Shown here: positions 1 through 37,228 of the stretch, in pieces
Position numbering within the stretch: position 1 is the stretch's first letter
Layout of the letters: each line of letters begins with the position of its first letter
Assembly: GCA_017390945.1 (NCBI GenBank)
Contig: JAFOZZ010000183.1
Span: forward strand, 1-37,228
Source of the DNA: Akkermansia sp.
Lineage (GTDB): Bacteria; Verrucomicrobiota; Verrucomicrobiia; Verrucomicrobiales; Akkermansiaceae
Direction of reading: 5' to 3'
DNA length: 37,228 nucleotides
Position numbers and translations under genes: made by a program
The notes under the pieces: generated by a model
What the model was told of the DNA's origin: nothing
The model's database searches: none
Seen by the model: the letters and a program-made list of their open reading frames with translations, nothing else

Positions 1-975
1 AAGAAGGGGCTCCTTACCGGGGAGACGGTAGGGAGACGCGATGCGGAGCGCCTGGTGCTGGAGAGCATCGAGCGCCTGGGAGCCCGCGCTGCCGGGCTGG
101 AGCGGCGCGAGTTGATTGCCCTGCTGCGGCGAGTGATTGAGCTGGGGGTGCAGGCTGTAGCCAATAGTGAGCGCACCTGCACGCTGGCCGAAGCGGGCTG
201 GGCGAGCATCGAGGCACGCAAAGATTGCCGCAAGACAACGCTGCGCGACCTCCGCTACAACCTGCGGAGGCTGTTGCGGGTAGAGGGTGCCGCGGAGCTC
301 CCCTTGCGAGCCATCACAACGGCGCAATGCCGGCGCCTGTTGCAGCAGGCGTTTGGCCACAGTAAAAGCAGCTATGTCAAGGGGCGAGCGATGCTGAGCA
401 GCGTGTTCTCATACGGCATACGGCAGGAGTGGTGCGATGTGAATCCCGTGGCGCGCATCGAGGTGCCACGCGTGGTAGAAAAGCCCATCGAGCCGCTCAG
501 CCCGGATATGGTGGAGCGGTTGAAGCGCACCGCCGAGCGCCCGGAACACCGAGCCATGAAGCTATCGCTCAATCTCTTGCTCTACAGCGGCATACGCCCC
601 GCAGAAGTCAGTCGCCTGCGCGAAAGCGATTTCTGCTGGGAGGAAGGCACGGTCATCATCCGCCCGCAGAAAAGCAAGACCGGCGGCGGGCGAGTGGTAC
701 CGCTGCGCGGTATCAGCGCCCTGCCCCCGCAGGAACGCATCATCCCCCGCGGCTGGCAGCAAAGATGGCACGCCCTGCGGCAAGCCGCAGGCTTTACCCA
801 GTGGGTGCCGGATGTCTGCCGCCACACCTTTGCCAGCTACCACGCCACCTATTACCGCGATTTACCCGCCCTGCAACTGGAGATGGGACACCGCGACTGC
901 TCCCTGCTCCGCACGCGCTACATCTCCCCAACCCACCAGCGAGCAGCCGCACAATTCTGGCAAGCCGATGCATGA
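1..975 (+). CDS. Tyrosine recombinase/integrase, 5' end cut by window
   Basis: Site-specific recombinase of the phage-integrase family, which cuts and rejoins DNA through a catalytic tyrosine. The frame is open back to base 1, so the gene begins upstream of the window; a GTG at 55 is only the first possible start inside it. Numbering from that GTG, an N-terminal SAM-like core-binding region spans about residues 40-135 and the catalytic domain about 150-300. The catalytic set is visible: Arg181 in SGIRPAEVSR, a Lys near 206-208, Arg256 in DVCRHTF (the usual HxxR histidine is replaced by Asp253), His279 in EMGH and Tyr289 in RTRYI. It is followed by repeat-rich non-coding DNA and accessory genes, so it may mark one edge of an integrated element. 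The family is clear; the target site and the element it moves are unknown. Confidence 0.88.
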   Translation, partial: KKGLLTGETVGRRDAERLVLESIERLGARAAGLERRELIALLRRVIELGVQAVANSERTCTLAEAGWASIEARKDCRKTTLRDLRYNLRRLLRVEGAAELPLRAITTAQCRRLLQQAFGHSKSSYVKGRAMLSSVFSYGIRQEWCDVNPVARIEVPRVVEKPIEPLSPDMVERLKRTAERPEHRAMKLSLNLLLYSGIRPAEVSRLRESDFCWEEGTVIIRPQKSKTGGGRVVPLRGISALPPQERIIPRGWQQRWHALRQAAGFTQWVPDVCRHTFASYHATYYRDLPALQLEMGHRDCSLLRTRYISPTHQRAAAQFWQADA

Positions 976-1150
976 TTGGGTAAGGACAAGTTACAAGTTA
1001 CGAAGGACAAGTTAATTGAGTCAGGCGGGCAAAGCCCGCGGAATTTGAGAGCCCGGAGGGCGACAGAATAGTAGCCCTGGGTAAGCGAGCAAATGCGAGC
1101 GCAGCCCTGGGAATGGACGGTAAAATAAAAGGGAACCCCGGCAGGGGTGG
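976..1150. repeat. Structured intergenic repeat, partial copy
   Basis: Non-coding. It starts with a tract built on GTTACAAGTTACGAAGGACA and continues into GC-rich modules also found at 21.9 kb. These are a CCCGCGGAATT...GAGAG...CCCGGAGG...CGACAGA segment, then GTAG followed by two CCCTGGG arms (about 1074-1110), then GGAACCCCGGCAGGGGTGGCAG, a module shared with 26.66 kb. The order GTAG plus imperfect stem resembles REP-type elements. No credible gene is seen. Confidence 0.6.
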
Positions 1151-1194
1151 CAGCGGCTGTGGTATCATGTATAACGGCATGCCCTTTTCGCAGG

Positions 1195-1645
1195 TGCTAT
1201 TTGAAAGCACCGCTAGGCTCCGGGCTAACGCCCGTCGCCGTATTCTGCCGCCCTTCACGACATCGCATTCGCGATGCCGCCCGGGCTCGAATGTTATTTT
1301 GCGCACTAGCAGGGGTTTGGGGCTTCGAGTCTCGCTATCGCTCGCTTTCTACGCCCACACAGGCCGTCGCTTATTTGCCTTTAAACATCAAACATTAAAA
1401 ATTAAACATCCAAAATTCCTCTCTGTCGTCCCTAGACGGGACTCTCGAATTCCGCGGGCTGCGCCCGCCGAGCTATTCTACTGCCCGCGCCAGCGGGCAA
1501 TCTCGTTTACGCGTAAGCGTGAATCTCGTTGTGCCGGCACGGCACAATCTCACTGCGAGCCACGCTCGCAATCTCGTCTACCCCCGCGCAGTCTCACACT
1601 TAAACTTTAAACATCAAACATTAAACATTCAACATCCTAAGACGC
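1195..1645 (-). repeat. Long modular intergenic repeat, inverted relative to the copy at 21.7-22.1 kb
   Basis: By eye, this stretch matches the reverse complement of 21730-22090 module by module. The shared modules are a CTCCGGGCTAACG segment, TTCTGCCGCCC, a CGACATCGCATTCGCGATG palindrome, CCGCCCGGGCTCGAAT, GTCGTCCCT...GGGACTCTCGAATTCCGCGG, a hairpin array, and an A-rich tail CATCAAACATTAAAAATTAA. The tail motif occurs twice (about 1385-1410 and 1610-1635). Reading frames across it are open but consist only of translated repeat, so I call no gene. It probably represents a dispersed family with copies elsewhere in the genome. Confidence 0.7.
1481..1577. repeat. Array of short hairpins with constant spacer
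   Basis: At least four consecutive perfect or near-perfect palindromes with different stems: TGCCCGC/GCGGGCA, TTTACGC/GCGTGAA, TTGTGCC/GGCACAA and TGCGAGC/GCTCGCA. Loops are 3-4 nt. Each is followed by the same spacer AATCTCG(T) or AATCTCACT. The stems share no sequence while the spacer is constant, so the unit is defined by structure. The array at 21784-21893 has the same layout with spacer AGTGAAATT, which is the complement of AATTTCACT. Confidence 0.7.
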
Positions 1646-1649
1646 CTCC

Positions 1650-2009
1650 TCAATGGAGGTACACATTCAGCTTCAATACCTCCAATAACAGAATCGCGAT
1701 AAAAGGCAACAATACCACCGTACCCACCAATATACCAGCGGCACGATAAGGGTGCTCCCACTTAACAAGAGTGATAATACCAACTATCAGACTCACACCC
1801 GCCAGAATGATGCATGCCACCAGACTAAAGAAGCCCAAGCCGGAGCCCCAAGGAGCAACAATCCACACGATTTCCAGCACACAGGCCAGTATCAAGGGCA
1901 TCCACGACAGGGCGCAGGCCATATCCGGCTCTGGGGCTCTTTTGCTCGGAACGCTTTGCACCATCGACACGTTGCCGACTCGATTCTGCGTTTTCGGGAG
2001 AGTCTTCAT
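1650..2009 (-). CDS. Small integral membrane protein, unknown function
   Basis: About 119 residues from the ATG at 2009 (MKTLPKTQ). An in-frame ATG at 2048 also exists but would overlap the upstream gene by 23 nt. A polar N-terminus of about 30 residues is followed by two or three hydrophobic segments (WMPLILACVLEIVWIV, FFSLVACIILAGVSLIVGIITLV, AAGILVGTVVLLPFIAILLLE), so it should sit in the inner membrane with little soluble part. It lies directly downstream of another membrane protein gene ending at 2026, and the two are probably cotranscribed. Its 3' end borders the repeat block at 1.2-1.65 kb. I do not recognise a family. Confidence 0.55.
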   Translation of the reverse strand: MKTLPKTQNRVGNVSMVQSVPSKRAPEPDMACALSWMPLILACVLEIVWIVAPWGSGLGFFSLVACIILAGVSLIVGIITLVKWEHPYRAAGILVGTVVLLPFIAILLLEVLKLNVYLH

Positions 2010-2025
2010 GTTCAATCTATTGTGT

Positions 2026-2574
2026 TTAATTGAGCGGTTTCCCCTCATACTCAGGCTTCAGCTCAGGCAATCGCTGATTGATTATCTGGAAAATAGCCTC
2101 TGCGCGCTCTCGCTCCGATACATCGAATGCAAGCAAGCGGATTTTCTGACCGTAAGCATCGGTCAGATGAAGCTCCATCTGGTCATAACAGGTCGAACCA
2201 TCGTTATCTTGCACCATGTGAGTGACGCGGTTCAGCATGAGCTTACTATTGCGCCCCAGCACCACACGACGCACACGATGGAAGCAGAAAAGAACCCAGT
2301 GCATTTCTACCCCTCCCGGACCGAGTGCCAGATATTTCTTTCCCCACCAGCTATTCAGCGCGACGAACGTAAATATCAGCATCGGCAACCCCACCATAAC
2401 AATCAATAAAAGCAGAGTTGAGAGCTCGCGCTCACTCTTAATACCATCAGAACAACATGAAAGCAGGAAAGTAAACAGCAGCAGGGCAACAACAGAATAC
2501 ACCACCTTGCGCCAGGTTGCAACCGGCTCCCGGAGGTCGATATAGATTTGCTCGTTATTGTTCATAGAGTTCAT
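2026..2574 (-). CDS. Membrane protein with two N-terminal TM helices and a C-terminal PH-like region
   Basis: About 182 residues. The ATG at 2574 is chosen because a promoter with -10 TACAAT ends 11 nt upstream; the earlier in-frame start at 2604 would lie inside that promoter. Two hydrophobic helices (VVYSVVALLLFTFLLSCC and LLLLIVMVGLPMLIFTFVAL) are followed by about 110 soluble, beta-rich residues (YLALGPGGVEMHW...RRVVLGRNSK...). This layout resembles membrane-anchored bacterial PH-domain proteins, but the match is only by architecture. It is first in a likely two-gene operon with the small membrane protein downstream. Function unknown. Confidence 0.6.
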   Translation of the reverse strand: MNSMNNNEQIYIDLREPVATWRKVVYSVVALLLFTFLLSCCSDGIKSERELSTLLLLIVMVGLPMLIFTFVALNSWWGKKYLALGPGGVEMHWVLFCFHRVRRVVLGRNSKLMLNRVTHMVQDNDGSTCYDQMELHLTDAYGQKIRLLAFDVSERERAEAIFQIINQRLPELKPEYEGKPLN

Positions 2575-2585
2575 GGCGTGGCGGC

Positions 2586-2614
2586 ATTGTAGCAATTTTT
2601 CCAACTGATTGCAA
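2586..2614 (-). promoter_or_regulatory. Sigma70-like promoter for the 2574 gene
   Basis: On the minus strand, -35 TTGCAA (2609-2614), a 17-nt spacer and -10 TACAAT (2586-2591). Transcription should start about 4-5 nt before the ATG at 2574, so the mRNA is nearly leaderless. Confidence 0.6.
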
Positions 2615-2673
2615 GAGCAGAGTTTTGGCTATCATTCCCCCCGCTGCATCAGCCCAGCATTACCATAGCGACA

Positions 2674-2707
2674 AAAAAGAGAAGCACGAGTTCATGCTTC
2701 TCTTTTT
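2674..2707 (-). terminator. Rho-independent terminator, probably bidirectional
   Basis: Perfect 13-bp stem AAAAAGAGAAGCA/TGCTTCTCTTTTT with an 8-nt loop and A/T runs on both sides. It lies 25 nt past the stop of the Sel1-repeat gene on the minus strand. Confidence 0.85.
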
Positions 2708-2731
2708 ACAGCGTTCGTAAAAGCTTACGGA

Positions 2732-4093
2732 TTAGCGGGTCAGCTCCTCCATGAAGCGCCACTTGCCTTCTTTCAGGAACATATCGTAATACATGCGGGC
2801 ATCGCGGTCGCCGCTCTGAATAGCCATATCGAGGTAAACGCGGGCAGAGCTGGGGTCCGGCTTGGCAGAGGCATTACCAATGGCTGTCAGCGCAGCCATC
2901 ATGGCGTAGGCGTGGCGGGAGCCATTCAAGTAGTCCTCGGAGAGAGCATCGATAGCCTTACGCATATCAGCCTTCACGCCATCGCCATTGAAATACATAC
3001 TGGCAAATGCCTGATTGACCCACTTGGCGCCCTTAGCGCGGGCATCCTCCATCAGCGCGAGCCCGCCCTGAACATCCTGAGGACACCCAGCACCAAGCAC
3101 CTTGCAGTAGCCCAGACCGGCCGTCGCGTCAATCTCGCCACAGCTGTGAGCCAGGCGGAACAGCTCCACGATATTCTCCTTGGACAAGTTATTCCCCTGC
3201 CCGTTGGCATTCAGGTATGCCAGCATCTGCATGGCAACCGGGTTACCCAGCATGGCGGCAATGCTCAGCATACGCATACCTTCCGCCACCTTCTTCGGGT
3301 CGGCAGCGGCGCTATTCACAGTCTCGCGTACCACGATGTCCATACCCACATGCCCAAGCGCCGCCGGGTAATGACGGTCGAGAGCCATCTTCAGGTACAG
3401 CTCCGCCTTTTCACCGGGAAGCGCCTGGCAAAGCATGAACGGAGCAACCAGGCTGCCGTGCTCAGCAGCCTTCTCCATCCACACCACACCGGACTGCATA
3501 TCCGGCTGCATGGAAGCAATCATTTCTTCCAGGTAAAAGTTCTTCTTCTTCAGCTCGGAGGCGATTTCCGGCTGAGTCAGCCCGCCCTGAATACGGCCAG
3601 ACACGATGAGGTAGAGAGCGCGTCCCTTGGCGCTCCCGGCGCGGCAGGCATCCATCAGCACGGCCATGCCCTTTTTGCGCTCGGCTTCCGTTGCAGTGGG
3701 CAGCACGCCATTAGCGGCAAAAGCCACCATGCCCGGCACATACTTATTGGCAGAGGCTTTGCCCAGCATGGCGTTATACACCGTGCTCACCGCAGCATCA
3801 TTCTTCATCTGCATGCCCAGCAGGTTCGACTTCCACAAACAAGCCGCCGGATGCCCGGCCGCAGCCTGCTTATCCATCATGCGGAAGAAAGCCATCGCAT
3901 CCCCCGTGGCATCATACACCAGCACCGCAGCATCGTAAAAATCCTCGCTGTTCTTTTTCACCATGTTATCCAGTGCAGCCGTCAGGCGCGTCTCCAGGCT
4001 CTGCTCAGTCACAGCAGAGGGAGCCACTTCAGGAGCCGCTACAGCACTCAGACTGCCGGCACATGCCAATGTAAGGAGGAACAGATTCTTCAT
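2732..4093 (-). CDS. Secreted Sel1-like repeat protein
   Basis: About 453 residues from the ATG at 4093, which begins a signal peptide (MKNLFLLTLACAGSLSAVA, cleavage likely after AVA). The remainder is alpha-helical with several Sel1/TPR-like repeats, for example around NPVAMQMLAYLNANGQGN, ATAGLGYCKVLGAGCPQDVQ and NQAFASMYFNGDGVKADMRK. Sel1 repeats are protein-binding solenoids, so a periplasmic or surface scaffold or adaptor is likely. The gene lies 81 nt downstream of the HNH toxin-like gene with its own candidate promoter. Sel1-repeat proteins serve as immunity proteins for some type VI phospholipase effectors, but a periplasmic protein is not an obvious partner for a DNase. The fold is fairly secure, the role unknown. 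Confidence 0.75.
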   Translation of the reverse strand: MKNLFLLTLACAGSLSAVAAPEVAPSAVTEQSLETRLTAALDNMVKKNSEDFYDAAVLVYDATGDAMAFFRMMDKQAAAGHPAACLWKSNLLGMQMKNDAAVSTVYNAMLGKASANKYVPGMVAFAANGVLPTATEAERKKGMAVLMDACRAGSAKGRALYLIVSGRIQGGLTQPEIASELKKKNFYLEEMIASMQPDMQSGVVWMEKAAEHGSLVAPFMLCQALPGEKAELYLKMALDRHYPAALGHVGMDIVVRETVNSAAADPKKVAEGMRMLSIAAMLGNPVAMQMLAYLNANGQGNNLSKENIVELFRLAHSCGEIDATAGLGYCKVLGAGCPQDVQGGLALMEDARAKGAKWVNQAFASMYFNGDGVKADMRKAIDALSEDYLNGSRHAYAMMAALTAIGNASAKPDPSSARVYLDMAIQSGDRDARMYYDMFLKEGKWRFMEELTR

Positions 4094-4099
4094 GCGCAA

Positions 4100-4129
4100 A
4101 GTATAGACCAAACTCTACCCTCCGCGCAA
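4100..4129 (-). promoter_or_regulatory. Candidate promoter for the Sel1-repeat gene
   Basis: Minus strand: -35 TTGCGC (4124-4129), 18-nt spacer, -10 TATACT (4100-4105). The predicted start point falls on or next to the ATG at 4093, implying a leaderless mRNA. The -35 box is weak, so confidence is limited. Confidence 0.4.
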
Positions 4130-4174
4130 GCGATTTCTGCGACAACGCTCTGATTGTTGTACTGGTATACAGGC

Positions 4175-6175
4175 TTACAAAACAGGGGAATTGACGACCT
4201 GTTGCCAGAAGGCAGAATCTTTCCAGCCCGGTGTTGTTTCCAGAACCTCTCGGATGGATTTTTGAAGCTCCGGTTCCAACTTAATGTCGGGGTAGCGCTC
4301 CAGCACTTCCTTCATATCCTTCAGGTCATGGCGCCCCAGTCTGTTGCCTCGCGCCATATTCTCTATTCCATCCATGAAGCGGAGATTGGCAGGGTCAGCC
4401 TTCAGTGCTGGGCTCAGGCTCTTGGGTACAATATGATCCAGATGAAGCTGTGAAGGCGGATTCCCCGGCAAGAAGGGGCTCTTACCAGCCTTCATGAGCG
4501 AGAGGTTATCCGGAGTCAGACAACCATTCTTCTTCAGGAACTCGTAATTCTTGTACAGACGATGAGCTATAGCCTTATCATTTGGCAAACTATCGCGCAG
4601 GAAGCGGCGAATCTGAGAAGAATCTCCTATTTCATCCAGACGTGCCATCGTTTTGAGCACATCTTCTCGCATCGGGTTATGAGCCTTCGTCAAAGCCTTG
4701 CTTTCTATTCTCTCGGGAGAGAATACTTTACTCAGGTCTGATGCAAAGTCATCCAGCGCATTCTGGGGTTTGAGTGTAGCCTTAGCCGCCTGTTTTGCCA
4801 CAGAACGCACAGTGTTTTTTGCCACGGCTTTGCCGACACTTTTAACAGCGGCTTTAGCCACAACATTTGTAGCCACGGTCTCCGCCGTTTTGCCAGCAAG
4901 CAAGGACAAGCCAACACCCTGGCCACCGGGAATAACCAGAAGAGCAACCGAGGCGGCATCCATGCCTACTGCGGCCCAGTCCATCCAGGTAATTTCGTAA
5001 CCATGTGCAGCCTTTAATCCGACATCTGTAACAGCACCGACAAAGGGAACATAGGAGACGAAGCCGCTTTCCCAGCGTTTCTGCGAGGTTGTTTCATCGC
5101 GCAGCACTTGCTGCGATGCGGATTCATCCACCAACTGCATCGAGCCATTCTCGGCTCGAACGTACACAAGCTGCTTGTCATTCTGCTGTACGTATACATG
5201 AGTCGTTGTCTCAACCTCACTGCCGATAAACATCTCCCACCAGGTTTGGGGCTGCTCTTGTACATTCTCATTAACCCCGACTGTACTAATCCGGTGATTC
5301 TCGCTCAGCACCATTTCCTTGCTATCGGAAAACACCACCTCCATTTTTCCCTCAGCGCTAAGCTGCTCTACATGAAGAGACTGGCGCTGTTTATCAGCAG
5401 TAATAACGGTTGTTGTTGTGGTACCCTTGTTAAATTGAGCAGTAGCGCCTCCTTCCGACACGGTAAGAGATTGTTCCTGGCGATATTCGTTCTCAGCCTT
5501 GGCGTATTCCAATGTACGGGTCTCCAAGCCTTCTCCGCTCAGCGTCGTATGCTTTACGTGCGTATCCGTAACACGGCTGAGTACAACAGTCCCATTGCCA
5601 CGTGTCGGCAAAGCACTATTTCCCTTTTCGACATTTCGGCTAAGTCGCTCCGTTACAGTAATTTCGCGCTCTTTAATGTGAACCATCAATCGCTCTGTTG
5701 TGATGCTGTCTCCCAGCAAATTAAGGTCGAGCATGTCAATGATATCCAGCAGAGCCAGATACATTTGTTGCCCCGTGGGGATTTCGCCATTGCGAACAGT
5801 GGCGTACAGCTCATCCAGGTTGACATGGGCGGTAAGTTCTTTATCCGAAGTGCGGAACTTCACCTTTGTCTCTCGCATTTTCGAGCCATCTTCGTGGGTA
5901 GACTCGTGCTGCACAGGAGTGGACACATCTACCACTTTTTCACCCGGCAAATATTTGTCCACCAATCCTTTGTATGCATCCGAGAGAGCCTCCTTCGCTG
6001 TCACAGGAGCAGAAGAAGCCGCGGGATTATACGTGATGAGCGAACTCAGCAACAGGAACGGAAGCGAGGCTCCCCCCATGTGCTCAAAGTTCGTGGCCAC
6101 ATTGGCCATGCAATTTGCCTGAGCTAACACAGTGGCTCCCTTTGCCACAGCAGGTACGATAGTAGTAAGAGCCAT
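4175..6175 (-). CDS. Polymorphic-toxin-like protein with C-terminal HNH nuclease motif
   Basis: 666 residues. The hydrophobic N-terminus (residues 1-50) looks more like a membrane-active or packing segment than a standard signal peptide. Residues 85-360 are beta-rich with many Thr/Ser/Val repeats. Residues 370-425 (SYVPFVGAVTDVGLKAAHG...) resemble the hydrophobic pre-toxin segments that precede toxin tips in polymorphic toxins. An Ala/Lys-rich helical stretch follows (430-470). The C-terminal 130 residues carry an HNH-like signature: LHLDHIVPKS (Asp580-His581), NLRF (Asn598), ENMARGN (Asn606, Asn611) and His616. HNH motifs bind a metal and cut nucleic acid. Its start overlaps the preceding gene's stop (TAATG), so it is the last gene of the ATPase operon. 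No obvious cytoplasmic immunity gene follows. The toxin reading is an inference from architecture. Confidence 0.7.
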   Translation of the reverse strand: MALTTIVPAVAKGATVLAQANCMANVATNFEHMGGASLPFLLLSSLITYNPAASSAPVTAKEALSDAYKGLVDKYLPGEKVVDVSTPVQHESTHEDGSKMRETKVKFRTSDKELTAHVNLDELYATVRNGEIPTGQQMYLALLDIIDMLDLNLLGDSITTERLMVHIKEREITVTERLSRNVEKGNSALPTRGNGTVVLSRVTDTHVKHTTLSGEGLETRTLEYAKAENEYRQEQSLTVSEGGATAQFNKGTTTTTVITADKQRQSLHVEQLSAEGKMEVVFSDSKEMVLSENHRISTVGVNENVQEQPQTWWEMFIGSEVETTTHVYVQQNDKQLVYVRAENGSMQLVDESASQQVLRDETTSQKRWESGFVSYVPFVGAVTDVGLKAAHGYEITWMDWAAVGMDAASVALLVIPGGQGVGLSLLAGKTAETVATNVVAKAAVKSVGKAVAKNTVRSVAKQAAKATLKPQNALDDFASDLSKVFSPERIESKALTKAHNPMREDVLKTMARLDEIGDSSQIRRFLRDSLPNDKAIAHRLYKNYEFLKKNGCLTPDNLSLMKAGKSPFLPGNPPSQLHLDHIVPKSLSPALKADPANLRFMDGIENMARGNRLGRHDLKDMKEVLERYPDIKLEPELQKSIREVLETTPGWKDSAFWQQVVNSPVL

Positions 6176-6879
6176 TATTCTGTCTCCAGTGTATTGATGA
6201 AAGAATCCGTAATGTCCCGCCAGATAACATTATCCTTTGGCCGTTGTGCCACCAAGGCATAATATGTTCCGCGCAGGCAATTCAAACAAAAATAGCCTGT
6301 CTGCATCTCGCGCGGCAACAGCATATCGAAAAGGAGCTGCCACAATTCCCCGACAAACTCCGCGGCTTCCGCACTAGCTTCAAGCCACATGGAACTCTGC
6401 GCCTCAGCCATGCGGGGCATCCACTCGGTCGGCATCACCTCATCTATGATAGCACGGAAGAAAAACTGCATTTCAGTATGACCGGCTCCCATCCAAAAGG
6501 CCTCGGCCACATTGCGAATGGCAGGCAAGCCTCTATACTCCGCATGTGTCTGCAAATCACCAACAATATGCGCCATATGCAGCTTGGCATAGGTCTTGAG
6601 TGTCGTCAGCAATTGAGCCTGGGCTTTCGGCTCATCTTTCACTTTTTCCAGCAGAGCCAGATAAAGCTGAGAGTAGCCGGCACAGAGCACGTCCAGTTCA
6701 CTCCCACGCGCTAATTCCTGGTAAGCGCATACATCCACCAGCCACTGAGCAGCATCCTCCACTACCTCACCGGCTTGCAGCCATGCCAGCACGACACGCA
6801 TACAGGCCTGGTTGTCCATCAATTCCTGTCGAAGCTCAATTCCATCAGGAAAAGCCTCTACCATTTGTTCTATCATCAT
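6175..6879 (-). CDS. Uncharacterised helical, acidic protein of the ATPase-toxin operon
   Basis: 234 residues, predicted almost wholly helical and rich in Glu/Asp, with no signal peptide or membrane segment, so it is probably cytoplasmic. No recognisable motif is seen. Both junctions are TAATG overlaps, with the ATPase upstream and the HNH protein downstream, so translation of the three is likely coupled and their amounts matched. Position and size suit an effector chaperone, adaptor or immunity protein for the toxin-like product; this is inferred from position only. Confidence 0.65.
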   Translation of the reverse strand: MMIEQMVEAFPDGIELRQELMDNQACMRVVLAWLQAGEVVEDAAQWLVDVCAYQELARGSELDVLCAGYSQLYLALLEKVKDEPKAQAQLLTTLKTYAKLHMAHIVGDLQTHAEYRGLPAIRNVAEAFWMGAGHTEMQFFFRAIIDEVMPTEWMPRMAEAQSSMWLEASAEAAEFVGELWQLLFDMLLPREMQTGYFCLNCLRGTYYALVAQRPKDNVIWRDITDSFINTLETE

Positions 6880-9671
6880 TACAGGGAAAGTTCGTTAATT
6901 TTTACATGCATTGCATTAAAGAGGTTACCGAAATACATCGTTGCCTCGCCTGCATCATGGCGAGCAAGGTCCTCTATCTGCTCTTTACTCAGGTTCATCG
7001 TAGCGCCCACCGCCTCGCGGTCATCCTTGGACAGCAATCTGTGGGATATCTTCACCTCGGTATTCTTCATTACATCCGGCGTCAACTTGGAAGGAATCTG
7101 ATCCACAATAATCATCCCCTGCCCATATGCTCGCACCTCGGCCAACATATCGCTGAAAATCTCCACAGCTTTGCTACGCGGGCTGGCTTGCAGTTCCCCC
7201 TTGCCCTCGGTCTTGGCCAACAAACGGTGCGCCTCCTCCAGCACCACGATATGGCGCAACGTGTTCGGAGGAATGCTACCATTCTGATACTCCACCTGAC
7301 GGTGTTCATAGATGCGAGTCAGCAGCAATGCCATGATGAAAGACTTTTCCTCATTATCAGCAAATGCCTCCAGCTCGAACAACACGTTCCGCTTCAGCAA
7401 TTCGGCAAAGTTCTGAGACTGCTCTACGCAATTCAATAGCGTTCCCTTGTGCGAAGAACACAGAGAACTCAAGCGCGCTTTCAAAGCACCGCACAAGCTG
7501 ATGCGGTAATCCGATTTATCCGTTCCGAAGAACTCTGTAATCACGTCGTCCACCAGGCCAACCATATCCTTGATACAAGGCATATAACGCTCTCGCACTC
7601 GCCAACGTGCGCTCTGGCGCCCGGTTGCAGCAAGCTCCTGCTCCATATCCGGGTTTTCGCATGTATCCAGCTGCCAGCCTTTCTTCTCATACGCCTTGCA
7701 GAGAACGGCCTCCAGAATAAACGGCATACTGGAGTACGCGCCAAGCAACGCATTAAACGCAGTCTTCAAGAAATCCAGGTGAGTAAACAGCGATACCCCC
7801 TCAGGGAACGAGAACGGATTCAGCTCAAACTTCGCTCCCCCCGGACGCCCCGGAGAGATTCTCAACAGGTTGATTTTCTCGATACTCTCCAGTGCTCGAT
7901 ATTCGGTTTTCACCGGCTCGATGACCATGAAATTGATAGGAGCCTCCCTGTGCGTGGCCACCTCATGCAGCAGGCGGCGCATCGTTGTCGATTTTCCGGA
8001 GCCCGTCACACCACACACAAAGCAATGCTTATTGAGCTGGTCATAGCCCAGTTTCACCGGTGACATCTGATCCACATGCGCCTTACTGTTCACCGTACGG
8101 TCAATAAGCCCGCCCAGCATAATCGAATACACCCCGGCCTTGGGTTTGGGCGAGTTGCGGGCATACTCCACCAGAGGCTTCACGGAAATACCGGGGACGT
8201 CCCAGTGAGGAAGGTCGGCTATATGGGCCAGCTCATTGTGCGTAAGGCACGTATAAAGATTACTATACGGCGCACCAAAGGGATGCACTGAGACCGTATG
8301 GCTGTCAATCTTCGTCGTGAAGTTCAGTCCTACCAAGCTATCCTGGCTGCGATGATTCTTGTGCGTTTTCTCAAAGAGCTGACAACGCATCGGGTCGTAG
8401 GCACTATCATCACCGCTCCAGATGGAAACACCTGCATAGGATGCACGTTGGAGCTTAAATTTTGAGTCAGCATGGAACATTACACATGTCTTCCACATGC
8501 CATTTCCCTCAGCATTTATCAAGCGCTTATGGAGTTTACCCAGTTGCTCACACAGCGCCGACAGCTCCATGTTTGACACTTCGCGATTCATGCCAACCGT
8601 CTGAGTCTGGCTCAGACTGACGGATTTACCCTCGGACTTGCTCTCCGAATCGGATACGGCAATCGAAATTCCGGAGCTGCTGCCCGTTGTTGTGGTTGTA
8701 TTCTGAGATTTGCCGTGCTGCGAACTGTGCGTATGCTCAGCCACACGACCACCAACCACCACTGTTCCAAAAGTACGCAACAAGCGGCTCAAAACATTCC
8801 CATCCTTATTCAGCCAGGAGTCACTACTACCCTCTGTTGTTCCCTCCGATTGAGCAACAGATTGATTTGTATTTTGCGATTCTGTCTTACTGGAACCATG
8901 CGTTACAGTCACATTGACAGACTGAGTGTTACCCTCAGTCTTCGCCTCGCTCATCGTTGTCTGGTATTTTGCAAGAGGCTTCACGATATTATGAAGCTCA
9001 GCCACGCAGCTGCGGTACTCTCGCAGTTCAGCCACATCAAGAGGCTTACAGAGAATGGAAAGCGCAAAATTGGAACCACCCAGAGAATCAATAATTCGCT
9101 CCACACCAGTACGAGCCTTTTCCTCCTCCTGATATTGCTCTCTTTTATCCCATGAGACAAGACATGTAGGCACGCCGGTCACAAGAGCGCTATTCTCATA
9201 CTGACTGAGCTTCGCAATAATATCCCTCTTTTTAGCAGCGCCAACCACTTCGGCTTGACATCCGGGCATGATACCCAACAAGCTGCTGGTCAAGTCATCA
9301 CCCTCCAGCAGAGAATCAGCAGATTGCATTTTTCCGCTATTGGGCTCGCCGACAATGCCCAGATAAAGATGAATGACACCTTCCTCCACGTCACCCTCCA
9401 GTATATACCAGAATGTTACATTCATCGCATGCAACACGCCGTAAAACTGGCCAAGAGCTTTACGGATGTCGCGGCGGTCGCGGAATGCCACGCTGGTGAG
9501 ACGCAGAAAAGACGTGCGGTTAATGAGGTCATTCATCTGCTGCACTTCACTATCAGCGCAAGGCAGCACCTGCTCTAAATCATACACAGGGCGATTAAAT
9601 ATCATCCCCAGAGTATTGATGTCAAACCCCTGATTCTGAGTCTCTGTGGCAGACTGAAAGTTACCGTTCAT
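6879..9671 (-). CDS. HerA/VirB4-like P-loop ATPase with large Ser/Thr-rich insertion
   Basis: About 930 residues from the ATG at 9671; a TTG at 9698 would add 9 residues but lies deeper in the upstream gene. The C-terminal half is a HerA-FtsK-type motor: Walker A GVTGSGKST at about 554-562, Walker B HIVVLEEAH at about 807-815, then an arginine-rich sensor region (SHRLLSKDDREAVGATM). Such ATPases pump DNA or protein through hexameric rings. The N-terminal 240 residues are a separate domain. Residues about 240-360 form a low-complexity insertion dominated by Ser, Thr, Gln and Gly (SVNVTVTHGSSKTESQNTNQ and similar). No transmembrane helix is evident, so membrane attachment would need a partner. 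It is fourth in the six-gene operon. The ATPase class is well supported; the substrate is unknown. Confidence 0.85.
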   Translation of the reverse strand: MNGNFQSATETQNQGFDINTLGMIFNRPVYDLEQVLPCADSEVQQMNDLINRTSFLRLTSVAFRDRRDIRKALGQFYGVLHAMNVTFWYILEGDVEEGVIHLYLGIVGEPNSGKMQSADSLLEGDDLTSSLLGIMPGCQAEVVGAAKKRDIIAKLSQYENSALVTGVPTCLVSWDKREQYQEEEKARTGVERIIDSLGGSNFALSILCKPLDVAELREYRSCVAELHNIVKPLAKYQTTMSEAKTEGNTQSVNVTVTHGSSKTESQNTNQSVAQSEGTTEGSSDSWLNKDGNVLSRLLRTFGTVVVGGRVAEHTHSSQHGKSQNTTTTTGSSSGISIAVSDSESKSEGKSVSLSQTQTVGMNREVSNMELSALCEQLGKLHKRLINAEGNGMWKTCVMFHADSKFKLQRASYAGVSIWSGDDSAYDPMRCQLFEKTHKNHRSQDSLVGLNFTTKIDSHTVSVHPFGAPYSNLYTCLTHNELAHIADLPHWDVPGISVKPLVEYARNSPKPKAGVYSIMLGGLIDRTVNSKAHVDQMSPVKLGYDQLNKHCFVCGVTGSGKSTTMRRLLHEVATHREAPINFMVIEPVKTEYRALESIEKINLLRISPGRPGGAKFELNPFSFPEGVSLFTHLDFLKTAFNALLGAYSSMPFILEAVLCKAYEKKGWQLDTCENPDMEQELAATGRQSARWRVRERYMPCIKDMVGLVDDVITEFFGTDKSDYRISLCGALKARLSSLCSSHKGTLLNCVEQSQNFAELLKRNVLFELEAFADNEEKSFIMALLLTRIYEHRQVEYQNGSIPPNTLRHIVVLEEAHRLLAKTEGKGELQASPRSKAVEIFSDMLAEVRAYGQGMIIVDQIPSKLTPDVMKNTEVKISHRLLSKDDREAVGATMNLSKEQIEDLARHDAGEATMYFGNLFNAMHVKINELSL

Positions 9672-10587
9672 AATTGATTGTCTGATAGGGATATCCAAAA
9701 TGGATTGCGCGTACTCGCGGCGTTATTTGCTTTTCGACCTCTTGCTGCAATAATTCGCAGCAGAACCATCCGGTCAGACGCAGGGCGCACTCCGGCATGA
9801 ATGGGATGAGGTGCTGCAAGCGATTCACATAAACACTCATCATGAGTTCTCGCGGTTCAATATCATCCGCAAAATTGCCTTCCGCATCTGTTATGTAAGT
9901 GGCACTATTCTTCAGCAAACTGTACAGGCTGCTCCTGTTTCGTTGAGCAGTCAACTGAGGATGAACGCGAGACAAATAGTTCAGCACACCCCATTGAGGT
10001 AACGAAATGCGGCGCACGTTGTTGGCCTCGACAATCTGCAACTCCAGGGAATCAAAAGTTAAATCCACATGAATCGCTACCCCTTGCAACGCAGCCGGAG
10101 TCACACGCTTCAGGCGGTGAATACGAGCTGCAACATTGGGACAAAACTCCTCATCACCATCGCCACCTATCACTGTCCACACAGCTTCATGGTCGCGCTG
10201 ATCTGTAAACTTTGGCCTCAGCTTGTCAAATTGCCTCTTGTGGAAGGGCGAAAAATCGGCATCATCGAAGCACTTCCAGTCAAAATCCGCACAGGGCTTC
10301 AAACAAACATTGTACACCCCATCCAGGTACTCTGCAAAAACAAAAGGATAATCAGCCTCCTGGTCAAGCGCTCCTTTAAGATGGTTCTCAGGCTTAAATA
10401 AAATATTGGCAACGGATTGCTTGTTTTCAGAACGAAATTCAGGCCAGTCCTCCGGATTCTGCCAAAATACCCGGTCGTACTCTGCCCCGCTATAGGAAGA
10501 TTTAGCGGAGCGAAAACTTTGCAGACATTCCACCCAACGAGTTCTCACTTGTTCAGCAAGAGCTATCTGAATCGAAGTCTCTCTCAT
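9661..10587 (-). CDS. Uncharacterised 308-residue protein of the ATPase-toxin operon
   Basis: 308 residues from the ATG at 10587 (MRETSIQIALAEQ); a TTG at 10647 would overlap the upstream gene by 41 nt and is less likely. It is soluble with mixed alpha/beta content and has a conspicuous aromatic- and acid-rich middle (CFDDADFSPFHKRQFDKL), with no signal peptide. The 3' end overlaps the ATPase start by 11 nt, implying coupling. I recognise no domain. It could be a structural or adaptor subunit working with the ATPase N-domain. Confidence 0.65.
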   Translation of the reverse strand: MRETSIQIALAEQVRTRWVECLQSFRSAKSSYSGAEYDRVFWQNPEDWPEFRSENKQSVANILFKPENHLKGALDQEADYPFVFAEYLDGVYNVCLKPCADFDWKCFDDADFSPFHKRQFDKLRPKFTDQRDHEAVWTVIGGDGDEEFCPNVAARIHRLKRVTPAALQGVAIHVDLTFDSLELQIVEANNVRRISLPQWGVLNYLSRVHPQLTAQRNRSSLYSLLKNSATYITDAEGNFADDIEPRELMMSVYVNRLQHLIPFMPECALRLTGWFCCELLQQEVEKQITPRVRAIHFGYPYQTINYER

Positions 10588-10606
10588 TATTTGAAGTAAA
10601 GAAGGA

Positions 10607-11128
10607 TTACTTAGTAACCTGCTCGGCAACCTCCATATTTTCCTCAAGTACAGCTGCCTGCTTGCGCATTATTTCTGCCACATGATGCAGAGTATCCAAG
10701 TACTTTTCTTCTTCTTGCGACAAGCCACCAAAAATGCCTCTGAATCTTTTTTCCAATGAACGATATAGTTCCCCCAATATCGTTGGCACCTTAACAAGCT
10801 CATCTCGGACATCTTTCATGTTCTGTTCCTTAGACAGAAGCGCTGCATTCAATTCCTTTTCCTTTTCGATGGACTTTGCCAATGCTTCGCTAATCTTACT
10901 ATCTAAAACATCATTCAGACGGCTGACTAACTCAGCATGAGCGGAATGAATATCCCTGAAAAACAATTCAAACAGCTCAGGCGTTTGTAATTGCTTGGGC
11001 AATTTCGCAAACGCATGAGCAAATTGAATTTCCTCCTGCCTCAGCGCAGCGGCCTCCTCCATGAGTGAGTCCACCAACGGCTGATGCTGCTGCATCACGT
11101 CAGCATTCAGAGAGACCAACGATTGCAT
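10607..11128 (-). CDS. Small coiled-coil protein of the ATPase-toxin operon
   Basis: 173 residues from the ATG at 11128, which sits 10 nt after the stop of the preceding gene; a TTG at 11137 is the alternative. The sequence is predicted to be helical throughout, with heptad-like, Glu/Lys-rich stretches (KISEALAKSIEKEKELNAAL and around EEEKYLDTLHHVAEIM), so a coiled-coil bundle is likely. There is no signal peptide. It is noticeably more AT-rich than the housekeeping genes further right. Small helical proteins beside secretion ATPases are often substrates or chaperones, but no WXG motif is present. Function unknown. Confidence 0.65.
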   Translation of the reverse strand: MQSLVSLNADVMQQHQPLVDSLMEEAAALRQEEIQFAHAFAKLPKQLQTPELFELFFRDIHSAHAELVSRLNDVLDSKISEALAKSIEKEKELNAALLSKEQNMKDVRDELVKVPTILGELYRSLEKRFRGIFGGLSQEEEKYLDTLHHVAEIMRKQAAVLEENMEVAEQVTK

Positions 11129-11138
11129 GAGAACCAAT

Positions 11139-11624
11139 TTACTTATTGTCTTGCGGAGTTACAAGGCTCAGAGCCTTTTTCCAGGTGTCGCACCACTGAT
11201 TGTCAATTTTTGACAGGAACTCTTTGTTATTTCCCAAAGCAGCGGCAAGCTCAGGCAGAGTTTTCATACCGTATTCTTCGAGCTCACGGCGAAGATTCAA
11301 ACGCTTATCGAGCAACCAATTGCTGTAATCACGAGTCTCAAGATTGGTATTCTGAATAATGCTCAGGCATCCGGAACGAGCCTCGTACCACATATCGGCA
11401 TAACGCCCCGTGATAGGCGTATTCTTACCCTCAACTTTCACATCTACCTGATTCGGGGTCAGATTCTTATCCCATACGGGCAACGTTTTACCACCAAACG
11501 ACGCCAATTCAGCCTGCAATTTGAAAAGCTGGCACATCTTCCACTCAGTCAATTCTTTCTCTTTTTCCTTGTCCATAATTGTCATTAGTTTCGTGCGGCC
11601 TACTTTTACCAAAAAATCAGCCAT
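11139..11624 (-). CDS. First gene of the ATPase-toxin operon, unknown function
   Basis: 161 residues from the ATG at 11624. A second possible start at 11585 gives MTIMDKEKEKEL. It is a charged, mostly helical, Trp-containing protein (WKMCQLFKLQAELASFGG, CDTWKKALSL) without signal peptide or transmembrane helix. It is AT-rich compared with core genes of the window, consistent with transfer. It begins the six-gene minus-strand operon and is divergent from the gene at 11737, with about 110 nt between them. Only a weak minus-strand promoter candidate (TTGTTT/TATTCT, 18-nt spacing) is visible there. No family recognised. Confidence 0.6.
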   Translation of the reverse strand: MADFLVKVGRTKLMTIMDKEKEKELTEWKMCQLFKLQAELASFGGKTLPVWDKNLTPNQVDVKVEGKNTPITGRYADMWYEARSGCLSIIQNTNLETRDYSNWLLDKRLNLRRELEEYGMKTLPELAAALGNNKEFLSKIDNQWCDTWKKALSLVTPQDNK

Positions 11625-11690
11625 TTTACAAGCCCAAATACAGGAGAATACTACGAAAATAAACTCTCAAACAACAGCACAATTTTCAAT

Positions 11691-11719
11691 TTGACAATGC
11701 GTACCCATCATGATAGACT
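11691..11719 (+). promoter_or_regulatory. Sigma70-like promoter for the ankyrin-like membrane protein
   Basis: -35 TTGACA (11691-11696, perfect consensus), 17-nt spacer, -10 TAGACT (11714-11719). This rules out the in-frame ATG at 11710 and supports the ATG at 11737, which has AGG 3 nt upstream. Confidence 0.65.
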
Positions 11720-11736
11720 CGAACAAGCAAAGGCTC

Positions 11737-12609
11737 ATGAAAAAAATCTTCATACGACTCGCTATTATTCTTGGCTCGATTTTCCTGATTATCAGCCTCA
11801 TCGGCTTCGGAGGATATCTCTATACAACAGCATGGAGAGCCACGAACCCACCGCCCTTTCATGAAAGCTGGAATGAACAACAGCGAGCCGATTTACTGGC
11901 AATCGATAATGAATTGCGCCATAATAAAATGATTGCCGGCCTCACTTTCTTTAATGAGGGGAGTTTATCACCCACAACTCAATGGCTCAAGGAAAGCAAA
12001 TGGGGGATGTTACCGGCGCTCTTTCTGGGATGGCGGGAGCTCGCCATGCCTGCTCGCGAAGCCCTGCACGAAACCATGCGCACCGGCAGGGGCGACGTGC
12101 TCCTCGCCTCCGGCATTCCGGTAGCAGATATCGCGCTCAAGTGCCACAAAATCGAGCTATTCAAGGAACTCATCCGCCGTGGCGCTAACCCGAATCACGC
12201 CTATATTGCCTGGGATGCTCCCGTAGCTGCAACCAACGGCGGACAAACCAATCTGGTGTGGGAAGCCTTTAATGGGCTCAACCTGAATTTTGAAACATAT
12301 CTGGAGCCAGAGGTCCGCATCGAGCTGCTGGAGTTCATGCTGGCACACGGAGGCAACGTCACCTCCGCCCCGAACCAGCAGTTGGCTGAGCTGTATGCTA
12401 TCTTCCCTCTTGTGCGTGAGGAAGGCAATGACAAGGGGCTCTCCATCGCATGGGCACTACGCCAGGGCATGACACTCAACGATGAGCACAAGGATTTCTG
12501 CGTAAAACACATGCAAAAGTGCAACCCGGCACTCCTAAAAGAGCTGCAACAAGAGGGGCTCCTGCCCGCAACTAGCGAGACGCCTGAGCCCCCATCCCCA
12601 GCCGAGTAA
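11737..12609 (+). CDS. Membrane-anchored ankyrin-like protein
   Basis: 290 residues. A single N-terminal transmembrane anchor (IRLAIILGSIFLIISLIGFGGYLY) precedes a periplasmic-facing or cytoplasmic helical body. Residues about 115-220 contain ankyrin-like turns such as LFKELIRRGANPNHAYIAWD and LLEFMLAHGGNVTSAPNQ. The tail is Pro/Glu-rich (TSETPEPPSPAE), and its last codons lie within a 26-bp repeat that recurs at 15650, so the present C-terminus may have been created or altered by recombination. The gene diverges from the ATPase-toxin operon. It could be an adaptor or immunity factor for that system, but no evidence beyond position supports this. Confidence 0.65.
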   Translation: MKKIFIRLAIILGSIFLIISLIGFGGYLYTTAWRATNPPPFHESWNEQQRADLLAIDNELRHNKMIAGLTFFNEGSLSPTTQWLKESKWGMLPALFLGWRELAMPAREALHETMRTGRGDVLLASGIPVADIALKCHKIELFKELIRRGANPNHAYIAWDAPVAATNGGQTNLVWEAFNGLNLNFETYLEPEVRIELLEFMLAHGGNVTSAPNQQLAELYAIFPLVREEGNDKGLSIAWALRQGMTLNDEHKDFCVKHMQKCNPALLKELQQEGLLPATSETPEPPSPAE

Positions 12610-12615
12610 GGTAGC
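12590..12615 (+). repeat. 26-bp direct repeat, left copy
   Basis: Identical over 26 bp to 15650-15675, in the same orientation and 3060 bp apart. Here it encodes the last residues and stop of the ankyrin-like protein; the right copy encodes the C-terminus of the DUF418 protein on the other strand. Confidence 0.85.
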
Positions 12616-12628
12616 TGTAAGGCCGCCC

Positions 12629-12670
12629 CAAAAAAAAGCAGAGCCGCACCAGTATCGAATGCGGCTCTGC
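12629..12670 (-). terminator. Rho-independent terminator of the autotransporter gene
   Basis: Perfect 11-bp GC-rich stem (GCAGAGCCGCA/TGCGGCTCTGC, 11-nt loop). On the minus strand it is followed by a run of nine T, 28 nt past the stop codon. Confidence 0.9.
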
Positions 12671-12698
12671 GATAGATTATACGGAAAACAACACCTTA

Positions 12699-15209
12699 TC
12701 AGAAGCTGTAGATAACACCGAAATCCATATTATGTTCGATGTGATCCTTAGCTGCATCAAAGCTATAGTTACCACGTGCGGTCCAGCGGTCATTGATGAT
12801 ATAGGACGCGCCTACGCCTACGTTAACACCGGCACGACCGGGATTTGTGCCTTCATAGCATTCGCCATCTGCATACATGCATGAATCCTCACGCACGGCA
12901 TCATAGAACAAGGCAGCTTCACCATACACAGAAGTACGCGGAGAAACAGCATAGCTCATACCACCACCGGCTTTCAGGCGCAGGTTTTTCATGGAAGAAA
13001 ACTCCATGTTACCCACAGTAGCCCCGCTCTGCTCATAGTACTGAACAGACATGAAGCCATAACCTACAGAGCGGTTAGAGACTCTTCTGAAGTATGTACC
13101 ACGCAGGTCAAACTGCCAGCTATCCTGGCTCCAATCTCCCTCCACATAATCATGAGAGGAAGTGGTATCACCATACGCTACAGACCAATCCAGTACAATG
13201 TTGCCAGAGCCTGCCTTCCACGTACCATACTGACCATATACAGCAAAACGCATAGAATCCTGGTCAATGGAAGAACAGGAGAATGGAGAAATCTTGCCCC
13301 AATCATAACCGAAAGCGAGACCAATACTGCGGTGTTGGCCAAACTGGCGCTCCAGCCCCATGGCTGCACCATACAAACCATAATCTGCACCATTGCCACT
13401 GATGCGCCCCAGCTGACCATAGCCCGAGAACCACGCAATCGTACGACCTGTAGCACCATACGTGATACCTTCCTTACCACTGCGAATTGCGTCAGCGGAA
13501 TAATTGCGGTTATAGTTATACGCACCGACAAATGCGTTGGCATTGAGCTGTACGGAATTGAAATGATTAGCGGTAATGGCGCGACCAAAGGCCTGACCAC
13601 CACTGAATGAACCCCATCCGGAGGCTTTAACAGCATCAGCAAAATCCAAATCGATGGGCATTACGGGCTGACCATCAAACATGATGTAAAGCACCTCATC
13701 CTCCCAGAACATGGCCTCAAAGGGGATATTACCGCCTACCATAGTCACCATATCAGCATTCCAGCCAGAGAGGTCGACAGCAGACTTAACTGCGCTGGCA
13801 TCGATTATTTTGTAACGCCCGGGAGCACCATTCCCCTTAAAGTTCACAGCAAGCGAAAGCGGCTTATCAACAGAAACAGAAGCTTTATCCGTCAGCGTCA
13901 TCACAGCCGTGGTACGGTTTCCTTCGTTGATGGTATATGTCTGTCTGGGAGTATCAAACACATTGCTACCAGTCAGAGTAACCCGAGAATCCTCACTGAC
14001 AACCATTTTGTCGAAACGAAGGATACCACCGACAGAGCCAATATAGGGCTTATTATTTGCGCCACCAACAGTCAAGGACAACTCAGTATCGTCAGAAACA
14101 ACGGACTGGCTATTCTTTGCATACAGTGTGCCCTTTATCTCAGCGTTATCCTGAAGTGAAACACGGCCGTCGCCCTCCAGATGGACACCAGGACCAAGCA
14201 AGAAAACATCATTATGCATGACAGACTGACCGCTGAACTCAAAGGATGTATCGCCTTTAATGGTAGGTGCAGAGCCTTGCTCCATGTAGTATTCCTTCAC
14301 CCAGTGACCGCCATAGATAGCGCATTTTATCTCAGCGTCACCGGTAACCAGAAGTTTCATATCACCGCCAATGTGGGAGTGACAACTCATCGGTCCGGCA
14401 ACGAACTCACCGTAGACCTCACCGCTATATATCTTAACGGATACATTCCCATCCACGGAGTGCATGTTGTTACCGGAGGCATACAGACCACCAATCCGGG
14501 CATCATTCACCACAATATCAACATTACCACCAACAGCCCAAGGGTTATCAGCCATCAGCTTGTCATAGTTTTCGCTGGGGTATGCATCGTCCTTATGTTT
14601 CTGGCTCCCGAAATACGTGGCTATAGGCCCAGAATAGGAATGACCACCGTAGAGCAAATAGACATCAGCACCGTTGTTGAGAGTAATGGAGATATTGTTT
14701 CCAGTAGATTTTTCAGGAGCATAATAAACTGACTCGCTGTCAACAGGGAGCTCAGAAACAAGCTTGTAGGCTACACCGCCGGTCACATTTGTATACTTGC
14801 CACCATTTACCTCTATGTCGATAGCACCCGTTACAGAAGAACTGGCAAAACCAATACCGGCAATGCTTGCACCAATAATATCGTTCGTTGTGATGCTGAC
14901 GGACTCTACAGTCGGGTTACCACTTGCCTTTTGAGATACAAGACCATTCGCAGAACCACCCAGAATGAAGCCTTTGTCCACGTCCTTGTGCTCCTGAGAA
15001 GAAGTAGAAGGCGAATCACCCTCATACATGTCAAATTTGCTATAATCCTCACCATTACCGGTACCGGCTACAATTGTAACCTTACCCTCGGATACGGTAT
15101 GCTGAAAGCTGCTGTAATCAGAGTAATTGTAGTCGACGACGTCGGCATATGTATAACCTACCATCGGGCAGATGGCAAGCAAGGCAAGCAAAAACTTCGT
15201 TTTTTTCAT
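12699..15209 (-). CDS. Autotransporter (type Va) outer-membrane protein
   Basis: 836 residues from the ATG at 15209, which starts a signal peptide (MKKTKFLLALLAICPMVGYTYA). The passenger (about residues 25-560) is beta-helix-like, rich in Gly/Ser/Asn/Val strands such as NVDIVVNDARIGGLYASGNN and GNVSVKIYSGEVYGEFVAG. The C-terminal 270 residues form the beta-barrel (alternating aromatic strands, e.g. IGLAFGYDWGKI, YDAVREDSCMYADGE) and end in Phe (DFGVIYSF), as expected for Bam-dependent insertion. Its product should be displayed on the cell surface. It has its own promoter and terminator and stands between two copies of a 26-bp repeat, so it may be an insertable unit. The passenger's ligand or enzymatic role cannot be told from sequence. 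Confidence 0.88.
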   Translation of the reverse strand: MKKTKFLLALLAICPMVGYTYADVVDYNYSDYSSFQHTVSEGKVTIVAGTGNGEDYSKFDMYEGDSPSTSSQEHKDVDKGFILGGSANGLVSQKASGNPTVESVSITTNDIIGASIAGIGFASSSVTGAIDIEVNGGKYTNVTGGVAYKLVSELPVDSESVYYAPEKSTGNNISITLNNGADVYLLYGGHSYSGPIATYFGSQKHKDDAYPSENYDKLMADNPWAVGGNVDIVVNDARIGGLYASGNNMHSVDGNVSVKIYSGEVYGEFVAGPMSCHSHIGGDMKLLVTGDAEIKCAIYGGHWVKEYYMEQGSAPTIKGDTSFEFSGQSVMHNDVFLLGPGVHLEGDGRVSLQDNAEIKGTLYAKNSQSVVSDDTELSLTVGGANNKPYIGSVGGILRFDKMVVSEDSRVTLTGSNVFDTPRQTYTINEGNRTTAVMTLTDKASVSVDKPLSLAVNFKGNGAPGRYKIIDASAVKSAVDLSGWNADMVTMVGGNIPFEAMFWEDEVLYIMFDGQPVMPIDLDFADAVKASGWGSFSGGQAFGRAITANHFNSVQLNANAFVGAYNYNRNYSADAIRSGKEGITYGATGRTIAWFSGYGQLGRISGNGADYGLYGAAMGLERQFGQHRSIGLAFGYDWGKISPFSCSSIDQDSMRFAVYGQYGTWKAGSGNIVLDWSVAYGDTTSSHDYVEGDWSQDSWQFDLRGTYFRRVSNRSVGYGFMSVQYYEQSGATVGNMEFSSMKNLRLKAGGGMSYAVSPRTSVYGEAALFYDAVREDSCMYADGECYEGTNPGRAGVNVGVGASYIINDRWTARGNYSFDAAKDHIEHNMDFGVIYSF

Positions 15210-15274
15210 ATTTGAGATAAATTGAATGTGTAGCACCCGTTACCAAATAATCGGCAGGGCGATTGACGCGGCGC

Positions 15275-15303
15275 ACCGTATATTACATTTCTAAATTTGT
15301 CAA
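15275..15303 (-). promoter_or_regulatory. Promoter for the autotransporter gene
   Basis: Minus strand: -35 TTGACA (15298-15303), 17-nt spacer, -10 TACGGT (15275-15280). It gives a leader of about 60 nt, longer than for other genes here, leaving room for post-transcriptional control. Confidence 0.5.
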
Positions 15304-15643
15304 GCATTATTTTGTATTTTTTTTAACAATAACAACAACATCCACTAAAATCACGCAAATCAGCATACTCGCCAACATACATTAGAGATTGCCGGACAAA
15401 GCATAAAGAAAGAAAAATAGACCATACTCTAGCAGTTGAAATGATGTATTCATGTTGCAATAGCACCATAAAGACATATAAAAAGAACAACACAATACCT
15501 CATACAAACCATCATTATTCCTATCTTAATGATAAGAATAAACTGCTATCCCGATTCAATCAACACTTCCCGCCATCAATAACAATATCCTGTAAGGAAT
15601 AATGCTGCTCATAGCGCAGCGGGCACGTGGCGTCCACACCAAT
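15304..15643. other. AT-rich non-coding gap with one inverted repeat
   Basis: No gene is seen. The stretch is strikingly AT-rich against its surroundings. At 15515-15541 there is an inverted repeat with 11-bp arms and one mismatch (TTATTCCTATC/GATAAGAATAA, 5-nt loop). It lacks a T run on either strand, so an operator or a weak terminator is equally possible. Confidence 0.45.
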
Positions 15644-16747
15644 TTACCGCCCCATCCCCAGCCGAGTAAGGTAGCGCCACAGTCCCTCCAGCGGGCCGTA
15701 GCGGAAGAAGTGTAGCCACGTATTGCATGCCAGCAGCTGCACCAGGTACAAACAAACGCCCAGCGACATGACGGCGCTGATGCTCAAGCTACCCATCAAC
15801 CCGACCCCATAGCCACAGATGAGCCAGAGCATGACGATACTCTGTGTGATGTAGCAGGTAAGCGTACAGCGCCCCAACTTGCCCAGCGGTGTCACTACGC
15901 GCTGCAAGCGCATACTTCCCAGCACATAGGTAAGCACAGGCACACACCAGAATACAAATAGCGTAGGCTCAATGATATGCCAATACGTTTCGCCACCATA
16001 GCAGGCGCAAAGGCCGCGTACTATCCCCCATAGTACCGCCACAGGCAGAATGAACCGCCAACCGGGCATATTCCCCTGAAACACGCGGAGCCGCCCGGCA
16101 ATCATACCAAGCAGATACATACCCACCAGCGCCCAGATGCGGTAACTGTACACGGTGTATAGGAAGCTATGCCAGACGCCGTGGCAGATATTCCACTCGC
16201 CCATTTCGCAGAAAGTAGCCGTTCGGGCTGAGGGCGCCCAGGTGATACCATAAGCCACGCGCACGGCATCGTACCAATCTTTCATCGCTGCCGGAGTACC
16301 GCTGGCATAGTGATACAGTGCCAGCGGCTGCAGCAGACACAGCCCGCAGAGTGCGACCAGCCAGCGCGTGGGCACCCGCCACAGCAGCACCGGAATAAAG
16401 CCGGTAATGGAGAAAATGAGCAAGATATCCCCACAGTAAAACCAACTGTGCACCAAGCCAAAGCCTGCCAGTAACACCAGGCGCCAGCAAAAGCGACCAC
16501 GAAAGTCTATGCCCTTCGCCTCCGCCCTATCCAGTTGCAGAAAAAAGCTCAGTCCGAATAGAAAGGCAAATACCAGGAAAAACTTCCCCACAAACACATT
16601 CGCGTACAACCACTCCCACACACCATCGCAGCAACCAGCGGGGACACTCGGCTGCCAGATGTTGAAGAAGTTATGCGAATGCGCCATCAGAATACCGAAG
16701 AGCGCCACCGCTCTCACGGCATCGACGGTGTGGATACGCTGCGCCAT
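15644..16747 (-). CDS. DUF418/YeiB-family polytopic membrane protein
   Basis: 367 residues with about eight to ten transmembrane helices. The N-terminus (RIHTVDAVRAVALFGILMAH) and the C-terminal block (LTCYITQSIVMLW ... FFRYGPLEGLWRYLT) are the hallmarks of the DUF418/YeiB family. This family is distantly related to acyltransferase-3 proteins and of uncertain function, possibly transport or modification of envelope compounds. The start is 4 nt after the dxr stop, so it is cotranscribed with dxr. Its last codons coincide with the right copy of the 26-bp repeat; the end of the protein matches family expectation, so this copy is probably the original one. Confidence 0.85.
   Translation of the reverse strand: MAQRIHTVDAVRAVALFGILMAHSHNFFNIWQPSVPAGCCDGVWEWLYANVFVGKFFLVFAFLFGLSFFLQLDRAEAKGIDFRGRFCWRLVLLAGFGLVHSWFYCGDILLIFSITGFIPVLLWRVPTRWLVALCGLCLLQPLALYHYASGTPAAMKDWYDAVRVAYGITWAPSARTATFCEMGEWNICHGVWHSFLYTVYSYRIWALVGMYLLGMIAGRLRVFQGNMPGWRFILPVAVLWGIVRGLCACYGGETYWHIIEPTLFVFWCVPVLTYVLGSMRLQRVVTPLGKLGRCTLTCYITQSIVMLWLICGYGVGLMGSLSISAVMSLGVCLYLVQLLACNTWLHFFRYGPLEGLWRYLTRLGMGR
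15650..15675 (-). repeat. 26-bp direct repeat, right copy
   Basis: Perfect match to 12590-12615. It encodes the C-terminal LTRLGMGR of the DUF418 protein on the minus strand, up to the first bases before its stop. The two copies bound a 3.06-kb segment carrying the autotransporter gene and its signals. Confidence 0.85.
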
Positions 16748-16751
16748 AGCC

Positions 16752-17483
16752 TCAGCGGAAAATCACACGGCGGGCTTCCTCGCGAGCCCAGGCATCGTCC
16801 TCCAGAATCATGTCCAGCTGCCCCTGGTAGTCGCGCGGCTTAGCGTTGGAAAGCACGGTCTCAACAGTCTCCCAGATTCCGGTGAAGCCGAGCTTGCCAT
16901 CCACGAATGCCTGCACGGCTTCCTCATTGGCAGCATTGTACATAGCGGGCATGGTACCCCCCACCAGTCCGGACTGACGAGCCAGATTCAGCGCGGGGAA
17001 ATCATCCCAGCGGGGCGCCTCGAACTTGAGCGAGGCAATCTGCGCGAGGTCGAGCTTCTTCAGGCTGTTCACCGTACGGTCAGGCCAGGTTACAGCGTAC
17101 TGAATGGGGAAACACATATCGCTGCTGCTCAGCTGAGCCAGAATAGAGCCATCCTGATACTCAACGAGCGAGTGAACAATGCTCTGCGGGTGCACAATGA
17201 CGTCCACGCGCTCCATGGGAATACCGAACAGCCAGCGAGCCTCAATCATCTCCAGCCCCTTGTTGAAAAGCGTGGCGGAATCGATGGTAATCTTGCGTCC
17301 CATCTTCCATGTGGGGTGATTAAGCGCCTGCTCCAGCGTCACGTCAGCTAACTGTTCGCGGGGAGTAGTGCGGAAAGGGCCGCCACTGGCCGTCAGAATC
17401 AGGCGGCTCACCTGCTCCGCACCGCCCTGATGCCCCTGAAGGCACTGATAAATAGCGTTGTGCTCACTGTCCACCGGCAGCAC
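16752..17483 (-). CDS. dxr: 1-deoxy-D-xylulose 5-phosphate reductoisomerase, C-terminal part (frameshifted)
   Basis: This frame holds the catalytic and C-terminal domains of DXR, the NADPH-dependent enzyme that converts DXP to MEP in non-mevalonate isoprenoid synthesis. Visible marks are LPVDSEHNAIYQCLQG, TASGGPFRTTP, LNHPTWKMGRKITIDSATL.NKGLE, the HPQSIVHSLVEY motif and AANEEAVQAFVDGKLGF near the end. It begins mid-protein, with the LPVDSEHN block at 17481. The N-terminal part is in another frame, overlapping at 17408-17483. One extra base near 17484-17490 would restore a single 387-residue enzyme. With an essential pathway gene, a sequencing error is the first suspicion; real inactivation or frameshifting is the alternative. 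Confidence 0.8.
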   Translation of the reverse strand: MLPVDSEHNAIYQCLQGHQGGAEQVSRLILTASGGPFRTTPREQLADVTLEQALNHPTWKMGRKITIDSATLFNKGLEMIEARWLFGIPMERVDVIVHPQSIVHSLVEYQDGSILAQLSSSDMCFPIQYAVTWPDRTVNSLKKLDLAQIASLKFEAPRWDDFPALNLARQSGLVGGTMPAMYNAANEEAVQAFVDGKLGFTGIWETVETVLSNAKPRDYQGQLDMILEDDAWAREEARRVIFR

Positions 17484-17914
17484 ATTATGCCCTTGGCAGC
17501 AGCACGATTCATCACCACCTCACCGGCCATCACGAGAATTTCCTTGGAAGCGATAGCCAGGTCCTTACCTGCCTCGATAGCCTGCAAAGTGGGTTTCAGA
17601 CCAGCTGTACCGATAATAGATACCAGCACCATGTCCGCGCCCTCCAGGGTAGCCAGTTCGCACAGGCCATCCAGCCCGGTCAGCACGCGGGTACCGGCAG
17701 GCAGACGACGCTGCAACTCAGCAGCTTTGGCAGAGTCGTAAATGCACACATCCTTCACACCGAATTCCACCGCCTGAGCCACCAGGGCATCCACACTGCT
17801 GTGGGCGGCAAGCCCCACTACCTCCATGCGCTCAGGAATATCGCGTGCTACCTTCAACGCACTGGTGCCGATACTGCCAGTCGAACCGAGTATTACTACC
17901 TTTTTTCGCTTCAT
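17408..17914 (-). CDS. dxr: 1-deoxy-D-xylulose 5-phosphate reductoisomerase, N-terminal part (frameshifted)
   Basis: The ATG at 17914 opens the NADPH-binding Rossmann domain of DXR (KKVVILGSTGSIGTSALKVA, glycine-rich GSTGSIG) and continues through SIIGTAGLKPTLQAIEAGKD and LAIASKEILVMAGEVV. This frame stays DXR-like up to NRAAAKGI (about 17490). It then reads 27 unrelated residues to a stop at 17408, while the true continuation (LPVDSEHN) lies in the next frame. The start is supported by a promoter whose -10 box ends 10 nt upstream. DUF418 follows the C-terminal part at 4 nt, so the transcript would carry both. Confidence 0.8.
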   Translation of the reverse strand: MKRKKVVILGSTGSIGTSALKVARDIPERMEVVGLAAHSSVDALVAQAVEFGVKDVCIYDSAKAAELQRRLPAGTRVLTGLDGLCELATLEGADMVLVSIIGTAGLKPTLQAIEAGKDLAIASKEILVMAGEVVMNRAAAKGIMCCRWTVSTTLFISAFRGIRAVRSR

Positions 17915-17924
17915 GTCTGCCACA

Positions 17925-17953
17925 ACTATACTCTCAATCGGAAGTAATTGCAA
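17925..17953 (-). promoter_or_regulatory. Promoter for dxr
   Basis: Minus strand: -35 TTGCAA (17948-17953), 17-nt spacer, -10 TATAGT (17925-17930). The predicted start point is about 3-4 nt before the ATG at 17914, so the mRNA is nearly leaderless. Confidence 0.65.
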
Positions 17954-18038
17954 GCACAACCCGCATCCCGCCCCCGGCTTTGCGGTGGATTCCACCCGCA
18001 GCTGACGCTAAAAAGTGCGTCAGTGCGCTGGAATGGGC

Positions 18039-18067
18039 TTGCTTTCTGCGGGCGAAGTCTGTAGAAT
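18039..18067 (+). promoter_or_regulatory. Promoter for glnS
   Basis: -35 TTGCTT (18039-18044), 17-nt spacer, -10 TAGAAT (18062-18067). The -10 box ends 7 nt before the ATG at 18075, so transcription should begin at or next to the start codon. Confidence 0.6.
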
Positions 18068-18074
18068 TTCGCGC

Positions 18075-19766
18075 ATGACGAACGAGGAAATCACCACCAA
18101 AAAAGACTTCATTCGTGAGTGGATTGCAAGTGACCTGGCTGAGGGCCACTGCAAGGTACCCATTACGCGATTCCCCCCGGAGCCGAACGGCTACCTTCAC
18201 ATCGGTCACGCCAAGGCCATTTGCCTGGACTTCGGTGTAGCAAAGGAATACGCGCATCTGGGTGCTGTGTGCCACCTGCGTTTTGATGACACCAACCCGT
18301 GCAAAGAAGATGTCGAGTTCGTCAACTCCATCCAGGAGGACATCAAGTGGCTCGGGTTCGACTGGGGCGAGCACCTCTACTGGGCTTCCGATATTTTCAA
18401 CTTCTACTACGAGTGCGCTATTCACCTCATTAAGAATGGCCTTGCCTATGTGGATGAGCAGGACCGTGAGACCATGCGCGCCCAGCGTGGCAACCTGACC
18501 ACCCCCGGCACCCACTCCCCCTACCGTGACCGTTCGGTGGAGGAGAACCTCGCTCAGTTCGAGGCCATGAAGGACGGCAAGTTCCCCGAGGGCGGCGCCG
18601 TGCTGCGTGCCAAGATTGACATGGCCAGCAGCAACATGAACATGCGCGACCCCGTCATTTACCGCATTTCCTACGACCATCACCACAACACGGGTAACTC
18701 CTGGTGCATTTACCCGATGTACGACTTTGCTCACCCGCTGGAGGACGCCTACGAGTACATCACCCACTCCCTCTGCACGCTGGAGTTCGAGAACCACCGC
18801 CCGCTCTACGACTGGGTTATCGAGAACTGCCCCATCCCCGCTGGCTCCCGCCCGCAGCAGCGTGAGTTCTCCCGCCTGAACATCACCTACACCGTCATGA
18901 GCAAGCGTAAGCTGCGCCAGATGGTGGAGGAAGGCTATGTAGCCGGCTGGGATGATCCCCGCATGCCCACGATTTGCGGTATGCGCCGCCGCGGCTACCC
19001 CGCCGCCGCCATTGTGGACTTCTGCGAGGGTGTAGGCATCACCAAGTTCAACGGCAACACCGACGTAGCCCGCCTGGAGAACGCCGTGCGTGCCGAGCTG
19101 AACACGAACTCCGAGCGCCGCATGGCCGTGCTGAAGCCCCTCAAGCTCGTGCTGACCAACCTAGCCGATGACCACGAGGAGGACGTGGAGGTAGTCATCA
19201 ACCCCGAGAAGCCGGAGCTGGGCAACCGCAAGATTACGCTGACCAAGGAGGTATGGATTGACCAGGACGACTTCATGGTCGACCCGCCCAAGAAGTACAA
19301 GCGCATGAGCCCCGGTGCCTGCGTACGCCTGCGTGGCGGTTACTGCATCGTCTGCACCAACTATGTGGCCGATGCCGAAGGCAACGTAACCGAGGTACAC
19401 GCCGAGATTCTCCCCGGTACCATCGGCGCCAACCCGCCCGAGGGTATTCGCTGCAAGGGCGCCATTCACTGGGTATCCGCCAAGTATGGTGTGAAGGCCG
19501 AGGTTCGTCTGTACGACCGTCTGTTCAAGGACGAGGCTCCCGATGCCAACCCCGAGGGCTTCCTCGCCTCCCTGAATGCCGACTCTCTGACTGTGCTGAA
19601 GGACGCCGTGGTTGAGCCCGCGCTGGCTGCTGCCCCTGCCGAGTTCCTGTGCCAGTTTGAGCGCACCGGTTACTTCGTGGCCGACCGCTACGACCACAGC
19701 GCCGAGCACCCGGTATTCAACCGCTCTGTGGGTCTGCGCGACTCCTGGGCCAAGATGAACAAGTAA
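18075..19766 (+). CDS. glnS: Glutaminyl-tRNA synthetase
   Basis: 563 residues, usual length for bacterial GlnRS. It charges tRNA-Gln with glutamine directly, using ATP. Class I signatures: FPPEPNGYLHIGHAKAI (HIGH at 42-45), CHLRFDDTNP, and the second ATP motif in the form VMSKRKL (274-278). The catalytic domain is followed by a beta-barrel anticodon-binding region (from about residue 345, KPLKLVLTNL onward). GlnRS rather than GluRS is indicated by the YLHIGH form, the FDDTNP block and the C-terminal barrel. The start at 18075 fits the promoter directly upstream. Codon use is strongly biased to C-ending codons, as expected for high expression. A structured element separates it from ribBA, 94 nt downstream. 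Confidence 0.95.
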   Translation: MTNEEITTKKDFIREWIASDLAEGHCKVPITRFPPEPNGYLHIGHAKAICLDFGVAKEYAHLGAVCHLRFDDTNPCKEDVEFVNSIQEDIKWLGFDWGEHLYWASDIFNFYYECAIHLIKNGLAYVDEQDRETMRAQRGNLTTPGTHSPYRDRSVEENLAQFEAMKDGKFPEGGAVLRAKIDMASSNMNMRDPVIYRISYDHHHNTGNSWCIYPMYDFAHPLEDAYEYITHSLCTLEFENHRPLYDWVIENCPIPAGSRPQQREFSRLNITYTVMSKRKLRQMVEEGYVAGWDDPRMPTICGMRRRGYPAAAIVDFCEGVGITKFNGNTDVARLENAVRAELNTNSERRMAVLKPLKLVLTNLADDHEEDVEVVINPEKPELGNRKITLTKEVWIDQDDFMVDPPKKYKRMSPGACVRLRGGYCIVCTNYVADAEGNVTEVHAEILPGTIGANPPEGIRCKGAIHWVSAKYGVKAEVRLYDRLFKDEAPDANPEGFLASLNADSLTVLKDAVVEPALAAAPAEFLCQFERTGYFVADRYDHSAEHPVFNRSVGLRDSWAKMNK

Positions 19767-19798
19767 TTACGCCATTTAATCAACGACGCTAAGTTTAG

Positions 19799-19846
19799 TC
19801 CGGCGGCTCACGCCGCTCCGAGCGGAGAGCCGCCGAACTGCTTTTA
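19799..19846 (+). terminator. Branched GC-rich hairpin between glnS and ribBA
   Basis: Outer 9-bp stem CGGCGGCTC/GAGCCGCCG (19801-19809, 19827-19835) encloses an inner stem CCGCT/AGCGG. Only a short T run (CTTTTAC) follows, so it may be a weak terminator of glnS or a structured leader for ribBA. It does not resemble the FMN riboswitch. Confidence 0.5.
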
Positions 19847-19859
19847 CCCCATTTCCGAC

Positions 19860-21227
19860 ATGAAGAACATCGAGTTTTCCTCAAAGAACGGTGTGTTTGA
19901 TATGAACAGCTTCATCTGCGAGTGCGATGCTGCCGTCACGGGCGAGCCGCTGCCGCAACCCAAAGAAGAAGCCCCCGCTGCTGAGCCCACGGCCGCCCCT
20001 GCTTCCGAGGTGCCTGTGGCAGATGGCAGCGACCCTATCATCTACCACCCGCTGGAGGAAGTGCTGTGCGACCTGCGCATGGGCAAGCTCATTCTCATGA
20101 CGGATGACCCACACCGCGAAAATGAGGCGGACCTCGTCTGCGCCGGCCAGTTTGCCACCCCGCAGAATATCAACTTCATGGCCACCCATGCCCGCGGCCT
20201 TATCTGCGTGCCTATGGCACCCGAGCGCGTGGATGCTCTCGGCCTGCCCATGCAGGCACAGTTCAATACCGAAAAGCACCACACCGCATTCACTGTGAGC
20301 GTGGATGCCAAGGAGGGCACCACCACCGGCATCAGCGCATTCGAGCGCTCTATCACCACCATGAAGCTGGCTGACCCGCGCGCCGCGCTCGAGGACTTCG
20401 TGCAGCCCGGTCATTGCTTCCCCCTGCGTGCTGTGGAGGGCGGTGTTATTCGCCGCGCAGGCCATACGGAGGGTACGGTGGACTTGCTGCGTATCGCCGG
20501 CATGGAGCCCGTAGGTGTATGCTGCGAGATTATGAAGGAGGACGGCACGATGGCTCGCCTGGGTGAGCTGGGCTCCTTCCAGAAGAAGTACGGTCTTAAG
20601 GCCTGCTCCCTCGCTCAGATTATCGAGCACCGCCAGCATACGGAAAAGCTTATCGTGAAGGAGGAAGTCGTGAAGCTGCCGACCGATTTCGGTGACTTCA
20701 TGTGCCACTCCTACCACTCCAAGGTAGACGGCCAGACTCACCTGGCCTTGGTACACGGCGATATCGACCCGGAGAAACCCGTACTCTGCCGCGTGCACAG
20801 CGAGTGCCTCACGGGCGATGTGTTCGCCAGCCGCCGCTGCGACTGCGGTAGCCAGTTGCACACCGCCATGCGCCGCGTGTCCGAGGAGGGTGGTATCATC
20901 CTCTACCTTCGCCAGGAGGGACGCGGCATCGGCCTGTCGGCCAAGCTGCATGCCTACAAGTTGCAGGAGCAAGGCCTCGATACGGTGGACGCCAATATCG
21001 AGCTCGGCTTCGCCCCCGACCTGCGCGACTACGGCGTAGGTGCACAAATCCTGCGCGACCTCGGCGTGCGCAAGCTGCGCCTGCTCACCAATAACCCCCG
21101 CAAGATTGTCGGCCTCGCTGGCCACGGCCTCGAAGTAGTGGAGCAGATGCCCATCAGCATCCCTGCCCACGAGGATAACAAACACTATCTCGACACCAAG
21201 CGCGAGCGCATGGGTCACATGATCTGA
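19860..21227 (+). CDS. ribBA: Bifunctional DHBP synthase / GTP cyclohydrolase II
   Basis: 455 residues; makes both precursors of riboflavin, 3,4-dihydroxy-2-butanone 4-phosphate from ribulose 5-phosphate (RibB) and the diaminopyrimidine from GTP (RibA). Residues 60-260 are RibB, with the acidic metal site DDPHRENEADLV (82-93) and the block AGHTEGTVDLLRIAG. Residues about 270-455 are RibA, with zinc cysteines in HSECLTGDVFASRRCDCG and the substrate motif RQEGRGIGL. An unusual N-terminal extension of about 55 residues is rich in Ala, Pro and Glu. The ATG at 19860 is used, with a second ATG at 19902 possible. No FMN riboswitch is seen upstream. A lipoprotein gene follows at 5 nt. Confidence 0.95.
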   Translation: MKNIEFSSKNGVFDMNSFICECDAAVTGEPLPQPKEEAPAAEPTAAPASEVPVADGSDPIIYHPLEEVLCDLRMGKLILMTDDPHRENEADLVCAGQFATPQNINFMATHARGLICVPMAPERVDALGLPMQAQFNTEKHHTAFTVSVDAKEGTTTGISAFERSITTMKLADPRAALEDFVQPGHCFPLRAVEGGVIRRAGHTEGTVDLLRIAGMEPVGVCCEIMKEDGTMARLGELGSFQKKYGLKACSLAQIIEHRQHTEKLIVKEEVVKLPTDFGDFMCHSYHSKVDGQTHLALVHGDIDPEKPVLCRVHSECLTGDVFASRRCDCGSQLHTAMRRVSEEGGIILYLRQEGRGIGLSAKLHAYKLQEQGLDTVDANIELGFAPDLRDYGVGAQILRDLGVRKLRLLTNNPRKIVGLAGHGLEVVEQMPISIPAHEDNKHYLDTKRERMGHMI

Positions 21228-21232
21228 ATAAT

Positions 21233-21679
21233 ATGATGAAGTACACAGCCCTCCTTTCTGCATGCCTGCTGCTGGCTTCCTGCAGCACCACAACCTCCAC
21301 AACGGAAAAACAAGACATCGCCCCCACCTCCGTGGCCGGACGCATCATTGAGATGGACGGCAACGGCGCCGAAAGCTGCTCTGCCAATCATGGCACACAG
21401 AAATGGTCGGAGTGGATGTTGGAAGAATACCCCTGCGTGTTTGCCTACAATTTCGACGAGACAAACCGCTACCGCGTGAACTTTAACCCCGGCGTAAAAG
21501 CTTACCTGACCTACGAGAAAGTAGGCCCGGACTCCGCCGTCATTCGTAACTTCGGTGCCCCCAACCACGGCACCTACACCCTGCACTTCGACACCCCCAC
21601 GGAAGGTACTGCCACCAACAACGGTACCGTCGATGGTAAGGATTACATGACGCGCAAGATTAAATTTACCGTTCGTTGA
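21233..21679 (+). CDS. Small lipoprotein, unknown function
   Basis: 148 residues. A lipoprotein signal (MKYTALLSACLLLASC, lipobox LLASC with Cys at 17) is followed by a mature part of about 130 residues, predicted beta-rich (ETNRYRVNFNPGVKAYLTYE, GTYTLHFDTP). It should be anchored by lipid in the inner or outer membrane; no Asp follows the Cys, so the outer membrane is favoured by the E. coli rule. It starts 5 nt after ribBA and is probably cotranscribed, although no functional link to riboflavin is evident. Two adjacent ATGs (21233, 21236) are possible starts. Confidence 0.7.
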   Translation: MMKYTALLSACLLLASCSTTTSTTEKQDIAPTSVAGRIIEMDGNGAESCSANHGTQKWSEWMLEEYPCVFAYNFDETNRYRVNFNPGVKAYLTYEKVGPDSAVIRNFGAPNHGTYTLHFDTPTEGTATNNGTVDGKDYMTRKIKFTVR

Positions 21680-21709
21680 TGGTATTCCATCACGGCCTGA
21701 TTTCCCAAT

Positions 21710-21741
21710 ATCCCCCGAATAAGGGGGATGTTGGATTTTTG
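21710..21741 (+). terminator. Probable terminator after the lipoprotein gene
   Basis: Perfect 7-bp stem ATCCCCC/GGGGGAT with a 6-nt loop (21710-21729), followed after 6 nt by a T run (ATTTTTG). The T run is slightly displaced, and the 3' side grades into the repeat family tail. Confidence 0.55.
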
Positions 21742-21783
21742 ATGTTTAATTTTTAATGTTTGATATTGAAAGTCAATACTTAG

Positions 21784-21893
21784 CTTCGCCGGTGAAATTA
21801 TATACCTAGCGGCATATAGTGAAATTGCGGGCAAATGCCCGCAGTGAAATTAAGCTGCGCTTAGTGAAATTGCCCACTGTCGCGGGACAGTTG
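21784..21893. repeat. Array of short hairpins with constant spacer AGTGAAATT
   Basis: Successive palindromes with unrelated stems (TTCGCCGGTGAA, TATA...CTAGCGG...TATA, TGCGGGC/GCCCGCA, TAAGC/GCTTA, ACTGTC/GACAGT). At least the first four are followed by (G)TGAAATT. It is the counterpart of 1481-1577. Confidence 0.7.
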
Positions 21894-21951
21894 TAAAGCT
21901 TGGCGGCGCATAGCGCCGCGGAATTCGAGAGTCCCGCAGGGACGACAGATA

Positions 21952-21995
21952 GTAGCCCGGGGTAAAGCGGCGAAGCCGCGAAACCCCGGGTAGGC
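21952..21995 (+). repeat. REP-like nested hairpin with GTAG foot
   Basis: GTAG (21952-21955) precedes an 8-bp outer stem CCCGGGGT/ACCCCGGG (21956-21963, 21983-21990) enclosing a 5-bp inner stem GCGGC/GCCGC with GAA loop. A GTAG tetranucleotide at the 5' foot of a hairpin is the signature of REP elements mobilised by RAYT transposases; no such transposase is in the window. Confidence 0.6.
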
Positions 21996-22106
21996 TAGAA
22001 AAACAATTCGAGCCCGGGCGGCATCGCGAATGCGATGTCGTGGAGGGCGGCAGAACACGGCTCCGGTCGTTAGCCCGGAGCCAGGCGATTGAGCAAACAT
22101 CAACTC

Positions 22107-23219
22107 TTATAATATGTACCAACACGCGGCTCCGATAGCAAGGAGAAGAGCCAGGTAGGCCAGGAGTCGCTGCTTTGCGTGATGGATGGCCCTCTTCCAC
22201 TCCTCATCCAGCTCCGCGTGCGCCGCACTCAGCAGCCGCATGACATCATAGTGGCCTTTGCTGATGGCATAAGCCATGGGCGTACGTTTCTTATTATCGC
22301 GAGCATTGGGTGTAGCCCCAGCCAGCAGCAGATGCTCCACCGCGCCCACGTGCCCCATAGCGGCCGCGGAGTGAAGCGGCGTAAATCCGTACTCCGTAGC
22401 AGCATTCACATCTGCCCCGGCAGCCAGCAATTGATGCACAATATCCACCTCACCCTGCGTAGCGGCATGATGCAGCAGGGTAAAATTCTGCTCGACCTGC
22501 TCATGTACATCTGCCCCGGCCAACAGGAGCAACTCAACCACCTCGGGATGGAGCTGGTCTACCGCCGCACGCAAAGCACTGAAACCGTCATTCCGGCGCA
22601 CATCCACACGCGCCCCCTTCTCCAGCAGCAAACGCACCACCTCCAGGTGCCCGCGATGCGCCGCCACCAGCAAGGCCGTGGAGCCATCCGGATCCTGCAC
22701 CGCATTGACATCCACCCCGGCAGCAAGCAACAACTGCACCATCCGCAGATTGCCCACCGCCGCCGCACAACGCATGGGTGTATACCCATCTTCATTCCGT
22801 ATATCTGTTCGAGCGCCAGCCGCCATCAGTTCGCAGAACATTTCCTCACGTTGCCACACCACAGATGCCAGCAAGGGCGTAAATCCCTGAGTATTGACAG
22901 CCTGTATATCTGCGCCTGCCTCCAGCAGCAGGTGAAAACAATCCATTGAACCATTGACGATGCTGACGTGTAACGGCGTTACATCCCACGGGCCAGCCGC
23001 GTTCACATCCGCACCACACCCCAGCAAGAAACGCGCCATCTCCAGTTGCCCTGCCGAAACAGCAGCATATAAGGGCGTAACAGACCCTGTTTTCATTTCT
23101 TTGGAAGAATAGCGGCAATTAACATCCAGCCCGCTATCCAACATGGCGCGCACTTGCTCCATGTCACCAGCGGCAACAGCTTTGATGAAAGATTCAGCAG
23201 TAAACATCTCTTTTTTCAT
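22107..23219 (-). CDS. Ankyrin-repeat protein with C-terminal membrane anchor
   Basis: 370 residues. About ten ankyrin repeats span residues 8-335, with typical turns such as GADVNAAGPWDVTPLHVSIV, GVDVNAVQDPDGSTALLVAA and GADVNAATEYGFTPLHSAAA. A basic linker is followed by a single hydrophobic C-terminal helix (LLAYLALLLAIGAACWYIL) that should hold it in the membrane as a tail-anchored protein with the repeats in the cytoplasm. Ankyrin solenoids bind proteins; the partner is unknown. It is a single gene between two repeat-rich gaps. A start at 23219 (MKKEMFTAES) fits, without a clear Shine-Dalgarno sequence. Confidence 0.85.
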   Translation of the reverse strand: MKKEMFTAESFIKAVAAGDMEQVRAMLDSGLDVNCRYSSKEMKTGSVTPLYAAVSAGQLEMARFLLGCGADVNAAGPWDVTPLHVSIVNGSMDCFHLLLEAGADIQAVNTQGFTPLLASVVWQREEMFCELMAAGARTDIRNEDGYTPMRCAAAVGNLRMVQLLLAAGVDVNAVQDPDGSTALLVAAHRGHLEVVRLLLEKGARVDVRRNDGFSALRAAVDQLHPEVVELLLLAGADVHEQVEQNFTLLHHAATQGEVDIVHQLLAAGADVNAATEYGFTPLHSAAAMGHVGAVEHLLLAGATPNARDNKKRTPMAYAISKGHYDVMRLLSAAHAELDEEWKRAIHHAKQRLLAYLALLLAIGAACWYIL

Positions 23220-23521
23220 AAGATAGGAAATGAGCTTTTTGGGAGTACAAGGGACGAAGTACCTGCTAGTCAGCTATCGCTGAAAGTATAAGCGAAGCAT
23301 GCTCCAAACTTACTGCCCGTGCTTTAAACCCGCGGAACAGAAGCCATTGCATTGCTCCCCCCAGCGAACTTTAGCGAGCCTAACTTACAACCTAGACCTT
23401 AACTCGTCATTCGTAACTCGAAACTCGTAACTGTTTTTTCGGTTATCGCCCCTTTATCCGTACCACGATTGTATTCCTGTTACTTCATCATGTCAACGTA
23501 TCAGCCTGTCATGGAGCAGCC
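23220..23521. other. Non-coding gap with degenerate repeat tract
   Basis: No gene is seen. Around 23390-23432 is a tract of imperfect repeats (ACTCGTCATTCGTAACTCG, then AACTCGTAAC), the inverse of the GTTACAAGTTACGAAGGACA tract at 980-1012. It looks like another remnant of the dispersed intergenic family. Confidence 0.4.
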
Positions 23522-23550
23522 TTGACATGAGCCGCGTTTTTTCATAAGAT
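23522..23550 (+). promoter_or_regulatory. Promoter for khpA-priA
   Basis: -35 TTGACA (23522-23527, consensus), 17-nt spacer, -10 TAAGAT (23545-23550), 24 nt before the ATG at 23575. Expected leader is about 18 nt. Confidence 0.7.
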
Positions 23551-23574
23551 GATGGCAGCAAGAGATTTCCCCAC

Positions 23575-23856
23575 ATGCAACAGATTATTGAATCCATTGG
23601 CAAGTACCTGCTGGCAGTCGTCAGCCCCCTCATCAAGCACCCGGACAAAGCCCAGCTGCGCGTAGCGGGCAGTGAGGAAGGTGACATGGTACGCTTCCGC
23701 CTGGTGCTGGAGCCGGGGGACATCCCGCGCATCATTGGCCGCAATGGCATGACCGCCTCCGCCATCCGCTCGCTGGCCAAAGCTGCTGGTGAGAAAGCCG
23801 GAGTAAAGGTTGTGGTACACATCATCTCGCGCGAAGAACTCGAAGAGGAGAGCTGA
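23575..23856 (+). CDS. khpA: KhpA-type KH-domain RNA-binding protein
   Basis: 93 residues forming one KH domain with the RNA-contacting loop IIGRNGMTASAIRSL (GRNG at 55-58), and an acidic tail (EELEEES). KhpA is a small cytoplasmic RNA chaperone that in Gram-positives pairs with KhpB/EloR; in many genomes it lies near rpsP and rimM, which is not the case here. Instead priA follows at 20 nt, so the two are probably cotranscribed from the promoter at 23522. The length is slightly above the usual 75-80 residues. Assignment to the family is secure, its cellular targets are not. Confidence 0.88.
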   Translation: MQQIIESIGKYLLAVVSPLIKHPDKAQLRVAGSEEGDMVRFRLVLEPGDIPRIIGRNGMTASAIRSLAKAAGEKAGVKVVVHIISREELEEES

Positions 23857-23876
23857 AGCCCCCCCTCATCTGCCCC

Positions 23877-26129
23877 ATGCAGCAGGCCCTTTTCCAGGAA
23901 GACGCCATTCGCCCCGCCGCCCGCGTACTGGTAGACGGTCTGAACGACATGGTGCTCGACTATGCCATACCGGAGGGCATGCTGGGTGTCACACGCGGCA
24001 GCCGCGTGGAGGTACCGCTGCGCAGCCGCTCCACGACCGGTACCGTCATCAACCTGGTAACGCCGGATGCTGAGTGGGGACACCGCCTGAAACCCCTCAC
24101 CCGCCTGATAGACGACACGCCGGCGGTGAGTCCGGTGCTCATGGACTTGGCAGAATGGGCTGCCCGCTACTACGCCGTGCCGGTGGAGCAAATGATTCGC
24201 TGCATCGTGCCTGAGCCCGTGCGCCGCGAGCGTCACGAGGAAAAGACCCGCAAGGTCGCCGTGCTGCTGAAATGGCCGGATGACGACACACTCAACAAAA
24301 TCAATGCCCGAGCCCCGCGTCAGGCCGCCATCCTGCGCTATCTGCACGATGGCGAAAGCAAGCGCGAAGCCCTGGCTGACCTCGGTGGCACAGCTGCACT
24401 GCCCGCCTGCCGCTCGCTGGAAGCCAAAGGCTACATCCGCATCGAGGAAGAAGCCGTGCACCGCGACCCGGCTGGCAATGAAGAGTTTGCACAATCCGCC
24501 CCGCTGGAACTGAATGAGGAACAGGCGGAGGCCCTCAAAAGCATCATAGCCGCCTGCGATGGCAGCGACAGCAAGCCCCTGCTGCTGCAAGGTGTCACTG
24601 GCTCCGGCAAGACGGAGGTATACCTGCAAGCCGCCGCGCACGTGATGAAGAGTGGCCGTGGCGTCCTCATTCTGGTGCCGGAAATATCGCTCACGCCGCA
24701 GACGATGGCACGCTTCAAGAGCCGCTTTGCTGATACGCCGGGGGCAGTGGCCATTCTGCACAGCGCCATGAGCGATGGCGAGCGATTCGACGAGTGGCAC
24801 GCCATCCACCGAGGCAAAGCTCGCATAGCCATCGGCCCCCGCTCCGCCCTCTTTGCGCCAGTACAAAAGCTGGGGCTCATCATTGTGGACGAGGAGCACG
24901 ACTCCTCCTACAAGCAGGAGAATGCCCCGCGCTACCACGGACGCGACCTCGCAGTACTACGCGCCCGCATGGAAGGAGCCACCGTGGTACTGGGCTCCGC
25001 CACCCCCTCTCTGGAGAGCCTGCACAATGTCAACTGCGGCAAATACAACATGCTGCGTATGGACAAGCGAGCCGACGGCCAGCGACTGCCCCTCACCCGC
25101 GTGCTCGACATGCGCAGCGAGCCCAAGGACAAGCGCAACCTCGGCATCCTCTCCGAGCGCCTGCGTATGGCCATCGAGGAGCGCCTGAACCGCGGGGAGC
25201 AGACCATCCTGCTGCTGAACCGCCGAGGCTTCGCCCGCGCCCTGCAATGCCCAGACTGCGGCCACGTCGTCACCTGCGAGCACTGCGCCCTGCCCCTTAC
25301 CTACCACGCTACAGAGAACCGCCTCATCTGCCACCTGTGCGGATTCCGCGCCGTGGTACCACGCAGCTGCCCGGAATGCCGGGAGAATAACATTCTGCTG
25401 GAAGGCTACGGCACCCAGAAAGTGGAGCGAGTGCTGCGTAACTGCTTCCCCAAGGCGCGCCTGCAACGTGTGGATGCCGATGTAGCCGCGCGCAAGAATG
25501 CGCTGCGCGATATTCTGGCTGATTTCCGAGCCCACCGCATTGATATTCTGCTGGGCACACAGATGATTTCCAAGGGGCTGGATTTCCCCGGTGTTACGCT
25601 GGTAGGTGTCTTGAATGCCGACCTCGGCCTCTGCATCCCCGACCCCCGCGCAGCGGAGCGCACCTTCCAGCTGCTCACTCAGGTGGCAGGACGCGCCGGG
25701 CGCGGCGATATCGATGGCGAGGTAATTATTCAGACCTACACCCCCCACGCCGCCGCCATCCAATACGCCCGCCGACACGACACGGATGGCTTTTCCGAGA
25801 ATGAACTCGGCCTGCGCCAGCAATTCAATTTCCCGCCTTTCCGGCACCTCGCCGTGCTCACAGTTCGCTCACCGCAAGAGGAGCTGGCAGACTTCTCCCT
25901 GCGAACTCTCCATAAGCGCCTGCAAGCCGCACTTCCCCAAGGGGTAGAAATAACCGACCCCGCCCCGGCACCCATTGCCCGCGCCCACGGACAGTTCCGC
26001 TTCCAGTGCACCATTAACTCCCAGAGCGCCCGCACCGTCGCCGATATCGTCTCCCGCGAAATCGCCAACCTCAACGCCGGCGAAGACATCACCATCACCC
26101 TCGACATCGACGCCTACAGCTTTATGTAA
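23877..26129 (+). CDS. priA: Primosomal protein N' (replication restart helicase PriA)
   Basis: 750 residues, normal length. PriA recognises stalled forks and D-loops, unwinds DNA 3'-5' and loads the replicative helicase. The N-terminal 3'-DNA-binding domain (about 1-105) is followed by helicase lobe 1 with Walker A GVTGSGKTEVY (239-249) and DEEH box (338-341). Next comes the zinc-binding insert with eight cysteines in CxxC pairs (458/461, 467/470, 485/488, 498/501), then lobe 2 with GTQMISKGLDFPGV and QVAGRAGRGD. The ATG at 23877 fits the N-terminal domain. It is followed by almost 1 kb of non-coding DNA with repeats. No strong terminator is seen after the stop, only a short AT-rich hairpin at about 26155-26172. 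Confidence 0.95.
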   Translation: MQQALFQEDAIRPAARVLVDGLNDMVLDYAIPEGMLGVTRGSRVEVPLRSRSTTGTVINLVTPDAEWGHRLKPLTRLIDDTPAVSPVLMDLAEWAARYYAVPVEQMIRCIVPEPVRRERHEEKTRKVAVLLKWPDDDTLNKINARAPRQAAILRYLHDGESKREALADLGGTAALPACRSLEAKGYIRIEEEAVHRDPAGNEEFAQSAPLELNEEQAEALKSIIAACDGSDSKPLLLQGVTGSGKTEVYLQAAAHVMKSGRGVLILVPEISLTPQTMARFKSRFADTPGAVAILHSAMSDGERFDEWHAIHRGKARIAIGPRSALFAPVQKLGLIIVDEEHDSSYKQENAPRYHGRDLAVLRARMEGATVVLGSATPSLESLHNVNCGKYNMLRMDKRADGQRLPLTRVLDMRSEPKDKRNLGILSERLRMAIEERLNRGEQTILLLNRRGFARALQCPDCGHVVTCEHCALPLTYHATENRLICHLCGFRAVVPRSCPECRENNILLEGYGTQKVERVLRNCFPKARLQRVDADVAARKNALRDILADFRAHRIDILLGTQMISKGLDFPGVTLVGVLNADLGLCIPDPRAAERTFQLLTQVAGRAGRGDIDGEVIIQTYTPHAAAIQYARRHDTDGFSENELGLRQQFNFPPFRHLAVLTVRSPQEELADFSLRTLHKRLQAALPQGVEITDPAPAPIARAHGQFRFQCTINSQSARTVADIVSREIANLNAGEDITITLDIDAYSFM

Positions 26130-26365
26130 TGCTGATGCAAGCATAAAAGCGGGAAATTATTGAAAATAATACACTTTGGTGGATTTAGTTCTTTACCGAT
26201 ACAGCACAAATGCATACCGCAACTACACGTAACTGTTTGATAATAGACAACTGTGTTCGGTATCTGCATTGCTAATGCTGGAGCACAACATGCAGGCCTG
26301 CTTTCTTTACTGACGAAATTTCTGCAAGGCAGCACACCTGCTAGCAGAACAAAAACAAGAGATTC
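26130..26365. other. Non-coding gap after priA
   Basis: Nothing coding is seen. It contains a short AT hairpin (ATTATTGAAAATAAT, about 26157-26171) and a longer imperfect inverted repeat ATGCATACCG...CGGTATCTGCAT (26211-26270). Either could be part of a transcript end or a small RNA, but evidence is thin. Confidence 0.3.
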
Positions 26366-26576
26366 GGATTATCCTGATGTAAATGGGATTGATACCAATC
26401 CCCACCACTCCCTCATTAATTTATTCCTCCGCCTCTACCACCCCGTTCCGGGGTTCCTTTCTTGTTACGCGTTTGCAGGGGTTCCGTCGCTTTCTCGACT
26501 CCACCCCTGCCTATCCTCTACCGCCCGCTTCCGCGGGCTCTGAAATTCCGCGAGCAAAGCTCGCCTGAAATCAGAG
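26366..26576 (+). repeat. About 211-bp structured repeat, copy A
   Basis: More than 90% identical by eye to 26791-27002. It contains, in order, hairpin GGGATTG/CAATCCC, hairpin CCCCGTTCCGGGG, a GCAGGGGTT...CCCCTGC stem enclosing GTCGCTTTCTCGAC, hairpin GCCCGC/GCGGGC, and hairpin GCGAGC/GCTCGC flanked by TGAAATT and TGAAATC. Confidence 0.8.
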
Positions 26577-26601
26577 TCCCGACTAGGGACGTCAGAGCTC
26601 A

Positions 26602-26687
26602 GGCAGGTGGTGGAGCCGCAATAGCGGCGGAACCCCTGCTATCGGAAGTATATATAGCAGAACCCCGGAACGGGGTGGCAGAGGCGG
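26602..26687 (-). repeat. Inverted partial copy of the same repeat, copy C
   Basis: Its reverse complement matches the CCGCCTCT.CCACCCCGTT to CTCCACC.CCTGCC part of copies A and B, with a different insert in the middle (GCTATATATAC region). It makes a large inverted repeat with either neighbour. Confidence 0.7.
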
Positions 26688-26790
26688 CTGACTCAAAAAC
26701 AATGCTTCATTATGAGTATCTTTTCCATATCTTAGTCCTGAGATAACAGGTAGCATGGGTGAAAACCATATACAACACACGAAGAGTTTT

Positions 26791-27002
26791 GGATTTTCCT
26801 GATGTAAATGGGATTGATACCAATCCCCACTACTCCCGCATTAATTTATGCCTCCGCCTCTGCCACCCCGTTCCGGGGTTCGATTTCTTTTTACGCGTTT
26901 GCAGGGGTTCCGTCGCTTTCGCGACTCCCCCCCTGCCTATCCTCTACCGCCCGCTCCCGCGGGCTCTGAAATTCCGCGAGCGAAGCTCGCCTGAAATCAG
27001 AG
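26791..27002 (+). repeat. About 212-bp structured repeat, copy B
   Basis: Direct copy of 26366-26576 with one 1-bp length difference and about a dozen substitutions. Here the internal hairpin is perfect (GTCGC/GCGAC) where copy A is mismatched. It is followed by degenerate hairpins up to about 27090. Confidence 0.8.
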
Positions 27003-27094
27003 ACCTGTGCGGGACTCCAAAATTCCTCGGGTTCTGCCCGACGAACTCTCAAATTCGGCCCTCGGAATTCGGCCTTCGTACTTCAATACGCTTT

Positions 27095-28354
27095 TTATCT
27101 TTGGAGCAGCGCGGCGTAGGCGCCATCGGCTTGTTCGCGGTGAGGGAGAGCGAGGTAATCCTCGACGAGATGGAAGTGGGGGTGAGAGGCGAGGAAGGCA
27201 TCCACCACGGCGCGGTCTTCGGCGCGGTCGATGGAGCAAGTGGAGTAGACCAGGCGACCGCCGGGGCGCACGGCTTCGGCGGCGCAAGTCAGGATGCGCA
27301 GTTGGAGCTCTGTCAGGCGTTCGATTTCGGCAGGCTGCAAACGCCAGCGGGCGTCCACTCGGCGCTGAAGCACGCCGCTGTTGCTGCACGGCACATCCAG
27401 CAACACGGCATCGAATGCACCCTGCCACTTCTGCGGGCAAGGCTGAGTCCAGTCGTGCTGCTGCACTTCGACACGCTCGCCACCGGCACGCAGCAGGTTC
27501 TCGCGCAGCTGAGGCAGGCGGTGCGCCTCTGCATCGGTCGACAACAAATCAATACGCCCGCCCGTTGCACCAATCATCGCCACGGATTTACCACCCGGCG
27601 CGGCACAGGCATCGAGCACGCGTTCACCGGCTTGCGGAGCCAGCAGTCCTACGCAGTAGCGAGTCGAGGGGTCGGCCACATAAATGCGCCCCTCCTGCAA
27701 ATCCTTCATCGGCAAACCGGCAGGCAGGCGGTACCAACCGGGAGCATGGGAAAGCGCCACCCAATCCTCGCCCACCTGCGGCGGGTTCAGGGGATTCACG
27801 CGCCCATACACCGGCGGCGTCTGGATATTCCAGGCAAGCATCTGCTCCGCTTCCTCACGACCAAACTCCGCACACCAGCGCTCCACCAACCAATCGGGCG
27901 CAGAGTAACGCACCCCGAGCGGCAGCGTGGGAAGCTCGGCTTCAAACTCCTCCTGTCGACGCACAGCATTACGCAGCATTCCGTTTATCAGGCCACGGAT
28001 ACGGGGCGGCGCGAGCGATACCGTTTCGCTCACCGCAGCGTGCGCCGGTTTGTGCAGCACAAACAACTGACAAAGCCCCAGCAGCGCCAGCCAGCGGGCG
28101 GAATCCTCCAAGCGTCCGGAACGCAGCTTAGCACACAGGTGCTCCAGGTAGCGCAGGTTACGCAGTGTCCCCAGCACGATAGACTGCACGAGCGCACGAT
28201 TACGCGGGGATGATGCCTGACACTCGCGGTCAATCAAAGTTTCGGCAAAGATACCACCCTGCCCCCAACGCTGCAAGCAATGCCAGGCCAGGCGGCGAGG
28301 ATTGGGTTCCTGCGGCTGAGACGGCGATTTCGGGGAGGACATTTTGCGGCTCAT
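27095..28354 (-). CDS. rsmB: 16S rRNA m5C967 methyltransferase RsmB
   Basis: 419 residues from the ATG at 28354, which overlaps the stop of the upstream gene as ATGA and is therefore translationally coupled; an ATG at 28342 is the alternative. The N-terminal third is a NusB-like RNA-binding domain (RRLAWHCLQRWGQGG...RNRALVQSIVLGTLRNLRYLE). The C-terminal part is a Rossmann methyltransferase with SAM motif DACAAPGGKS (248-257), the DVPCS cysteine (C323) and the YSTCS catalytic cysteine (C373). It methylates C967 of 16S rRNA with S-adenosylmethionine. The DVPCSNSG form differs slightly from the common DxPCSGTG but keeps the cysteine. Last gene of the envelope cluster. Confidence 0.92.
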   Translation of the reverse strand: MSRKMSSPKSPSQPQEPNPRRLAWHCLQRWGQGGIFAETLIDRECQASSPRNRALVQSIVLGTLRNLRYLEHLCAKLRSGRLEDSARWLALLGLCQLFVLHKPAHAAVSETVSLAPPRIRGLINGMLRNAVRRQEEFEAELPTLPLGVRYSAPDWLVERWCAEFGREEAEQMLAWNIQTPPVYGRVNPLNPPQVGEDWVALSHAPGWYRLPAGLPMKDLQEGRIYVADPSTRYCVGLLAPQAGERVLDACAAPGGKSVAMIGATGGRIDLLSTDAEAHRLPQLRENLLRAGGERVEVQQHDWTQPCPQKWQGAFDAVLLDVPCSNSGVLQRRVDARWRLQPAEIERLTELQLRILTCAAEAVRPGGRLVYSTCSIDRAEDRAVVDAFLASHPHFHLVEDYLALPHREQADGAYAALLQR

Positions 28355-29139
28355 GATACGATAGCGGGCGGAAGTTGAAGTGCGGAGTGGATGGGCAGCG
28401 AGCCATTCCACGCAATAACCGAGCCTGTAATGGGCGAGTCGGCAGAGGGGGTAAACTCCATGGTGCCACCGGCGCTCTCCAGTATCACGCGAGCAGCGGC
28501 GAAATCCCACAGGTTGATGCGGTTCTCAATATAGGCATCGAAACGCCCGGCCGCGATATAGCACAGTGTGAGCGCGGCAGAGCCAAGAATACGCACCTTA
28601 CGCACCTGCGAGGAAATATGGGCAAAGCGTCGAACACCCTTCACCCCCGAGCCATCGTGCGTACCATGCCCGACAAAGACCACAGCCTCAGCCATGCGCG
28701 AACGGCCCGATACCCGGATGGGCTCGCCATTCAGACACGCACGCTGCCCGGCAAGCGCCGTGTAACACTCGTCCTGCATCGGGTCGTACACACAGCCGAG
28801 CACCAGCTCACCGGCCACACGCAGAGCAATACTCACACAGAAAATCGGCAAGCCGTAGAAATAATTGACTGTACCATCCAGAGGGTCGACAATCCAGATA
28901 GCATCGGCGTCCCCACTGCCACAGTTGCCTTCCTCACCCAGCACAGCATAATCCGGGTAGGCGGCGCGAAGGTTCTCTACTATCAACTGTTGCGTATCCC
29001 TATCGAGCTGGAGCTTAATATCATGCGGCAGCTCAGCATCCACACGATGCACGGCATGGAATTGCTGCTTCAGGTAAGCGCCGGCAGCTCGGGCAGCAGC
29101 CTGGGCAACAGCCAACTGTGGGGTAAAGTCCATCGTCAT
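28351..29139 (-). CDS. suhB: Inositol-monophosphatase family phosphatase
   Basis: 262 residues. Metal-dependent phosphatase of the IMPase/SuhB family, acting on inositol or other sugar monophosphates. All metal ligands are visible: Glu70 in GEEG, Asp85 and Asp88 in WIVDPLDGT, and Asp212 in WDFAAARVILESAGG. The start at 29139 overlaps the PBP stop as ATGA, and its own stop overlaps the rsmB start in the same way, so three genes are coupled. In E. coli SuhB also binds the Nus complex during rRNA transcription; pairing with the rRNA methylase is suggestive but not proof. The symbol is by family only; the substrate is unknown. Confidence 0.85.
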   Translation of the reverse strand: MTMDFTPQLAVAQAAARAAGAYLKQQFHAVHRVDAELPHDIKLQLDRDTQQLIVENLRAAYPDYAVLGEEGNCGSGDADAIWIVDPLDGTVNYFYGLPIFCVSIALRVAGELVLGCVYDPMQDECYTALAGQRACLNGEPIRVSGRSRMAEAVVFVGHGTHDGSGVKGVRRFAHISSQVRKVRILGSAALTLCYIAAGRFDAYIENRINLWDFAAARVILESAGGTMEFTPSADSPITGSVIAWNGSLPIHSALQLPPAIVS

Positions 29140-31019
29140 TTCTTCTCCTCAGCGGCTTTGACGCGAGCGCGCAGGCGAGCACGAGCCTCCGTATGCAGCT
29201 CCTTGGCCAGGCAGAGAGTGGCACGCTTCATCAGGCCGCTCATGCGGGTACCCTGCGGCATATTCTCAGGATTATCAAAGCCCATCCACACAAAGACAGC
29301 CACGCCCTTGTCGTTGAACACCATGCACATGATGCCGCGATTATCCGGCAGCACCTCGTTCATTACCACAGGCTGTCCCTCCACCACATCAAAAGGCGGA
29401 ATCTGCGACACAGCCGTTGCGCTCTCTCGGCGGATATACTCCTCGGCCTGCTCCGGCTCCAGCGCGTAGAGCAGCTTCTGCCCACGGCTCCAGATGCGGT
29501 CAATGAGCTTAAACTGATAGTCGCGTCCCTGATTCTGAATATCGAACAGGAGGCGAGCGAGGTCAATGCGCTTCATATCGAACTCACCACGATAAAGCGC
29601 CGCCTCATTCTGGCGGGAAGGAAGTTTCAGGTTCAGCCCCAGCTGTTTGTAGAAGGCGCTCACCACATCGTAGCCAAGACTCTGACCTGTTACCTCCACA
29701 TTGCGGGCAACGATATGTGTATTGTCGCCACCGGGCAGACAGGCGCAGGCATATACCAGCGGCGAAGCCGCTTTACCAGGGCGGCACATCTCGGACCAGC
29801 GGTCGCGGCCATCCACAGCGCTGCGGCCGGAAACCATAGCAAGCACGCGCCCCTTGTTGTTGCGGCGGGCATCCACCACCAGCACACAGCATTGCAGCAC
29901 GTTCTCCAGGTCGTTACCATCGCGCACCTTCATGTCAGCCGGGCGCTTAATGCTGTCGTAAAACTTACGCAGGCGCTCAGACTCCTGCGGATTCTCGTGC
30001 AGAATGGGCATCCACTTCTCCGGCATGTTACCGGGCTTTTCCACCGCAATGAGAGCACGCTCCATCGCCTGCTCCACATACTGCTGAAGCTGCAAATCGA
30101 GGTTGGTCACAACCCCCATGCCACCAATGTGCTCGCCGAGCTCATCGCGCATGTCGTCCAGCTCCTTATTGGCCCACATAGACACATAGGACACGACCTC
30201 CTGGGAGGCATCCTTCGTCGAGGAAAGCTTAATCTCCTCAGCCACGGCGTTATTGCGCTCCGTTTCGGAGATGAAGCCCAGCGTCAGCATGCGATCCAGC
30301 GTCTCGCGCTTCACGTCCATGGCATTCTCCATGCTCGTCACGGGGTTGCAGAGGGAGGGAGCACGCACCAGACCGGCCAGAGTGGCGCATTCCACCAGGT
30401 TCAGCTGCGATACGGGCTTGCCGAAATATCGACGAGCGGCAGTGGCCACGCCATAGCAATTCTGGCCGAAATAAATGCGGTTGAGATACTGCGTAAAAAT
30501 CGTCTTCTTGTCGTAGTTGCGCTCAATACGCTGTGCCAGCAGCGCCTCCAGGAACTTGCGATCGAGAGTCTTGTCATTCATCTCGAACACATTGCGGGTA
30601 AGCTGCATGGTGATGGTTGAAGCCCCCTGCTCATAGCTCATGGACGCCACATTACGCAGCAGCGAACGGATAACGGACGAATACACGACACCGCCGTGCT
30701 CAAAGAACGTCTCGTCCTCGCGTGCGACAAAGGCATTCACGAGGTTGGAGGGCAAGTCCTCCCAGCACACAAACTTGTGCTCATCGCCACTGAGGGAAGC
30801 AATGTGCTGATTCTCGCAGTCGTAGAGCGTGCTCACGCCGCCAATCTTCACGACTCGCTCCAGGTCGTACTTCAGCGCGCGCATGCTATACGTAACAAGC
30901 ACGGTAATGGCTGCAATCAGCACCAGCGCCAGCACACTGCCCAGAAAAATCAGGCGCTTGCGGCCAATGCTCAGCAGGTAATACCAATGCTTGCGGCGGT
31001 TTCCTCGAGAATAGAACAT
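29136..31019 (-). CDS. Class A PBP-like peptidoglycan glycosyltransferase with degenerate transpeptidase site
   Basis: 627 residues. A basic N-terminal tail and one transmembrane anchor (residues 22-45) precede a GT51 glycosyltransferase domain (about 60-240). Its catalytic motifs are intact: REDETFFEHGG (Glu101), EQGASTITMQLTRN (130-143), KKTIFTQYLNRIYFG and RRYFGKP. It should polymerise lipid II into glycan strands. The penicillin-binding domain (about 300-600) is short and lacks the active-site SxxK: where PGSxxKP is expected it has PGKAASP (414-420), so Lys replaces the nucleophilic Ser and Ser replaces the Lys. No KTG motif is found either. It is probably not a transpeptidase. It is 21 nt after the TPR gene and coupled to the phosphatase gene. 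Confidence 0.88.
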   Translation of the reverse strand: MFYSRGNRRKHWYYLLSIGRKRLIFLGSVLALVLIAAITVLVTYSMRALKYDLERVVKIGGVSTLYDCENQHIASLSGDEHKFVCWEDLPSNLVNAFVAREDETFFEHGGVVYSSVIRSLLRNVASMSYEQGASTITMQLTRNVFEMNDKTLDRKFLEALLAQRIERNYDKKTIFTQYLNRIYFGQNCYGVATAARRYFGKPVSQLNLVECATLAGLVRAPSLCNPVTSMENAMDVKRETLDRMLTLGFISETERNNAVAEEIKLSSTKDASQEVVSYVSMWANKELDDMRDELGEHIGGMGVVTNLDLQLQQYVEQAMERALIAVEKPGNMPEKWMPILHENPQESERLRKFYDSIKRPADMKVRDGNDLENVLQCCVLVVDARRNNKGRVLAMVSGRSAVDGRDRWSEMCRPGKAASPLVYACACLPGGDNTHIVARNVEVTGQSLGYDVVSAFYKQLGLNLKLPSRQNEAALYRGEFDMKRIDLARLLFDIQNQGRDYQFKLIDRIWSRGQKLLYALEPEQAEEYIRRESATAVSQIPPFDVVEGQPVVMNEVLPDNRGIMCMVFNDKGVAVFVWMGFDNPENMPQGTRMSGLMKRATLCLAKELHTEARARLRARVKAAEEKK

Positions 31020-31040
31020 CGTCTTTCCTTCACTCAGCTT

Positions 31041-33506
31041 TTACTGTTTATCGTGCATCTTCATGAAGATAGCAGTATTGGGCTCAGGCAGCCAGTTGGG
31101 GAACTCCTTGTGCAGAGTATCCTCGTACTGAGCGGCTTCACCCGCGCGCTCGCAGCGGCGCAGAGCCTGGGAAATCTTGTAAAGAGCCATGGGCTTCAGG
31201 TCCTTGTCGCTGACCACGTTGGCGGTACGGCCATAGTATTTGGCAGCTTCAGCGAACTCGCGCTCGGCATAGTAAGAATCACCCAAGGTGATGAAGACAG
31301 CGGACTTGATGGGGCCATCAATACCCAGTGCAATAGCGGATTCGCAAAGCTTGCGAGCCTCGGCCGTGCGCATGAGGCCGATAAGCAGCAACGCATTATC
31401 ACGCATACCCTCAGCCTTGCGGTACGGCTGAGTCTCCATGCTCACGTAGTGCTCAGCAGCCTCCAGACCACGCTCGTACTGGCGCAGCTCCAGGCGGGCA
31501 CGGGCAAGAGTCTTCCACACCAGCGGCTCCACGGCAGCACGCTCCTTCTGCGTACCATCGGCGGCGGTGTACTTCTCGCGAGAAGCGCGAGCCACGGCAT
31601 CGGAAAGGTACTTATCGGCATCCAGGTAGCGCTTGCTCTGGAAGCACATCCAGCCACACCAACGCGGCACGGCGGGCGGCAGCGCATTGTAAGAGGAAGA
31701 ATTGTTACGCTCCAGCACCACAAGAGCCTCGCGCAGCTTATCGGCATCCTTCATCTTGAAGTAGCAGTGTACCAGGCTCAGGTCAACAGCGGCGCCATAC
31801 TGCTCCGGGTTCAGGGTGCGAGCCTCACGGAAATGGGGAATGGCAGAGCCGGGGTCAGATTCGTACTGAGCACGGGCGATATTGTAATGAGCCTCGGCAA
31901 TAGCCGCCGGCTTCACCCCACGATGGGCGCACTTAATCAGGCCTTCGTAGTAGGCAACCATCTTCTTGGAGTCGCGATTCGCCACGGCCTGAGCGGCACG
32001 CTGCCAGCACATCGGCACCGAGTTCGAATGCGGGTACTCATTGATAACGCGCTCGAAGTCTGCCAGAGCCGCGCCAATGTTGTTCATCTTCACATAGCAG
32101 CTGCCACGCAGGGCAAGAGCCTCGGGCATGCGCGTATCCTTGGGATAGGAGGCAATGAACTTATCGAGCGTGCTCACAGGGTCACCGGAACCGCCCTGAG
32201 CCGAGCACCAGGCCTTCTTGTACATAGCATCGGCACGCACAGACTCAGGGATATTATCCATGTTGATAGCCTCGAACTGGCGAGAGGCCTCGGGCACGTC
32301 GGCCAGCATCATGCGGTCGGCATACATGAGGCGCACCAGGTCATTGCATGCCAGAGAAGCCGTGCTCTGACCGGGGGCTGCATATGTGTTGAGATAACGC
32401 TGAGCCAGTGTAAAGAAATTGACGCTGCGAGTCTGCTGGGCGCAGAGCAAGCGGCGGTAAGCGGCATCTGCTGCCAGAGAGGTCTGGGGCTGAGCCTGCT
32501 CCGCCACCTCGAACCACTGAGCGGCGCGCTCGTAGTTGCGCAGCTCCATGAAGCACTGGCCTACAATCAACGCGCGGCGAGCCTCCTTAGCCGGGTCATC
32601 CAGCGGAGCGTAGTTGCTGGTAATCTGGCGCACAACGCCTTCAAAATCCTTGTTCTTGTAGAGGGACATCAGGGTCTCCATCTGAGCCTCACCGGCGTAC
32701 TTCTCCATACCGGGCATGCCCGTCAGCTTGGCATACAGCTGCTGAGCCTCATTGCCCTTACCCAGGCGCGAAGCCAGACGCGCAGCCTGCAAGGTGGCCA
32801 TGCCACGCATCCCCTCCTCCACACCATTGCGCTTGAGCAGCTGGCTGAAGAAGTCGTAGGCTTCCGCATGCTTGCCTTCCTCCGTCTTCATCTGAGCCAG
32901 TGCGTAGAGGGAGGCATTCACAATAACGGGAGACACGCTCTGGTCAAGCAACAGCCCCTTAAAGCGGTCTTCGGCTTCCTTCTTCTGCCCCAGCTGCAAG
33001 TGGGTACGCCCCAGGCGGTACAGAGCATCGGTGCTCAGCTCCGGGCGGCGGGTCTCGCGTACAGTGATGCTGTAATAGTTGCGAGCCTTGGTCCACAGAT
33101 TGCGGGAGGCAGCCTGCTTGGCCAGATTGTAAGCCGCGGCAGCAGCGAACTCGCCACCATTCTTGCGGGCAGCCACCTTCTCCAGCACGGCGTCGGACTT
33201 GGCTATTTCGCCGCATTCCTCAAGGCAGACAGCCTGCAAGTACTGCGCCTTGGTTGCATTGGCCGACTGGGGGTACTTCTTCACGAAATCCCCGAAGAGG
33301 ACAGCTGCACGGGAAAGCCCCACCTGGCGGGACTCGGCATCCACCCCCGACTGACGAGCCTGAGCATACAGGTGCTCGGCAATGGCGTAGGCATCATCCT
33401 CCGGATTCACCACCAGGTCGGCGTCATCCGCCTGCTGGGCATACAAGGCAGGCACAGGGAGCATACCCAGTGCCATCAAACACGCAAAAGATTTGTTCAC
33501 TTTCAT
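31041..33506 (-). CDS. Secreted multi-TPR protein
   Basis: 821 residues beginning with a signal peptide (MKVNKSFACLMALGMLPVPALYAQ). Nearly all of the rest is a TPR solenoid (for example STDALYRLGRTHLQLGQKKEAEDRF, ADAAYRRLLCAQQ, AEAHYNIARAQYESD, AVFITLGDSYYAEREFAEAAKYY), with perhaps 15-20 repeats. It should be a periplasmic scaffold. The neighbours are ExbB and ExbD upstream and a peptidoglycan polymerase downstream, which suggests it links an energised inner-membrane complex to wall or outer-membrane machinery, as TPR proteins do in Tol-Pal and related systems. A separate promoter precedes it, so it can be transcribed apart from exbBD. Family clear, exact role inferred. Confidence 0.82.
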   Translation of the reverse strand: MKVNKSFACLMALGMLPVPALYAQQADDADLVVNPEDDAYAIAEHLYAQARQSGVDAESRQVGLSRAAVLFGDFVKKYPQSANATKAQYLQAVCLEECGEIAKSDAVLEKVAARKNGGEFAAAAAYNLAKQAASRNLWTKARNYYSITVRETRRPELSTDALYRLGRTHLQLGQKKEAEDRFKGLLLDQSVSPVIVNASLYALAQMKTEEGKHAEAYDFFSQLLKRNGVEEGMRGMATLQAARLASRLGKGNEAQQLYAKLTGMPGMEKYAGEAQMETLMSLYKNKDFEGVVRQITSNYAPLDDPAKEARRALIVGQCFMELRNYERAAQWFEVAEQAQPQTSLAADAAYRRLLCAQQTRSVNFFTLAQRYLNTYAAPGQSTASLACNDLVRLMYADRMMLADVPEASRQFEAINMDNIPESVRADAMYKKAWCSAQGGSGDPVSTLDKFIASYPKDTRMPEALALRGSCYVKMNNIGAALADFERVINEYPHSNSVPMCWQRAAQAVANRDSKKMVAYYEGLIKCAHRGVKPAAIAEAHYNIARAQYESDPGSAIPHFREARTLNPEQYGAAVDLSLVHCYFKMKDADKLREALVVLERNNSSSYNALPPAVPRWCGWMCFQSKRYLDADKYLSDAVARASREKYTAADGTQKERAAVEPLVWKTLARARLELRQYERGLEAAEHYVSMETQPYRKAEGMRDNALLLIGLMRTAEARKLCESAIALGIDGPIKSAVFITLGDSYYAEREFAEAAKYYGRTANVVSDKDLKPMALYKISQALRRCERAGEAAQYEDTLHKEFPNWLPEPNTAIFMKMHDKQ

Positions 33507-33519
33507 ATTGGGTCAGAAG

Positions 33520-33549
33520 ATTATATTGTGCACTCTCACACAAGAGCAA
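33520..33549 (-). promoter_or_regulatory. Promoter for the TPR-PBP genes
   Basis: Minus strand: -35 TTGCTC (33544-33549), 18-nt spacer, -10 TATAAT (33520-33525). It ends 13 nt before the ATG at 33506, giving a leader of about 6 nt. Confidence 0.6.
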
Positions 33550-33572
33550 TATCGCGGATAAAAGATTAAACG

Positions 33573-33612
33573 GCAAATGCCAAGGCCTTACTGGGAGGCC
33601 TTGGGCATCTGC
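33573..33612 (-). terminator. Hairpin at the end of exbD, possible attenuator
   Basis: Long stem with arms GCAAATGCCAAGGCC and GGCCTTGGGCATCTGC and a 9-nt loop that contains the exbD stop. A moderately T-rich stretch (GTTTAATCTTTT) follows on the minus strand. It may reduce read-through from exbBD into the TPR gene, which has its own promoter. Confidence 0.45.
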
Positions 33613-34022
33613 TTGGAGAAACTCACGTTGTACACACCGGCTTTCGTGCAGGTGGAAATCACGTCTGCCACCTTCTGCCAGCGCATTTCGGCATCCCCTC
33701 GGATTCGCACGGGCAGCGCCTCATCGAGTCGCACCTGGCGGCGCAGGCGGTTTTCGAGCTGTTCGAGGGAGAACACCTCGCGGTCAATCGTCACCACGAG
33801 CGTGCCGTCAGCCTCTTCGCGGGCGTTGATAATGATTTCCTTAATGGCGCGGGAAGCTTCCTCGGTGGTCTTGGGTGCAGTAGGCACCTTCACCTTAAGG
33901 TCCTGCTCGTTGAGAATGAACTTCTGCGTCACCACGAAGAAAATCAGCAGCAGGAACACCACGTCGAGCATGGGAGCCAGCTGGAAGCCGATGGGCTCAG
34001 GAATCTTCGCATTGATTTTCAT
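33588..34022 (-). CDS. exbD: ExbD/TolR family proton-channel subunit
   Basis: 144 residues. A short cytoplasmic N-terminus and a single transmembrane helix carrying the essential Asp20 (FQLAPMLDVVFLLLIFFVV), then a periplasmic domain ending in a typical ExbD fold (VVTIDREVFSLEQLENRL...VRIRGDAEMRWQKVADVISTC). With ExbB it turns proton flow into mechanical work on a periplasmic partner. No TonB or TolA gene is present nearby; the long TPR protein directly downstream is the likely partner or reports on it. It starts 21 nt after exbB. ExbD and TolR cannot be separated from sequence here. Confidence 0.9.
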   Translation of the reverse strand: MKINAKIPEPIGFQLAPMLDVVFLLLIFFVVTQKFILNEQDLKVKVPTAPKTTEEASRAIKEIIINAREEADGTLVVTIDREVFSLEQLENRLRRQVRLDEALPVRIRGDAEMRWQKVADVISTCTKAGVYNVSFSKQMPKASQ

Positions 34023-34043
34023 GACACTCAGCAGGGGTGGTCA

Positions 34044-34799
34044 TCAATACTCATCGTCCATCATCTCGCTGCGGGCACCCTTCTGGGCGATGCTGCCCAG
34101 GCGCTGCTCACGGTCAGCCTGCACAGCCAGCACGGAGAGGATGTGGGTAACAGCCACCTCCATGTCGGTCACATGCTTCTGAATGCGGTTACGGAAAATA
34201 GCATAGGCAAGCATACAGGGAATAGCCAGCACCAGACCACCGGCGGTGGTAATCATAGCCTCGGAGATACCGCTGGCCATCTGCATCTGCTTCACGCCCT
34301 CGAAGTTACCCTGAGCCATTTCCCAGAAGGTGCTCATCATACCCAGCACGGTACCAAGCAGACCCACCATGGGTGCAATGGCGCCGATATCGGACAGCCA
34401 GTTAATCTGACGAGTCAGGATGTTGGCCTGGCGAGTAGCCTCAGCTGAGGCCACTTCGCGCACGGCGTCCATGTTGGCACGCAGGTTGCGCTGCATGAAC
34501 ATCACAATCACGTGCACGGTGCGGGCGAAGCTGGAGCCATCGCGCTCACACAGGCTCAGCAGACCGGCGTAGTCCTTACGGCGAATATAGGACTCGACAG
34601 AAAGCACAATATCACGCGGCAGCACGGCCGAGGAACGAGTCGTCCATAAACACACAAACACAGCCATCAACGCGATGAAAGAAAGCCCCAGCAGGGCGTA
34701 CATCAGCGGACCGCCTTTCTCAAAAATCGAAAATACATCGAAGCCAGCGGTGGACTCCGCTGTCTTTACTGCCTGACCTAAAATGTTCATTCCGTGCAT
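34044..34799 (-). CDS. exbB: MotA/TolQ/ExbB proton-channel subunit
   Basis: About 251 residues. The ATG at 34799 is chosen because the -10 box ends 12 nt upstream; the ATG at 34790 is a close alternative. Three transmembrane helices: one near residues 28-52 (PLMYALLGLSFIALMAVFVCLW), and a long pair in the conserved channel domain (IGAIAPMVGLLGTVLGMMSTF and AMITTAGGLVLAIPCMLAYAIF). Between the first and second is the cytoplasmic helical domain (SYIRRKDYAGLLSLCERDGSSFARTV). The GLLGTVLGM and TTAGGLVLAIP blocks are diagnostic. It forms the pentameric ring around ExbD in the inner membrane. First gene of the envelope operon. Confidence 0.9.
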   Translation of the reverse strand: MHGMNILGQAVKTAESTAGFDVFSIFEKGGPLMYALLGLSFIALMAVFVCLWTTRSSAVLPRDIVLSVESYIRRKDYAGLLSLCERDGSSFARTVHVIVMFMQRNLRANMDAVREVASAEATRQANILTRQINWLSDIGAIAPMVGLLGTVLGMMSTFWEMAQGNFEGVKQMQMASGISEAMITTAGGLVLAIPCMLAYAIFRNRIQKHVTDMEVAVTHILSVLAVQADREQRLGSIAQKGARSEMMDDEY

Positions 34800-34811
34800 A
34801 GCTTCGCGCGC

Positions 34812-34840
34812 ATTATATGACAAAGCCCTGGCGATTTCAA
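34812..34840 (-). promoter_or_regulatory. Promoter for the exbBD operon
   Basis: Minus strand: -35 TTGAAA (34835-34840), 17-nt spacer, -10 TATAAT (34812-34817). It is a near-consensus sigma70 promoter, the strongest in the window. Confidence 0.75.
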
Positions 34841-34860
34841 GCCGATTAACCGACTATGCC

Positions 34861-35634
34861 TCACTTTTTTTTGCTTTTCTTAACGATTTTTCGCTGGGTT
34901 GCTTTCAAATCATCCCTCACAACAAAGTCGTGTCTTACCACAGGAGAAGCATTCGTCAGGAAATAATGCCACCATTCCTTGCGATAGTTACGCATACCGG
35001 CAGCAGCCATCACTTCTCTGAGCTTCAGTCGGTTAGCCCGCTGCTGAGGTGTCACCAGCGTACTCTCGGTGGAGGAAGACACATCCAGAAAGTCGTGGCG
35101 CCCACCCATGTCCAGCTCCATACCAGTATCGATATCATACAAGGTGACATCCACCGCGATACCCCAGCTGTGTTCGGACACCTTACCGATATAACGGCCA
35201 TCGTAAATACCCTGCTTGGTAATGTTAGGATAGAAGGTAGGCTTTGTGCTGCCGTCTTCAGGGCGGCGGGACCAGCGACGGAAATGAGCCATTGCGCGCG
35301 CCGGGCGATAAGCATCCCATATCACCAGCCCCAGGCCTTCCTTGGCAAGCTTTGCAGCAACTTTTTTCACAGCCCGAGCGGTATCCTTGCGCAGAATCGC
35401 ACGCGTGCCTTCATACCCGTCAATCGGGCAGCCTACAAAATTATCACAGGTGGAATACTTCAAATCCACCTTTACATTCGGCAGCTCATCCAAGTAACAG
35501 AAGTCGGCCGGCAATGCCCCCTCCTCCACAGCATAAGAAACGGCGGACTTTGCAGGAGCCGCAGTAATCTCGGTGGTAGAGCACTGAGTAAGCAATACAG
35601 CGGCGACACAGGAAAATAAAGATAAATACTTCAT
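34861..35634 (-). CDS. VanX/DdpX-type D-alanyl-D-alanine dipeptidase, lipoprotein
   Basis: 257 residues. A lipoprotein signal (MKYLSLFSCVAAVLLTQC, Cys18) is followed by an M15D zinc peptidase domain. Active-site marks: DAYRP (Arg110), SEHSWGIAVD with zinc ligands His155 and Asp162, and EWWHY with catalytic Glu220 and zinc ligand His223. The family splits D-Ala-D-Ala. In vancomycin resistance it is cytoplasmic; a lipid-anchored form outside the cytoplasm points instead to recycling or use of D-Ala-D-Ala released from the wall. There is no VanH/VanA nearby, so a resistance role is not indicated. It lies 24 nt downstream of the CD225-like gene. A Lys-rich tail (KKSKKK) closes the protein. Confidence 0.9.
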   Translation of the reverse strand: MKYLSLFSCVAAVLLTQCSTTEITAAPAKSAVSYAVEEGALPADFCYLDELPNVKVDLKYSTCDNFVGCPIDGYEGTRAILRKDTARAVKKVAAKLAKEGLGLVIWDAYRPARAMAHFRRWSRRPEDGSTKPTFYPNITKQGIYDGRYIGKVSEHSWGIAVDVTLYDIDTGMELDMGGRHDFLDVSSSTESTLVTPQQRANRLKLREVMAAAGMRNYRKEWWHYFLTNASPVVRHDFVVRDDLKATQRKIVKKSKKK

Positions 35635-35658
35635 AACGCTTTAAACTAAATTGTTAAA

Positions 35659-35898
35659 CTAATACCTAGGAAAATCAATAAAAAGGAACACGGAACAGTA
35701 GATAAGAATTGCCACCAGATAGGACCATATGCACCAATGGGAAGCCTCCGCGTGTGCCATCTCGGCAGCTTTGGTATTCCCCTGAGCTAAATGAGGAGCC
35801 ACCTGAGCAGCATACGCTGCGGCAATACTACCCAACGGAAAACACAGGATAACGGCAAAAATGATAATCGGCCAGTTGATTTGTATTTCTTTTTTCAT
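35659..35898 (-). CDS. CD225/dispanin-like small membrane protein
   Basis: 79 residues with two hydrophobic segments (IIIFAVILCFPLGSIAAAYAA and IWSYLVAILIYCSVFLFI). They are joined by a loop of the form AAQVAPHLAQGNTKAAEMAHAEAS, the pattern of the CD225/dispanin family (interferon-induced transmembrane proteins in animals, of unknown function in bacteria). It starts 12 nt after glgB and precedes the dipeptidase lipoprotein at 24 nt, so the three are probably cotranscribed. The family assignment rests on the loop pattern and size. Confidence 0.65.
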   Translation of the reverse strand: MKKEIQINWPIIIFAVILCFPLGSIAAAYAAQVAPHLAQGNTKAAEMAHAEASHWCIWSYLVAILIYCSVFLFIDFPRY

Positions 35899-35910
35899 AC
35901 GTGCCTCACA

Positions 35911-37228
35911 TTAGAACATGCCACCTCTGTACGCCCGAGCCAACACCGTAACGGTGCGAGGCAGTAGGTAGAGAGAAAGATTCTGAGTTTTATCCGTAAA
36001 ATGATTGACGCTATGATCCTGACGCCCCAACCCGCCGAAAGCGGCATCGTCGGAGTCCAGCACCACCTTCCACTCACCATGAGCGGGAGCCGGCAGCTTG
36101 TAGTCCGGAATAGCCTGCGTGCCATTCCAATTGAACACGAACACGAGCCCCGCACGCTCGAAGGCCATCACCTGGTTCTTCTCGTCCATATTCAACGGGC
36201 GAGCGGGAGGCGCAGAGAGCAAGTCTGTGCGCTTGGCCAGCTCCACCATCGCGCGGTCAAAGGCATTCAAATAGCGGTAGCGCAGCAAGCCATTGTCCAC
36301 CAACCCCCACTGACGGCGGCAGTATTTGTAGGAGTTGCCATTCCCCTCGCGCGGGAAATCTATCCATTCGGGATGCCCGAACTCGTTGCCCATGAAGTTC
36401 AGCCACCCTTCCCCGCCCGCTGCCAGCGTGGCCAGGCGAATCATCTTGTGCAGCGCCATGCCTCGGTCGATTATCAGGCTGGGCATCTCACAGCTCATGT
36501 GGGTGTACATTTCCGCATCCATCAGGCGGAAGGCGATTGTCTTGTCGCCCACCAGCGCTTGGTCGTGGCTCTCGGCATACGCGATATTCGGTTCGCCATA
36601 GCGACGGTTGATAAGCGTGTACCAGATATCGCCCACGCTCCACTCCTCGTCCTTCTTTTCTTTGAGTATCTTAATCCAATAATCAGGCAAGCCCATGGCA
36701 AGGCGATGCGTGAAGCCAAAGCCACCTTCATCCACCGGGCGGCAAAGCCCGGGCATGCCGGACATATCCTCCGCGATAGCGAACGCTCCGGGTGTGACCT
36801 GCTGCACCAGAGTAGCTGCCAGCTGGAGATACACCACGGCATCCACATTCACCTGTGTATTGAAGTAGCAGCCCAAATCCGTGAACGGCTCATGCCCATG
36901 GTGCAGGTAGAGCATGCTCGTCACACCATCAAAGCGGAAGCCGTCGAAGTGGTACTCCTCCAGCCACCAGCGCAAGTTACTGAGCAGGAACTCTATCACC
37001 TCCGCGCGGCCATAGTCGAACAGGCAACTATCCCAATCGGGGTGGAAGGCATCGCGCTTGCCGGCATTGAAATACTGCCCACCGGAACCATCGAAATTAT
37101 TAAGCCCCTCGGCCACATTCTTCACCGCATGCGAATGCACGACATCCAGCAGAACCGCTATTCCCATACCGTGAGCCGTATCAATCAGATACTTCAAATC
37201 CTCCGGTGTGCCGAAGCGATTGCAGGGC
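35911..37228 (-). CDS. glgB: 1,4-alpha-glucan branching enzyme, N-terminus beyond the window
   Basis: The frame is open to the window end (…NRFGTPEDLKYLIDTAHG), so the gene continues upstream; about 438 residues of an expected 680-750 are visible. It creates alpha-1,6 branches in glycogen. GH13 motifs are present: VLLDVVHSHAVKN (region I), FDGFRFDGVTSM (region II, catalytic Asp), AIAEDMSGMPG (region III, catalytic Glu) and YAESHDQALVGDK (region IV). The C-terminal all-beta domain follows (VMAFERAGLVFVFNWNG). The sequence style (FRFDGVTSMLYLHHG, AEDMSGMPGLCRP) is that of the eukaryote-like GH13_8 subfamily rather than the E. coli GlgB type. Confidence 0.92.
   Translation of the reverse strand, partial: PCNRFGTPEDLKYLIDTAHGMGIAVLLDVVHSHAVKNVAEGLNNFDGSGGQYFNAGKRDAFHPDWDSCLFDYGRAEVIEFLLSNLRWWLEEYHFDGFRFDGVTSMLYLHHGHEPFTDLGCYFNTQVNVDAVVYLQLAATLVQQVTPGAFAIAEDMSGMPGLCRPVDEGGFGFTHRLAMGLPDYWIKILKEKKDEEWSVGDIWYTLINRRYGEPNIAYAESHDQALVGDKTIAFRLMDAEMYTHMSCEMPSLIIDRGMALHKMIRLATLAAGGEGWLNFMGNEFGHPEWIDFPREGNGNSYKYCRRQWGLVDNGLLRYRYLNAFDRAMVELAKRTDLLSAPPARPLNMDEKNQVMAFERAGLVFVFNWNGTQAIPDYKLPAPAHGEWKVVLDSDDAAFGGLGRQDHSVNHFTDKTQNLSLYLLPRTVTVLARAYRGGMF

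Follow-up and report, generated by a model that had tools for sequence, protein, structure and literature searches.

A class A penicillin-binding protein of Akkermansia that has lost its transpeptidase motifs, with a predicted role as a glycosyltransferase on a retained scaffold

Class A penicillin-binding proteins (PBPs) are usually treated as bifunctional, and the locus described here raises the question of what such a protein does once the box of its transpeptidase (TP) domain no longer reads SxxK. The gene (29136..31019, minus strand) lies in a stretch of 37,228 nucleotides from Akkermansia sp. (assembly GCA_017390945.1, contig JAFOZZ010000183.1), referred to here as the window, and encodes a protein of 627 residues from an ATG start. 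Class A PBPs with an inactive TP domain of this kind are called type C below, and their relatives with an intact SxxK are called live type A. A clade that keeps the TP fold without its chemistry parts the structural from the catalytic role, something that is hard to achieve in model organisms, and Akkermansia is a gut bacterium of wide interest in which the reading proposed here is testable.

The glycosyltransferase (GT) part of the protein shows no sign of loss. A hydrophobic N-terminus precedes it as in other class A PBPs, with a predicted membrane helix at residues 20-49 (30873..30962, minus strand) that is also helical in the structure model. Pfam places a Transgly domain (PF00912) at residues 72-244 (30288..30806, minus strand) with E=1.1e-55 and 188 bits against a cut-off of 27, and the residues typical of the GT51 family, E101, D102, E158, K155 and Q139, are conserved, in such a way that the catalytic site appears intact. 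Throughout the 43 type C sequences analysed, one truncated sequence aside, E101, D102, Q131, G132, S134, Q139, K155 and E158 are invariant, and the GT51 motif regions align with those of live relatives, as expected from an earlier note on this sequence that described the GT motifs as complete. The domain order is also that of a class A PBP, with the model and its PDB matches covering residues 59-620; phmmer searches of the PDB returned class A PBPs too, their best stretches ending by around residue 329. The protein scores 272.7 bits with the PBP1A model TIGR02074, under its curated cut-off of 508.75, and 109.9 bits with the NCBIfam model mono_pep_trsgly, against a cut-off of 182.65. The presence of a pseudo-TP domain of about 250 residues sets it apart from the monofunctional enzymes MtgA and SgtB, although Pfam found no match to the transpeptidase family PF00905 in the 627 residues, even at E<=1.

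This pseudo-TP domain occupies residues 371-610 (29190..29909, minus strand). Its residues 412-421 (CRPGKAASPL) align without gaps to the (R)Q(I/V)GSxFKPF of 31 live relatives, so the former SxxK box is correctly placed at K416-A-A-S419 (29763..29774, minus strand), where the earlier note had put it. Both catalytic residues are present in all 31 live type A proteins. When the orthologues were aligned at this box, as the note had proposed, the Ser position in 28 sequences of the same genus was found to hold Arg in 19, Asp in three and singletons including Lys and Asn in the others, and never Ser, and the Lys position held Ala in 21, Thr in four and otherwise singletons, with Ser once, in the window itself, and never Lys. 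Among 15 sequences from sister genera, the Ser position reads T (5), S (4), A (3), P (2) or D (1) and the Lys position E (13), T (1) or S (1), in such a way that none of the 43 type C sequences has Lys at the TP Lys position. A search of the type C orthologues by pattern and by alignment did not find an SxxK at a shifted position, which the note had named as the result that would speak against it.

As the box had lost both residues across the orthologues, KAAS is the reading of a single lineage. The window stands alone in its K..S among the 28 same-genus sequences, which are 45-70% identical to it in the case of the orthologues compared, and the box codons of one of them, L012, AGG (Arg) and GCT (Ala), are few substitutions away from the AAA and TCG of the window. 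Judged from these sequences, KAAS arose by chance at a site that had already lost its function, and the description of its residues as transposed, given in the earlier note, is misleading, the resemblance being a coincidence. A sequencing or assembly error behind KAAS was also considered, and it was excluded because intact full-length orthologues exist in more than 30 other genomes of the genus.

The other two TP motifs are gone as well. The stretch bearing SxN is deleted, with alignment gaps relative to live relatives at residues 436-449 (29673..29714, minus strand), and the distance from the box to W(V/M)GF is 162 residues in the window protein versus 212 in a live relative. The KTG strand is replaced by VVMNEVLPDNRG at residues 551-562 (29334..29369, minus strand), next to a gap, which agrees with the absence of KTG noticed before. 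SxN is missing from all type C sequences and KTG is absent; the positions kept in both type C and live type A proteins are mostly structural glycines, plus W578, G580 and D582. With Ser, Lys, SxN and KTG all missing, the sequences indicate that TP chemistry is lost. An acyl-enzyme would be impossible, and therefore neither peptide cross-linking nor covalent penicillin binding is expected. Elsewhere in the data set, one class A PBP (L064, G025:C6) reads GSSFLP, retaining the Ser but not the Lys, and may represent an intermediate step in a similar decay.

A homologue search over 143 genomes of the order, from 39 genera and including a sister-genus sample of 15 genomes, showed short GT51 proteins of type C in the genus of the window and in sister genera within its family. 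The best matches listed from beyond this family were full-size class A PBPs, with the exception of a small number of shorter frames: L116 is a normal protein with SxxK that is truncated by the end of its contig, and the others are putative contig-end fragments. The sister-genus orthologues are 548-618 residues long, lack SxN and KTG and are monophyletic. In a maximum-likelihood tree of 117 proteins, built from 273 columns of the GT domain and linker, the type C clade was supported by an SH-aLRT of 95.8 and a UFBoot of 81, with 100/100 for the part from the genus and 97.1/100 for that from the sister genera, and live type A came out as the sister of type C, the two together at 98/98. The loss of TP motifs is common to the whole type C clade, which argues that the inactivation is old and predates the radiation of the family. 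In 9 of 15 sister-genus loci the type C gene lies directly downstream of a live type A gene on the same strand, with the frames overlapping or no more than about 100 bp apart, and the simplest reading would be that a live class A PBP gene was duplicated in tandem and that one of the copies then lost its TP chemistry.

The explanation that we consider probable is that type C proteins are class A PBPs reduced to GT activity, in which the TP fold serves as a non-catalytic scaffold and the glycan is cross-linked by other enzymes. The membrane-anchored protein would polymerise only the glycan of peptidoglycan, and its former TP domain, forming no acyl-enzyme, would neither cross-link nor bind penicillin covalently, both the GT activity and the lack of penicillin binding being predictions from sequence. 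The remnant would be kept to position the GT domain and to dock partner proteins. Class B PBPs, or a live class A PBP with its gene at another locus, would cross-link the type C glycan, and the genome of the window does encode class A PBPs with SxxK, plus two KTG-bearing transpeptidases without GT51. A precedent is found in the S487A mutant of C. difficile PBP1, in which the TP serine is replaced and the GT is left, and septa are still made, although misplaced and in excess (PMC12539705); therefore a class A PBP without TP activity can still polymerise usefully, with the difference that the C. difficile mutation was introduced in the laboratory, into an enzyme that is essential, and is not a natural fixed state. 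The reading also suggests that beta-lactams would not reach the type C glycan polymerase directly.

The candidate partners come from the gene neighbourhoods, and docking to any of them is proposed by guilt by association. In the genus of the window the gene order is constant, ExbB-ExbD-TPR-C-phosphatase, with ExbB and ExbD preceding the TPR gene wherever the stretch of DNA reaches that far. In the window all these genes are on the minus strand: the ExbB/TolQ family proton-channel protein (34044..34823; PF01618, E=8e-29), the ExbD/TolR family protein (33588..34022; PF02472, E=1.5e-24), a periplasmic TPR protein of 821 residues (31041..33506), whose stop codon is 21 bp from the start of the PBP gene, and an inositol-monophosphatase family protein (28351..29139), a constant neighbour in the genus, whose start overlaps the PBP stop (ATGA). 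Here the likely partner would be the TPR protein, with which the earlier note had proposed a contact and which the synteny within the genus supports, and an envelope machine driven by the proton-motive force may control glycan polymerisation.

In E. coli, PBP1B is encoded outside the tol operon. CpoB (YbgF) and TolA bind this enzyme and tune its activities, CpoB sitting in a cleft between the UB2H and TP domains (PMC4458516), and a more specific form of the preferred explanation is that ExbB, ExbD and the TPR protein act on the pseudo-TP domain as TolQRA and CpoB do on PBP1B, tuning glycan synthesis to the constriction of the envelope. We regard this as possible, somewhat short of an even chance. 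Both systems pair a class A PBP with a TPR protein of the periplasm and a proton channel of the TolQ/TolR type, the operon order is constant in the genus, the closest NCBIfam models for ExbB and ExbD are tolQ and tolR, and the TPR protein reaches 104.8 bits with tol_pal_ybgF (TIGR02795) against a cut-off of 90.1, although this score is summed over five repeats. However, ExbB and ExbD stay under the curated TolQ and TolR cut-offs (83.9 versus 221 and 51.2 versus 127.3 bits), the TPR protein gives only 30.8 bits with the E. coli-type CpoB model against 383, and TolB (PF04052) had no match in six genomes of the family (the assembly of the window itself is 87% complete), in a search whose control gave a match in 3 of 14 named genomes including E. 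coli. The parallel with Tol-Pal is thus suggestive, while the proteins fall outside Tol-Pal as these models define it, and the E. coli enzyme differs in being bifunctional, whereas the one described here is TP-dead and inside the operon.

The link between the TPR gene and the PBP gene holds within the genus of the window. At five sister-genus loci ExbD, mostly together with ExbB, lies beside a TPR homologue, and no PBP match was found within about 1.5 kb on either side of them; the cassette and the PBP being separate there, their association is not an ancestral trait, and the type C gene probably moved into the ExbB-ExbD-TPR operon in the genus of the window. In two genomes of this genus (L024 and L025, from G006 and G002) the TPR gene beside the PBP is 27-36% identical to that of the window and the PBP 49-50%, values that weaken the case for a tight co-evolution; the TPR partner seems to have been replaced or to evolve fast there. 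In some sister genera (L127, L129 and L131) the TPR gene is present as a tandem of two copies that have diverged.

Further upstream of ExbB, both in the window (34861-35634) and in G022, there is a gene for a VanX-like D-Ala-D-Ala dipeptidase (M15). It was considered as a part of the operon and dropped, as more distant genomes of the same genus did not show it next to the operon. An alpha-amylase-family gene that runs to the end of the window (35911-37197) is 98.6% identical to its counterpart in G022, its neighbours being 65-95% and the PBP 70% identical between the two, which points to either a very strong constraint or a recent transfer or recombination.

A second form of the preferred explanation has the dead PBP activate the live type A PBP allosterically or form a dimer with it. 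The adjacent, co-oriented pairs of live and dead genes described above make the live enzyme the likely partner in sister genera, but the pair is split in the genus of the window, where the type A gene is on another contig in the genome analysed and far from the type C gene in relatives assembled as a single contig. We hold this form to be tentative and rather doubtful.

Scaffolding of either kind requires that the dead domain still folds and is maintained. A structure model built from 18 orthologues had a mean pLDDT of 81.9, with most of the pseudo-TP blocks at 80-96 and a helix beginning at G415, beside the box. Foldseek matched it to the class A PBP entry 3dwk_C with E=1.1e-23, and VIA-align superposed it on 3udx_B (A. 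baumannii PBP1a) with Z 27.8 over 434 residues and an overall rmsd of 7.0 Å, which would fit a different angle between the domains. In five close pairs of orthologues the NG86 dN/dS ratios were 0.056, 0.039, 0.116, 0.094 and 0.070 for residues 371-610 and 0.044, 0.046, 0.034, 0.026 and 0.039 for the GT domain, rough values given that several dS were near or above 1, pairs with saturated dS being set aside; a sixth pair, G001/G003, gave 0.57 and 0.24, respectively. The pseudo-TP domain is under purifying selection in five of the six informative pairs. The earlier view of a structural domain retained after the loss of catalysis was thus supported, with all three motifs gone across the family, the fold predicted and selection acting on it; the claim that the rest of the domain, about 300 residues, is kept stood for the predicted fold and failed for the deleted SxN stretch.

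These data bear on a third explanation, in which the pseudo-TP domain has no function beyond GT stability and is being lost as the protein turns into a monofunctional GT. The domain is shorter than in live PBPs, in the genus it has degenerated beyond detection by Pfam while the copies from sister genera still give weak PF00905 matches, and between distant orthologues its divergence exceeds that of the GT domain (30% versus 56% identity), all of which would be expected from decay. Against it stand a purifying selection near the level of the GT domain in close pairs, the full-length frames throughout the genus and the family, with no truncated copy seen other than contig-end fragments, and the age of the loss, older than the family radiation and leaving a long time in which the domain could have been dropped; we consider this explanation unlikely. 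A working inverted dyad, in which Lys and Ser are exchanged and still carry out acyl transfer, is extremely improbable and is ruled out by the orthologues, as its two letters occur in the window sequence only, with no other K..S among the 28 same-genus sequences, and SxN and KTG are gone, the former with its whole segment.

We compared the scaffolded GT proposed here with known enzymes. The PBP1a-type bifunctional class A PBPs (TIGR02074; A. baumannii and E. coli PBP1a) share the order anchor-GT51-linker-TP and are among the best structural matches, whereas the window protein lacks all three TP motifs and the SxN segment and has a TP domain around 50 residues shorter. The predicted activity, glycan polymerisation without cross-linking, is that of the monofunctional MtgA and SgtB/Mgt, which have no TP domain, unlike the window protein with its predicted-folded, selected pseudo-TP domain. 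In Streptomyces, 13 of 100 class A PBP sequences lack SxxK (PMC6273383), but SxN and KTG are mostly kept there and the author considered these proteins capable of PBP function, whereas here all motifs are gone and this state is fixed across a clade that spans the family. No paper on the type C clade emerged from literature searches for class A PBPs with inactive, pseudo or degenerate TP domains, an absence that is not proof, and the V. spinosum essential-genome paper yielded no passage on class A PBPs.

Type C is possibly not the only such family. Another clade, made up of 24 class A PBPs found in ten genera of the order (support 99.5/96, complete members of around 820-950 residues) has Thr at the position of the catalytic Ser in all members and lacks the Lys in 23 (TAFT, TALL, TGFL and similar), L084 reading TAFK, with KTG or a close variant mostly kept. 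Its members include L089:622-3255(-) (G000:C114), from the window genome, which scores 14.8 bits with PF00905 against a cut-off of 22.1, as well as L035, L036, L038, L039, L055, L057, L066, L074, L077, L081, L084 and L086, and the transpeptidases of this Thr-box subfamily may likewise be inactive, or unusual. In the window genome, 87% complete, four GT51 genes were found and two of them look TP-dead. It may be speculated that TP-dead class A PBPs serve the family as regulated glycan polymerases, one of them being energy-coupled through the ExbB-ExbD-TPR operon and insensitive to beta-lactams in the genus of the window, and that roughly one in two class A PBPs of the window genome, Thr-box proteins included, would carry a pseudo-TP domain, a generalisation that we put forward with low confidence. 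The live-type class A PBP of the same genome (L007, G000:C193:3134-3943) reads MTG where its orthologues, such as L047, have KTG, either a real change or an assembly error.
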